DNA of 64,000 nucleotides from Spiroplasma endosymbiont of Aspidapion aeneum (lineage in GTDB: Bacteria > Bacillota_I > Bacilli_A > Mycoplasmatales > Mycoplasmataceae). Below the pieces are notes generated by a model. It had not been told where the DNA came from. It saw only the letters and a list, made by a program, of their open reading frames with translations, and did no database searches. The translations under genes and the position numbers were made by a program. Shown here piece after piece: positions 1 to 64,000 of the stretch; within the stretch, counting starts at the first letter, position 1, and each line of letters starts with the position of its first letter. The DNA lies in assembly GCF_964031045.1 (NCBI RefSeq), contig NZ_OZ034994.1, positions 310,001 to 374,000 of the forward strand. The letters run 5' to 3'.

Positions 1-2145
1 TTTAGTGATATCCAAAAATCTAAACCAAAAATAACTTTTAGTAACAATAGTGATGGTGATTTTACTGCAACTCCAAGTTATTCTCAACAGCAAGATGACG
101 TATCTTTTACTCTTAATATTAAATTTACGGCCCCAACATTAAGTTATGCACATGGGAATATTACAATAGATATTCGTTTTAGTTCGGGTCACTTTGTTTA
201 TTATGCAAATCAAAGCTTTAATTACAAAGAAAATAGATTTAGCCCTGGAGGTAAATATGACAAACCCTCAGATACTGATATAGGCTATACTAGTAAATAT
301 TCATCTACTAATAATGCATTTGATGATTGGCAAACAGATAAGCCAGCACCCCAATCTATAACTATTACAACATCAGCTAATTTAGATGATATCACAAAAG
401 CTGGATATACATATAAAGATACATTAACAATTGCAGATAATCCAAAAAATAATGATGATGACTATTATAGTTGGAGTATCCTTAAAAACCTTGATCTTTC
501 AAAAGAGGATAATGCTAAAATTTTTAAGGCTTTAGATTCAAAAACTTCTTTTTCAAAAATAGCAGCCTTTTCAATTGATAACATTTCAGTTGGGACTGAT
601 AATAATCTAACTTTAAATATTAATAAGCTAACAGATCAAGTAAATAAAGGAAAAATCCATTTTGTTTCTAGATTTTATGATAAAGTTGGAAATGTATGTT
701 GTGCAACAGCTGTTTTTAATTATGCAGCCTCTGGTACAATAGCAAACAATGTAAAATTCACAAGAGGTTCAATTCCATACAATGGAGTAGATGGAACAAC
801 AAATCAGGGAGACACATTATCTAATTCAATTCATTTAACAGATGAAGATCTATCTTTTGATACATTTAGTGTTTCTGCTGATAACAAAGATAAGCTAGCA
901 AATGCTGCAATATCAAGCGATAAAACAGATATATTAGCAGTTGAAAATAATTTAGAAAAAAAAGATGACAATTATTATATTAAAATGAAACTTATTGGTC
1001 AAAAAGGAAAAGATGTAGAACAAGGCAAAATAACACTAACACTAACAAGTGATGGAAATTCCTTTACATTAGATATTTATTATGGAACATATGTTGGAAA
1101 AGATGCTAGCTCAGGAAATTATGAAATTTCAAACACACAAACTTCTGGGTCTGTAAATTATTTTGTTAGTAAAAATGCTGAAAATAGATCAATTGGTGTT
1201 ACTTATCAATTTGACTTTAGTGTAGATAGTGCTCCTAATTTAGAATTTGCAGATGGTTATAATTATTCTGGTAGTGAATCACCATTTATGTTTAACAATA
1301 ACTGGAGTATGGTTGGAAATGTTACTTTTGATGGTGATATAAATGTAATTGGAAGAGGAGTTATTTCTGTTTCTTATGCAAACATTATTTATGGAAACAT
1401 ATTATTCAAAGGAAACGTTAATTATTTTGCAAGTAATGATAACTCTTCTGAAGCGTCTGGTGTTATAAGTGAACAATATGGAGGCATTAAATTTAACGCC
1501 TCAAGAATATCAGAAGATAAAAAAATTAATTTCATGAAGGATGTTAATATTTATGCTTCTTCACTTTCAGGATCTGGTACTGGATTAATTAACACAATTA
1601 CAACCGGCATTATTGGTCAGGTAAATGTTGAAGGTTCTGTAAATATCACTAATGCATCAAATATTTTCGAATCTGTCGGAGTTATATTTTCAAAAAGTGA
1701 GTGCTATTATGAAAACTTAGGTTTTGATAATCTGAAGGGATTAACTATTAAACATAATGCAACCATAAATGATAGCGATAGTATTAATCTTGATAGTAGT
1801 GCAATAATTTGAAATTGTGATAACTTTTATTCCCCAAATGCAGTTATAAATATTCTTGGGGAGGCAGGTTTTAAGTCATCTCGAGGGACTGGACCTCTAA
1901 TTTCATCTTTTTCCAACTCCAGTGACAATGGTATGATTTTTGCAATTAAAGAGGTTACAGTCCATTCTTGAATTCATAATAATGATACTGATCCTGTTGT
2001 TAAATTATTAACATCATATGGAAAATATTCTGATATTACTGTTAATATTGGTGATAAATCAAAAAAAATTGACGGCGCTTCAGCCTTTGTATTAAAAATA
2101 TTTGAATATAAATATTGATTCCCAGGAAATATTTTTGATAATTAA
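1..2145 (+). CDS. Large surface lipoprotein family, 3' part (paralogue A)
   Basis: The reading frame is open from base 1 to TAA at 2143-2145 with TGA read as Trp (1810, 2116). The 5' end lies outside the window. It is a close paralogue of the protein at 60123-63143: the two share long stretches of sequence throughout, including the motifs DIYYGTYVGKDASSGNY and NLEFADGYNYSGSESPF. The C-terminal half has short glycine-containing beta repeats of the type GNILFKG and GQVNVEGS, which suggest a beta-solenoid surface domain. The complete paralogues begin with a lipoprotein signal, so this one is probably also anchored outside the membrane. Function unknown; adhesion or antigenic variation is inference. 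Confidence 0.85.
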
Positions 2146-2640
2146 AAATTAGTAGTCAAAAATTGTCTATGTGATTATAATTTATAGAGGTTATTAAGTT
2201 ATTAAAAAAAATTTTAACAATAAACACAATATCATTATTAGATAGAATGTATAATTTCTATGATAATGTACTTATCTATTTTTTTAGATGTATCCTCAGA
2301 CAAAATAATTTCAATTATGTATACATTATTGGGATTATTTTTTAGTTTTTGATAATACTTATAATTTTATTGTATTTATATCTTTTCAATAATAAAGAGT
2401 CAAAAAATACAACAATATGATGATTAACTAATAAACAAATAATGCAAAAGATTTATTTATTTTAGCACATACAATACTAGAAATTATCTTATCATATAAT
2501 AGTATTTTTATTTTTAAAACCTTCATTCATTTTGAAATAATGTAAAATAACTGCGCTAGAGTACAATTTATTTATTTATTAAAAAGGTGTTAGTTATCTA
2601 TAAAACCATATATAAAGAAAAATTATGTTATTATTAAGTT
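2146..2640. other. Intergenic, AT-rich, no gene seen
   Basis: About 500 bases of AT-rich DNA between the lipoprotein end and the next gene. All frames are short and interrupted by TAA/TAG. I see no RNA gene or convincing terminator. Confidence 0.5.
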
Positions 2641-3528
2641 ATGAAAAATAATTACAAACATTTAAATAAGATAGCACTAATTTACCATTTAATATATACA
2701 ACAATTATTATTGCTTTAATAATAATATTCTTTATATTTATAAATGAAATCTACAAAGCCAATATTTCTAAAATAAGCATATTTAATTTTGTTGTTATTA
2801 TTACATTATTATCTATATTTTTTGTAGTTTATTTTTTATTATCTATATTTTTATTATATATAATTTATAAGCAATATATAATTGAAGACAAATTTAAGTA
2901 CATCACAGCTTTATTCTTTTTAAACCCGTTTATAATTTTTTTAGAAAAAAAACATAAGGTTGAAGAATATCATCAAAATAGATTTTCAATAATAAGAACA
3001 TCAATTTTAATGGGAATTTTTCTTGGTCTTTATTGCATTAGTTTCTTAATTGTGAGTTTTATTGTTTTACCAGAATTCATTGAAATCCCAGTTGGTTATA
3101 TATTACTTATATATTTTGCTTTCTATAATAAGTTTAGATATTCACTATCATTATCAATTATTTGTTCAGTTTTAACAATATTTTTTCCAGGTGTATATGT
3201 TCTAAATCCCTTTCAATATTACTTAGACTATGGCTTTTGTATAATCGCTTGCAGCTTTGTAAGTTTGTTCAAATTTGAAGAAGAAGATAAAAAATTATCA
3301 ACTTATTATTGAATACTTATAATATTAACAATTTCTGTAATATTTTATATATCAAGAATAACTTCAGGGATTATGTATTGATTTTCAGATGATTATGTAA
3401 TGTTGAATAGATTTTCATATTCAATAATTTTTAATGCCTTTAATGTAATTTGTGATTTTTGCATATTTATAGCCATTGTGCCAATCTTATGTCATCGTTT
3501 GAATCAAAAAATGTGATTTTTAAATTAA
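2641..3528 (+). CDS. Multi-pass membrane protein, unknown
   Basis: Predicted 295 aa with code 4; TGA codons at 3310, 3379 and 3514 are read through to TAA at 3526-3528. The sequence is dominated by hydrophobic stretches rich in Ile, Phe and Leu (about 6-8 likely membrane segments), with a Lys/Glu-rich loop near residues 95-115. There is no good Shine-Dalgarno before ATG 2641, so the start is uncertain. No motif identifies a transporter family. It stands alone between the lipoprotein and the infC operon leader. Confidence 0.7.
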
Positions 3529-3596
3529 AATTATTAGAAAAAATTAAATTTCTATTTTAAAATAGGGATTTTTTTAAAATTTTAAAATCTATTAGT

Positions 3597-3760
3597 ATAT
3601 AATATAATTATTGAAAAAAGAAGCAAGCGCTCACCATTATGAAAAAGAAATGGTTTTGATGAATTAAGTTTATATTTTATTTATATTTTTATTCTCAGAA
3701 TGTGCCTGTTTTTTATTTCAAAGACGCACATTTTTATTTTTTAAAATAACCGGAGGTTTA
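3597..3760 (+). promoter_or_regulatory. infC operon leader with attenuator-like hairpin (candidate L20 leader)
   Basis: A TATAAT-like -10 lies at about 3599-3609. The leader then runs about 150 nt to infC. At 3699-3732 a perfect 7-bp stem (AATGTGC / GCACATT) is followed by a T-rich run to 3742, an intrinsic-terminator shape placed directly before the infC Shine-Dalgarno. Firmicute infC-rpmI-rplT operons are autoregulated by L20 binding to such leaders. The position and hairpin fit, but the L20-binding fold was not computed. Confidence 0.5.
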
Positions 3761-4297
3761 ATGGTTGAAGAACGAGAAAAAGAAAAAGGGGATATAGTTA
3801 ATGGTCAGATACGAGCATTTGATATTCTAATTATTGAAGAAGATGGTTCAAAGGTTGGACCTTTACAAAGATCTAAGGCTTTAGAATATGCAAGGGAAAA
3901 GAATTTAGACCTCTTGCAGGTTGGTCATCAAGACAAAAAGACTGCAATAGCTAAAATCCTTGATTATGGAAAATTCAAGTATGAACAAAAGCGCAAGGCA
4001 AAAGTAAACAAACAAAAACAAGTAAAAGTCGAAAACAAAGAAATAAGGCTAACTGTTAGTATTGGTGCTCATGATATGGACACAAAGGCAAGAAAAGCTC
4101 GTGAATTTTTAGAAAGTGGCGATCGTGTCAAAATTTCTTTAAAATTTAAAGGACGAGAAATAACCCACTTTGAATATGGACAAGAAACTCTTAATAAGTT
4201 TTTCTCTAGATTAGAAGACATTGCAAAAATTGAAAAAGAGGCTAAATTAACAAGTAGATTTTTAGATATGTATATTGTTCCAAAAAAAGATAAGTAA
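3761..4297 (+). CDS. infC: Translation initiation factor IF-3
   Basis: 178 aa, normal length for IF-3. It binds the 30S subunit, keeps 50S off and proofreads the initiator tRNA. The N-terminal domain has the family pattern NGQIRA...DILIIEEDGSKVGPL; the C-terminal domain has the pattern AKILDYGKFKYEQKRK and RVKISLKFKGRE. A short acidic/basic extension (MVEEREKEKGD) precedes the core. Start ATG 3761 has Shine-Dalgarno CGGAGG at 3751-3756. It heads the conserved infC-rpmI-rplT operon and follows the attenuator-like leader. Confidence 0.97.
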   Translation: MVEEREKEKGDIVNGQIRAFDILIIEEDGSKVGPLQRSKALEYAREKNLDLLQVGHQDKKTAIAKILDYGKFKYEQKRKAKVNKQKQVKVENKEIRLTVSIGAHDMDTKARKAREFLESGDRVKISLKFKGREITHFEYGQETLNKFFSRLEDIAKIEKEAKLTSRFLDMYIVPKKDK

Positions 4298-4339
4298 ACA
4301 TAAATAAGATAATAAATAGGTAAGGAAATGGAGATATTT

Positions 4340-4534
4340 ATGCCAAAAATGAAAACAAAATCAGCTCTTAAAAAAAGAGTTAAGTTAACTGGTAACGGTA
4401 AATTAAAAAGAAGTAAAGCATATCGTAGCCACTTGGCCCAAAATAAATCAACAAAACAAAAAAGACACTTAGAAAAAGCTACATTTGTGTCTAAAAGTGA
4501 TATGAAAAGATTGAAAGGGTTATTACAAGGCTAA
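4340..4534 (+). CDS. rpmI: 50S ribosomal protein L35
   Basis: 64 aa, very basic, with the L35 signature [20 protein letters not shown] at the N terminus and [12 protein letters not shown] near the C terminus. The frame also has an ATG at 4328, but the start at 4340 gives the normal L35 N terminus and has GGAG at 4330-4333 as ribosome binding site. Second gene of the infC operon, 42 nt after infC. Confidence 0.97.
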
Positions 4535-4556
4535 TCTTGTAGAAATGAGGTAATTT

Positions 4557-4919
4557 ATGGCCAGAGTTAAATTTGGAAAAGTAACAAGAAAAAGAAGAAA
4601 ACGTTGGATAAAAGCTGCTCGTGGTTATTTTGGAACTAAAAAAAGTAGTTTTAAGAAGGCACATGAACAAGTAATTAGATCATATGCCTATGCTTTTGTG
4701 GGAAGAAAACAAAAGAAACGTGATTTTAGAAGACTTTGAATAGTTAGGGTTAATGCTGCTGTAAGGGAATATGGATTAAGTTATTCAAAATTTATGAATG
4801 GTATTAAACTAGCAAACATTGATATTAATAGAAAAATGCTTTCAGAATTGGCGATTAATCAACCAAGTGATTTTGCAAAAATAGTTGATGCTGCAAAAAA
4901 AGCATTAGAAAAAAAATAA
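4557..4919 (+). CDS. rplT: 50S ribosomal protein L20
   Basis: 120 aa, the usual L20 length, once TGA at 4737 is read as Trp. The N terminus [20 protein letters not shown] and the central RDFRRLWIVRVNAA are family signatures. L20 is an early 23S rRNA-binding assembly protein and, in Firmicutes, the autoregulator of this operon. It ends at TAA 4917-4919. Spacing from rpmI is 22 nt. Confidence 0.97.
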
Positions 4920-4940
4920 TAGTTAGAAGTATGTTTTAAA

Positions 4941-5306
4941 ATGCCTTATATTGATAAAGATAATAATATAATTTTTGAACTTGAAGATATGGAATGGGCA
5001 TGAACTAATGCAATTGATTTAATAGATGTTGATGATAAATCATTAAAAATGTGTTATTTGTGCAAATTTGTTATGAAAAAAGATGATTATTATCAAGATA
5101 GTAAAAATGAAACTGGGTGGGTCATAGATTTTATTAATTCTTCAAAATTGAAAAAAAATTATAATTCTTATTCTAATATCATTGCAATTCATTACAATTG
5201 CTTCAAAGCAGATATTAAAACAAAGGCTAACATGTCAAAAGTTATTAAAAGAATAAAAACTCTTATTTGAAAAAATATTACAGAAGAGGATCTTAAAAAT
5301 GACTAA
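4941..5306 (+). CDS. Small Cys-containing protein, unknown
   Basis: 121 aa with code 4 (TGA at 5001 and 5268). It starts 21 nt after rplT with a weak AGAAG upstream, and its end overlaps the pncA start by 8 nt, so it is probably co-transcribed and coupled with pncA. A CYLC pair at residues 38-41 and a later HYNC at about 95-98 could bind zinc. I do not recognise the family. Confidence 0.7.
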
Positions 5307-5802
5307 AGCATTAATTGTTGTTGATTATCAATTTGACTTCGCCGATCCTCAAGGAACACTATATGTTCCTGGTGGTGAACTGTTAAAAGATAAAATAATA
5401 GCTAGAATAAAAGAATATCGTGAAAATAATAATTTAGTAATTTTTTCGCAAGATTGACATCCCTTAGAACATATATCTTTTAAAGAATGACCTGTTCATT
5501 GTGTCAGGGATACATTAGGGGCTCAACTTTGTATTGCCCCAAATCCAGATGATTTGGTAATTAAAAAGGGAATAAATATTAATGAAGATAGTTATTCTGC
5601 TTTTTATATTGGAAAAAATATTAAATCTGCTTTGAACAACTTTTTATTAAAGAATAAAATTAATGAATTAGAAATTTGTGGACTTGCACTTGATATATGT
5701 GTAAATGCTACTTATTTAGATGCACTAAGATTTAAATATAAAGCATCGGTTAATTTAGAACTCTCAAAACCAATTGATAAAAATTTTATATTAGGCAAAT
5801 AA
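5299..5802 (+). CDS. pncA: Nicotinamidase / isochorismatase-fold amidase
   Basis: 167 aa. Cysteine hydrolase that deamidates nicotinamide to nicotinate in NAD salvage. Visible catalytic elements are Asp9 (IVVDYQFDF), Lys89/90 (VIKKG) and Cys134 (GLALDICV), plus the metal-binding Asp52/His54 pair in QDWHP, in which W is TGA. The length is at the short end of the family. ATG 5299 lies inside the end of the preceding gene and has GAGG about 10 nt upstream. It converges on coaX and overlaps its end by 12 nt. Confidence 0.9.
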
Positions 5803-6519
5803 TTTTAACCCCTGGAAAATAAGGTCTTCAATAAAATTATATTGATTATATTTAATCAAGCTTAATACCTTATAGCAATTTCCACCAGTGAATACAACAT
5901 CCTTGATGTTGTATTTTTCTTTTATTTTTTTTATCATTGCATCAATCATATAAAAATGAGAATTAACGATTCCTATTGTTAATGCATCATTTGTATTTTT
6001 TCCAATCAGGTCTTCAGTCTCCTTTCATGGCACTTCACTTAATAAATTTGCATTAGAAAATAAGGATTTTGCTCCAATTTCTATTCCAGGTGATATTGTT
6101 GCTCCTTTAAAAATACCATTTTTAACTAAAAAAAATGTTGTTGCGGTCCCCATAGAAATACACAGATAATCACTTTTTTTCATAGCGTTTATTGCAATAA
6201 AATTAGCTATAAAGTCACCACCAATTTGTGTTTTATCATCAATATCTAATAATTTTTCGTCCAAATCCTTATATGTTACTTTTTTAGCCTCAATACCTAA
6301 TTCTCTTGCTAAATTAATTATAATTTCGTCATACATCAACACTACACAAGAATATATAATTTTATTTATTTTCATACCCTTCAAATAATCAAGGTAAACT
6401 TTATAATTTTGATAAAAAACATTAGATGTATTAGGACGTAACAATTTTTCTATTTTACCATCACCTAATACTCTAAAATCAACTGTTGAATTTCCAATGT
6501 CTATTAATAATGTTTTCAT
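5791..6519 (-). CDS. coaX: Type III pantothenate kinase
   Basis: 242 aa with code 4 (TGA at 6025-6027 read as Trp). It phosphorylates pantothenate in the first step of CoA synthesis. The N terminus TLLIDIGNSTVDF is the family phosphate-binding motif. Further motifs are QIGGDFIANF, SMGTATTFF, SPGIEIGAKSLF and, near the C terminus, VVFTGGN. ATG 6519 was chosen over GTG 6528 because it gives the normal N terminus. The stop at 5791-5793 lies inside the convergent pncA gene. Confidence 0.92.
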
Positions 6520-6621
6520 ATCTTTCACTATTAATATTATATAAAATATTTACAAGTAATTGTCTTTTATGTAATAAAATATAGCATAAAAGACAGATAC
6601 CATTTTTTAAATTAATAATAA

Positions 6622-6649
6622 AAAACCAGTATTTTATACTGGTTTTTTA
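6622..6649 (-). terminator. Intrinsic terminator
   Basis: Near-perfect hairpin AAAACCAGTAT-TTT-ATACTGGTTTT with an A-run on one side and a T-run on the other. It lies about 20 nt past the stop of the minus-strand gene at 6670 and would work in either direction. Confidence 0.8.
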
Positions 6650-6669
6650 TTTTAAATGAGGTATTTAAT

Positions 6670-6858
6670 TTACTTGTCCATTGAATCTAATTCAACAGTA
6701 TATTGATCTTTCAATTCCTCTAGTTCAGAAATTTCATTTTCAATTTCTTCAACTAGTTCAGTAACTTTTTCAATTTTTTCCTCTTTTTTAGCTTCAAGTT
6801 CTTGGTCTATTGCACCAATTTCTTCTTGAATTTCATCGATTTTTCCTCTTTCAGCCAT
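6670..6858 (-). CDS. Small coiled-coil protein
   Basis: 62 aa, almost entirely charged heptad sequence rich in Glu and Lys with Ile/Leu/Val at regular intervals, so one long coiled coil. No Cys, no signal peptide. A strong Shine-Dalgarno (AAGGAG) sits 7-8 nt before ATG 6858 and a clean terminator follows, so it is a genuine single-gene transcript. Function unknown. Confidence 0.8.
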   Translation of the reverse strand: MAERGKIDEIQEEIGAIDQELEAKKEEKIEKVTELVEEIENEISELEELKDQYTVELDSMDK

Positions 6859-6999
6859 ATTATTCTCCTTTCATAATCACCTTTTTATTTTACCACTTTT
6901 TTTATATTTTTAATAAAAAATACACTAAAATATGTTATTTGAAAAAAATCCTATATTTATATTGATTTACAAGTAAAATATATACATAAGGATTTAAAT

Positions 7000-8058
7000 A
7001 TGAAAAAACTTAATAAAGTAGTAGTTCCAATCAAAAAAGATGATTGGATAAAAGATAGTAGTGGTGATTTTAATATTACTGCTAAAATAGAGTCTTTTAC
7101 TAAAACCGGGGAATTTTTATCAGTTCTTAACCAGCGGTTATCATATAATAAAGATGTTATATATTGATATGAAGATGAAAATAGTGAATTTGTGCGATTT
7201 GTAGATGATAATTTTAAAAAAAGTAATGGTTATAATACAAATATTGATTTAGATTATTTAATCGCTAGATGTCACGCTTCATTTAAAAATGAATACACTA
7301 AATCAGAACTTTTTTCAAAGTCTTTTGTGAAAGCGTTAAATGATAATAAATTTGTTGATAACATTTTATCAAAATTATTGAGAGAAGTAAGTTCTTCTTC
7401 TCCAGAGGGAGAGATGTTAGAGTCAATGTTGCTTTGAGACCAAGAAAAACAAATTGATGAAAAAAATATTATAAAATTATGAAAATATTCTTTTTTAGAG
7501 GAATACTATCAAAAGTACGATGGAATTTTAAACACTAAATTAGACATTTTTCTAAACAAGGCAATTAATGATATTTACGAAAGGTCAGAAAGGTGTGTAG
7601 AAGAATTAGAATCAAATCACGCTTTTAGGTTTGTTTTCATTGATATTTTTACAATTGATAACACATCATTTCTAGAAGAATATTTACGTCAAAGATATAT
7701 AGATGATAAATTAGAAGAATCACAGGTATTATTAATGCAATTAATTATGGCCTGTATAATAGATTCTGTAAGCAATAATATCGCTATTATAGTTAGAGAG
7801 CTATGATTCTTTTATGGTTTTTTTATCCAATCAAATCCGGTTATGCATGACGAATTAATTGATATTTATACAACATTTTTGGTTAGATTACATGATAAAA
7901 TAATAAATGAATCTAATAAATATATCAATTTAAAAAATTTTGGATTTAATAATTTAAAAGAACTTGCAAAATTTATTAATACCGAAGAAAAAAATATTGC
8001 AAAAAGCATTTGTGATTATATAAGGCTTTATTTAATAGGTGTAAAAATTTTTAAATAA
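7000..8058 (+). CDS. Unknown protein, distant member of a local paralogue family
   Basis: 352 aa with code 4 (TGA at 7168, 7435, 7480 and 7804). AAGGA at 6987-6991 supports ATG 7000. It is soluble-looking, rich in Lys, Glu, Asp and Ile. The segment around residues 84-120, with the pattern Leu-x-Ala/Lys-x-His-x-x-Phe followed by S-F-x-K-A-L, resembles the segments in the proteins at 10385 and 11522. No known domain recognised. It is followed after 23 nt by a small Cys-rich gene. Confidence 0.75.
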
Positions 8059-8081
8059 AAATAAAAAAGGGGTTGATGTTA

Positions 8082-8444
8082 ATGTCTTTATGTAAATATG
8101 CAAAAGATTATAATAGTTATTGTTCAACATGTGGTTGTGATGCAACACCAGGTTATGAAAGAGAATGTGGTGATATAATTTGCTTATGCGAGTGTAATCC
8201 TGAGAAAAATATTTTGATTGCCATTGAAAATGAAAAGATATTTCAAATAACAGATTTTTGTCGTGCGCATTTTTCTTTGAGAATGGACCATACCGAATGA
8301 CATAAATATCTAATTTTAAAAGGACAATTTAAAAAAAATCAAAATATTTTGATTGATTATAAGATAATATTTTCATTAAAAAAATGCGATAACTGTAGTC
8401 CTCATATTAAGAAAATAAAATTTGTTAATTATCCAAATGATTAG
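8082..8444 (+). CDS. Cys-rich small protein, probable zinc binder
   Basis: 120 aa with code 4 (TGA 8298). It has about ten cysteines, including CSTCGC (residues 14-19), CLCEC and a later CDNC, arranged like zinc knuckles. ATG 8082 is preceded by AAGGGG at 8067-8072; upstream TTG and ATG codons in the same frame have no separate ribosome site. The 3' end overlaps the convergent permease gene by 20 nt. Function unknown. Confidence 0.75.
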
Positions 8445-10008
8445 TTTTGACATCCATAGGTATATTAGAAATCAGTACAAATTCCTTATTAAGATTCTCT
8501 TGTATTTCTGGATTATTTTCTAACCGTTTAATATATTTAGGTTTGTAATATAGCTTGTATCATAATAGGCCAAATGTAAATGTTATAACAACCAATCCTA
8601 TTTGAATTGTTGAACCAATAATAACTAATATATCATCATTTGAGATATTTTTCTGTGAGAGACAATATGCCAATGTTTTAATGTTACCTCTAAAAAATTC
8701 TTCAAATTGAAATACTAAAAACATAAATGCTAACGACCAAAGAAGAATTTCAAATCAATTTGATTTGATTTTTTTTGTAAATGAAAGCCTTAAGCATGTT
8801 AATATTACAGATAAATAAATAATTATTAAAATTAAACTAACTTCACCAGTAAATGATGAAAAAGCTAATACAGGGTTTTTATTGTTCATTAGGCCTTGAA
8901 TAAAATCTGGTATCAAAAGAATAATAATTAAAAAAAGGATAGTAATTACAATGTTGAGTTTTATTGCTTTTTTTGGAATATTTTCTTCATCAAGTTCCTT
9001 ATATCTTTCAGAAAAATATCCCTCACGTGAAAATGATTCAATCATTGCTCCAGAATATAGTGTCATTTGTGTAACAGAATTGCTTTTTAAAGAAAATGTA
9101 CACAATAGCATAATAATGACACCAATCCAATTAATTCATTTATTTGTTTTATCACCTAAGATTTTAAAAATTTGTAAATTTGGGTTAGAAGAATAATGAG
9201 CTGAAAGTGCTCCTAAAAATATAATTGTTACAATAATGTAAAAAGCTGTCGAAAGAACCATAACAATAATTACAGATTTACCAATATTTTTTTCTGGATT
9301 AACAACATTTTGACCCATTGTAGCATATGTTTCAAATCCTAAGAAGAAAAAGAAAGATGATGTAAATGCTGTTGTAAAACTGTGTAGTTCTATTGAAGAA
9401 TGAGAAACATTATCATTAATATTTGTTTTTGCATCCATACAAAAAAGAATAATTGCCGCAATTATCAAAATACCAGTAGATCCTCATTTAATATAACTTG
9501 ATCAGTTTAGTCACTTTTTTAAAAATTTAATTCCAAAAAAAAGAATTGATGCTGACAATAAATATACAAAGACACCAACACTATCTCAAAAAAGATTAGA
9601 CCAGTTACCAAATATCGATGCAGCATCTAAAAATGTGTCAGATCCAACAAAATTAGATCTTATCATTGAAACCAATTGCGATGTTATTATTATTGGTGTA
9701 GTTGTATATTGAGCAAATAAAACTAAAAAACCAGCATAACTTCCTCAGGATGTTCTTATATAAATATAAGCCCCTCCATTTCCAGATTTATGCGTCTGTG
9801 ACATTCGATTATATGCCCATCCACAAATTCCTGCCATTAAACCATCAAGTGCAAAAATTCACACAAGATTAATACCTAGCCCATACCCACTTCCATCTTG
9901 AGCAATTAGCATTGTTGCAAAGACTAATGTAAATGCAATACTACATATAAAATTAAAACCCATTCATATTAATTCTTTTAAATTAAACTTTTTTTCAATA
10001 TTATCCAC
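8425..10008 (-). CDS. APC-superfamily amino acid permease
   Basis: 527 aa with code 4. About 12-14 hydrophobic segments. The N-terminal part FNFICSIAFTLVFATM followed by a glycine-rich GSGYGLGIN segment, and the later FFFFLGFETYATMGQNVVNP, are typical of the APC superfamily of amino acid/proton symporters or antiporters. The GTG start at 10008 has AAAGGA about 9 nt upstream. The C terminus is a hydrophilic tail. Substrate cannot be read from sequence. Confidence 0.9.
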
Positions 10009-10384
10009 TATATATTTTCCTTTTATTTTTATTTATATTCATTAAACTATAAATAATGTCAATAAAAATATTATATCAAAGAAATATATATGTTTTTAAA
10101 AAAAGTGTGCAATAAGGTGAAAATAATTTTCAAGAAGAAATTTTAATAAAAAGAGTGTAATTTTAAATAATAAATATATAATAATATTGTAAAAAAATTG
10201 TTAATTTTAAGTTTGAATTTGTAATAAAAATGAAATTATTTTTAAAATCAAAAAATAGAAATATTTTCATCTTGATGTTATTAAACCTAATTTCAATTGT
10301 AAGTGGCAATTTAACATTCAGATATGATATAATAAAAAAAGAACAAAAATTAATTATTGTATTAGTAGAGAAGGTGCATTGTTT
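10009..10384 (+). promoter_or_regulatory. Divergent intergenic region with extended -10 promoter
   Basis: 376 bases between the divergent permease and the gene at 10385. TGATATAAT at 10325-10333 is an extended -10 element about 50 nt before the start codon of the plus-strand gene. No clear -35 and no RNA gene seen. Confidence 0.5.
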
Positions 10385-11476
10385 ATGAGTACAAATGCTG
10401 ATAATACGAGTTTTAGTGGCTCAAAAATATTTAAAAAAGGAAGTGTCTGGTTTGTTGACTTTCCAGGAACCCAAAAATTTATTGAATATTTGGATAATAA
10501 ATTATTACATGAATATGTTATTTGACAACAAGTTGGTCAAAATAAAAGTCTTTTAAGAACAATGGACACTAGACTAAAGAAAGTTAATGTGTCAAAATTA
10601 TATAGTAATAAAAAAGTAAATTCATTAGTTGTTAAAGCACACGATGCTTATAAAGAACTTATAATTGAAATGAATTGGGATGAGGAAATTTCATTTTTAC
10701 AAGCGATGAAATCAACACGATTTGGTTACTTTTATTACAAACAATTTCAGAAAAAATTTAGGCCTTGATTTAGCGCCGAAGAACACGAAGCATATTTTTG
10801 TGGAAGACAAAATTTAAATAAAGACTACTCAAACTCCATTTTTGGTAAACATTGAATGAACATAATTGATAGAAAGAATGTTATTAATTTCTTAAATTTA
10901 TCTGGAGAAAATAAAAAAGAGGACTATGTAAAATTTTTTAATGAACAAATTTTAGAAATAAAAAATGATTTAAAAAAACAAAATGAAAAATTTTTTCCAA
11001 ATTTAGATCGACAAATTCTAAATAGAACTACATATAAAAAATTAGGAATTAGTATTGAAATGTTAAACAAACCAGTATTTTTTGATATTGAATTAATAAC
11101 TTCAAGAATTTTTAAAAAATATTATACACCAGAGTTTCATAAAAAGTTATTTATATTTAAAATTTATGATTTTATTTGAAATATATATTTTTGTATCCAA
11201 AATTTAATTAAAAATGTTATTGAATCTGAACATGAAAAAATTCAATATATTGAAGATAATATCGAAATAATTGGTAGGGTTGTTGTTAATTACTTTATTA
11301 AATCTATAGGAGATATAATATATTATTTAAAAGAATTTAGAAAGGAATCTGAAATTAAAAGTTTAAAAGAATTTGTATATAACCTTGAATTATTAGATAA
11401 CGAATACCTTCAAAAAATAGGTAAAATATTGTGTAACACTCTAGAATTGTGGCTTGCTAAAAAAACAAGTAAATAA
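10385..11476 (+). CDS. Unknown protein, paralogue family member 1
   Basis: 363 aa with code 4 (TGA at 10523, 10766, 10853 and 11177). AGAAGG at 10369-10374 serves ATG 10385. Residues about 60-130 align by eye with the protein at 11522: RLKKV/RLKRV, a K-x-H, then FLQAMKSTRF versus FLKAIKFTNF, then a Y-x-x-x-F. The C-terminal half is alpha-helical-looking and rich in Ile/Lys/Glu. No signal peptide or membrane span, so presumably cytosolic. Family not recognised. Confidence 0.75.
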
Positions 11477-11521
11477 ATTTATTTTTGATATAATAATATG
11501 TATAAGGATGGAAATTTTAAT

Positions 11522-12622
11522 ATGGATTATATTAATCAGTCATATTTGCAGTTAGTAAGTAAAGTAAAAGGTGCAAAAATTAAACTAAATACTTATTCAG
11601 ATGAATTCGTTGAGTTACTTAACAAAAAACTTGGTGCAAAATTTATAAAATTACATAAAACAAGTGAAAAAAATGGATATATTTGTTGTTTTGATAAGAG
11701 ACTAAAGCGTGTTACAGTCGCTTTAACAAATAAATATATTGATAAATTATTGGCAAAAACTCATGCTAATTTTATTAGAATATTAAATGAAAAATCATGA
11801 GGGATAGAGTCAACTTTTTTAAAGGCAATTAAATTTACAAATTTTGCAGAAGAATATTATTTAACCTTTAAGAGAACTGGGAAGCCTATTGTTACTAGAA
11901 AAGTTTGAACAAATTATATGAATGGACATAGTTTTGCTCCATCAAGGTATATTATTTCTTTTTATGACATTTATTGAAAAAATTTACTAACTGCAAATGA
12001 ACTTAGAAGAGTTTTTTCAACAATAAAAGATGAACTAAAATTTAATGATTTTTGTATCCAACAAAGTGAATATTGAGCTAAAGATTCACTGCCACATATA
12101 GAAAATCTTAATAGTTATTTAAAAAAGAAAAATCCATATAAAATATCTATTGATAACTTTGGTACTGTCCAACAAGTGTTATTATTTCCAGCAGTAATGG
12201 ATCTTATTAAAATTGCAGATGAAATTAAAAGAAAATGTCGTTTAACAGAATTTCAAAAAAATATTATTGCTTTTAAGGGTTCACAAATATTTCGATGAGT
12301 ATGTACATTTACTTGTGAGGTAATAACAGATAACACTTCTCCTAACATTGTCATTGAAGGTGATGTTAAAAAAGTTACCGATGATCTTATTGAAAGAACA
12401 AGGGATATACTTGAGCGGCACACTAATAATTTTTATGAAACTGTTGTTGCAGAGGTTCAAAAGATTAAATTACCAGAGGATGTATTAATTTGAGATAAAC
12501 GTGTTAGTTATCTTTCTGAATGTGGTCAAGATTCTTACAATAAAATGGGGAAGGAAATTTGTTTATCTATTGAAGAATGGATAAATGAATTGTATGAGAT
12601 ACGTGAACTATCAAATAAATAA
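11522..12622 (+). CDS. Unknown protein, paralogue family member 2
   Basis: 366 aa with code 4. The frame also opens at ATG 11498, but that lies only about 4 nt past a TATAAT at 11489-11494, while ATG 11522 is preceded by AAGGATGG at 11504-11511, so 11522 is preferred. It shares a conserved block with the protein at 10385 (about residues 57-125 here). No catalytic motif, signal peptide or transmembrane span recognised. Confidence 0.75.
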
Positions 12623-12659
12623 ACTATGTAATTTCATTACTTATAGAATGGAAATATAA

Positions 12660-13202
12660 ATGATTTTAAACGAAAAAAGTATAAATAAGTTTGTTTCTTT
12701 TTTTAAGAATAACGATTGTAAAAATGTAACGCTAATTGAAAAACAAGATATTTATTATTATATTGGTCAAAAGAAAGAATTTTATAATGATTTATTTTTA
12801 ATTAATTTAATTAACAAACATGGAATCTTTATATCTACTTTTGTTCATTTGAACACATTAGAAAATATTTACTTGGTAAGAAATTTTGAAACAAAAATGT
12901 ATTTTCGCTCAACATATATGATAAATTCTAATAAACAAATAGATCAAATATATAAAGACTATTCAAATTCTCATTCATTGGATGGACTTACTATTATTGA
13001 AGAAAATATGGACACTAAAATGCGCCAACTATTAAATTACTATGAGAAGTCAAATCCTGATGTTAGATATTTTTTTCTAGAAGTATTAACATATCCAAAT
13101 TTAAATATTTGAAAAATGAAAAATGGTTTATTTATTGCTATTGATTCTGAAAAACAAATGTTAAAAGAAATATTGCCCTTTATATGTGATATTAATTTCT
13201 AA
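12660..13202 (+). CDS. Hypothetical protein
   Basis: 180 aa with code 4 (TGA 13110), ending at TAA 13200-13202. GGAAA at 12650-12654 is a modest Shine-Dalgarno for ATG 12660. It follows the previous gene by 37 nt and is probably co-transcribed. Soluble, aromatic- and Asn-rich; not recognised. Confidence 0.65.
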
Positions 13203-13321
13203 TAATAGTCACAACATATTATAATTAATTAGATCCTTGGACTAAACCAAAAAATACTATTACCTTACTTGTATATTCATAGTTTTCTTTACTATTATTA
13301 ATTTTTGTATGTTTTTTATTT

Positions 13322-13600
13322 TTATTTACGAAAAAAATGAAATATAAAATGACCAATAATAATTGGAATAAACATTAATGGTAATGAAAATCAGGCAAGG
13401 GATACTGGATTTGTAAATACAAATATCGGAATTCAAATAATTATAATGTTAGCCAAAGCTAAAAGTGATGTATATAATCATATAAGAGTTTTATTTACAA
13501 AATCTGTTGAATTAATAATTCAGTAATTAAAAAATAATATTCACAAAGAAAATTCCATTAATGACATTATAATTAGCACCATAAATGCTCAAGATTGCAT
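13322..13600 (-). CDS. Small membrane protein
   Basis: 92 aa with code 4; seven TGA codons are read as Trp, which argues against chance because the whole frame is strongly hydrophobic in about three segments. ATG 13600 has GGGGG about 5-9 nt upstream as ribosome site. It lies between a convergent unknown gene and the divergent ptsG gene. Function unknown. Confidence 0.6.
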
Positions 13601-13926
13601 TTTTACCCCCATTTTTTTTATAAACTTTATTTTAATTATACATAAAATGTAGCAAAATGTTGTTATATTTTATAAATAGGTTTATAATAATTATGTATTG
13701 TAATGTTTATTTCAATGCGTTTATTATAAGAGTTTGTGAATGAATTTTCTTAGTAAGATAGTTTATATTTGTTAAAGAAATAATATAAATTTCTAACAAA
13801 TTTATTGTTGACGGACAAAACTTATATTTTTTTTATGGTCAAAATTAAATATCAATATTTGTAGCAATAATTTTATGTTACCTTACTAAATAGAAAATCT
13901 CATTAAAAGTAAGAAAGGGAACTTAA
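13601..13926 (+). other. ptsG upstream region
   Basis: 326 bases, AT-rich, no gene. A TTGACG at about 13808-13813 could be a -35, but no good -10 follows at normal spacing. The Shine-Dalgarno AGAAAGG of ptsG is at its 3' end. Confidence 0.4.
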
Positions 13927-16140
13927 ATGAAAGAAAAAGATGAAGTTGTAGTTCATGAGAAGCATCATGAACAATCTGCATTTTCAAAAAAATGACTAAA
14001 TTTCAAAAGTACTAGTTTTGGTCATTTACAAAATGTTGCCAGAGTTATTGTTTTTCCAATCGCAGTTCTTCCAATTGCTGGTCTATTTTTAGGAATTGGA
14101 GGAGGATTTGCGTCAGCTGCTGACACAAATCACTGAGGTGAAGGTATTGTTAATACTTTTACAGTTGTTAAAACAATTGGTAATATTATTTTTGCAAACC
14201 TAGGTTTATTATTTGCAATATCTGTGGCATTTGGTTTTGCTAAGGCAAGTAAAGGGGTAGCTGCTGTTGCAGGTTTCATTGCATTTTTAACAATGGAAGT
14301 GACAATATCTGCATTATTTATCCCAAATACAACCGCTGGTACACTTGGTTTTGATCCATGAAAATTAGGTGGAGATAATGGATTAATTAAAACTGGTGAA
14401 GATAATGGAATGTTAAAAAATGTTGATGGGATTTCACCAACATTAGATTTATCTGTACTTGGAGGTATTCTTGTTGGATGATTAACATCTCTTGTTCATA
14501 ATAAAACATATAATATTAAAGTCCCAAAAGTGTTAGCATTCTTTGGGGGAGAAAAATTTGTCCCAATTGCAACATTCCTAATGGGGATTATAATGGGAAG
14601 TATATTATTCTTTGTATGACCTATGATATTAAAAGGATTATATGAAGTTGGTAGTGGACTTGGAGCTGCTATGGATAGTGGTACAGAGGCAAATAAACAC
14701 TCTGCTGGTAAAACAGTTAGCGGAATGGCAATAACATTTATATTTGGTTTTATTGAACGTTTATTAATTCCCGCAGGATTACATCACGTTTTCTACTCAC
14801 CATTTTGATATTCATCTGCTGGTGGACAATGAATTGGTCCAGATCCAAAACAAATTCATGATGGAATAATTAATGGTTGAAGTACAACATCTGGTTCATA
14901 TAATATATTCTTTGAACAAATGAATTATATGGGAAAAGAGTATCAAATATCAGATTCAGCCTATAAGACATTATTAGGTATGGATGGTTATTCAAAAATT
15001 GCAAGTCAAGTATGAACTGATTCTGCTGGTATACACCACATAGCATATAATCACTTTACTATGGAAGTTGGAACAGTGTTCTCAAGTGGTAGATTTGCAT
15101 TTATGCAATATGGATATCCATTCGGAGCTGCAGCAATTATAATGCTTTCTAAAAAAGAAAACAGATCAAGAACAATAGGTATTATTGGTTCTGCAGCAGC
15201 AACTTCATTCCTAACAGGAATTACAGAACCAATATTGTTCTCATTCTTGTTTGTTGCACCATTACTTTATGTATATGATGCAATCTTGGCAGGATGTAGT
15301 TTTGCAATTTGTTATGCATTAAACATAAATGTTGGGCAAGGTTTTGCAGCAGGATTTATTGATTACTCATTCTTTGGATTAATACCTTCATTTTCAAATG
15401 GGGTAGCAACACATGGTCCAAATACTATTGCAAACATGTGAGCTGGAAGATGTGGAGCATTATGAATTCCACTATACGGATTATTAATTCTATCACCAGC
15501 ATACTTCTTTGGATTCTGAGGAATTATTATTTGAAAAGATTATAAAACACCAGGAAGAGGAGACGAAGTTGATGATGTTGCATTAGAAGCTGTTTCTGCT
15601 TCTCTAGCTTCTGGTACTAAACACGATATTACTAAAGAAGAAAAAATTATTAACGGTCTAGGTGGTGTAGACAATATTTCTGAATACAATGACACTAAAA
15701 CATCACTTATAGTAAAAGTTAAATCTGCTAAAAAAGTTAATGAAGGAATTATTAAAACTTCTGGAATTAAAACAATTACTATCGATAAAAACAATGTTAC
15801 TTTATTGACAAAAGATTCAACTGAAATAATGGAACTTATTGATAAAGCAATGTACAAAAAAGACAATAAAGAAATTGGTAAATCAAGTTCTGGATATAGT
15901 CATGATTATTTAGAAAAAATACTTCAAGGTCTTGGAGGACATGAAAACATTACTGTGTTGGATAATTGCGCAACAAGATTAAGAGTTAATGTTAAAGACG
16001 GTAACTTAGTTGATGAAAAAATTCTTAAAGAAGCAAAAGCAATTGCTGTTGTAAAACGCGGTAATAGTGTACAGCTGATTTATGGTGGAGAAGCACAAAA
16101 TATTAAGGTTGCTTTAGAAACTATCTGAAGACGTAGTTAA
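13927..16140 (+). CDS. ptsG: Glucose-type PTS permease, IIC plus two IIB domains
   Basis: 737 aa with code 4. Residues about 30-535 are the membrane IIC domain, ending with the loop [11 protein letters not shown] and MSKKENRSR-like region typical of the glucose/maltose/N-acetylglucosamine family. The C terminus carries two IIB-like modules. The second (about 655-737) has the phosphorylated Cys681 in DNCATRLRV. The first (about 565-640) has the same GLGGVDNI start but ND-T-K-T-S where NCATRL should be, so it lacks the cysteine. Phosphate comes from the IIA protein encoded just downstream at 16328. Shine-Dalgarno AGAAAGG precedes ATG 13927. Sugar specificity (glucose) is inferred from family and crr linkage. 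Confidence 0.93.
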
Positions 16141-16153
16141 CATATTATTATTT

Positions 16154-16183
16154 AAATAGTGCCTTTAGGCACTATTTTTTTTG
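16154..16183 (+). terminator. Terminator after ptsG
   Basis: Hairpin AAATAGTGCC-TTTA-GGCACTATTT, perfect 10-bp stem, then a run of T to 16182. It begins 14 nt after the ptsG stop. Confidence 0.9.
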
Positions 16184-16327
16184 TCTTTATATATATTAAA
16201 ATTTAATAAAATACGATTTTATTTAATTTTAATGAGATAATTTCTTTAATTAATTGTATTTTTTTCACATAAAAAAGAAATATTCAAATATAATTAACTT
16301 ATAATTAATCAAAAAGAAAGGATAATT

Positions 16328-16813
16328 ATGGCAAAAGAATTTAAAATATATGCCCCATTCGATGGGACAGTGGAGGAAATTTCAAAATTAGATGATGGTG
16401 TTTTTTCAGAAAAAATGTTGGGTGATGGTTTTTTCATTAATCCAGCAATTGAACATGGATCATTAAAAGTTTTATCTCCAGTTTTTGGACAAATCCAACA
16501 AATCTTTGAAACAAAGCATGCAATCTTTTTTAAAGATATAGAGACTGAAATATCAATATTAATGCATTTTGGTATAGACACTGTAACCTTAAAAGGTGAA
16601 CCTTTTAAAATGAAAGTCTCTGAAGGTAAAAAAGTAAAACCTAAATCAAAAATAATGATTGTTGACCTTGATACAATTAAGTCTGCACAATTAAAATCAT
16701 CAACACCTATTGTTGTTGACAAGGGTGATACTAACTTAGAATTTACATTCAAACTTGAAAAAAGTGGATCAGTTTTTGCTGGTGATCACATTGGAACAAT
16801 TACTGTTAAGTAA
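16328..16813 (+). CDS. crr: PTS glucose-specific IIA component
   Basis: 161 aa, standard IIA-Glc length. It relays phosphate from HPr to the IIB cysteine. Phosphorylated His80 lies in ISILMHFGIDTV and the stabilising His64 in ETKHAIFF. AGAAAGGA precedes ATG 16328. Separate from ptsG by a terminator, so it is transcribed on its own, consistent with a IIA shared between permeases in Mollicutes. Confidence 0.95.
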   Translation: MAKEFKIYAPFDGTVEEISKLDDGVFSEKMLGDGFFINPAIEHGSLKVLSPVFGQIQQIFETKHAIFFKDIETEISILMHFGIDTVTLKGEPFKMKVSEGKKVKPKSKIMIVDLDTIKSAQLKSSTPIVVDKGDTNLEFTFKLEKSGSVFAGDHIGTITVK

Positions 16814-16862
16814 ATATTTATTTTAATAAATTATTATATCGTGATAATAAGATATAATCCAG

Positions 16863-16890
16863 AACCAATTCGCCTTAGAATTGGTTTTTA
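16863..16890 (+). terminator. Terminator after crr
   Basis: Hairpin AACCAATTC-GCCTTA-GAATTGGTT followed by TTTATT, about 50 nt after the crr stop. Confidence 0.85.
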
Positions 16891-17206
16891 TTATCGATAT
16901 CTTTTTTTCTTAAAATAATTACTATAATACTAGAAATATATATGAATAAATCATTCTAAAATTAAGATAATAATAGTCATAAAAGAAATCTTAAATATTT
17001 TAATAGTTATATCGTAAGAAAAGTAAGTGCGATGGATGCTTAACCTCCAGTATACTCAGCTCCCTTATACTCACCCAGTTTTTTCATAAAAGGGAAATAT
17101 TAATAAAAAAGAATATATTATCCTAACTTATCAACAAACATATTTTACTATTTTTTCTATTTTATATGATATACTAATATTGTAATTATTAAATAAGGAG
17201 AAAACA
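16891..17206. other. Intergenic with IS-terminus remnant
   Basis: 316 bases without a gene. Positions 17043-17072 on the minus strand read AGTATAAGGGAGCTGAGTAT..., matching the terminal repeat of the IS at 38793-40262 (AGTATAAAGGAAGCTAAGTG). It looks like an IS end left after deletion of the rest. Confidence 0.5.
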
Positions 17207-18370
17207 ATGAATAAATTATTTTATATTTTTAGTTTATTAACAACATTTCCAACAACACTTACACCAGGTATTATTAACAATAAAATTAATGATAAATTAG
17301 AATATGACAAATCTATTGACCAAGAAGTTATCGACCTAAATAATATAACATTATCAAAATTAACAATAAATGTTTTTGATATTGCCAAGAACAACAACAA
17401 AGTAAATGATGACGAACTTTTTAAATTAATTATGGGAGAGGAAATAAAATTTAACAAATCAGAATCAAAGAATATTATGACCATATTAAAAGACTATTTA
17501 AAAAATCCAAATGATTGATTTTTTTTAAAGTTTCCAAAGAGTTATCCTAACCTAGGGAGAGATGAAGAATATAGTATTGAAATATTATATGCAGGAGAGG
17601 GAAATTTTAATGGTCAATTGACATTTGAAGTAACATTAAGTAATGATAATTCAGCAGAAAAAAAATACTTAATTGATGAATTTGGCAGCACAGATTTGGG
17701 TATATTAAATAATGATGATTTTACAGATAAAGAAAACTATATTTGATCAAAAATTATATCTACCAATCCAAGGACAGATGTTTCTCTATCAGATGTTTCT
17801 TTTATTGATATAAATTATCAATCAACCACAATTCAGGCTAATTCTAATAGCAATTTTAAGGGAACTATAGTATTTAAATATAAAACTGACTTTAATATCA
17901 ATGGTAAGTTATCAACAGCTATAGCAAGAGTTGATTCATATTCAAATTCACAATCCGAAAGTAAAGAAAGTTGATCATCTATAAATTTCAAATTAGGGAG
18001 AGCTAAACTTCAAGAATCATTCTCTAAAATTTTATACAAATTAAATGGTTATACACGGGATAATGAAGATGGCAGAGATGTATTAAATAATATAAATTCA
18101 GATAGTAAAAATCAAAAAATTGGCCAATTAAATATAACAATGACAAATATTGATTTAAATACAAATAGCCAGTCAACAACATTAGTATCGAGAAAATACT
18201 CAAATGTTAACAATATGTCATCTTCGATTGAACTTGATTGGTTGTGACACGGAGATATATTAGATATAAAAATCAAAGTATCAGTAACTGCAGATGCAGA
18301 ATGGTATAATGCTTATTGAGCTAGATCTGAGTGTCAAGCTTCGATAGATTCATTAGAATTTTCTTTATAA
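17207..18370 (+). CDS. Secreted protein, unknown
   Basis: 387 aa with code 4. The N terminus MNKLFYIFSLLTTFPTTLTP is a Sec-type signal without a lipobox, so it is probably released or anchored by the uncleaved signal. The mature part is rich in Asn, Ser, Asp and Ile with beta-strand-like alternation. AAGGAG at 17193-17198 supports ATG 17207. No homologous domain recognised. It is followed by a truncated ABC ATPase gene. Confidence 0.75.
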
Positions 18371-18455
18371 AATGAGTATTTTTTAATCATTTATAACATT
18401 ATCAATATTTAACATTAATGTATGTCAGATGTCTAATTGTTTTTGGAGGTATTTT

Positions 18456-18818
18456 ATGATTGATATCAAAGATCTAAATAAAATTTATGGTAAAGATATG
18501 GGAAATTTTGATATTAATATTAAAATTGAAGAAGGAAAAGCATTAGCAATTCTAGGACCAAATGGGTCAGGCAAATCAACATTGATTAGACAAATTATGC
18601 AATTTATAAAAATTGATAAGGGGTCAATCATATTTTCTCAAAGTAAATCTAATAATGAATGAGAAGAAATCTTAAAAGAAATTGGTTATATTTCTGGAGA
18701 ATTATATTTATTTGAATATTTAACAGGAAAAGAATATTTAGAATTGACACTGAAATTTAAAAATAAAATTGACAATGATTTTTATCATAAGCTCGTTAAA
18801 TATTTTGAGCAAAGGTAA
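18456..18818 (+). pseudogene. ABC transporter ATPase, truncated by an IS
   Basis: N-terminal 116 or so residues of an ATP-binding subunit. The Walker A motif GPNGSGKST is at residues 35-43 and the frame runs toward the Q-loop region. It ends within the left end of the IS at 18809, whose sequence supplies the stop TAA 18816-18818. The signature motif, Walker B and the membrane partner are absent. GGAGG at 18445-18449 serves ATG 18456. The rest of the gene is not found after either IS copy. Confidence 0.85.
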
Positions 18819-18871
18819 CCCTAAGGGGAGGAAATAATATTTACTCTCACTAGTAGAAAGGTTACTTTTTT

Positions 18872-19193
18872 ATGAAAAAATATAGTTACAAAACAAAATA
18901 TCAAGCAATATTAGACTATTCAAATGGAATGAAAATTTGTGAAATAGTTAAAAAATACAACATAACTTCTGGTTCACCGCTTATTTAATATTGGATTATT
19001 AGGTATAATAATATTGAAGAATTAAAATTATCTTCAATAAAAGAAGAAGAATATATGGTAAAAATTGAATCTGAAGAAATATTAAACAAGAAAAAAATGA
19101 AAAAACTGGAGCAAGAAAATAAAGAATTAAAATGGGAAAATGAAAAACTTAAGATGCAAAATAATGTGCTAAAAAAGTTCAATCCTTCATGAC
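18872..19193 (+). pseudogene. IS copy A1 orfA with nonsense codon
   Basis: Helix-turn-helix plus coiled-coil protein of about 107 aa as in the intact copy at 40946. Here codon 39 is TAA (18986-18988) where the other copy has TCA. Near the end, CTA AAA AAG contains the heptamer A-AAA-AAG in the register used for -1 frameshifting in IS3 elements, and orfB lies in the -1 frame. Confidence 0.8.
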
Positions 19194-19203
19194 AGATACA
19201 TAA

Positions 19204-20169
19204 ATGAAGGAGAGGATGACAACTAAACCATATAAGCATCATTCATTTTGTAAAATATATATAAAAGAATTTAAAAGAACTGCGATTGTTAAAAAAATGT
19301 GTGATGCATTGGGAGTATCTGTAAGTAAATATTATGCATTCAAAAAACGTTTTAATTTGTTAAAAAAATCAGAATTCAAATACTGAAATTATCCACCTTT
19401 CATCCCTGAATATATATCAAAAGTTAATCCTAATGCAGAGGATATGATTACTAAATTTTATACAACATTTAATCCTCCTGAAAGCGCTTTTACAATAAAT
19501 AAGTGAATAAACACTACATATAATGTTAATGTTAGTCAGAAAATCATTCGAGAATACCAATTAAAGTATCCTCTAAAATTTCCTGTAGCTGTTCGTTGAA
19601 CTAAGAGAAGTAAGGCAGCGCGAATTAAACAAAACATTAGAAATGACTTAATTGGAAATGATACATATACAACATGTCCAGGACAAAAAATTGGTATTGA
19701 TGGAACTTGATTTAAGGATCTATTTATAAATGGAAAAAAAACTAAGTTATTATGTGAAATTGCTTATGATTGATTTACTTGAAAAATTGTGTCATATTCA
19801 ATCGGTGAAAGTGAAAATACACAAACTGTTGTTTCAACATTATATGGTATATCTAAATATCTGTCAAAAAATGACTTCACAAATTGTATAGTTCAAATGG
19901 ATAGAGGTTCAGCCAATCTTTCCTATGAAGTTCTAAATTATGAAAATCATCAACACAATTTTATAATATCAATGTCTAATTCTGGTTTTAAGCACAATTC
20001 ATCAACAGAGGCATTAAATGGTTGAATTAAAGAACAATTCTATTTATCAGTTGGAAATCACTTTAATTCACTTTCAGATTTTTACAAAGCATTCAAAACA
20101 TTTATTAAAAACAAAAATTTATTACAAACTTATATTTACAAACAAAAAAGAGGTGAGATATTTATTTAA
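19204..20169 (+). CDS. IS3-type transposase orfB, copy A1
   Basis: 321 aa with code 4. DDE integrase core: first Asp in KIGIDGTWF, second in VQMDRGSAN, Glu in SSTEALNGWI, with spacing typical of the rve domain. An HTH-like N-terminal part (VKKMCDALGVSVSKYYAFKK) precedes it. The frame is open from 19204, but normal expression needs orfA and frameshifting, and orfA is broken here. There is also an in-frame TAA just before ATG 19204. Confidence 0.85.
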
Positions 20170-20194
20170 CTTTCTCCCCTTAAGGTTAACTATG

Positions 20195-20749
20195 CTTTTA
20201 CAGATTGGAATCTTAATAACAATTTTAAGGATACTTTCCCATCAATAATTTTGTTACCTCAAATAAAACTAAAAATTTCTAAAATATTTCAAAAAACATA
20301 ATTAAAGATTTTAATAATTTTTAAATAGATTTAAGGAGTTAAAAACACTAAATTTAGTAATAAAAACTTATGTAATACAATGATTGCTAACATACTGGTA
20401 ACCTTTTTTGAAATAATCCATATTTGAAAGAAATAAGCAAAAAAAAGAACGTGTATATTGCAAAACTCTAAATAGTGTTTAAAAAAACTAATTTTAGATT
20501 TAAGCATAGAATATAAATAGAATTGCATATCAATTTAAGTTTTGATATTTTTTTACAATAATAAAAAATAATATACTAAATACACATATTTATTATTTTT
20601 ATTGTACAATAATTATAGGTAATTTTATTCTTATTATTTTAAATGAAATTGCCCAAATAGTTAATATAATATTAATTTTTATATAATTATCCATATCAAG
20701 GTTAAATATTTAATATCATTTTTAAAATATCTATAATAAGGAGATTTTT
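20195..20749. other. Intergenic, no gene seen
   Basis: About 555 AT-rich bases after the IS. All frames are broken and no family is recognisable. AAGGAG at 20738-20743 belongs to the following gene. Confidence 0.5.
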
Positions 20750-21343
20750 ATGAAAAAATTTATTACAAGCTTTTGCAGTTTAGCTTTAGTTGCTACACCT
20801 TTATCTGTTGTTGTTAATTAAAAATTAATTAATAGTAATGAAAATGCAAATAATGAGAAATTGAACAAAAATATTTCTTGTGATACAAGAAATACAAAAA
20901 ATAATTATAATTATATAAATTCAACAAAATAATTATTTAATTACATATTAAAATATAAACTTAATAAAACAATATTTGAAAAGTATCAATCTAAAAACCC
21001 AACACTTGGACAAACACAAAAACAAACTGGTGAATTTGGTATAATGTATCCAAATCATTGATATGAATGAATTACTGGGGAATGATCGCTGCATTTTATT
21101 CATGCTTTATGTGAAAAAATTGAAGAAGGTGAAATGGATGCTTCTGAAATAGCAAAGGGAATTTCTGAAGCAACAGAAGCTATTCCTAAAGCGTCTACAA
21201 TTGCTGAGGCAGTAGCCTTGGGTATAATTTCTTCTGCGGCGGAAATTAAATTAATGGATTTAGGAAATGGTGTAAAAATTCAATTTTTAGAATATATTAT
21301 GTTTAATTTAGTTTTATTACCAAGCGATTTTGATTGAAATTAG
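20750..21343 (+). pseudogene. Secreted protein gene with two in-frame TAA codons
   Basis: One frame of 198 codons interrupted only by TAA at 20819-20821 and 20930-20932. It starts with a signal peptide (MKKFITSFCSLALVATPLSV) and has AAGGAG before the start. The second half encodes a Trp-rich stretch (WYEWITGEWSLHF with TGA as Trp) and a small-residue helix (ISEATEAIPKAST, AEAVALGIISSAAE). An export signal plus an Ala/Gly-rich helix is seen in some bacteriocins, but that reading is only a guess. Apart from the stops the frame is well preserved. Confidence 0.6.
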
Positions 21344-21405
21344 AGGTTCTTTAAATTAATTTATTATAAAAACTATCTAATATTATAATAAAGGAGGAAT
21401 ATAAT

Positions 21406-21900
21406 ATGTTAACATATGAAAGTTCTAAGAAATTAAATAAAAACGACCTTTCTAAAATTGATCACATATACTTTAGTCTTTATATCGCATCTGTCTGCAC
21501 ATTTTGCTCAGTATATACAGCTTTATTCGCTCTTGAAACTTTATTAAAGGATTAATCATATTTTATTAAAGAATATTTTGCATTTATATTTTGAATTATA
21601 TTTGTTATTGGTAACATTGCACTTAGATTTGCAGATAGATTTCTACATAAAGATAGTCGTTTCTTTTTAAAACTTAGAAAAACAAAATCAAACATTATAT
21701 TATTTTTTATTGGATTGGCCTTTCTATCAATAGGATTAATTGCAGTATTTATTAGATATTTAATATATCCATATACTAATAGAAGTATCATAGATATTGA
21801 TGATAACTTTACCCCTGATAATGCTATATTAATCCTTAATATTTACTTTATACTATCAACAACTAATATACTAATTAATAGAGATTGGTTATTTAAATAA
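21406..21900 (+). pseudogene. Small membrane protein gene with one in-frame TAA
   Basis: Frame of 164 codons with TAA at 21553-21555 as its only defect. Excellent Shine-Dalgarno AAGGAGG at 21391-21397. Four hydrophobic segments are visible (about residues 20-45, 52-68, 88-112 and 140-155). It follows the secreted-protein pseudogene by 62 nt and may have been its partner (for example an immunity protein), which is inference. TAA follows GAT and precedes TCA; a single base change would restore the frame. Confidence 0.55.
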
Positions 21901-21926
21901 CTTTCGATCTTACAAATAAATACATT

Positions 21927-21962
21927 CAATCTATTTTTACAATATATTGTAAAAATAGATTG
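21927..21962. repeat. 36-bp perfect palindrome
   Basis: The half-site CAATCTATTTTTACAATA is followed directly by its exact reverse complement. There is no T-run on the plus strand after it, so it is not a typical terminator; it may be a hairpin or a protein-binding site. Confidence 0.8.
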
Positions 21963-22279
21963 ATTAGTTTAAAATATGTTTTTTTATCAATTAAAATATC
22001 ATTTCTTTTTGTAAGTGACATTTTAATTTTAAAAGCTAAAAAAAGAGATAACCACTATTTTGATAGTTATTTTTTTTTACTAATTATAATAGTAATATAT
22101 CTAGCAATTATTTAATAAACTTGTAAAAATAGCTTTGGTCCAAAAAAACATTTAAATTTTGCTTATTATTTGTGAAAAAACTACTTTTGTTGTATTATTA
22201 TTATAAACTTTATCATTTTAAGCTTATAAAATTGAAATATATTGGTATAATATTAAAAGAATTATGTTGAGATTTATAA
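21963..22279. other. Intergenic before trmFO
   Basis: About 317 AT-rich bases. At 22047-22079 an imperfect hairpin (ATAACCACTAT / ATAGTTAT) ends in nine or more T, a possible terminator. No gene seen. Confidence 0.45.
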
Positions 22280-23593
22280 ATGACTAATAAAAATGTAAAT
22301 ATAATTGGAGGTGGACTTGCTGGTTGTGAAATTGCATGATTTTTAGCAAATAACGGTGTTATGGTTAATCTTTTTGAATCAAAAAAAATTAAAAAAAATG
22401 AAATTCAAAAATCAGATCTTTTAGCAGAATTGGTATGTTCTAATAGTTTAAGAAGTTTATCAAAGCTTAATGCGGCTGGAATATTGAAAGAGGAAATGAA
22501 ACTCTTAAATTCATTGATTATAAAGGCAGCAGAACAAGCTAAAATTGTAAGTGATGATGCATTAAGTGTTGATCGTTTTATGTTCTCATCTTTTATAGAA
22601 AATACAATTATAAATCATCCAAATATCTCCTATAATAATGAGGAAATAACTAAATTAAACAATGATGAGATTAATATAATCGCAACCGGACCTTTAACTA
22701 GCGAGAAATTAAAAAGTTGAATAAAGCAAAACATTACCCAAGATGACATGTTTTTTTATGATGCTTCTAGTCCTATTGTTGAAAAAGACTCAATAGATTT
22801 TAGTAAAACATATTGACAAAACCGACATAAAAATGATGGCAAATATTTATGCGTAGGTTTAGACGAAAAACAATTTGAAGATTTTTACAAAGAACTTATT
22901 AATGCAAAAAAAACAAAATTAAATGAAATTGATAAAAATAACTTTTTTAAGGGTTGTCAGCCAATTGAAGAATTAGCGACAAAGTCTAAAAAATTACTTA
23001 TCAATGGACCACTTTCTCCAAATAATTTGAATAATAATGATATTAATTATACAGCTGTTGTTCAGTTAAGGCAAGACGACAGTCTTGGCAATTTATTTAG
23101 TTTTGTTGGTTTTCAAACTAATCTTAAATGAGGTGAGCAAGATCGAGTATTAAAAACATTACCTGGAATGAAAAATATAAAGATTGTGAGATATGGTGTT
23201 CTTCATAAAAACTATTATTTAAACAGTCCCAAGGTTATCAATTTTAATCAACAATCAAAAGTTAATAATAATTTATTTTTTTCAGGACAAATAACTGGAG
23301 TTGAAGGTTACATTGAATCTGCTAGTAGTGGAATTTGGACTGGTATTTGTGTTTTAGCATATTTAAGAAATATAACACTAAGACCATTATCTAGAAGAAG
23401 TATGATTGGTGCACTAAACTATTATATTACAAATCCTCGTCATGAAAATCTAAAACCCATGAAAGCAAACCTGGGAATTCTTGACCAAAAAAATAAAAAT
23501 ACAAAAAGTGAATTTTACTCTTTTGACCAATCTCAACAAGAAATAAAGACATTAATTAACTATTTAAGACATTGTATGATTGAGAGCACTTAA
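22280..23593 (+). CDS. trmFO: tRNA m5U54 methyltransferase (folate-dependent)
   Basis: 437 aa with code 4, normal length. FAD- and methylene-tetrahydrofolate-dependent enzyme that makes ribothymidine at tRNA position 54. The N terminus [20 protein letters not shown] is the FAD dinucleotide fold. Other family motifs are [12 protein letters not shown] (residues about 49-60), [13 protein letters not shown], and the C-terminal [21 protein letters not shown] 22280 lacks a strong ribosome site. It is followed 7 nt later by ung. Confidence 0.95.
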
Positions 23594-23600
23594 GATAAAA

Positions 23601-24251
23601 ATGAAGAAAAGCTGAGATATTTTTTTTAAAGAGTCTAAAATAAATAATGATATTAATATTTTAATTAACAAAATATACAATCAAAATATTAAAGTTTTCC
23701 CACCAAAGGATAATTTATTTAATATTTTTAATTTAGTAGAAGATGGGGATGTTAAAGTTGTAATTATTGGTCAAGACCCATATCATAGAAAAGACCAAGC
23801 AAATGGTATAGCTTTTAGTGTAAATAATAATATTAAAACTCCACCTAGCCTACAAAATATATTTAAAGAATTAGATAATGATTTAAATATCAACCATTTT
23901 AAAAATAATGATTTAAGTGAATGGGTTAGACAAGGTGTTTTATTAATTAATACAGTTTGAACTGTTAATAAAAACCAACCAAATAGTTGTAAAAATATGG
24001 GTTGAGAAAATATAACAAAAAAAATTCTTTTACACTTATTTGAAATAAATAAAAATATTATTTTTTGTCTTTGGGGAAAATATGCAAAAAATGTATTTGA
24101 CCAACTAAATATTTATTCAAATAATCTTATCGTTTCTGGCCATCCTTCACCATTTAGTTATTATAAATATTTTAAAGATAGTAAGCCATTTTCAAAGATA
24201 AATAGTTTACTTTTAGAACTTAAAAAAATACCAATCTTTTGAGAAAAATAG
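23601..24251 (+). CDS. ung: Uracil-DNA glycosylase
   Basis: 216 aa with code 4. Removes uracil from DNA. Family-1 motifs are present: catalytic Asp59 in IIGQDPYH and the DNA-intercalating/His motif SGHPSPFS near residue 185. It also has LLINTVWTV matching LLLNxxLTV with W as TGA. The gene begins 7 nt after trmFO and is probably co-transcribed with it. Slightly short at both ends, as is usual in Mollicutes. Confidence 0.95.
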
Positions 24252-24597
24252 CTTATATGAAAAATCAATATTTATAGTTATAAGATAAATATCAGATTCA
24301 TTTTAAGAGTTCTTTTTTCAATTGAAATAGATAATGTCATGTGTAAATTATTTTAGAAAAATCTGCGATATAATTTTATATAAAATAGAATTATGAAATA
24401 TATTTTATTTATTCTACAGATCACAAAATTTGCATAGTGTTTTACAAGTGTTAAAAAAAATTAAGTTACACATTTAAAACAAATAAATCAAAGGTACCTT
24501 AGAAAGAGTAAATAATATTATAATTTAGTATAAATAAATATTTGATGTCATAATTTTATCTAAAATAAATATTATAATTTTTTATAAGAGTATTCAT
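24252..24597. other. Intergenic, no gene seen
   Basis: About 346 AT-rich bases with stops in all frames; no RNA or repeat recognised. Confidence 0.5.
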
Positions 24598-25303
24598 TGA
24601 TTCAATCTCACATTGACTTTCAACCTATAAAACAACAAATCCTAGCAAATCCACAAATTGTTAACGGTCAAACTAAATATGAACTAAGACCAGATTTCTT
24701 TGTAACCAAAGAACAATTAAATGTGTATTTACCTTTTTTAGGGGCACTTGATGGAAAAATAAAATTTTTTTAATCTGATGATAATCTTTTATCAGATTAT
24801 GAAGGAAAAATACTTTCCGAAACTCGCCAAGAAGCCTTAGAAAAATCCTTTGTAAATTCTAATCTTTCACTTAAAAAAAGATATATTGCCTATGATGTTT
24901 TTGGCAATAGTATAACATCGAGTATAAGGGAAGATGATGTAATCTTAAAACTTCAAAATAAAATTAATATTGAGTCTAAAATGATAAGTGATAATGAATT
25001 TAAATCATGAAATAAAAACTTCAAAAAAGATTATAAAAGTATTATTAGTGATGGGAGATATGTTGTCTATAAAATTGGGTTGTTAATAATAATGGCAAGG
25101 ATATATATTATGCATCATATGAGCAAGCTCTTAAGTCTGTAAAAAATAATTTTAGAGCAAGTAACATTGCTTTTGATTCAGAAGTACAAACATGTTTGTA
25201 CAATTATATTGATAAAAACAATAAACTTGTACCAATCATATTTTTTAACTATGATATAGATCAAGCAATTGCAAAAATAAAAGAATATAATAATACAATA
25301 TAA
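24598..25303 (+). pseudogene. Decayed copy of the C-terminal part of the protein at 26643-28784
   Basis: Conceptual translation matches the last third of the minus-strand gene: YELRPDFF versus YEIRPDFF, EALEKSFVNSNLSLKKRY versus EALEKSFVNANISLKKRY, and YNYIDKNNK in both. There is no start region. It has an in-frame TAA near 24771 and a frameshift near 25080, after which the frame resumes to TAA 25301-25303. It is on the opposite strand to the intact gene, so it arose by an inverted duplication or insertion. Confidence 0.85.
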
Positions 25304-25312
25304 AAATAAATA

Positions 25313-25342
25313 AAAAATCATTTCCATATGGAAATGATTTTT
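25313..25342. terminator. Bidirectional terminator
   Basis: Perfect palindrome with half AAAAATCATTTCCAT, A-run on the left and T-run on the right, directly after the pseudogene. It could still end transcription from either side. Confidence 0.75.
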
Positions 25343-25485
25343 AGTATGAATAAGGCACATTATTATGTAAATTTAATTATGTATAATAATTTGCAACATG
25401 TTTAATTTCAATGAAATATGAAGTAAATCAAGGTTTTCATCATTAATTTTCCTTGTAAAAGAAAATATTTAGCTATAATTTTGTC

Positions 25486-26262
25486 TTAAGTAGTTTTAAA
25501 TGTTAGGTCAACTTTTCCAGTAAAGGCGCAAATTTCACCATCGGAATTTGATCCATCATTAGCAGTTATAGTAAATCCTGCCTCTTTTTTATTTGTAATT
25601 GTAACTGATTCACTATCTAAATTTAAATCCTTGTTGTTCTCATCTATATTTGATATAATCTGGTCATCTCCCATATCCTTAGAATAAGTAATAGTCAATT
25701 GTGTAGTTTTTACCACGTCACTAAGTTTAAGTTTTGGAACTTTTTTATACCAATCGGCTATTGATTTAATAGTGTTCGTATGATTTGTTAGATAATCATC
25801 GAAACCGAATTTATGATATGGACTAGTAATTGTGCTTATGTGTGACCCATCTGCATAATTAAATCCATCACCTTTGTCATTCGTTAAATGAAAATATAAA
25901 TAACCAATCGCTGTTGCGGCATCCTCAAGAACAATAAACTTTTGATAATCATTGTTAGATTTTATAAATTCTTTTGTATCATTATTAAGTGAATCAACCT
26001 TCGGTTCAAGACTAATTTTTGGGTTATCTTTATTAGCCTGCATAATAGCTTTATAAGCTGCATCACTTATATTTTTGATTGTTTCTTTTTTTGAGGCCAA
26101 TAATGCTTTTAGGTCATCAACAGATTTTGGATATTCCTTTGGTAATAAAGCCAATATATCTGAATCATCAGCTTTAGGACTATTATCACCACAAGAAATA
26201 ACATTTGCACTTGTAGAACAAACTAACCCCATTGCTCCTAGTATTCCTAATAATTTTTTCAT
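25486..26262 (-). CDS. Lipoprotein, Entomoplasmatales type
   Basis: 258 aa. Signal MKKLLGILGAMGLVCSTSAN ends in the lipobox VISC with Cys24, so it is lipid-anchored outside the membrane. The segment AIGYLYFHLTND (about 114-125) and IADWYKKVP (about 166-174) correspond to ALGYFYYIMSNN and INDWVNNYP in the lipoprotein at 31702, so the two are paralogues. A C-terminal Thr/Ser/Asp beta-rich domain (about 180-258) is extra here. GGAG-containing ribosome site just upstream of ATG 26262. Function unknown. Confidence 0.85.
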   Translation of the reverse strand: MKKLLGILGAMGLVCSTSANVISCGDNSPKADDSDILALLPKEYPKSVDDLKALLASKKETIKNISDAAYKAIMQANKDNPKISLEPKVDSLNNDTKEFIKSNNDYQKFIVLEDAATAIGYLYFHLTNDKGDGFNYADGSHISTITSPYHKFGFDDYLTNHTNTIKSIADWYKKVPKLKLSDVVKTTQLTITYSKDMGDDQIISNIDENNKDLNLDSESVTITNKKEAGFTITANDGSNSDGEICAFTGKVDLTFKTT

Positions 26263-26642
26263 ATTTATTACTCCTTTGTTTTTATTGAGAAAAAATATCG
26301 TTAATTAAATTATAGATATTTTTCTCACAGATATATTATATCATAATATTTTGCAATGTCTACTAATAAAGCCTTTTGAGGAAAATAATTTTTTATATAA
26401 TAACATATTTTTTAATAAATTTTTGCTGTTTTGTGATGTTATTAACAATGAAAAATATCTAACTACAAGTGTTAGAACGCTAACAATCAATTGTAAAAAA
26501 ATGATAATAGGCAAAATAATTTAAACTATTTTTAACATATTTATTATCAAGTTGTTATAATATTGTTTTATAAAAAACTGGAGGTTTTACCCTCCAGCAT
26601 GCTTAGTTTTCCTATACTTTATAAAAATTTCTACAATATTTA
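26263..26642. other. Intergenic between two minus-strand genes
   Basis: 380 bases. The only structured part is at 26572-26619: a hairpin plus a sequence resembling the IS terminus (minus strand AGTATAGGAAAACTAAGC). The rest is AT-rich and empty. Confidence 0.5.
26572..26597 (-). terminator. Terminator of the large exported protein pair
   Basis: On the minus strand CTGGAGG-GTAAAA-CCTCCAG is followed by six T, a GC-rich stem with a classic U-tract, about 45 nt after the stop at 26643. The sequence just before it resembles an IS end, so the terminator may be IS-derived. Confidence 0.85.
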
Positions 26643-28784
26643 TTATTGTTCTTTATTATACTTTTTAATTTGATTAATTGCCCCGTCAATATCGTTATTA
26701 TAATAAATTATTGCTACTTGCTTGTTATTTTTATCAATATAGTTATATAAAAAAGTTTCTGTTTCGGAATCAAAAACAGTGTTTTCAATTCTTAAAGAAC
26801 TTTTAAAGGCTTTTAATGCTAATTCAAAGGATGGATAATATAAGTAATTATCTTGTTTACATGGGTCTTGAATTCTATAGATAACATATATTCCATCAGA
26901 AATTATACTACTAAAATCTTTTTTATAATTTAGATTTCAAGAATTATATTCTTTATCGCTAACCATTCTAGATTCAATACTTAAATTGTTTTGTAAACGT
27001 CTGACAGCATCATCTTCACTTACTCCCGATGTTATGCTATTGCCAAAAACATCATAGGCAATATATCTTTTTTTAAGTGATATATTTGCATTTACAAATG
27101 ATTTTTCCAAAGCTTCTTGTTGTGTATTTGATAATAATATACACTCTTGGTCAGAAAACTTATTATTATTAGATTCAAAATATTTTACTCGATTCTCCAT
27201 TGAATCTATTAGTGGTAAGAATATATTAAGATCATCTTCTGTTGCAAAAAAATCAGGTCTTATTTCATATTTTTTAACTCCATTTATTAAATGTGGGTTC
27301 CTCAATAATTGAGCTTTTTTATCTTTAAATTCTAACATTGCTTGAATTAGTGAATATTTTTTCCCAATGCCTTCGTTAAGAGCGAATAATTTATCTTTTA
27401 GAACTGTACCATCATTATTTTTTATATACTTTTCTTGTAGAAGATCATTATATTCAACTTCTTTATTATTTCAGTCAATATTATCATTTTTACCATATGA
27501 AAAATTGGTTAAAATTTTGTCAAAATAATTATCAAATCATATATTATAAATTTGGTCTTTTTCATCAATAGTTAATTCATCTTTTGTATATCTACCTGGT
27601 AAATATTTAATTGGAGTAAGATAATCTTTTGACCCATTATCATTATAAATAAATGGAGTAATCGATGCCTCTGTTTCAAATGTATATTTGAAATCATCAG
27701 TTGAAGTATAATTACTTCAATCCTTCACTCCTAATTCTGACGCTCATAATTCTAATGTTACATCTTGCTTTTCACCATTATTATCCAAAATTTCCATTTT
27801 TCTGGTTCAATAATTTCTTTTTTTCAAACAATGATTTTCCATATTATCCTGGTTTCACAATTTTTTACATTTAAAATCGTTCAACATTTCCTCATCACTT
27901 TTATATTTATTTGCAAATTTTAATTTAAACGGAGAACCCTCTTTATATGTCTCTTCTTTTTGATTGTCGTATTTAACTCTTAATTCATGACTTCCATGAC
28001 AATTTATTGTAAGTACATTTGTGGAAGTAAAATCAATAGCATTTTTATAATAATTAGAAATAAAATCATCCTTTAATTGTGGTGAATCACGCAATTTATC
28101 GTGAATATCTTTTGCATTACCTCAAAGATTAATATTAGTACTTAGTGGTTGACCTGAGTAATTTTTATTGATATTAACATAATAGCCATCTTCAAATCTA
28201 TTTAATAACTGAGAAATATCTTTTGTATTAAAAGCGTTATAGTATCTATCCTTGTAAAGATAAAAGATTGAACTTTGAATATTTAATTTATCTTTTTGAG
28301 AAATCTTGGCCTCTTCTGGACTAGCATATCAATCAATATTATCATAACTGTATCTATCCTTTACCAAACCTTCATTTGTATACGTATTTAATGCATCATT
28401 TGCAGACATTGCAATATTTCCAAAAGCATCTCTAAAAACCTGATGTGCTTTATTTATATTAGTATCATATATTTTATTTGGGTCTAAGGTCTGATTTTCA
28501 TAGTCCTTAACAATTTTACTAGGGTTTGATGTGGTTGTTACTTGTGATATTAATGATTTTTTTGCTAAATAACCATCAAATTCATCTTCAGAATAAAATT
28601 TTTGATTGTCATATTCAGTATAAAAGGATGACCCTAAATTTTTTGAATTTAACCTTATATCATCATATAAGTTCTGATAATAATCAGTATTTTTATCATT
28701 TTGTGTTATATTTATAGCTGTTGTTGAAGCTGTTGTAACACCAATTGACATTGCTGTTGTTATCGATAGGTATGTTTTAAGCAT
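26643..28784 (-). CDS. Large exported modular protein 1, unknown
   Basis: 713 aa with code 4. The N terminus MLKTYLSITTAMSIGVTTAS is a signal or anchor. The body repeats a module with the pattern (Y/F)-x-D-x-(F/Y)-G-N/x followed about 8 residues later by acidic-Asp-Ala and a helix: FRDAFGNIAMSANDALNTY (about 110-130) and AYDVFGNSITSGVSEDDAV (near the C terminus). A second motif type is EYDNQKFYSEDEFDGYL. The start codon 28784 has AAAGGAG, which lies inside the end of the upstream gene; the two overlap by 8 nt. Same module as in the upstream protein. Function unknown; surface or secreted role inferred. Confidence 0.8.
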
Positions 28785-31542
28785 ATTTCTTGTCTCCTTT
28801 ATTATCACATCATTGCTTATAAATTTTTTCAGCTAAGTTGAGAATATATCTATCAAAATCATTTTTATTATAAAATTTTTTATCATTGATATTATATTCA
28901 AATAATTGATTATCAGTATTCACAACTTTATAATCAACATGGTTTTTTAAATAATTAAAAGCTTGCAAACGTGATGTAAAATATAAATATTTTCCATAAT
29001 AATCAAGTCTATATATTGTATATGATTGGTCATCTAACCTTGTTAATTGTCCGTAAATCATTGTTGTATATAATTGCGATGATAATACATTTTTATTTTT
29101 GATTAATTGGTTATTAACAATAAAATTTTCTACATCTTGTTTCTTTTCAAAATAAAATTTTTTATCATTTTCTGTTTTATATGTATAAAATTTTTTATAG
29201 TTATCCAGTTTATCAACATTTTTATTTAAACTAGCTATAGCGCTTTCTTTCTCTTCAAAATAATTTCCAAAACCATCGAGATAAAAAGTTTTCTTTGTAT
29301 TTTCGTAGTATTTATTAAACAATTTATCAACAAAATTTTCTTTTGCTTCATTAAACGCTTTTTGGTATTTAGCAGATGTTATCCCATTACTATCGTAATC
29401 TGTCTTAATTTTATCAAGATTAATAATAAACTCAGAATTGTCTAAATTTGATACAAATATTTTTTTTGTGATAAAATATTTTTCAGGATTTTGGTACATA
29501 TCAATTCTTAAATCATTTATTGCTTGTTCTTTATTAAAATAATAACAGTCATTAAACTGATAAACATCCGCATTCTTTCCTTCTGGTGAGTATTGAACAG
29601 GTGCGGTTGTTAATTCATAAACGTGTGTTTTTATATCAGGTTTTGTGATATCAAAATTTATTACAGGTATTTTAAGTACTGGAACAGTATAATAAATTGA
29701 TTGATTTTCATCGATCTTTGCTTCATATGTTTTTACCGATAAAAAACTTAATGAATTACCAAGACTTCATGCTTCACTAATTATTCCTAAAACTGATGGT
29801 GCCCCAATACTCAAATTCGTCTTTAGTTCATTATTTTTGAAACCCAATGCATCAAACAATTTATCTGATTGGTTTGATAGGGTATTTTTACATATTTGTT
29901 GATTTTCCCTTATTTTACCAGATACATCTTTATTATCTTGTTTTGGTCCTTTAGTGTATTCGTTAAGACCAGAACACATGCTTGCACCGTTTCCTATTAA
30001 ATCGAAAATATTATTAAGAACACCTTGTGCATTTTTTACAAAATTATTTAATTTTGATAGGGGATTGCTACTGCTATCGTTATAAAATTGATTTGTATTT
30101 AAGAATAAATTATACAAATCTTTAAATGAAACACTATCATCTAAAAGTATATTTGTGTTATTTGAAGGTTTAAAAAATTTATTTGAAAATTCTTTTTTAC
30201 TATCTATTACACCAATAATTATTTGTTTGAAAAGTTTTTCAAGTTCAGCTGGTTTTATGCTGTGATTTGGAAACATTTTCATTCTCTCTAATATTCTCTT
30301 CATTGATATCAAAAATTTATAAAAATTATTTAGTTTGGGGTCTTGAATACATGCTAATTGCTCGTTTGCTTTATTAATAATATCTTTACCTAGTTTAGAA
30401 ATATAATTATCTATTTGGCTAATAACACTATCATCAACGCTACTTTTAATTGTTTCTTTTACCTCACCTCAATATTTTAAAAAATCATAATTTTCATTAG
30501 ATTGTTCTGATTGTGTAAGAACATTATAGATAACACATCCACCAACTGCTTCAAGATATTTTGGGATTAAAAGGGCATTGATATCAAATGAACTTGATTC
30601 TTCGAAGTTAAGGCTTTCATTTAAATTTTGGGGTGTTTCTACATATTTTGGTCCTGAAAAATATCCCATTACATTTGTATTAATTTGGTCAATTCAATAT
30701 GTATTTAATTTAGCATCATCTGCTTTTTTTATATATTTGTCAGTTATTCCGTTATCAATATTTTTATATTGATTGAGAAACTCTGAATAATTATAATCAC
30801 TAAATTGATTCCCATTAACATCAAAGCCCTTTTTTATATTTTTTCTAATTCAGTTTTTTATTTCATCCTTTGTTTCTGCTAATGCACCTTGCATATAACA
30901 GGTTTGTGCTGACTCATTATTATTTTCTAATTCTTTTAGTTTTACATCTTTATAATATTGTTGCGCAGAATATATATTTTCAAATTCTTTGTCACAAGCC
31001 TTATATGTAATATTATAATTATTTTTATAGGTTTCTAACGCATCATTTTTATCTAAATAAGCACTTCCATTACTACCTTGATATACTTTTACATTACTAT
31101 CATTTTTATCTGTAATAACTAAATTAGATAGTTTTCCCGATGATTCTGTTATGTAGTTTATGGGGTTTTTAATTGTTGAAACCTCATCAATTTTAAACTT
31201 ATCAGCTAAGCCTTTATTTAATTGGTCTTGACTTTGATAATATTGACCTTGAAATAAGTATTGTGAGCTTTGATAATCATATTCTTTTTGTTTTGATTTA
31301 GACAAAGCATATTTTAATAAATCATCCTTATCTTTAAAGTTTGTATTATCGTACTTATAATAAAATTGTTCTGGCTGTTGAATATTGTTATGTTTTGTTG
31401 CCAGTACACAACCAGTTGCTATTGAACTAGAAATCGTTAATCCAGTTAATAATATTAATGTTATTTTTTTAAATTTACTCTTATTCTTATGTTTATCAAA
31501 CATATTAGTTAATAATTGTAAATATGAATTCTTTTTTTTCAC
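28777..31542 (-). CDS. Large exported modular protein 2, unknown
   Basis: 921 aa with code 4. Highly basic N terminus (residues 1-27), then a hydrophobic segment ILLTGLTISSSIATGC (about 29-45), possibly a lipobox or an uncleaved anchor. Outside it are modules such as YYKYDNTNFKDKDDLLKYAL (about 60-80), FYLDGFGNYFEEKESAIASL and YRLDYYGKYLYFTSRLQAF, the same type as in the downstream protein. A central helical region without modules spans about 250-600. GTG 31542 is preceded by AGGAGGG. Upstream DNA is shared with the divergent lipoprotein at 31702. Not recognised as a known toxin or protease. Confidence 0.8.
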
Positions 31543-31701
31543 TTTCCCTCCTTTTTTTCTAATATTTGTTATCTATTATCACCTCCTTAATAAAAATGTA
31601 TCATTAATTAATAAAAATGTAATAAAAAAAGGTAAAAAAATCGGTAAAAAAAAACTTTTTGATAAAATATGGTATATAGTATTATATAGGAGGATTTAAA
31701 T
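31543..31701. promoter_or_regulatory. Divergent promoter region of the surface-protein island
   Basis: 159 bases between two divergent surface genes. On the minus strand an AAGGAGGTGAT at about 31581-31593, a full anti-SD match, is not followed by ATG, GTG or TTG at usable distance. On the plus strand a TATAGT-type -10 near 31672-31680 precedes AGGAGG of the lipoprotein. Coordinated expression of both sides is likely but not shown. Confidence 0.45.
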
Positions 31702-32238
31702 ATGAAAAGAATATTAGCGCTATTGGGTGGAATTGGTTTGCTAATTTCATCATCTACAACAGTTATAAGCTGTGAAAATGATAATAATAACAAACCGAAT
31801 AAACCAGATGAAAATGTAGAAAAACCTTGGTTTAAGATGCCCGCTCAATATCCAAATAATAAGGATGATCTAAAAAATATTGGGATTGAGATTTCTAAAT
31901 CAGCTCAACCATTTTATGAGCGAAGTTTTAAAGCATATCATACAAAGCCGTGGTCACAAGAATGAGAAGATGAGTTTCGTTCAACCAATGAGGACTATTT
32001 AAAATTTCAAGTTTTTAATCAATTATATAATGCTTTAGGTTATTTTTATTATATTATGTCAAATAATAATAAGAATGTAGATGAAATTGATACTGTAGAA
32101 GGTAACGAACTAAGTTTTATATCAACAAATGATAAAGATTATTATGATAGTGAGTATAAATATTTCATTAATTTATCTAAAAAATATGAAAAATATTATG
32201 TTCAAATAAATGATTGAGTCAATAATTATCCAAAATAA
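31702..32238 (+). CDS. Lipoprotein, paralogue of the one at 25486
   Basis: 178 aa with code 4 (TGA 31963 and 32215). Signal MKRILALLGGIGLLISSSTT with lipobox VISC, Cys24, same length as its paralogues. An Asn/Lys/Pro-rich linker (25-45) precedes a helical domain with ALGYFYYIMSNN and INDWVNNYP matching the protein at 25486. AGGAGG at 31690-31695 serves ATG 31702. It lacks the C-terminal beta domain of the longer paralogue. Confidence 0.85.
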
Positions 32239-32832
32239 TACCATTATTTTGTTTATGATTGATAAAAAAAGCAATCTATGTTTATTGGGGGTGGATCAAA
32301 GCCTCCATTTTTTTATAAAAATAAAAATGTAATATAAGTTACTACTCCTCATTTATGATATCGCACCCTAATATTCCTATTATCAATAAGTGTTGATCTA
32401 TATCAAGGGTGATAGTTAAATAAATTTTCAAAAAATTTATTAATGGAAAATAAATAATCATTATCGACAAATAAAAACTAATTCATAAATTTATGAACAT
32501 ATAAACGATAAAACTTAAATTAACTAACAACACGATGTACTAAACATTTACTGATAAAAAGAGTTTTGACAATTTGTCAATATTAATCTTGAATACATTT
32601 TTTATAATTTAAAAACTATACGACGTAATAATTTAATCCTTTTCGATTATATAAATGATCTTAAAAATTTACTGCAAGTATTTATTATTTTATTTGATTT
32701 TTTATTTGGATTATTCTAATATAGAAATTTTTAAAAAATATAGTAATATCACTTCTAAAAATTAAACAATTTTAAACTAAATTTGATTACATAATAATTT
32801 TTAATTTTATTTATATTTTACTAGAAAAAATA
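32239..32832. other. Intergenic, weak terminator only
   Basis: 594 AT-rich bases. At 32287-32314 GGGGG / CCTCC with a 10-nt loop and seven T after it could terminate the lipoprotein transcript. The rest has stops in all frames. Confidence 0.5.
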
Positions 32833-34279
32833 ACTCTAAGTAGACCAGTTAATCTAATAACTATTCTACTTTCTTTCTAAATTATAATTTATTTCCTTTA
32901 TTCAATTTCAATTTTTAACAAATTTTTGGAAACAATTGTAAAAATGTTTCATATCTCTAAATATTCTACCGAATGATTTAAAAAACTTTTGTTTAATCCA
33001 ACCATTTAAGCTCTCTGTCGGAGAGTTGTGTTTAAAACCACTATTAGACATTGAGTGGAATATATTTTTTGAACTATCAACATAATCATAAATAGATTTA
33101 TTTGCAAACGCAGTTCCACGATCTATTTGAATAATTATTTTTTTATTTTCATTCTTAGCATAATTATTAATTTTTTTTATAACTTTTAAAACATTAGCAA
33201 AATTTTCTGTTGGCTGAAACGAACATGAAATAATATTCTTTTTAGCTCAACCATATGAAATTATCGCACATGTTTTTGTTATATTCTTTTTACCTTTTAA
33301 ATAGAATCTAAAATATGTACCATTAATCCCAATAACAATTGGGGTTTTATAGGTATTCTTGACACGGTCATCCCTAACATATTTATTGTGATTTGATGAA
33401 AAATAATTTTGTTTTTTTTGGTCTAGATACTGTTTTAAAAATATTTGGATTTTCTTTAGCAACTCTTCTTACCATTTTAATTGATACATTTTCACCTTTT
33501 TTGAGTAATATTTGGCTATGAATATCTTGAGCGCTGGTTACAATCCCCTTGTTTATTGCCTTAAATTCAAAAATATAATCTAGAGCTTTTGAATAACTAA
33601 TACTAACATAATTTGGTATAGAAGGAATATCCAAACATTTTTTATAGATTTCAATTGGGGATTTAAGATTTCATTTTACCTTAAATTTTTTATATGTGTT
33701 TTTTGTGATGGTAAAATATTTAATCAATTTATTTGTACCAATGCCGTACATTGCCTCAAAAATATAAATTTGAGAACTAGCATAATGTTTATATATTTTG
33801 GTTTTAAACTTCTAATTTGTCCTTCTTACTCATCCTCATCAAATTGATCATCATTGTTGCCGTGCAAGAAGGAATGGACTTTTTAAAACTTAAATTTCTC
33901 CTTTCATAAGTAATTTATCAATCAAATCATTTTCATGTTGTTTTTGCAATAATGCATTTTTTTCTTAAGTTCTTTGTTTTCTTTTATATTTGCCTTCAAT
34001 TCAGCTGCCATATATTCTTTTCTATTTTTTTTGCCATCTCATTCATTCCTTTACACTTATCAATACTTTTAGAATAACAAAATTTTTCATTTTTTTCTCA
34101 AATATATATTAATTGTGGACCAGAAACGATATTTAGTTCATTGGCTATTTTTCTAACATTTTCTCCTTTTTTAAATCTTTATAATGCTGTTTTTTACATT
34201 TTCACTATATCTCTTACCCATTCTAGTTCTCCTCTAATTCAAGAAAAGTTATTTTTTAAATTATTGGTCTACTTAGAGT
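32833..34279 (-). mobile_element. IS3-type element B1 (decayed)
   Basis: About 1.45 kb with terminal inverted repeats ACTCTAAGTAGACCARTAAT-like (left at 32833, right ending 34279). It encodes a distinct but related transposase to the elements at 34674 and 38793. Its right end abuts a fragment of another transposase gene, so it inserted into an older IS. No target duplication was found. Confidence 0.8.
32867..34221 (-). pseudogene. Transposase of element B1, several defects
   Basis: orfA begins at ATG 34221 (MGKRYSENVK) but meets a frameshift within about 17 codons. orfB has the DDE core: IIQIDRGTAFAN (second Asp) and SPTESLNGWIK (Glu). A frameshift near 33420 splits it, and the first catalytic Asp is replaced by Asn (IGINGT versus VGVDGT in the sister element). 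The element cannot move by itself. Confidence 0.8.
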
Positions 34280-34673
34280 CACTCATTCTGACAAATAATT
34301 TGTAATAAAGAGAACAAATATCAATTTTTCGACCTTGTAAATTATATAGAAAAACATAAGGATAAATTACTAAATGATCTTGATTATAGTAAGAAAAAAG
34401 AATTTATGTCATTTTATGCATATCTCAAAAATAACTTAGAAGGAATAAAAAATTATTATAAAGATTTTCAATCATCATCTTGTACAGAGCGACAAATTTC
34501 ATTTTTTATTAAATCTGCTCTCGGCTTTGGAAAAAAATCATTTTGTTATACTAATTTTTCAAATCTATTGAAAATAAGAGAATTAGTTTTTAATTGAGAT
34601 TTAATTCTTTCATTATTTCCTTTGAAAAGGAAGAAAGCGCATATGACTTATTGCAAAAATTACTGAAAATTAA
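34280..34673 (+). pseudogene. UPF0236/ISLre2-like transposase fragment
   Basis: Open frame of about 130 codons with TGA as Trp, without start or end, between the right end of IS B1 and the IS copy at 34674. The order SSSCTERQISFFIKSALG, then KKSFCYTNFSNLLKIREL, resembles the C-terminal part of ISLre2/UPF0236 transposases (Cys-x-Glu, then Ser and Arg positions, then a LRxL-type helix). Family call is tentative. Confidence 0.5.
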
Positions 34674-34743
34674 AGGAAAATAAGGCTTTTTGCATCAGTG
34701 TAATTGATATTTCAATTGAATTATAACATTTAAACATACAAAT

Positions 34744-35367
34744 GTGTCCGTAAAATTAATTAGAGAAATTTTACAAGACGAGCCAAACTTGTTTAAAACA
34801 GCAATCAGAAAAAAAAGACGCATACGCTTATCTAAAAAACATAATCAATATGTTAAGGATGATTTTATCCATATGAATTATAAAACTCCAAATGTTGTTG
34901 GAGTTGATGGCACAAATATCAAAATATTTCTTGAATATAAACATTGCTACAAAAAATTTAATTGTTTAATTTCATATATTTGAGAAAATAAAAAGGTCCT
35001 ATCATAATATTTTGATAAAAGTGAAAATTCTGAAAGTGTAATGAAAGTTTTTAAGCAAATATCTTTTTTTGATAAAAAAAATAAAAGAAAATTAATTATC
35101 CAATCAGATCGTGGAACTGCATTTGCAAATCTAAAAGTTTATGAATTAATGAAAAATGATCATCAAATAATCCACTCAATGTCAAATAGTGGTTTTAAAC
35201 ACAATTCCCCAACCGAAAGTTTACATGGTTGGATTAAGCAAATATTTATAAGAACATTTGGCGATAGGTCTAAGGACCAATTAGATTTCTTAAATTATTT
35301 TAAATTATTTATAAATAAGTGAAATTATTTCAAAGATATCAATTATAATATTAATAGAAATAAGTAA
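34744..35367 (+). pseudogene. Transposase orfB fragment, copy B2
   Basis: C-terminal about 208 codons of an IS3-type orfB. DDE core present: VVGVDGTNIKIF, IIQSDRGTAFAN and SPTESLHGWIK. TAA at 35005-35007 replaces a Tyr codon found in the sister copy (LSYYFD). The N-terminal third and orfA are absent. Confidence 0.85.
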
Positions 35368-35369
35368 AA

Positions 35370-35409
35370 AAACTAAGTGAAAAACAGTGCACTTAGCTCC
35401 CTTTATGCT
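35370..35409. terminator. IS-end hairpin
   Basis: CTAAGTG-AAAAACAGTG-CACTTAG within the IS terminus, with an A-run before it, so it can end minus-strand transcription leaving the mcc side. The same hairpin is at 38807 in the sister copy. Confidence 0.55.
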
Positions 35410-35487
35410 CAATCATAATGAAAATAAAATATTTATTTTACAGCTGGTGACATAGGTTCATATTTGCTTAGAAAGGAGGTGGATACA

Positions 35488-35520
35488 ATGGATATAATTA
35501 TTGGACAAATGTCAAATTAA
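35488..35520 (+). CDS. mccA: Candidate microcin C-type precursor peptide
   Basis: Ten codons reading MDIIIGQMSN followed by TAA. Known MccA peptides are very short (for example heptapeptides) and must end in Asn, to which MccB attaches the nucleotide. This one ends in Asn. It has one of the strongest ribosome sites in the window (AAGGAGGTGG at 35473-35482) and is followed by a hairpin, then mccB. A TTTACA (35437) and ATATTT (35460) at 17-nt spacing could be a weak promoter. The assignment rests on context and the Asn end; a short frame alone would not justify it. Confidence 0.75.
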   Translation: MDIIIGQMSN

Positions 35521-35526
35521 TTTAAT

Positions 35527-35559
35527 AAAATAAAGATTTAATCTTTATTTTATTTTTTT
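35527..35559 (+). terminator. Hairpin between mccA and mccB
   Basis: AAAATAAAGAT-TTA-ATCTTTATTTT, perfect 11-bp stem, then ATTTTTTT. It sits between the peptide gene and mccB. In the E. coli mcc operon a similar hairpin lets most transcripts stop after mccA so that the peptide is in excess over the enzyme. Confidence 0.8.
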
Positions 35560-35567
35560 GGGGATTT

Positions 35568-36667
35568 ATGAATGAAAAAAAATACTGTCTAGCAAAGACG
35601 TTTACTATTTATAAATTAAAAAATATTGTTATTTTGAATAAAGGCACTAATCAAAAAATTATTAGCCTTGATAGTTGAAATAAAAACAAAAAAATTTTTG
35701 AATGAATTTTTAATAGTAAATCTATTTCACTTGGCGAAATAGATTTAATGTGTGAAAAAATGTTAATTGATATTGAGATTAAAAATTACATAAATACCAA
35801 AGCTGTTTTAATAGACTCAGTTATGATGAAAATTCAAGTTTAAGTAGAAGCGATTTATACTTAAACTATTTTGCGGGCAATGGAAACTACAAAGATATTA
35901 AGAATAAAATCGCAGAATTTAATTATATTATTATTGGAGCTGGGGGGATAGGAAATGCAATATCTTATTGTTTATCATCAATAGGTGCAAAAAATATAAT
36001 GATAATAGATAAAGATATTGTTGAAAAAAGCAATTTGAATAGACAATTTCTTTTTACAAAAAACGATATTGGAAAATATAAAACAGAGGTTTTAAGGGAT
36101 TCACTAAAAAATAGGTTTGATAACTTAAATATTACTGATTTAAATTTAGATATTTCAATAAAATTTGAATACAAAAAATTTATAGAGATATTAGAGAAAA
36201 AATCATTTTTTAAGTCATTGGTTATTTTGTCTGCCGATGAATTAGATATAATAAAATTAACAAATTTAATTTGTGTTAAGAATAGTATCCCGTTAATAAA
36301 TTTGGGTTATTTTAATAATGTTTCTGCAGTTGGTCCATTTTATATTCCAAGCATTGTAAACAGTTCATGTCTTTTTTGTGATAATGAAAAAGTTGAATTA
36401 AATTTAAATAATATTGACGAAGTTATTTTAGATATCAATAATTATTCAAAAATGGTTCCATCTTGATATGTTAATAATTCAATAGCTGTTTCAATAGCGG
36501 CGGAGGAAATAATAAATTTTGTGGATAACAGAATAGATAAAATACAGTCTATTTCAAAGAAGATTGCAGTTTCAAATAATAATTTTGAAAAAGCATTATT
36601 TGATTTTAATAAAAATATAAAATGTAAATTTTGCGGACCTAAATCAAAGGAAACTTATAACATTTAA
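35568..36667 (+). pseudogene. mccB: MccB-type adenylating enzyme (ThiF/E1 family), apparent frameshift
   Basis: Activates the C-terminal Asn of MccA with ATP and joins it to AMP. The product spans two frames: 35568 to TAA 35841-35843, and about 35816 to TAA 36665-36667; one missing base near 35816 would join them. The C-terminal part fits E. coli MccB closely: IIIGAGGIGNAIS (ATP loop), a NLNRQFLFTKNDIGK stretch matching NLTRQVLFSEDDVGK, YFNNVSAVGPFYIP, and the zinc pairs CLFC and CKFC. The N-terminal about 80 residues match the peptide-clamp domain position. GGGGA precedes ATG 35568. A true pseudogene, a sequencing error or programmed slippage are all possible; no slippery site was seen. Confidence 0.85.
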
Positions 36668-37792
36668 TAAGTGTATTTATTTTGTTTTTGGTTCTATAAG
36701 TACCTATAAAAGATAATAAAGCAAGACATCAATTATTATTATAATTAAATAAATTATGTAAAAACTAGAAAATAATGTTGGAATAATTATTGAGGTAAGA
36801 TTATAATGATTATCTCTTTTCTGTTTTAACAAAAGAAATTAATGATTCAGATCAAAAAATTTATAATATTTTTTATCAATGTTTCGATGAATTAGTCCAA
36901 GAATAATCAAGTCGAAACATAAAATAATCAATCTGCACCTATGCTTATATTCCACTTTTAGCACCACTGGTGGATAATATAACAGATTTTGTACTTTTTT
37001 ATTATCAAAGTAACAATTCATTAAATTTTTTACTTTTAATTTTGATGTTGATACAAGTAATCTGAATAATTCTGTAAAATTTTTAACCACAGTACCACCG
37101 GGAAAAGTATCAATAAATAATTTACTATCACCAATAAACGATGATGACAATGATATATCGTTCGTATTAGGATTAACTTTTGATATATAAGGTAAATAAT
37201 ATTGTTAAGTTGGATAATTAGATCTAAATACACAAGAAATAGCAATGTTAATGCTATTTTTTTTGTCTAATTATAGTAGAAACAAAGAAAAATAAAAAAT
37301 AAAGATGTATTTAGGTTATGGTGTATATAATCTTTTATGTATACAATAATAAAAAAAGCAATTGTAAAAAATTTGCTTAATTTTGAGATAAAATTATTGT
37401 ATATTTGGGAGATTTTTATTATGGAAAATTTAAAAGAAACAAACAAAATATTCTAAAAAATGAGTAAAAATTAGAAATTATAAAACCTTCTACAACGAAT
37501 TTCCTTGTATTTTTTACTTTTTTTAACAAAAAATAAATTAACATGTTATTATATTAATATGAAAGTATTAATTTGTTAATATAGATTTATTTTGAATTTT
37601 TTTATCCAAAAGATAAAAACCCCATATATTATATTTAATTCAATTTTAAAGCAAAATAAGGTGGGTATAAATGTCGTAATAAAGTTTCGAAAGATAATTT
37701 AATATTAATTAATAGGATAAATAAAATTTTTAACTTTAGAGTTATACATATTTTTACAAATTAATAAAATATTTATTTTTAAGGAGTCAATT
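36668..37792. other. 1.1 kb without intact gene between mccB and mccF
   Basis: Stops in all frames. Around 37020-37190 the plus strand reads FTFNFDVDTSNLNNS then FLTTVPPGKVSINNLL in one open stretch to TAA, looking like the remnant of a beta-rich protein. I find no trace of an exporter or acetyltransferase gene. AAGGAG at 37781-37786 belongs to mccF. Confidence 0.55.
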
Positions 37793-38761
37793 ATGAAAAT
37801 AGGAATTTTTTCGTGTAGTAGTCCTGGCGGAAGTAATTTTCCAATTAGATTGAATAGAGCTTTAAAAAAGCTTGAAAATTATGGAAATGAAATAATTTGT
37901 GGAAAATTGATCAGAGGTAATAATTATTATAGAACTGCTACAATAAATGACCGAGCTGATGAGTTTAACTCATTAATAAGTAGTAATGTTGATATTTTGA
38001 TGTCCTCTATTGGGGGCTCAAATTCAAACTCAATTGTTGATAAAATAAATTACAATATGTTAAATAAAATTAATAAAAAACTAATAGTATGTGGTTATTC
38101 AGATACAACAGTTATTTTACTAGCTATTCTAAGAAAATGTAAAAAGATTAGAGTTTTATATGGACCTGCTTTAATTTCAACGTTTGGAGATTGAGAAGAA
38201 GAGTTTGTAGACTATACATATAAGGATTTTGTTAGTGTAATTGAGAAGAAAAGCGAGGTAATAGTCCCCCCTAAACATTGAACAGATGATATAAAAAATT
38301 GAAGCAAATATGAGGGTATTAGGAATATAAAAATAAATGATTGAAAATTTCTTGGATTTACTAAAAATATTAAAGGAAGAGTTATTGGTGGAAATTTGTC
38401 TGCCCTAATCGGTACATATGGTTCAGAGTATGGACTTAATGTAAAAAAGGGGGACATATTATTAATCGAAGATTCATGCAAAAATGCAGAAATTATAGAA
38501 AAAAACTTTTCGTTTTTGCTATTAAATAAAATATTTAATAAGTGTTCAGCGATTTTACTAGGAAAACATGAAAGATTTGATGACCAGGGTTCTAAAATAA
38601 ATTCGATTGATATTTTAAATGAGGTTTTAAAATCAAGAAATATGTGTATACCTATAGTTTATGATGTTGATTTTGCCCATACAAAACCAATGTCAATTAT
38701 TGAATTGAATTCTACAATTGAAATAGATTTTATAAATAAAAAAATCAAAAAAATATATTAG
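37793..38761 (+). CDS. mccF: Microcin C immunity serine peptidase (S66 family)
   Basis: 322 aa with code 4 (TGA at 38192 and several later). S66 peptidases include LD-carboxypeptidases and MccF, which cuts the bond between the aspartate and the nucleotide of microcin C and so gives immunity. The catalytic triad is visible: Ser103 in CGYSDTT, Glu226 in LLIEDSC and His296 in VDFAHTKP. GGNLSALIGT is the conserved substrate loop. AAGGAG precedes ATG 37793. Mollicutes have no peptidoglycan, so a murein LD-carboxypeptidase role makes no sense, which favours MccF. The gene is intact. Confidence 0.88.
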
Positions 38762-38806
38762 GTTATTTAGAAGAAACGACCTGGACTGCACCAGTATAAA
38801 GGAAGC

Positions 38807-38838
38807 TAAGTGTACTGTTTTACACCTAGTTTTTTTAC
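38807..38838 (+). terminator. Terminator at IS end, after mccF
   Basis: CTAAGTGTA-CTGTT-TTACACCTAG followed by seven T, 46 nt after the mccF stop and inside the left end of the IS. Confidence 0.65.
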
Positions 38839-40196
38839 TTATTTCTATTAATATTATAATTGATATCTTTAAAATAATTTCATTTATTTATAAATAATTT
38901 AAAGCAATTTAAGAAATCTAATTGGTCCTTAAACCTATCACCAAATGTTCTTATGAATTTTTGCTTAATTCAACCATTTAATGCCTCTGTTGATAAATTG
39001 TGTTTAAAACCACTATTTGACATTAAGTGGATTATTTGATGATCATTTTTCATTAATTCATAAACTTTTAGATTTTCGAATGCAGTCCACAATCTGATTG
39101 GATAATTAATTTTCTTTTATTTTTCTTTGCAAAAAAAGATATTTCCTTAAAAACTTTCATTACAGTTCCAGAATTTTTATTTTTATCAAAATAGTATGAT
39201 AGAACTTTCTTATTTTCTCAAATATATGAAATTAAGCAATTAAATTTTTTGTAACAATGTTTATCTTCAAGAAATATTTTCATGTTTGTTCCATCAACTC
39301 CAACAACATTTGGAGTTTTGTAATTCATATGGATAAAATCATCTTTAACATATTGATTATGTTTTTTTGATAAGCTTATACGTCTTTTTTTCTGATTGTT
39401 GTTTTAAACAAGTTTGGCTCATCTTGTAAAATTTTCCTAATTAATTTTACAGAAGCCTTTGCATGCTTAAAGGTTATGATCCAGTTGTAAATATCAATTA
39501 CACTGATGCAAAAAGCCTTATTTTCCTCTGCAAATGAATAAATATATTTTTTAGCTTGTAAATATTTCTTACTAATATAATTTGGTAACTCAGGTGTAGG
39601 TAATTTATCCTTAAATAAGATCAATGGAGACTTTAGCCTATTTTTAAATTTAAACTTATAATATGTTGTTCAACTAATTTTAAAATATTTTATGAGCACA
39701 TTAGTTGCTAGGTTGAATCTTGCAACTAACAAATATATTTGCGAACATACATAATGTTTATAAGCTTTTGTTTTTTCGATGATTAGTTTATCCTTCTTAC
39801 TCATCCTTATCAAATTCATCATTATCATCGCTGTGCAAGAAGGAATACACTTTTCCAATACTTCGTATTTTGCCTTTAATAGAATATTTTCTATTCTATC
39901 TTTATCTGTTTGTTTTTTTCGATTTTCAATTTCTTTTTGTAATTCTTTTATTTCTCTTTTTTTGATTTTTAATTCTTCACGCTCACAAATTGTTTTTACT
40001 TTTTTATCCATAAGTTTGCACTCCTTGTGCCTATTAATACCATTAGAATAACAAAATTTCTTTTTTTTGCTCACATATATACCAATTGTGTACCAGAATT
40101 TAAATTTAATTCTTTAGCAATTAGTTTTGCGCTTTCACCATTTTTAAATCTCTCAATTGCTAATTTTTTTTGTGTTTTGTCATAGTGTTTTTTCAT
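38835..40196 (-). pseudogene. Transposase of element B3, frameshifted
   Basis: orfA starts at ATG 40196 (MKKHYDKTQKKLAIERFKNG, HTH type) and loses frame in an A-run near 40060. The frame then runs through a Lys/Glu coiled coil into orfB without a stop. DDE parts are VVGVDGTNMKIF and IIQSDCGLH, where one base is missing near 39085 relative to the sister copy (IIQSDRGTA). Catalytically dead. Confidence 0.8.
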
Positions 40197-40262
40197 TATA
40201 TACTCCTCTATATAAAAAAACTGAAGATGTTATTCCCCAGTACACTTATCTTCCTTTATGCT

Positions 40263-40881
40263 ACCTTATTTGTGGTAATGAAGTGGACCACTTATTATTA
40301 TAATTATAGCTTATCTATCTGTTGTAAATACAAGATTATATTATTAATAAATAGCTCAATAATTCATCAATTACTATATATTAATAACAATGCAAGTGGT
40401 TATTCTTTTTTTTTACTTTGAAGGATATTCAAGAAAATTCCAATATTAAGGAGCTATGAAGCTCTTATCATACAAAACACGTAAAATACTATTTATCAAA
40501 CGATGAAAAATTATCAATAGGAGATATTGAAAAATTAGATTTTGGGCAATTGTATTCATATCGACTATAATATGTAAGAGATACTATTGAACCAAAAGTT
40601 GAAATATACCAGACCTGCAAACTTTTATGATTATTATCTCTACAAATATCATCTTTGAAAATTAATATCTCTGAGCCTGGGAAATAAGAAAAAAAATATT
40701 TCTTTTGTTGAAAATTTAATGACTACATTTGCTTCTATGGCAGTTATTAATGAGGATTATGAAATTTTAGTGAATAATGAGTGATGATTCATATGATTTT
40801 AATGACTTTTGTATGCCTAAATCTAGTGATGAAAAAAAATCAAAAAACAAATTGAAGTTACTATCAATGCAAAATTAATAA
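40263..40881 (+). pseudogene. Remnants of an unknown gene
   Basis: 619 bases between two IS elements. Short open stretches in differing frames read like coding debris: YYLSNDEKLSIGDIEKLDFG (about 40490-40550), FVENLMTTFASMAVINEDYE (about 40710-40770) and DFNDFCMPKSSDEKK (about 40800-40840), the last ending in a TAA at the IS boundary. No family recognised. Confidence 0.4.
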
Positions 40882-42270
40882 GCAAAGGTAACCCTAAGGG
40901 GAGGAAATAATATTTACTCTCACTAGTAGAAAGGTTACTTTTTTTATGAAAAAATATAGTTACAAAACAAAATATCATGCAATATTAGACTATTCAAATG
41001 GAATGAAAATTTGTGAAATAGTTAAAAAATACAACATATCTTCTGGTGCACCGCTTATTTCATATTGGATTATTAGGTATAATAATATTGAAGAATTAAA
41101 ATTATCTTCAATGAAAGAAGAAGAATATATGGCAAAAATTGAATCTGAAGAAATATTAAACAAGAAAAAAATGAAAAAACTGGAGCAAGAAAATAAAGAA
41201 TTAAAATGGGAAAATGAAAAACTTAAGATGCAAAACAATGTGCTAAAAAAGTTCGATCCTTCATGACAGGTGCGTGACATGAAGGAGAAGATGACGACTA
41301 AACCATATAAGCATCATTCATTTTGTGAAATATATATAAAGGAATTTAAAAAGGTTGCAACTGTTAAAAAAATGTGTGATGCATTGGGAGTATCTGTAAG
41401 TAAATATTATGCATTCAAAAAACGTTTTAATTTGTTAAAAAAATCAGAATTCAAATACTGAAATTATCCACATTTCATCCCTAAATATATATCAAAAGCT
41501 AATCCTAATACAGAAGATATGATTACTAAATTTTATACAGCATTTAATGATCCTGGGAGTGCTTTTACAGTAAATAAGTGAATAAACACTACATATAATG
41601 TTAATGTTAGTCGGAAAATCATTCGAGATTACCAATTAAAGTATCCTTTAAAATATCCTGTGGCTGTTCGTTGAACTAAGAGAAGTAAGGCAGTGCGAAT
41701 TAAACAAAACATTAGAAATGATTTAATTGGAAATGATACATATACAACATGTCCAGGACAAAAAATTGGTATTGATGGAACTTGATTTAAAGATCTATTT
41801 ATAAACGGAAAAAGAACTAAGTTATTATGTGAAATTGCTTATGATTGATTTACTAGAAAGGTTGTTTCATATTCAATCGTCAAGGTGAAAACAAACAAAC
41901 TGTTGTTTCAACATTATATGGTATATCTAAATATCTGTCAAAAAATGACTTCACAAATTGTATAGTTCAAATGGATAGAGGTTCAGCCAATCTTTCCTAT
42001 GAAGTTCTAAATTATGAAAATCATCAGCACAATTTTATAATATCAATGTCTAATTCTGGTTTTAAGCACAATTCATCAACAGAGGCATTAAATGGTTGAA
42101 TTAAAGAACAATTCTATTTATCAGTTGGAAATCACTTTAATTCACTTTCAGATTTTTACAAAGCATTCAAAACATTTATTAAAAACAAAAATTTATTACA
42201 AACTTATATTTACAAACAAAAAAGAGGTGAGATATTTATTTAACTTCTCTCCCCTTAGGGTTAACCATGC
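40882..42270 (+). mobile_element. IS3-type insertion sequence, copy A2
   Basis: Nearly identical to the element at 18809-20194. Terminal repeats GCAAAGGTAACCCTAAGGGG and, on the other end, GCATGGTTAACCCTAAGGGG (reverse complement). A 3-bp target duplication TAA is present at 40879-40881 and 42271-42273, so this is a clean insertion. Confidence 0.88.
40946..42243 (+). pseudogene. IS copy A2 transposase, orfA-orfB fused in frame, later frameshift
   Basis: orfA (HTH and coiled coil, about 107 aa) continues in frame into orfB because this copy has one extra base at the junction (CAGGTGCGTGAC versus CAGATACATAA in copy A1). orfB keeps KIGIDGTWF, but a one-base deletion near 41880 (ATCGTC versus ATCGGTG) puts the rest, including MDRGSAN and STEALNGW, out of frame. 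So each copy of this IS has a different defect. Confidence 0.85.
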
Positions 42271-42857
42271 TAAGAATAGAAAATTAAGAATTTTTTTAAA
42301 ACTACTTAGCTTAAATGTCTTAATTTGTTTGTTTATGAAATATAAAATGTTTAATAATAAAAATTTAAAAATATATCATATTTTTAAATTAAATATTTTG
42401 ATATTACTACATTAATAGGCCTTATTTTCCTCATTTTATACTTATCCCATACATAAATGTTATTGAAGTACGATATGTAAAAACCCATACACACCATTAC
42501 TATTTGTTTGTATGGGTTTTTATCCTTTGGATAATTATATTTTATGTAGATTATATTCTATCTATAAAAATATGATAATTTTTCGAAAATATGTATTATG
42601 ATAATAAAAAATAAATCGGTTTTTACATACTATCTATTGATTAAAATTGGTCTTAACTACAAATTAGTTGAATGAAAGGGTTAAAATTAGTTAAAAATAT
42701 AAATATTTAGTTAATATTTGTAAAATAATGAGATCTCCAATAACAATCAATAATCTAAATAACTGCTTTTTGTATGATAATATAGGTAAATTGTGTTATT
42801 ATCATTATAAGTATTAATCTATATAAATTAATCTTTCAAAAAAAGGAGAATGGTTAT
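42271..42857. other. Intergenic with one terminator
   Basis: About 587 AT-rich bases with no gene. It contains the hairpin at 42479-42521 and ends in the AAAGGAG of the lipoprotein at 42858. Confidence 0.5.
42479..42522. terminator. Strong hairpin with A/T tails
   Basis: AAAAACCCATAC ... GTATGGGTTTTT, a 12-bp stem with a loop of about 19 nt, A-run before and T-run after, so it can act in both directions. Confidence 0.7.
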
Positions 42858-45800
42858 ATGAAGAAAATATTATTTATATTATCATCATTTATATTTTTTA
42901 TCTCGTCATCTTCGATGGTTTTTTCATGTTCTAAAAGCCCCGGTAATAAAACTGTCTATAAAGATGGAATAGAATTTGAAAACAATGAATATCAAGCACA
43001 AATTGGGGGTGTTGTAAAAGTTAATGTTTCAAATTTTAGTGATTTATCTAAAAAAGGATATACTAAAAACTGTAGTGTAAGAGTTGCAGATGAAAGTATT
43101 GCTAAATTCATTGATTATAGTAGTGATAAAAATTTCAGTAATTATCAAACTCTCCAAATTAGTGCTCTTTCTCCGGGAAAAACAAATGTTGAAGTAGTAT
43201 TTACAAATCTTGATAATATCTCATCAATAACAGGAAAATTTGATATTACTGTTAGTGATTTTTCAAAATACAAGCCTGTATGACAAAAGGAAGTACTTAA
43301 CATTGATCCCTTAGAAACATATATTTACATTGGAACATTATCAGAATATAGCGAGTTTAAGAAGTATAATTTAACTAATTTTGCTGCAGAATTAAAAAAT
43401 ACAGAAGAAGGGTCAGTAGATGTTAATAATTTTTTAAATAATTTTCATATCAATGATGAAGGTGAGATGTATTATGATATTGATTGTTCTAATTTCAAAC
43501 CAAAAGAAATAGCACCTGATGGGAAATATAAGATCGGAAAGGTAAATATAAAACTTATAAATGATAATGCTAGATATTCATCATCGGGAACTCTATCTTT
43601 TAACCCTTTTATTTCTGTACATACAATTGACATATCACTTCCCAATACCAAAGAGCCTATTGATTTATCCTCACCAACTACAGCTGATTTAACATTTCCA
43701 GAAAAAATAACAGCGTCAGAAATTGTAGCTACTCATCCAACTGTAAATATTACATTTAGTGGTAGGGATATTGAAGCAAAATGAGAACTATCTAATTCTT
43801 ATAACAATAATTTATTAACTATGGACGGACAAAACACAATTATACAGCTAAAAATTACTTATAAAATATCAAATGTTAGTTATATAAGCGGTTCAATGCA
43901 TATTGATTTTCGTTGTAAATTAGACTCGTCAACTAGTTATATAGGTTCAGCAACAATTAGTTACTCAGGAAAAAGAGTTTCTCCAGGTGGTAAATATGAC
44001 AAACCAAGTGAAACAGACACTGGATATGTAAGTGTTTATCCTGTTACAAATAAATTTGGTGATTGAAAAACAATAGACCCAAAAGATGATGATGTTACAT
44101 TAACTTCTTCTGCAGACTTATCAGGATTGACTAAAGACGGGTATAGATATCGCGATACTTTATTATTTGATAGTAAATCTAATGATTGGTCCACCGTAAA
44201 AGGTTACGACTTGAAAAATGCGGAAGATGTTAAAGATTTTTTAAATTTTGATGCAAAAACAACATATTCTAAAATAACTGATTTTTCTATTAATAATGTC
44301 TCAATTGGTGACAACAATAATCTAATCTTAAATATTGGAAAATTAACTAAAAAGGTAAATCAAGATGGGACTATATATTTAGTGTCTCGTTTTATTGATA
44401 GTGCTAATGACTTATGTGCAATGACAGCAACTTTTAGTTATAAAGCATCAGATAATCTCCCACCAACTAGTTTATCATTAACACGTGGTATTATTCCATA
44501 TAACGACAATTCACAAACTCTTGATTCTTCTAAAAACGGAGAAACACCAGAAAAAGCACTTCATTTAACTGATGAAATATTGAACTTTCAGACATTTGAA
44601 ATATCAGCAGAAGATAAAAGTGCAGATTTATCAAAAGTAATATTATCAACATCTGATGCATCAATAATAGGTGTTGGTGGAAACCTTATAAATAACAATG
44701 GTAAATATTATGTTGATCTTTATGTTAAAGCACAAAAAGGAAAAGATACTCCCGGTGGAAAAGTAACTATCACTTTGTCAAATTATGGGCAGGAAAAACC
44801 ACTCTTAACATTCGACATATATTATGCTGCTTATGTTGGAAAAGATGTTAGTTCTGGGACATATTATGTTCAAGATCAAAAAACATTATCACCAATGAAT
44901 TATTATGTGAGCTTGCTTGCAACAAATAGAACTATATCTTCAAAATATTCTGTTAATAACGGAAGAACATCAGCTCCAAATATAGAATATGCCCCAGGAT
45001 ATAATTACTCTGGTGGAGATTCTCCAATTGCATTAGATAATGCAGATACAATTGTTGGGGATATTACATTTGATAGTAGCATTAGTGTTGTGGGTGAAGG
45101 TGTTATTGCTTTAAGATATAATCAAGAGATTGAAGGAAATATTACATTTAATGGTAGTATTGATTATAAAGCAAGTAATGCTTCAATAAGCGAATCGTGT
45201 GGAGTGATTAGTGCAAAATATGCATCATCTGAAAAAAATATGCTTAAAATTGCTGCTAATAAAACTATAGATATAAAAGGCGATGTTAATATTGGTGTAT
45301 ATTATAAATCTACTGGTGATCCAGTAAATATTGGTGCAGGAATTGGATTAATAAATACAATAAAAACAAGTGAGATTGGTCAGGTAAATATTAGTGGAGC
45401 TGTTTCTATTAATATCGAAGGGCCTTCTTCTTACAGAGGAAGCGAAACTGGGGGAGTTATTTGTTCTAATAGTTCTTGTAGCGCTGATGCTCCATCTTTT
45501 AACAATCTTAAAGGGTTGGATATTAAGGGAAATGTAAAATTTTACGATGGAGGTGGTCTTTGTAATTTTGATAAATGTGCTCTCTTTTATTCAAATAATC
45601 AATTTTATTCCCCTACTTGTAACATAAATTTTGAAGGGTCTGATACAGATTTTCTTACTGATGGTTATATGGGTGCTGTATTTAGATCTGCACCCGCAGG
45701 AAACTCACAATTTGCATTAGGTAGTTTTATAATTTCACATTTTTCATACCAAAATAGTGATTTTAAAAATGGAAATGGGGACTCTATATTTTTATATACT

Positions 45801-45914
45801 GGTCCATCAGGTCATACATCTACATTTACAATTACTATAAATACTCATAGTTGAGGTCCGGTAAGTGGAAGTGTCCCCAATCTTTTCACAAAGTCAATTG
45901 AAGAATTTAAATAG
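42858..45914 (+). CDS. Large surface lipoprotein (paralogue B)
   Basis: 1018 aa with code 4. Signal peptide with lipobox VFSC, Cys24. Residues about 35-140 form an Ig-like domain (GGVVKVNVSNFSDLSKKGYT, later YQTLQISALSPGKTNVEVVF). Two further beta-rich domains follow, each with the motif GSMHIDFR and KRVSPGGKYDKPS. The C-terminal 400 residues have glycine-punctuated repeats such as GDITFDSSISVVGEGVI and GNITFNGSIDYKA, a beta-solenoid pattern. Same architecture as the proteins at 1 and 60123, more diverged. AAAGGAG precedes ATG 42858. Presumed adhesin or variable surface antigen. Confidence 0.87.
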
Positions 45915-46654
45915 TTAAAATAAGATCTAATAAATTTATTATTTATATTTATTGGGTGTGTTTAATTTTAAAAAGAGATGATAAATAAATAACTCTCTCA
46001 TTTTTTGTTTATAAATATTTGGAATGGAATATACATTTATTAATTTTTTTAACCTCTAAAATTGATATATATTAGTTTTTATCTTTTAATCTATTTCTAA
46101 AATTTGTTAAAAAACTCAATTTTTTTAGTATATTATTTTACATTTTAAAATTTTTGTTTCCTAATTTTTATCTCAATTATTTTTAAATTTTTTAATTATA
46201 TATTCTTGATATATATTTGGGATATTTTCTCTTATATTATTTTTCCCCATTAAGGTTACTTCTGTTTTGTTAATTTTAAATAAAAATTAAATAATTTTTG
46301 GTTATTATTTTTTTCTATATACTTATGTTTATTAATAGATTTATCCTTAAAAAAATTTTATTAGTTTGCATAATTGAACTTGATTATATTTTAGTGATAA
46401 TTTTTAGAATACTTAAAACATTTAAATAACTTATTCACAATTAATTTTGCTAATATATTAACATCTAATATGTTTTTAGTATAAAATAAATAAAGGTAAT
46501 AATAATTGTTTTAATAAAATTAGAAATTTAAAATATATTACAAAATTAAGTGTACAAGTGAAAGTTACCAATAATGTGCTTTTAAATTTAATAAATAAAG
46601 ACTAATATGTTAATTTATATTAAAAAAAGATAATAATTTCTAGGAGGAAAATAC
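45915..46654. other. Intergenic, no gene seen
   Basis: 740 very AT-rich bases with stops in all frames. AGGAGG at 46642-46647 belongs to deoC. No tRNA or regulatory RNA recognised. Confidence 0.5.
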
Positions 46655-47311
46655 ATGAAATTAAATAAAATGATTGACCATACAAACTTAAAACCAGATG
46701 CAACTCAAAAGGATATAGAAAAACTTATTTTAGAAGCAATAAAATATGATTTTTTTGCTATTTGCATTAATCCGAGTTTTTTGCTATTTGCAAAACCAAA
46801 ATTAAAACACACAAATATTAAAATTTGTTGTGTTGCTAGTTTTCCGTTTGGAACTACAAGTTTAGAAGCTAAATTAGCAGAAATAAAATGATTAATTGAA
46901 AATGGATGTGATGAAATTGATTTTGTTATCAATGTAGCTCATGTAAAAGATAATCAATTTGATAAAATTGAGAGAGAATTCTCAAGAATTCGCGAAACTA
47001 CAACCGGTCACACAATCAAAGTTATTATTGAAACATGCTTTTTAAGTAAAGATGAAATTGTAAAAGTATGTAAAATTGCAGACAAATGTAGCATAGACTT
47101 TGTAAAAACATCAACAGGATTTGCTAAAGGCGGTGCAACAGCTGAAGATGTGAAATTAATGAAAGAGTCTATATCTTCTAAAACAAGTGTTAAAGCAAGT
47201 GGTGGAATTCGCACTTATGATGATGCAATTAAAATGGTTAATGCTGGCGCATCTAGAATTGGAACCTCTCAAGGTGTTGTAATTGCAGAACATTCAGAAA
47301 CTAATAAATAA
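46655..47311 (+). CDS. deoC: Deoxyribose-phosphate aldolase
   Basis: 218 aa with code 4, class I aldolase that splits deoxyribose 5-phosphate into acetaldehyde and glyceraldehyde 3-phosphate. Schiff-base Lys151 lies in DFVKTSTGFAKGGAT; Lys180 in VKASGGIRT; Asp/Cys region VASFPFGTTSLEAK is also typical. AGGAGG precedes ATG 46655. It stands alone here, without other nucleoside catabolism genes. Confidence 0.95.
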
Positions 47312-47671
47312 TCATTATTACATAAAATTTACAAATATAATAAATGCTAATTATTAGTATTTTAATCTTCTTGATATAAAATCTAAAAAAATAAGTAACC
47401 CTAATTAGATAAATACTCAACGAAATAAGTTTTTAAAAATTTTAAGATGCTTAAAAAATATAAAATTTATGATTTTATATTTTTTATTTTTAAAATTTAT
47501 TAAGATTAAAACTAAAATCTTCAACTAAATACATTTTTAGACTTTTTTTTGCATTTATTTAAAGTTATAAAATAATTAATTATTACTCATATTTAAATAC
47601 ATATGCATTTTTTTATTCTTTGTAGTAAAATAGTTATATGAGTTATTTTATAGCTAGAAAGGAAGTATATT
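47312..47671. other. Intergenic before the dipeptidase gene
   Basis: 360 AT-rich bases. A TAGTAAAATAGT region near 47624-47637 could hold a -10. AAAGGAA at 47658-47664 is the ribosome site of the next gene. No other feature. Confidence 0.45.
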
Positions 47672-49030
47672 TTGAAAGTTGATAATAAAGACCTATTAGA
47701 AAAATATTACAAAGAAATAGTTGAAAAAATTAGAGATCTTGTCAAATTTGAATCTGTAAAGGTTTCAGATAGAAGAGAAAAATCTACAAACATTGAACCT
47801 GGAAGAACTGCTGCTTTAAATTATGTAATCAATCTTTGTAAAAGTTGAGGTTGAGAAACAAAAATATCTAAAGACGGATTGTATGGGTATGCAGATATTG
47901 GGAGTGGTGAAAAACTATTTGGAATATTATGTCATTTAGATGTTGTTCCTGCTGGAGATTTAGAAGAATGAAATTATCCACCATTCGAACTTACAGAAAC
48001 AAAAACACATTTGTATGGTAGAGGGGTTTTTGATGATAAAGGTCCAACAGTGGTTAATTTATATGCATTAAAATACTTATTAGAAAATGGTTTTGTTCCA
48101 GATTATACTGTTAGATTTATATTTGGAACAGCAGAAGAGACCAATTGAGAATGCTTGAATAGTTATGTTAAAAATGAAAGATTAGTAGATGTTGGTTATA
48201 CACCAGATGGTGCTTTTCCTTGTGTTTATGCTGAGAAATTTATTTTAAATTATGATCTAACAGGTAATTTTAATTGTGACTTTACAATTAAAGGTGGAGA
48301 ATGTTATAATGCTGTTGTGGACCTTATCACTTATTCTGGCCCTTTAGTTTATAAGTTATTGGATTATTTTAAAGACATCAAGGAAATTAAACTAACAAAA
48401 AAAGATGGCAATTTAATTATTAAAGGAAAATCTTCTCATGCAAGCCTTCCTCAATTGTCAGTTTGTGCTTCTACATATTTAGCAAAGGCATTAAAAGATT
48501 TAGGTGTAAACCACCCAGCAATCAATTACTTAGCAGACCACCTTTATTTACAAAATAATGGTAGAAGTCTGTTTGATGATTTAACCGATGAAAGTGGTGA
48601 TTTAACTATTTGTAATGGAATAATAAATATTGACAAGTCAAAATTTATGCTTACATTAGATATGCGTGTTCCTGTTACTAGAAATTGTGAAGATGATATT
48701 ACAAAAAAACTTGAAAAATATTGTGCTAAAAATAATATAAATGTTGTATTATCTGGTAGTGAAGGGTCTGTTTATCATAAACAAGATTCAAAACTTGTTC
48801 AAGATACCTTAAATGCATATAGACAAGTTACAGGAATTGCTGACGCAAAACCATTGGCAATTGGTGGAGGAACTTTTGCAAAGGCAATGCCAAATGTGAT
48901 TGCCTTTGGGGCAGAAAAATCAATGGAAGATTGTTCTATGCATATTCCAAATGAAAATATATCAATAGCAGACCTAAAAATGATTATTCAGATTTATGCA
49001 AATGCTATGGTAAAATTATTAAAAATATAA
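47672..49030 (+). CDS. pepV: M20-family dipeptidase, PepV type
   Basis: 452 aa with code 4. Zinc dipeptidase of the M20 family. Metal and catalytic motifs are present: His88 in GILCHLDVVPAG, the Asp in GRGVFDDKGPT, and EET in FGTAEETNW. A C-terminal GGTFAKAMPNVIAFG and the final CSMHIPNE with the last His ligand complete the catalytic domain. The gene starts with TTG 47672, 8 nt after AAAGGAA; no ATG is available before the conserved N terminus. It is followed 17 nt later by the DXS-like gene. Confidence 0.92.
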
Positions 49031-49047
49031 GATTGGACGGAGATAAA

Positions 49048-50685
49048 ATGAAATTTAAAGATTTTAAATCAACAAATGATCTAAAAAAAATGTCTAATGA
49101 AGATCTAATAGAATTGGCTGAAGATATTAGAGAAATATTATTAGAAAAAATTCTCACAAAAGGTGGACATTTAGGTAGCAATTTAGGAGTTGTTGAATTA
49201 ACTATTTCATTATTGAAAAATTTTGATTATAAAAATTCTAAATTCTTATATGATACTGGATATCAATCATATGCTTACAAAATGTTAACAGACCGTAAAG
49301 ATTTTTTAGAAAAAAAAGAAACTTATGATGGGTATAGTATTTTTCAAGAAATAAATGAGGGAGATTGATATTCAGGAGGTCATACTTCAATTTCTGCTGC
49401 TTGAGCTGGTGGTTATAATCTCTTAAAAGATAATAAAACAGTTATCGAAATTATGGGGGATGGAGCCTTAGCATCTAGTATTGGTCTTGGTGGGTTACTA
49501 AATTTCTCTCCAGACAATAAATCACAAAAAGGACTCTTTATTTTTAACGATAATAAACAAGGAATAGGACTAAATAAATTTAATTATTTAGACTGAGAGA
49601 AAATCGCTACTGGAATGGGCTATGAATATTATCTAGTTAATGATGGTCATAATTTTGACAAACTACAAAAAGCATGAGATTTTTATAACAACTCAAAAAA
49701 ATCAGTTTTTGTTCACATAGAGACTATAAAAGCAAAAGGTGCTAACATACAAAACCCCGAAGAATCAATGCACTATTATATACCACCAAAACCTACAAAA
49801 GAATCATCATATGTATCATCTAGTAAACAACTTAATAATTTTTTTGATAAAAAAATGAGTAAATCAAATGATGTATATTGTATAATAGCTGGCCTAACAT
49901 ATGCTATGGGTTATGATAATCTTAGAAAAAAATATCCAAATAATTGAATAGATGTTGGAATAAGTGAGGAAATTGCAATTGTTCAGGCTGCTGCATTGGC
50001 ACAGGCTGGAAAGGAAGTTTATGTAATTATGCGTCCACCGTTTATACAAAGGTGTTATGACCAATTTATTCACGATATTGTTCGTAACAATTCAAATATG
50101 ACAATTTTAATTGCCTATTTTGGAAATATTGAAGCCTTAGGGGACTCACATCACGCAGTTTATGATATAGCAATGTTTAATTCATTTGATTCTATTCATT
50201 CCTTCCTCCCATTAACAACCAAAGAATTTGAATTATCATTAGAAGCTGCTAAAAAATATAAACACACCAAAGTCATTCGTTACCCAGGTTTATTGTTAAA
50301 TAATGATTTATGCAATGATATTAACGGATGAAAAAAAGTTATTGATAATAACGCAAGTAAAGTTGTTATAACATATTCTAATGAATGTAATTTGCTTGAA
50401 GATTATATTAATAAAAATAATATACACGTTGATCTTATTTGTGCATTAACCTTAAATCCCATCGACAAAAAAATGCTATCTTCATTATCAAAAAAGGAAT
50501 TGTATTTTTATGAACCAGTTCATGGATTTAATACACTAGCAAGCCGTGTTGAGAGAGAATTTCCTAATTTAAAAATTAGAGTATTTACATATCGTAATGA
50601 TTTATTAGGAAAATGAGATGTTGAAAGAATTAAAAAAGAGAATAAAATGGATCTAGATACATTCTTTAAAGAAATACATGGATAG
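49048..50685 (+). CDS. DXS/transketolase-like thiamine-diphosphate enzyme
   Basis: 545 aa with code 4. N-terminal part as in 1-deoxyxylulose-5-phosphate synthase: LTKGGHLGSNLGVVELTISL, then the ThDP site EIMGDGALASSIGLGGLLNF, and a central VGISEEIAIVQAAALAQAG with the catalytic Glu of the pyrimidine domain. The protein is about 80 residues shorter than typical DXS, and no other isoprenoid gene is near. It may be DXS or a DXS-like transketolase; the substrate cannot be read from sequence. ATG 49048 was preferred over TTG 49033 because GGAG sits 8 nt before it. Co-transcribed with the dipeptidase and the next gene. Confidence 0.75.
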
Positions 50686-50698
50686 ATTGGAATTTTAA

Positions 50699-51355
50699 AT
50701 GAACAATAAAGAAGAAATTAGTCCATATAAGGGTAAGAATCATCTTGAAGAAGACTCTAAAAAGGTAGTTGAGTTTAATGAACTTTTAAAAGAAATTCGA
50801 GAAGAAAAACCTAACTCTGTTATAGACTCATTAAGAAAAGTTTATTCATATTCTAAAAAAATAAAAAAATCTAAGATTCCATCTGATATTTTATGGTTTA
50901 TTTTATTAAAATATTCTGTTGGAAAATATTATACTGATGATTTTTTATTAGAAAATGATGAAATTAATAGTGATTTTTTTTGAAATAAAAAAAATAATCA
51001 AGTAGTTAGATTTGAATGAAAAAAAAATTCATTTATAAGAACAACAGTTATAAACAATAATAAAGATGATGAACATAATGAAGTTATTTCAAGCGCTGTT
51101 AAAAAAAGACTACTGTCTAAACACTTTAAATATAAGGTTCAAATTGTTTCTAGAAAGCCACTTATCTATGGGACATTAGAAAGCTCATTAAAATCACATT
51201 ATATAAAAGTCGGCATCAAACATGATTCTAGAAAAATAGTTAAAAGAATTAATAAACTTTTAATTTTTGCAAAAGAAAAATCATTAGAAGATTTAAAGAA
51301 AGCTGATGTTTACAATTACAAAGTTATTGATTTAAGAGAAACAAAAAACTCTTAA
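50699..51355 (+). CDS. Hypothetical protein
   Basis: 218 aa with code 4, ending at TAA 51353-51355. Soluble, very Lys-rich, with a probable helical N-terminal domain and a C-terminal part with the pattern YKVQIVSRKPLIYGTLE then YKVIDLRETKNS. GATTGGA upstream of ATG 50699. It starts 13 nt after the DXS-like gene and is followed by a terminator, so it ends that operon. Not recognised. Confidence 0.7.
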
Positions 51356-51357
51356 CA

Positions 51358-51387
51358 AAAAAATGGAAGAATATTTCTTCCATTTTT
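51358..51387 (+). terminator. Terminator of the 47672-51355 operon
   Basis: AAATGGAAGAA-TAT-TTCTTCCATTT and a T-run, 3 nt after the stop. Perfect 11-bp stem. Confidence 0.9.
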
Positions 51388-51750
51388 TATTAATTGTAAC
51401 TGTTGAATTTATAACCTATCACTAAAACATTTGAATTTATTTTTTATTTAATGCTTATTATTTATGATAAAAGTATTTAAAAATATAAATCCAACTATCT
51501 TATTTTAATTTTTTAAAATTATTAAATAGATTATAAACTCATTACATTAATGATTAAGAAAGGTTATAATAATAACGACAATATTTTCTATTTATTAACA
51601 TAAATATATAACCAGTTAAAAGGAAATATTTTTTGAAACAATTGATCTTTTTTATTAAACTGGCATATATAAGTTATATTATGCATATTGTTTATATTTT
51701 AAAAATATTTTATGTAACATTAAGAAGACGATATCGCTGCGAGGTAAAAA
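51388..51750. other. Intergenic before the ula regulator
   Basis: 363 AT-rich bases; GAGG at 51741-51744 is the ribosome site of the regulator. A TATAAT occurs at about 51565-51570. No gene. Confidence 0.45.
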
Positions 51751-53247
51751 ATGACATTTGATATGATTGATATTAAGATTATTAGATACTTGTTGGACAA
51801 AAAAGAATGAGATTCTATTAATCAAATAATCGATGAGCTTAAAATTTCAAGGTCGATCCTTGACTATCATCTTCGTCATATTAACCAATTTCTAACCGCT
51901 CACAAACTAACCAACATATACTTAACTGATAAAAATATATTAGATAATGAAAAGATAACAAACATATTCAATAAGTACATAAGAAAAAATAAATATTTAT
52001 TTTTAAATTCTAATAACAGAAGAATTATAATATCAATATTTTTAATATTTAATAATTACACTTCCTTAAGTACCCTTGCTGATTTTCTTTTTGTATCAAA
52101 ATTAACAATATATAATGACATTAATAAGATCAATGAGGATTTAAATTTTTATAATTTCAAGTCTGTAAAATTAGTTTCATCTAAAAACGGTTATTCAATA
52201 TTGGGTAATATCTTTGATATTCACAATCTTTTCGCTAATCAAGTTGTAACCTTTATAAACAATGATAATTCAAACCTTCTTATAAATTTTTTAATTAATA
52301 ATCTTAAATTCGATGACTATGGTATTTTAGAACAAAGCAATTTAACTCATCAAAAATTATATGAAAATATTTGTTTATCTGTTGATGAATTATATGAAAA
52401 TGTAAAATACATTGAATTACAAAAAAAATCAATGACATTAATTTTACTTTTTTTACACATTAAAAAAATAGATTACAATATTAAGGGTGAAGAGGAAATA
52501 AAATATATAAACTACGAACAAAAATTAAAAACTTCATTGTGATATTATCACTCAACAAAAATATTTAACAATATAGAAAAAAGTATTTGTATTTCTTTTA
52601 AGATTGGTTTATTTGAAAAAATCCACGTAGCATATTTAATATCATCTTATTTAACAATAAACATTGAAGATATTGACGCCAATGATATTATAATTGCAAA
52701 AACTATAGTTAATAGATTTGATACATTCTTTATTAAAAATGGGTTTACACTTTTTGATAAAGATGAGAATAACTTATTTTATAAATTTATATTATGAATT
52801 ATAACAAGTCCATTCTCAAAAGTATTTTTCGACAAACAAATAAATGAAAAAATAAAAATATATCGAAAAAAACAACATGACCAAATATACTTAAAAAAAT
52901 TTAGTGAGATATTTATGATGATTTCACAAGAATACAACCTTGAATATAATAAGGTTTTTTCACATATGATAGATCTTTATTATACTTCAGTTAATACAAT
53001 TCCATATCTTTATATCGAAAGCAATGAAATTGTCCTAATTACAAAATCAAAAGGTGCACAAATCACAAACACTTACTTAGCTCTTAAAAATATTCTTGGT
53101 AAACAAAAAGATATACAAATTGTTAGCATCTATTGATATAAAAAAAATATTGAAAAATTTAAAGATAAATATTTAATAACAGATGTCCTTGATTATGATG
53201 GAATAAAAACAAAATTTAAAGACAATAAATTCTTTTTCAACAATTAA
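51751..53247 (+). CDS. BglG/MtlR-type transcriptional regulator of the ula genes
   Basis: 498 aa with code 4. Two helix-turn-helix modules at the N terminus (about residues 20-45, INQIIDELKISRSILDYHLR, and 100-125, LSTLADFLFVSKLTIYNDIN), as in Mga/MtlR-like activators. Then a helical, PRD-like middle region and a C-terminal part (about 400-498) resembling a PTS IIB fold (SNEIVLITKSKGAQITNTYL). Such proteins sense PTS phosphorylation. It lies directly upstream of the ascorbate genes on the same strand, separated by its own terminator, so it probably controls them. Confidence 0.8.
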
Positions 53248-53269
53248 AACTACAAGCAATAAAAAAATA

Positions 53270-53300
53270 AAAAATTATTTACGTATGTAAATTTTTTTTT
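53270..53300 (+). terminator. Terminator after the regulator gene
   Basis: AAATTATTTAC-GTAT-GTAAATTTTTTTTT, stem with a small bulge and nine T, about 23 nt after the stop. Confidence 0.7.
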
Positions 53301-53435
53301 GCCTTAATTGTCTTATGTACTTATTTTAGATATAAGTTATAATTATTATTAAAAAAAATTAATATAATTTATAATTGCGCCAATTAGAAACAAAAAATTT
53401 ATATGTTAATATCAGGTTGAGGAGGAATAGAAAAA
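53301..53435 (+). promoter_or_regulatory. Probable promoter of the ula operon
   Basis: 135 bases between the regulator terminator and the lactonase gene. A TATAAT at 53338-53343 could be the -10; no clear -35 at 17 nt, consistent with an activator-dependent promoter. GAGGAGG at about 53418-53424 is the ribosome site. Confidence 0.45.
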
Positions 53436-54428
53436 ATGAATAATAAATTTGTCAGAACTGTATTAGGAGATATTAGCCCTGAAGAAATGGGGGTTGTGGA
53501 TTGTCATGATCATTTAATTAAAAATGGCGGACCTGAAATGAGTGAACATATTGATTTTTTAATGATCGATATCGAAGCTGCAAAAAAAGAATTGTCTCTT
53601 TTTGTTAAAGCTGGAGGAAAAACAATGGTAACAATGGACCCACCAAATGTTGGTCGTGACGTTAGTAGAATGTTAGAAATTGCAAATCATTTTAAAGGAA
53701 AAGCTCACATAATTATGGCAACGGGATTTCATAAAGCAAAATTTTATGATAAATATTGTTCTTGGTTAAAAACAGTAGATGAAGATAAAATTGTAGAAAT
53801 GATGATTGCAGAAATACAAGAGGGTATGGATATTCATTCATATAATGGGCCTGTCGTTGAAAGAGTAAAAGCAAAAGCTGGGATTATAAAAGTTGGAACA
53901 AGTTATGGTGTTATTGACCCTCTTGAACAAAAATCAATTAGAATTGCTGCTAAAACCCATATTAAAACCGGGTGTCCAATTTTAATTCACACACAGTTGG
54001 GAACTATGGCTTATGAGGTTGCGATAATGCTAATCAACTTAGGAGTTGATGCAAGTAGTATTATTTTATCTCATCTAAATAAAAACCCTGATAAGTACTA
54101 TTATAAAAAAATATGTAAATTAAATGTTTTTATTGCCTTTGATGGACCCGACCGTGTTAAATATTTACCAGATTCAACATTAGCTGAAAATATTAAATGA
54201 TTAATTGATAATGGCTATCAAAAACAAATTCTTCTAGCAATGGATGCTGGTAGATTCTATTATCAAACATCATACTCAGAAACTAAAGGATTTAAAACTT
54301 ATGGTATATCATATATGCTAACTCACTTTGTTCCCTTGCTAAAAGAAATTGGTGTTAGTCAAGAACAAATAAATGATATGCTGATTAATAACCCACAAGT
54401 AGCACTAGCGTTTAAGAAAGCAAAATAG
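53436..54428 (+). CDS. Phosphotriesterase-fold lactonase of the ula operon
   Basis: 330 aa with code 4. Amidohydrolase of the PTE family. Metal ligands are visible: His24 and His26 (VVDCHDHL), bridging Lys152 (GIIKVGTSYG), His185 (ILIHTQLG), His213 (IILSHLNKN) and Asp270 (LAMDAGRF). Related Mycoplasma enzymes hydrolyse five-carbon sugar lactone phosphates. Placed first in the ascorbate operon it probably opens L-ascorbate-6-phosphate or a similar lactone, the step done by UlaG elsewhere. No UlaG-like gene is in the window. Strong ribosome site GGAGG before ATG 53436. Confidence 0.88.
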
Positions 54429-54433
54429 CACTT

Positions 54434-56182
54434 ATGAAAAATAATGATAAGGAAAAAGTAATAAATGATTTAGAAGAATGAGATGCTGGTGTAAAAAATA
54501 AAAACAAAAAATTAGAAAAAAGAAAATTTAACATTTATTTGCTCACTGTTGGTATATTTTTACTAATTGCAATAGTCACTTTTGTATCTATATGTATCGT
54601 TCAAAATAAAACCGATCTTATAAATACTGTATTTTATACATATTTAATTAATAATTTTCTTGCAGTGCCATCATTGCTAATTGGTTTAATAATCTTCTTA
54701 GGTTATCTTTTACAAAAACAACCTTTTGGAGATGCGTTATCTGGTGGTTTTAAGGGTATTGTTGGTTATTTAATTCTTCAATTGGGTTCATCATTTTTAA
54801 CAGGAATTTCAAAACCACTTATGGTCACTTTTGGAAATCTAATTGGTTCAAAATGTGTGATATTGGACCCTTATACAGGATGAGCGGATGTCCAACAAAA
54901 AATGGGGACTGCTGTTTCAATAATTAGCTTTGCCGTTTTAGTGGGAATGGCAACAAATATATTGTTAGTAGCTTGTAAAAGATTTACAAATGTAAAAAGT
55001 ATTAATGTTACAGGTCATATTATGTTTCAACAAACAGCCTGTTTAACAGCAATATTATGATTTTGAGTATTTAAAAATATTGAAAATACATCTAGTAGAC
55101 AGTTATTGACAATTTTAGCGACAGGTATATTAATAGGAACTTATTGAGGTGTATTTTCAAATCTTGCTTTTGCTCCAACACAAAAAGTAACAAAAAATGC
55201 AGGGTTCTCAATTGGACATCAACAAATGTTTGGTATTTGAGCTGCCTCTCAATGTGGTAAATTATTCTCAATTAATAATAAAGAAATAACATCAATTGAA
55301 ACCTTTAATGTAAGTAAAAAAATGTAAATATTTCACGATAATATCTTTATTTCCTCAATCTTGATGTTTATATTCTTTGGAACATTATTTACAATTATTA
55401 GATGTAATGATATTAAAATATGAAATCAGATGGTAACTAGTATAGGAAATTATAATTTCTTTCCCAACCAAGTTTGATTAATTCAAATTGTTGGTTTTAT
55501 ATTTACTATAGTTGCTTCCATTCAAATGTTGATGGTTGGAGCTAAAATATTTGTTGGAGAGTTACAAAGATCTTTTATCGGGATTAGTGATAAACTGATT
55601 CCAGGTGCTATCGTTGCTATTGATATTGCAGGGTCATTCTCCTACTCAGAAAAAGCTGTGACATATGGTTTTATAAGTGGGGCCATCGGAAATTTTATTG
55701 GAATTGGTTTAGTAATTCTACTAGGTCAAGTAATAAAGTTAAATGCCTTTCAGGTAGTTGTTATGGTAGGATTTATCCCAATGTTCTTTGATAATGCTGC
55801 ATTTGGAATATATGCAAATTCAACCGGAGGATGAAAAGCTTGTCTTGTTGTTCCATTTATATTTGGAATAATTGCAGTCTTTGGAGCTGTTCTTATTGTA
55901 AAAACAGCTGGAAGAACAGATGAAATATTTACAATTGGTTACAATGGTATGTTTGACTGAACAACAATGTGGTCTATTTATATGTCACTATTGACAATTA
56001 ACAATACACTAAGTTATATATTTATATTTTCAATTATAATTATATTCTTAATAATTGCTCAACTTACAACAACAGAAATAGGAAAAAAAACCAAATTTAA
56101 AAGATTTATTACTAGAAATAAAATTGCTAATTTAGAATCAACAGATATCAAAAAAGAAGATGAATTAAAGAATAAAGAATAG
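54434..56182 (+). pseudogene. ulaA: PTS L-ascorbate permease IIC with one in-frame TAA
   Basis: 582 codons with code 4, complete except for TAA at 55325-55327 (codon 298). The frame continues on both sides with family sequence: SIGHQQMFGIWAA before it and IFHDNIFISSILMFIFFG after it. About 11-12 membrane segments. UlaA imports L-ascorbate and phosphorylates it via IIB. With this stop the permease should be truncated in the middle, although the rest of the operon is intact. Could be a recent mutation, a sequencing error or suppressed by readthrough. ATG 54434 is 5 nt after the lactonase stop. Confidence 0.85.
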
Positions 56183-56195
56183 AGGTAAAAAAATT

Positions 56196-56468
56196 ATGAT
56201 AAAAATATTATGTGCATGTGGTAATGGAATGGGAAGCTCAATGTTAATAAAAATAAAAGTTGAAAACATTGTCAAAGAACTTGGCTTTAATGCAAGCGTA
56301 GATACAGCATCAATTTCTGAAGCTAAAAGTATTGTTAATGGATATGATATAGTACTGTGTTCTACTTATCTAGTGTCTGATTTAACACATACAAAAGCAA
56401 AAATAATTGGTCTTGATAATTTATTAGATGGTGATGCTATAAAAAAAGCTTTAAAGGATATATTTTAA
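56196..56468 (+). CDS. ulaB: PTS L-ascorbate-type IIB component
   Basis: 90 aa, small IIB of the ascorbate/galactitol type. Phosphorylated Cys8 in the loop CACGNGMGSSML. AGAGG about 10 nt before ATG 56196. It transfers phosphate from the IIA encoded next to ascorbate bound by IIC. Starts 13 nt after ulaA. Confidence 0.92.
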   Translation: MIKILCACGNGMGSSMLIKIKVENIVKELGFNASVDTASISEAKSIVNGYDIVLCSTYLVSDLTHTKAKIIGLDNLLDGDAIKKALKDIF

Positions 56469-56469
56469 G

Positions 56470-56949
56470 ATGAATGATTCAAACATTGACTTTTTAAATT
56501 ATTTAATTGAAAATGATACCATTAAAGTAAAAATAAAAGCAAATGATTGACAAGATGCAATTAATAAGTGTTTTGAAAAACTATTAAAAAATAATGTCGT
56601 TAATAATGCTTATATTAGTGAAATAATTTCAAGCACCATAAAACTTGGCCCATATTATATTATTTGTCCAAATGTTGCAATGCCTCATGCAAACCCAAAA
56701 TTTGGTTCCTTTGGTAATGCTTTTAGTCTAATAACATTAGATGAACCAGTATTTTTTGATGATAAACCAATAAATATTTTAATTGGATTTAGTGCTAAAA
56801 ACGATAAAAATCACCTTGAAATTGCTTTACCACAAATTTGTGCCGTCTTTGAAAATACAAATATTGTAAATCAAATATGCAAAGCAAATAACAAAAAAGA
56901 AATAATAAATATTATCAATAAAATTGACTATAAAAAATATTTAAGATAG
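56470..56949 (+). CDS. ulaC: PTS IIA component, mannitol/fructose type
   Basis: 159 aa with code 4. Phosphorylated His73 in the IIA signature NVAMPHANP, followed by GFSAKNDKNHLEIALPQI. It takes phosphate from HPr and gives it to IIB. Starts 1 nt after the ulaB stop, so the two are translationally coupled. Confidence 0.92.
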
Positions 56950-56958
56950 GAGAAGACA

Positions 56959-57612
56959 ATGAATAAACCATTATTACAAATAGCTATGGACAATCTAGAA
57001 TTAACGTCAGCGCTTTCTATATTAGAGGATGTAGGAGAAATTGTTGATATAATTGAGGTTGGGACAATCTTATTATTAGCAGAAGGAAAAAAAAGCATTA
57101 GTATAATTAAAGAAAAATATAAAAATAAACTTATACTTGGAGATGCTAAAATTGCAGACGCTGGAAACATTTTGGCAAAAATGTTATTTGAACAAAAAGC
57201 AGATATTATTACAATTATTTGTTGTGCAGATATAGCTACAATTCAAGGTGTAATTAATGAAACAAAAAAATTCAATAAAGAATTACAAATAGAGTTAACT
57301 GGATATTGAACGTTTGAACAAGCAATTGAATGAAAAAAAATAGGTGTTGAACAAGTTGTTTATCACCGTTCTCGAGATTCACAAGCAAGTGGCCGAACAT
57401 GACAAAAGTCAGATATTAAAAAAATAAAAAAACTTTGTGACCTTGGGTTCAAGGTCACTATAACTGGTGGAGTTGAAATTAGTGATCTTGATTTATTTAA
57501 GCATCTTCCAATATATATAATAATTGCTGGAAGAGCTATAAGAAATAGTAAAAACCCAAGACAAGCAGCACTATTATTTCAGGAGGCTTTAGAAGAAAAA
57601 TGAAAATCTTAA
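56959..57612 (+). CDS. ulaD: 3-keto-L-gulonate-6-phosphate decarboxylase
   Basis: 217 aa with code 4 (TGA 57601 near the end read as Trp). Orotidine-decarboxylase fold. Conserved elements: LLQIAMDNLEL (Asp), GDAKIADAGN (the Asp-x-Lys-x-x-Asp catalytic motif), VVYHRSRDSQASG and ITGGVE. It converts 3-keto-L-gulonate 6-phosphate to L-xylulose 5-phosphate. AGGAG precedes ATG 56959. Its end overlaps ulaE by 13 nt. Confidence 0.92.
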
Positions 57613-58472
57613 AAAATAACTTATTTGGTATTTATGAAAAAGCATTACCTCCTGGTGATTTAGAGGAAAAGATAATATATGCAAGTAATGCTAAATTTGA
57701 TTTTTTAGAAATGTCAATCGATGAAAGTGACAAAAGATTAATGAGATTAAATATGGATGATAAATATATAGAAAAAATATTATCAATTTGTAAAAATAAT
57801 AATATCTTCATTAGATCAATTTGTTTTTCCGCACAGAGAAGATATCCTCTAGGAAGTCACAACGAAAATATAAGAAAGCAATCAATAGAAATGTTAAAAC
57901 AGTGTATCCTATTAGCTTTCAAATTAAATATCAGAATAATTCAAATAGCGGGTTATGATGTTTTTTACGAGGAAAAAGATGATAATACCAAAAAATGATT
58001 TATTGAAGGATTAAACGAGGGGCTTTGATTTGCAAATATTTATGGAGTAAATTTATCTATTGAGATAATGGACGACCCATTTATAAATTCTATTACAAAA
58101 TACTTAGAGTTAAAAAAACGTTGTCAAAGTCCATGACTTAGTGTTTATCCTGATCTGGGAAATCTATCTGCTTGAAACAAAAAAAACACAATCATAGAAC
58201 TTGAAAAAGGCTTTGGAGAAATAGTTGCACTTCACATCAAAGACACGCTAGAAGTAAAAGATGATTTTAAAGGAAAATTTAAAAATGTAAATTTTGGAGA
58301 AGGATGTGTAGATTTTAAAAAAATATTTAAGTATTTAAAAGATAAAAAATATAGTGGATCTTTTTTGATTGAGGCTTGATATGAAGACTTTCCAGACCCA
58401 ACCAATAACTTAGATAAAAGTAAAAAGTTTATCACAGACATATTTAGAGAGACTGGGTGAGAATTATGTTAG
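57600..58472 (+). CDS. ulaE: L-xylulose-5-phosphate 3-epimerase
   Basis: 290 aa with code 4. TIM-barrel epimerase of the xylose-isomerase superfamily. Conserved sequence: FGIYEKALPP at the N terminus, FLEMSIDESDKRLMRL, and metal-ligand regions IQIAGYDVFYE, SIEIMDDPF, PDLGNLSAW, LHIKDT and FLIEAW. Converts L-xylulose 5-phosphate to L-ribulose 5-phosphate. Starts inside the end of ulaD and overlaps ulaF by 7 nt. Confidence 0.92.
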
Positions 58473-59158
58473 AAAAACTTAAAAAAGAAGTATATAATGC
58501 AAATATGCTTTTGCCTAAAATGGGGCTTGTTACATTTACTTGAGGTAATGTTTCTGGTATTGACAGAAAAAATAATTTGGTTGTTATTAAACCGAGTGGT
58601 GTAGAGTATGACAAATTAACCCCTGAAGATATGGTTGTTGTTGATTTTAATGGTAATAAGATTGATTCTAAACTAAACCCATCCACAGATACACCAACAC
58701 ATATTTATTTGTACAAGAAATATTTAGAATTGGCAGGAATATGTCACACACATTCAATTTATGCAACAAGTTGATGCCAAGCTGGAATAGACTTACCAAC
58801 CCACGGAACAACACACGCTGACAATTTTTATGGAGATATACCATGTACAAAGCATTTATTAGAAGAGCAATTTGTAAATTATGAACACGAAACAGGTGTA
58901 ATTATCTATGAGACCCTAATAAAAAGAAACTTAAATCCTAAGATAATGCCTGCTATTCTTTGTAATAATCATGGGCCTTTTACATTTGGAGATTCTCCGG
59001 GTAAATCCGTTGAAATTGCCAAAGTTTTAGAAATTGTTGCCCAAATGACATTTCAATCCTATCTTATAAATAAAAATAATAACCAAATAAATCAAACTCT
59101 CTTGGATAAACATTACCTTCGAAAACATGGTAAAAAATCTTATTATGGTCAAAAATAG
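58466..59158 (+). CDS. ulaF: L-ribulose-5-phosphate 4-epimerase
   Basis: 230 aa with code 4, class II aldolase fold. Zinc ligands His94 and His96 in GICHTHSIYATS and His169 in NNHGPFTFG; TFTWGNVSGIDR and VIKPSGVEYDKL bind phosphate and substrate. Last step to D-xylulose 5-phosphate, which enters the pentose phosphate pathway. Last gene of the operon. (A related enzyme, AraD, does the same reaction; the ula context decides the name.). Confidence 0.93.
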
Positions 59159-60122
59159 AGTATAATAATTATTTTGTGAAATAAGAATTTATTAGCAAAA
59201 AATATAAATAATTCCTTAATCCTATATTAAGTATAAATATAGTTTGTTAAGCATCAATATCTTTTTATTTTATAACTCAAGATTTCATAGAATAGGGAAG
59301 CTAAGTGTATTTTTTTATACATTATCTTCCTTATTTTGTATTTTTAACCTAATTATTTACAAAAATCCAATTTTAAACAAAGCACCAAGCATTATAATAA
59401 ATAATATGTAATAATATCATTTTTTTTCATCATTTTTGAATAAACTACTATAATTATTTTGATTATATTAGATTTTTCTCACTTATCAATGAAATATTAA
59501 TTAAAAATTTCAAATATATCTCAAAGATCACATATTATTTATTTTTACATCGTTAAAAATTAACAGTCAAATACTATAATTATGGGTAAAATATGAAAAT
59601 CTAATATTTGATAATGATATAATAACATTGGTTTCAAATGATTTATAGTATTTGACGATAATTTGACAATGTTATCTACTTAAATGTTTAAATTTAGTAA
59701 TAACTATTTATTACTCTTAAGTCGCTGAAATAAATTTTAAGTTCATTTATAAATAATGATAAATATATTATATTTTATAGTTGATTTGTGTTTTTGGGTA
59801 GTTTGGTTTACAATTTGTTAAAATAGTAATATTATTTTTCTTTTGTTTAAAATTTTTCTTGATTAAAATTAAATATTAATTTTCAATAGTAATTTATTTG
59901 GCTATATTAAATAATAATCTTTAAATTATTTGGAAACATTTAAAATTATAGAGTTTTTTTTACAATTTATTATAAAAAATCTAAAAAAAACTCTAATAAA
60001 TAAAGAAAATATATTATAATATAAATATATAATGTTTATTTTATTGTTTTGCCCATACACATATTAGACTAAAAATATATGTTAACTATAATTTACAACA
60101 ATATACTAAAGAAGGATAAAAA
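59159..60122. other. Long intergenic region with MITE-like hairpin
   Basis: 964 very AT-rich bases. The only structured part is the hairpin at 59296-59330. No gene, tRNA or obvious operator. AAGGA just before 60123 belongs to the next lipoprotein. Confidence 0.5.
59296..59345. repeat. Hairpin built from two IS termini
   Basis: GGAAGCTAAGTGTAT, six T, then ATACATTATCTTCC. Each arm matches one terminus of the IS at 38793-40262 (GGAAGCTAAGTGTA and, reverse complement, GGAAGATAAGTGTA). It looks like an IS reduced to its two ends, a MITE-like remnant. As a hairpin before a T-rich stretch it may also end the ula transcript. Confidence 0.6.
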
Positions 60123-63100
60123 ATGAAAAAATTAATAATATTATTGAGTTCAATTAGTTTATTTGCTCCATCAACAACTATGTTAGTTTCTTGTTCTAAG
60201 GCAAAAAACCCCAAAAAAGAAGTAAAAAATGATGTTAAATTTGAAAAATCAGATTACACTGTTATGGTTGGAGGAACAGTTAGCGTTAATGTTGCAAATT
60301 TTGCAGATCTAGAAAAAGCTGGGTACACTAAAAATTGTAGTGTTATTATTGATAATCCTGCAATTGCAAAAAATGTAGTTTTAGATACAAAAGACAATAC
60401 AGCTAATAAAAATTATCAAACACTCCAAATTAGTGGAATTGGTGCTGGAACTACAAAAGTAACAGTTAAATTTACAAATTTAACTACCATAGATGTTAAA
60501 GAAGGCTCATTTAATATAACTGTTAAGGATTTTTCACAATATAAAGTTACTTGAGATACAGACAAAAAAACAATCAAACCCACAGATCAAAAAATAAAAG
60601 TAGGAAATTTACAAAATTATCAAGAATTTGTTGATATGAACTATAAAAATTTTACAATTAATATGAAATCAAACGATGATGGTGCTACAGATATCAATCT
60701 ATTGCTAAATGGTTGTGAAATTGAAAAAAATGGGGATATATATCTTAATGTTTACTATCCACAGTTGCCACCTTTGGGTAAAGAACAAAAAGAATACACT
60801 CTTGGCACAGTTACTTTCACATTATTAAACACCTCTGCAAATTACACATCAAATACTGGAGATATTTCCTTTAATCCTTTTGGGGGAGTGAAAAGTTTTA
60901 CAATAGCAAAAGATCCTAATAAGGATATTAATTTGGAGGAAAGTGCAGGTTATAATTTTACTATTACTTTCAAAGATGATATCCCTGCCATTGGTGATAT
61001 CCAGAAAAATGATGCTAAAACAAACATAACTTTTAGTGGTAGTAGAGATGCTAATTTTTCAGCAACTTCAAGTTATTCTCCAGGATCAGACGGAAAATCT
61101 TTTACTCTTACTCTTAAATTTAAAACCCCATCGATAAGTTATGCATCAGGGAATATTACAATAGATATTCGTTTTAAATCAGGCGTTTATGTTTATTATG
61201 CAAATCAAAGCTTTAAATATAGTGCAAATAGAGTCAGTCCTGGAGATAAATATGATAAACCTTCAGATGATGTCACAGCATATACTAGTAAATATCCATC
61301 ATCTACTAATCATGCATTTAGTGATTGGCAAACAGAAAAGCCTGCAGCCCAATCTATAGCTATTACAACAGCAGCTAATTTAGATGCAATTACAAAAGCT
61401 GGATATAAATATAAAGATACATTAACAATTGCAGGTGGTTCTTCTGCAGATGATAAAGATTATTATACTTGAAAAGATCTTAACGGACTTGATCTTTCAA
61501 AATCAGAAAATGCTAAAATATTTAAAGGCTTAGATTCAAAAACATCATTTTCAAAAATAAAAGCTTTTTCAATTAATAACATCTCAGTTGGTACTGATAA
61601 TAATTTAACTTTAAATATTAATAAGTTAACAGAGCAAGTAACTGAAGGAACAATTCATTTTGTTTCTAGATTTTATGATGAAGTCGGAAATGTATGTTGT
61701 GCAACAGCGGTTTTTAATTATTCTGCATCAACCCCAATAGCAAGCGATGTAAAATTTACAAGAGGTTCAATTCCATATGCTGGCCAAGATGGACCAACAA
61801 ATCAAGGAGATACATTATCTAATTCAATTCATTTAACAGATGATGATCTTTCTTTTGACTCATTTATTGTTTCTGCTACTGATGATCCTAATAAACTAGC
61901 AGATGCTACAATATCAAGTGATAAAACAGATATATTAGCAGTTGAAAATAAACTAGAAAATAAAGATGGTGTATATCATATTAAAATGAAACTTATCGGC
62001 CAACAAGGAAAAGATGTAGAACAAGGTAAAGTAACATTAACACTAATAAGTGGTGGGAAAAGTCTTACATTAGATATTTATTATGGAACATACGTTGGAA
62101 AAGATGCTAGTTCGGGAAATTATGCAATTTCAAACACAGAAACTTCTGGCTCTGTAAATTATTTTGTTAGTAAAAATGCTTCAAATAGATCAGTTGATGT
62201 TAATTATATAACAGATTACAACATAGACAGTGCTCCTAATTTAGAATTTGCCGATGGTTATAATTACTCTGGTAGTGAGTCACCATTTAAATATCACGAT
62301 ACACAAAATATGGTTGGAAGTGTTACTTTTGATGGGGATATAGATGTAACTGGACGAGGAGTTATTTCTGTTGCTTGAGGAAATAGAGTTATTGGAAATA
62401 TATTATTTAAAGGGGCTGTTAACTATACTGCAAATAACGATAATTCCTCTGAAGCATGCGGTGTTATAAGTGAACAATATGGGGATTTTGCAGCTAATGC
62501 TGCAAGAATATCAGAAAACAAAGAAATTCATTTCATGAAAGATATTCAAATATATGCAACTACAAATATTGGTACTGGTATTGGATTTATAAATACAATT
62601 ACAACAGGTATTATTGGTCAAGTAAATGTTGAAGGTGGTATAACTGTGTCTTCATTTGATTCAAACACATTAAATTTACCGGCTGGAATTATATTTTCAA
62701 AAAGTTCATCCTCTGAGAATCCGTTGGGATTTGATAATCTTGAGGGTCTTGAAATTAAAAATAGAGTATTGATAAATGATTATAGTAGCCATTTTGATCT
62801 TAACAATACTGCTATAATTTGTAATTATGATGAGTTTTATTCACCACATGCAACCATAAAATTTGATGATAGTGTTGGCGTTGTTTCTGGAATTTTTAGC
62901 CCCCCTGGTTTTCTAATTTCATCTGTCTCAAACACATCTGAATCCTCTAAGATTTTTGCAATTAACAATGTTGATATTAATTATTTTAATACAAATCGTT
63001 ATAACAATGTTGATATTGTTAAATTACAAACAGGCGCTGGAAGTATTTCTAGTTTTACCTTTAAAATTGGAGATAAAAGTAAAACATTTTCCCCTTCAAG

Positions 63101-63143
63101 ATATTCATCATTAGCAACTTTTAATTTGGCTGAATGGAACTAA
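60123..63143 (+). CDS. Large surface lipoprotein (paralogue C)
   Basis: 1006 aa with code 4. Lipoprotein signal with lipobox LVSC, Cys24. Ig-like domain at about 40-140 (GGTVSVNVANFADLEKAGYT, YQTLQISGIGAGTTKVTVKF). Two middle beta domains, with GNITIDIRFKSG and RVSPGDKYDKPS. C-terminal beta-solenoid-like repeats: GSVTFDGDIDVTGRGVISV and GQVNVEGGITV. Close to the gene at 1-2145 over the whole shared length and followed by a broken copy at 63498, so the locus is a repeat family able to recombine. Adhesion or immune variation is inference. Confidence 0.88.
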
Positions 63144-63497
63144 AAGTCTAAATGTATATAATTATTTAAAATGTAGATAATCTTTATTCAATTATTGTTT
63201 AATCTCACTTTTCTAATGAATATAAATTGTGGTTCATCCCATTATTTTTAAAGTGTAATCATTATAATCTGCTATAGTATGTCGTTAATTAATTTTGCAA
63301 TGGTCATTTTGGTCTTATTTTATTCATTATCTCATCTATATAAAAACTATTATGAAAATCAAGATTTATATGAAGAAATATACAATAATATATTTAGATA
63401 GTTATTAATTTAATTGTTCCTTGTTATACATATCGTTTACTATAATTGGGTATTTTTCCAATCTTCATATAAATATACCACATTGGGAGTTGAAGAA
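63144..63497. other. Intergenic between two lipoprotein paralogues
   Basis: 354 AT-rich bases, no gene or repeat recognised. Confidence 0.5.
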
Positions 63498-64000
63498 ATA
63501 AAAAAATTAATGATATTATTGAGTTCAATTAGTTTATTTGCACCATCAACAACTATGTTAGTTCTTGTTCTAAAGTAAAAAATCAACAACAAAAAGTGAT
63601 GTCAAATTTGAAAAATCAGATTACATTGTTATGGTTGGAGGAACAGTTATCGTTAATGTTGCAAATTTTGCAGATTTAAAAAAAGGTGGGTACACTAAAA
63701 ATTGTAGTGTTGTTATTGATAATTCTGCAATAGCAAAATTTGTTGATACACAAGCAAATGAAACTAATAAAAATTACCAAACACTTCAAATTAGTGAAAT
63801 TGGGGTAGGAACTACAAAAGTAACAGCTAAATTTACTAATTTGGAAACCATAGATGTTGAAGAAGGAACATTCAATATTACTATTATGTCTTTTTTACAA
63901 TATAAAGTTAGTTGAGATAAAGGTACAAAAGCAATTGACACACTAAAAACGAGAATAAAAGTGGAAATCTATATAATTATCAAGAATTTGTAAAAATGAA
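63498..64000 (+). pseudogene. Broken copy of the large lipoprotein (paralogue D), 5' part
   Basis: The sequence aligns with the start of the gene at 60123: the start codon is ATA where the other has ATG, the lipobox region has lost one T (TTAGTTCTTG versus TTAGTTTCTTG), and a further base is missing near 63961 (GTGGAAAT versus GTAGGAAAT). Between the two shifts the Ig-like domain reads cleanly (GGTVIVNVANFADLKKGGYT). It runs off the window. It cannot make a lipoprotein but may serve as a donor for recombination. Confidence 0.8.

What the first reader, a model, noticed from the sequence alone, without database searches (positions are those of the whole stretch)
35488..38761. Microcin C-like antibiotic locus in a Mollicute
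A ten-codon peptide gene ending in Asn, a MccB-type adenylating enzyme and an intact MccF-type serine peptidase occur together. In known systems MccB joins AMP to the C-terminal Asn of MccA; the product poisons aspartyl-tRNA synthetase after processing in the target; MccF cleaves it for immunity. MccB similarity is specific: NLNRQFLFTKNDIGK and YFNNVSAVGPFYIP match E. coli MccB positions, with the CxxC zinc pairs. I do not recall a microcin C system in a Mollicute, which has no wall and lives in close contact with hosts and other microbes.
Basis: partly seen in the sequence, partly recalled or inferred. Interest (0 to 1): 0.95.

Follow-up and report, generated by a model that had tools for sequence, protein, structure and literature searches.

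The report
Disabled microcin C locus in Mollicute
This wall-less bacterium carries a microcin C-type antibiotic locus whose synthesis gene is broken but whose immunity gene is intact, and related wall-less bacteria carry intact-looking versions, some with the synthesis and immunity enzymes fused into one protein.

Summary
Window 35488-38761 has a 10-codon gene (MDIIIGQMSN) behind a strong ribosome-binding site, an AT-rich hairpin, an MccB-type adenylyltransferase split by a frame change near 35,820, and an intact 322-aa MccF-type peptidase. The MccB falls in a group with Helicobacter and Borreliella MccB (99/97); joining it to MoeB/ThiF is rejected (p-AU 3e-14). MccF matches E. coli MccF at 8.5e-67 and keeps Ser118/Glu243/His311.
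Six other genomes of the order (320 searched) have an intact mccB-like frame. Each is preceded by a mini-gene ending in Asn: MFVGLMMN, MYGILRN, MPISWFNLTLN, MPIYWLNLILN, MIPSTWAVNVFN, MPIEWSVINFN. About 10% of control mini-genes end in Asn. In four of the six, MccB and MccF are one polypeptide; I met no report of this. In one of the four the MccB half has lost its ATP loop while MccF is kept. Ten further genomes carry an MccF-clade protein without mccB.
Best reading: a mcc locus that lost production and kept immunity. No MccC-like exporter was recognised beside any of the seven loci, some on short contigs. No chemistry was tested.
Separately, the genome has an intact ThiF-type RiPP locus whose peptide ends in NWYFI, like pneumococcal IndA.

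The parts
34674..35409 (+). left copy of an IS-like element (transposase-like frames broken)
   Evidence: inverted segments, 86-100% complementary to 38793-39527; transposase-like by eye, no Pfam match for the pieces
35472..35479 (+). Shine-Dalgarno AAAGGAGG before mccA
   Evidence: sequence; picked by the rule
35488..35520 (+). mccA, MDIIIGQMSN then TAA
   Evidence: Asn-ended counterparts at all six intact mccB-like frames found in the order
35524..35554 (+). 14-bp hairpin followed by a T run between mccA and mccB, terminator-like
   Evidence: RNA fold -9.9 kcal/mol, z -4.56; the G+C-based terminator scan did not list it
35568..35843 (+). mccB, first piece (N-terminal domain), out of frame with the rest
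   Evidence: 45% identity over 80 aa to G152 MccB; no Pfam match
35849..36667 (+). mccB, second piece (ThiF/E1 domain, ATP loop 35936-35956, two CxxC); no ATG/GTG/TTG before 35999
36668..37792 (.). stretch without a long open frame between mccB and mccF, perhaps decayed
   Evidence: six-frame reading; one 35-nt match to two other places of the window
37793..38761 (+). mccF, intact S66 peptidase of MccF type
   Evidence: counterparts of Ser118/Glu243/His311 and Trp186 conserved; MccF tree
38793..39527 (-). right copy of the IS-like element, inverted relative to the left one

Best explanation
The stretch is a microcin C-type locus (mccA, mccB, mccF), bracketed by inverted IS-like copies that may have moved it, which has lost production while keeping immunity. 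In its intact relatives the mini-gene would give a 7-12 residue peptide ending in Asn. MccB would use ATP (or another NTP) to join a nucleotide to that Asn. After uptake and trimming in a target cell, the remaining Asp-amide nucleotide would block aspartyl-tRNA synthetase. MccF would cut the amide bond and protect the cell. In this genome mccB is frame-broken, so only MccF is expected to act, as an orphan immunity enzyme. Shown here: gene content, trees, conserved Asn, intact catalytic residues, broken frame. Inferred from the family: adenylation, target, cleavage, ecological role. Inferred from the arrangement: movement by the IS-like copies.
For: MccB tree: joining window to MoeB/ThiF rejected, p-AU 3.2e-14, and a ten-row MccB group at 87/93; with G514, G369 and L145 added, window sits in a seven-row group with G152, G207, G514, L145, H. 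pylori and B. garinii at 99/97. Asn-ended mini-gene at the window and at all six intact relatives. A fixed rule, set after I had read these peptides, finds exactly one candidate at 6 of these 7 loci and at G514, E. coli and H. pylori, all nine ending in Asn; upstream of 222 control ORFs 4 of 41 mini-ORFs end in Asn (223 and 42 as printed, less one duplicate of the G207 peptide). MccF triad intact. Both mccB pieces 45-46% identical to G152. Hairpins between mccA and mccB: z -4.56, -4.44, -2.65 at the three separate-gene Mollicute loci, -2.64 in E. coli and -1.77 in H. pylori.
Against: No exporter recognised beside it or beside the six relatives, although mccC is in the known minimal set. mccB is broken here. 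The place of E. coli MccB and of the fusions relative to other ThiF-type RiPP enzymes is unresolved when more rows are added. G369, second-best profile match of the class outside the order (3.2e-50), is unresolved in that tree, and its Shine-Dalgarno-led 21-residue ORF ends in Cys. The window hairpin has almost no G-C pairs and the terminator scan found nothing. The G143 peptide has no recognisable Shine-Dalgarno. No Asn-ended mini-ORF was found upstream of the mccB pieces of G307 and G308 in the stretches scanned. The frame break could be an assembly error, which I could not check against reads.
Confidence: 0.84

Rival explanations
1. The locus still produces: the frame change is a sequencing error or is bridged by ribosomal frameshifting.
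For: Both pieces have kept equal identity to G152, and mccA and its signals are intact.
Against: Only four-base runs lie near the switch at about 35,820, no longer homopolymer; the neighbouring IS-like frames are broken too and the 1.1 kb before mccF has no long frame; mccB is also broken in relatives G307 and G308.
Confidence: 0.15
2. The ThiF-type enzyme serves another peptide modification (macrocycle, pantocin-like, IndF-like), not peptide-nucleotide synthesis.
For: ThiF-type enzymes make thiolactones, bicycles and indolylamides as well (PMC12150305, passages). The same genome has such an enzyme elsewhere. E. coli MccB does not resolve from other ThiF-type RiPP enzymes in the larger tree.
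Against: The stretch G-Y-x-N-[DN]-x4-G-P shared with E. coli MccB and the Asn-ended peptide are present; the partner is MccF, whose known substrate is a peptide-nucleotide; window sits with H. pylori MccB at 99/97; candidate peptides of other ThiF classes checked end in Ile, Val, Cys, Gly or Arg, though these are ORFs, not proven precursors.
Confidence: 0.08
3. The S66 protein is a housekeeping LD-carboxypeptidase and its place beside mccB is coincidence.
For: S66 proteins match in 56 of 320 genomes of the order.
Against: A wall-less cell has no murein substrate (general knowledge). PDB matches: MccF 8.5e-67, Lmo1638 and other S66 about 1e-20, a murein tetrapeptide carboxypeptidase 1.5e-10. 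In the tree it is far from E. coli LdcA, the only LdcA included. mccF is next to or fused to mccB in all six relatives with an intact mccB-like frame.
Confidence: 0.04

Closest known systems
E. coli microcin C (mccABCDE + mccF, plasmid MccC7-H22)
   Same: mini-gene ending in Asn, hairpin between mccA and mccB, MccB with two CxxC, MccF with the same triad
   Different: 10 codons not 7; no mccC, mccD or mccE recognised nearby; chromosomal, code 4, bracketed by IS-like copies; mccB broken
Helicobacter pylori mccA-mccB-mccC plasmid loci
   Same: nearest named MccB by path in the trees (2.07, 2.19); 7-residue MKLSYRN peptide
   Different: has mccC; no mccF in the 4.9-kb stretch shown
Borreliella garinii lp25 ThiF locus
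   Same: in the same tree group (99/97), upstream MLGKNFN
   Different: MFS gene follows; spirochaete plasmid; annotated as a hypothetical protein plus a ThiF protein, which may be two mccB pieces (not shown; no Pfam match)
MccE of E. coli (biosynthesis and immunity domains in one protein)
   Same: precedent for one polypeptide holding a maturation and an immunity domain, relevant to the MccB-MccF fusions of relatives
   Different: other enzymes (PMC6495379 introduction read; PMC7157772 passages)

Membership tests
Microcin C-like loci | mini-gene with RBS encoding a short peptide that ends in Asn, upstream of mccB | tested here: met
Microcin C-like loci | adenylyltransferase that groups with MccB rather than MoeB/ThiF | tested here: met
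Microcin C-like loci | mccB able to give a full-length enzyme | tested here: not met
   two frames; ATP loop upstream of the second piece's first start codon. Frames are full length in G152, G207 and four fusions
Microcin C-like loci | exporter gene mccC (minimal set in the literature) | tested here: inconclusive
   none recognised by eye among window ORFs of 150 aa or more or beside the six relatives; Pfam run on nine flank proteins of the six; contigs of G207 and G212 are only 4.9 and 6.4 kb; the rest of the genome was not searched
Microcin C-like loci | terminator between mccA and mccB | tested here: inconclusive
   hairpin z -4.56, E. coli counterpart -2.64, but not listed by the G+C-based scan
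Microcin C-like loci | product is a peptide with a nucleotide on the C-terminal Asn | not testable with these tools
   needs enzyme assay and mass spectrometry
Microcin C-like loci | processed product inhibits aspartyl-tRNA synthetase | not testable with these tools
   one aspS over the cut-off in the genome
MccF (S66 peptidase, McC immunity) | closer to E. coli MccF than to LdcA | tested here: met
MccF (S66 peptidase, McC immunity) | catalytic Ser118, Glu243, His311 and nucleotide-side Trp186 (numbers and roles recalled) | tested here: met
MccF (S66 peptidase, McC immunity) | cleaves the Asp-nucleotide amide | not testable with these tools
   needs assay

The most novel reading that the evidence does not exclude
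Microcin C-type warfare is an overlooked, recurring trait of wall-less bacteria, with its own form: an 11-12 residue Asn-ended peptide followed at once by a single MccB-MccF polypeptide that both makes the peptide-nucleotide and disarms it. Producers decay, by frame break (window), IS insertion (G307) or loss of the ATP loop within an intact fusion (G231); window and G231 keep immunity, G307 shows no MccF, and orphan MccF genes are scattered across the group. (Set at 0.50 rather than 0.55 because the tree leaves the place of the fusions open.)
Probability: 0.5. Interest if true: 0.75.

Novelty: new variant of a known kind. Interest (0 to 1): 0.62.

Why it matters
It extends peptide-nucleotide antibiotic loci to wall-less, host-associated bacteria; no paper listed by my searches of the open-access library describes this. 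It offers a plausible job for S66 'LD-carboxypeptidases' in cells without murein. The MccB-MccF fusions raise a direct biochemical question: how one protein avoids a futile cycle of making and destroying its product. Because these peptides are 7-12 codons long and several contain Trp written TGA, standard annotation can miss or truncate them.

Tried and rejected
Rejected: MoeB/ThiF identity of the adenylyltransferase; LdcA identity of the S66 protein; a second aspS over the cut-off (only one); remnants of mccB beside ten orphan MccF genes (best E 0.27, chance level); a recognisable exporter remnant between mccB and mccF (read by eye); mcc loci on Mollicute phages (two near-identical viral contigs carry a mini-gene ending in Asn, mccB and an MFS-like gene; four phage records only weak matches).

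Dead ends and mistakes: the promoter scan was at background and the terminator scan found nothing. The genus search held only the genome itself. In the MccF tree two rows (G119, G016) had been translated on the wrong strand; they were redone and the tree rebuilt. In one search five long-branch rows disturbed the MccB tree; 16 of 21 rows were kept, and three rows added. The E. coli stretch folded was upstream of mccA, the wrong place; the stretch between mccA and mccB was folded. The mini-ORF rule was set after I had seen the peptides. Structure prediction was not used. Broken IS-like pieces gave no Pfam match. One search was a report that did not fit the schema.
Full report
WHAT IS THERE. Its genes read through TGA as Trp, so code 4 applies; I infer a Mollicute. 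At 35488-35520 lies a 10-codon gene, MDIIIGQMSN, 8 nt behind AAAGGAGG. A 14-bp hairpin with a T run follows (35524-35554; -9.9 kcal/mol, z -4.56, 1 of 200 shuffles as good). It is nearly all A-T, and the terminator scan, which wants G-C pairs, did not list it. As yardsticks, the same stretch gives z -2.64 in E. coli and -1.77 in H. pylori, and -4.44 and -2.65 in G152 and G207. Then comes MccB in two frames. The first, 35568-35843, matches G152 MccB at 45% over 80 aa; the second, to 36667, at 46% over 258 aa. The frames change near 35,820. The second piece has no ATG/GTG/TTG before 35999, after the ATP loop GAGGIGN (35936-35956), so it should not be an active enzyme on its own. After 1.1 kb without a long frame comes MccF, 37793-38761, one frame of 322 aa. 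Two inverted copies of one IS-like element (34674-35409 and 38793-39527; the two long segments 91-92% complementary) bracket the locus. They look like transposase genes by eye; the broken pieces gave no Pfam match.

WHAT THE PROTEINS ARE. In the PDB the MccB second piece matches E. coli MccB best (2.2e-31), then E1/Ube1 (1.3e-18), with E. coli ThiF at 1.1e-9. In a tree of 16 rows (five long-branch rows left out) the window joins G152 (96/94) inside a ten-row group of MccB proteins (87/93). Holding the window with MoeB/ThiF costs 61 log units (p-AU 3.2e-14). With three rows added (G514, G369, L145), the window sits in a seven-row group with G152, G207, G514, L145, H. pylori and B. garinii at 99/97. 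E. coli MccB, the fusions, the G000/G162 pair of the other ThiF type and three more ThiF-type proteins (L. plantarum, S. aureus, G369) then form an unresolved comb with that group. So the window's place beside H. pylori MccB is firm; the exact place of E. coli MccB and the fusions is not. MccF matches E. coli MccF at 8.5e-67; other S66 proteins score about 1e-20, a murein tetrapeptide carboxypeptidase 1.5e-10. Ser118, Glu243, His311 and Trp186 of E. coli MccF (numbers recalled) have counterparts in it, and it falls in an 11-row clade of same-family proteins (99/98).

THE PEPTIDE TEST. In the order (320 genomes) the MccB profile matches 12 at E 1e-5 or better. Eight have E of 1e-35 or better: the window's genome, G152, G207, G143, G149, G212, G231 and G307. 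G307 is cut by an ORF of transposase type. G308 keeps only a piece. G162, G179 and G196 hold other ThiF-type proteins. Six have an intact mccB-like frame, and all six have an Asn-ended mini-gene just upstream: MFVGLMMN (G152), MYGILRN (G207), MPISWFNLTLN (G212), MPIYWLNLILN (G231), MIPSTWAVNVFN (G149), MPIEWSVINFN (G143). Upstream of the pieces in G307 and G308 no Asn-ended candidate was found in the stretches scanned.

CONTROL. A fixed rule (ATG, 5-15 codons, Shine-Dalgarno, within 300 nt), set after I had read these peptides by eye, finds exactly one candidate at the window, at five of the six relatives, at G514, E. coli and H. pylori, all ending in Asn (9 of 9). It finds none at G143, whose peptide lacks a Shine-Dalgarno. 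Upstream of 222 control ORFs it finds 41 mini-ORFs, 4 ending in Asn (223 and 42 as printed, less one duplicate of the G207 peptide). With the window set aside, 6 of 6 other loci (five relatives and G514) at about 0.1 each is near 1e-6, a rough figure given the late rule. Further loci: two near-identical viral contigs have MHVTPSN (a second candidate, inside the mccB frame, ends in Cys) and B. garinii has MLGKNFN; nothing was found at B. miyamotoi and L. gasseri; L. plantarum has a candidate ending in Cys. In the class (395 genomes) 85 match at 1e-20; apart from the window's genome only G514 (5.4e-93) and G369 (3.2e-50) stand out, the rest scoring 3.5e-28 or weaker. G514 has MHRIMKN, mccB and an MFS-like gene; G369 has a 21-residue Shine-Dalgarno-led ORF ending in Cys and no Asn-ended candidate with a Shine-Dalgarno. 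If G369 is a true MccB it is a counter-example; the tree does not decide.

A SINGLE-PROTEIN FORM. In G212, G231, G149 and G143 MccB and MccF form one open frame of 665, 670, 663 and 644 aa. Their MccB halves group together (99/99), and their MccF halves group with standalone MccF of G146, G141 and G149 (96/90). They lack the CxxC pairs. The G231 MccB half has lost the glycine loop (GTNEIANN for GxGGIGNN), the RQ pair and the GY of GYLND, while its MccF half keeps the triad. This looks like a second, independent loss of production with immunity kept. In G143 the mccA start lies 132 bases after the end of aspS (confirmed, 2.9e-198); AspRS is the microcin C target, but this is one genome and may be chance. 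Ten further genomes (G151, G202, G208, G200, G206, G199, G198, G197, G146, G141) have an MccF-clade protein and no mccB match; no mccB remnant was found near them.

HOW IT PROBABLY WORKS. From the family (PMC6495379 introduction; PMC7157772 and PMC9239234 passages): MccB joins a nucleotide to the C-terminal Asn of the formylated peptide; target cells import and trim it; the Asp-amide nucleotide blocks AspRS; MccF cuts the amide. All these steps are inferred for Mollicutes. In the window's genome MccB is broken, so the standing function would be immunity by MccF. I recognised no MccC-like exporter beside any of the seven loci, by eye and by Pfam for nine flank proteins of the six relatives. The nine include a ZIP transporter at G212, a SufC-like (by eye) ABC ATPase at G231 and a 192-aa protein without a family at G207. 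The contigs of G207 and G212 are short, and whole genomes were not searched for exporters.

PRINT. Searches: microcin C with Spiroplasma (2 papers), microcin C with MccB and mycoplasma (35, 2), microcin C with MccB, MccF and mccA (55, 11), microcin C7 with mollicutes (61, 1), MccF with mycoplasma (62, 7), bacteriocin/biosynthetic gene cluster/Spiroplasma/RiPP, three of four (63, 20 of 748 listed), microcin with Spiroplasma (82, 6), peptide-nucleotide with Trojan horse and mycoplasma (83, 0), four of MccB/ThiF/fused/MccF/microcin (90, 14), Spiroplasma with ThiF (111, 4). No listed title or abstract start describes such a locus in Mollicutes or a MccB-MccF fusion. Opened: PMC2662799 (passages: an aphid gene, not this); PMC12250964 (no 'mycoplasma', 'spiroplasma' or 'mollicute'; section 2.4 read); PMC6495379 (none of these words; introduction read); PMC9239234 (none, passages); PMC7157772 (no 'mycoplasma', passages); PMC12150305 (passages). 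The library is open-access only, so 'not in print' is not shown; a 2014 survey that I recall was not held.

A SECOND RiPP LOCUS IN THE SAME GENOME. At G000:C1 about 717.6-718.9 kb (L003) an intact 373-aa ThiF-type protein follows a 22-codon gene MKELVLVEVNESSILDGNWYFI. G162 has the same pair (46% identity) with MKELKLNKIIKTAKEDVVVNWYFV. The paper on pneumococcal IndF gives the IndA core as EDTTNWYFI, with Trp joined to the C-terminal Ile (PMC12150305, passages). I had no IndF sequence to compare. Under the standard code the TGA would end the Mollicute peptide at ...DGN, a false Asn-ended peptide.

Noticed in passing
L003:5089-6445 (-) in the same genome (G000:C1 about 717.6-718.9 kb); L060:4983-6226 (G162): Intact ThiF-type RiPP locus of apparent ind (indolylamide) type: precursor ends in NWYFI / NWYFV, matching the C-terminus of pneumococcal IndA (EDTTNWYFI). 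Its Trp is TGA, so the standard code truncates the peptide. ABC transporter genes follow.
   Followed up: yes
L055:4084-6081, L056:6416-8428, L057:6071-8062, L058:6032-7966(-): MccB and MccF fused in one open frame in four genomes of two other families of the order; in L056 the MccB half has lost its ATP loop.
   Followed up: yes
L058:8025-8060(-) and 8193-9878(-): In G143 the mccA gene begins 132 bases after aspS, the gene of the microcin C target enzyme; a single case.
   Followed up: partly
L059 (G307), L133 (G308): mccB remnants: pieces separated by a 314-codon gene with transposase-type Pfam matches in G307, a partial piece in G308; further cases of decay in another family of the order.
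   Followed up: partly
L074:2507-3663 (Borreliella garinii plasmid lp25): MccB-type locus with MLGKNFN peptide; a hypothetical protein precedes the ThiF protein and may be a first mccB piece; an MFS gene follows.
   Followed up: partly
L132 (G369): A fairly strong MccB-profile match (3.2e-50) followed by an ABC-type ATPase by eye, whose upstream 21-residue ORF ends in Cys; class of RiPP unknown.
   Followed up: partly
L056:1088-5175: Two large ORFs next to the G231 locus looked like an ADP-ribosylating toxin family from recall; not searched.
   Followed up: no
window:19204-20169, 32866-33751, 34406-35367, 38793-40074, 40946-42243: Several IS-like elements, many with broken transposase-like frames, make this part of the window an insertion hot spot (only 40946-41962 among the four pieces tested gave a transposase-type Pfam match).
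   Followed up: partly
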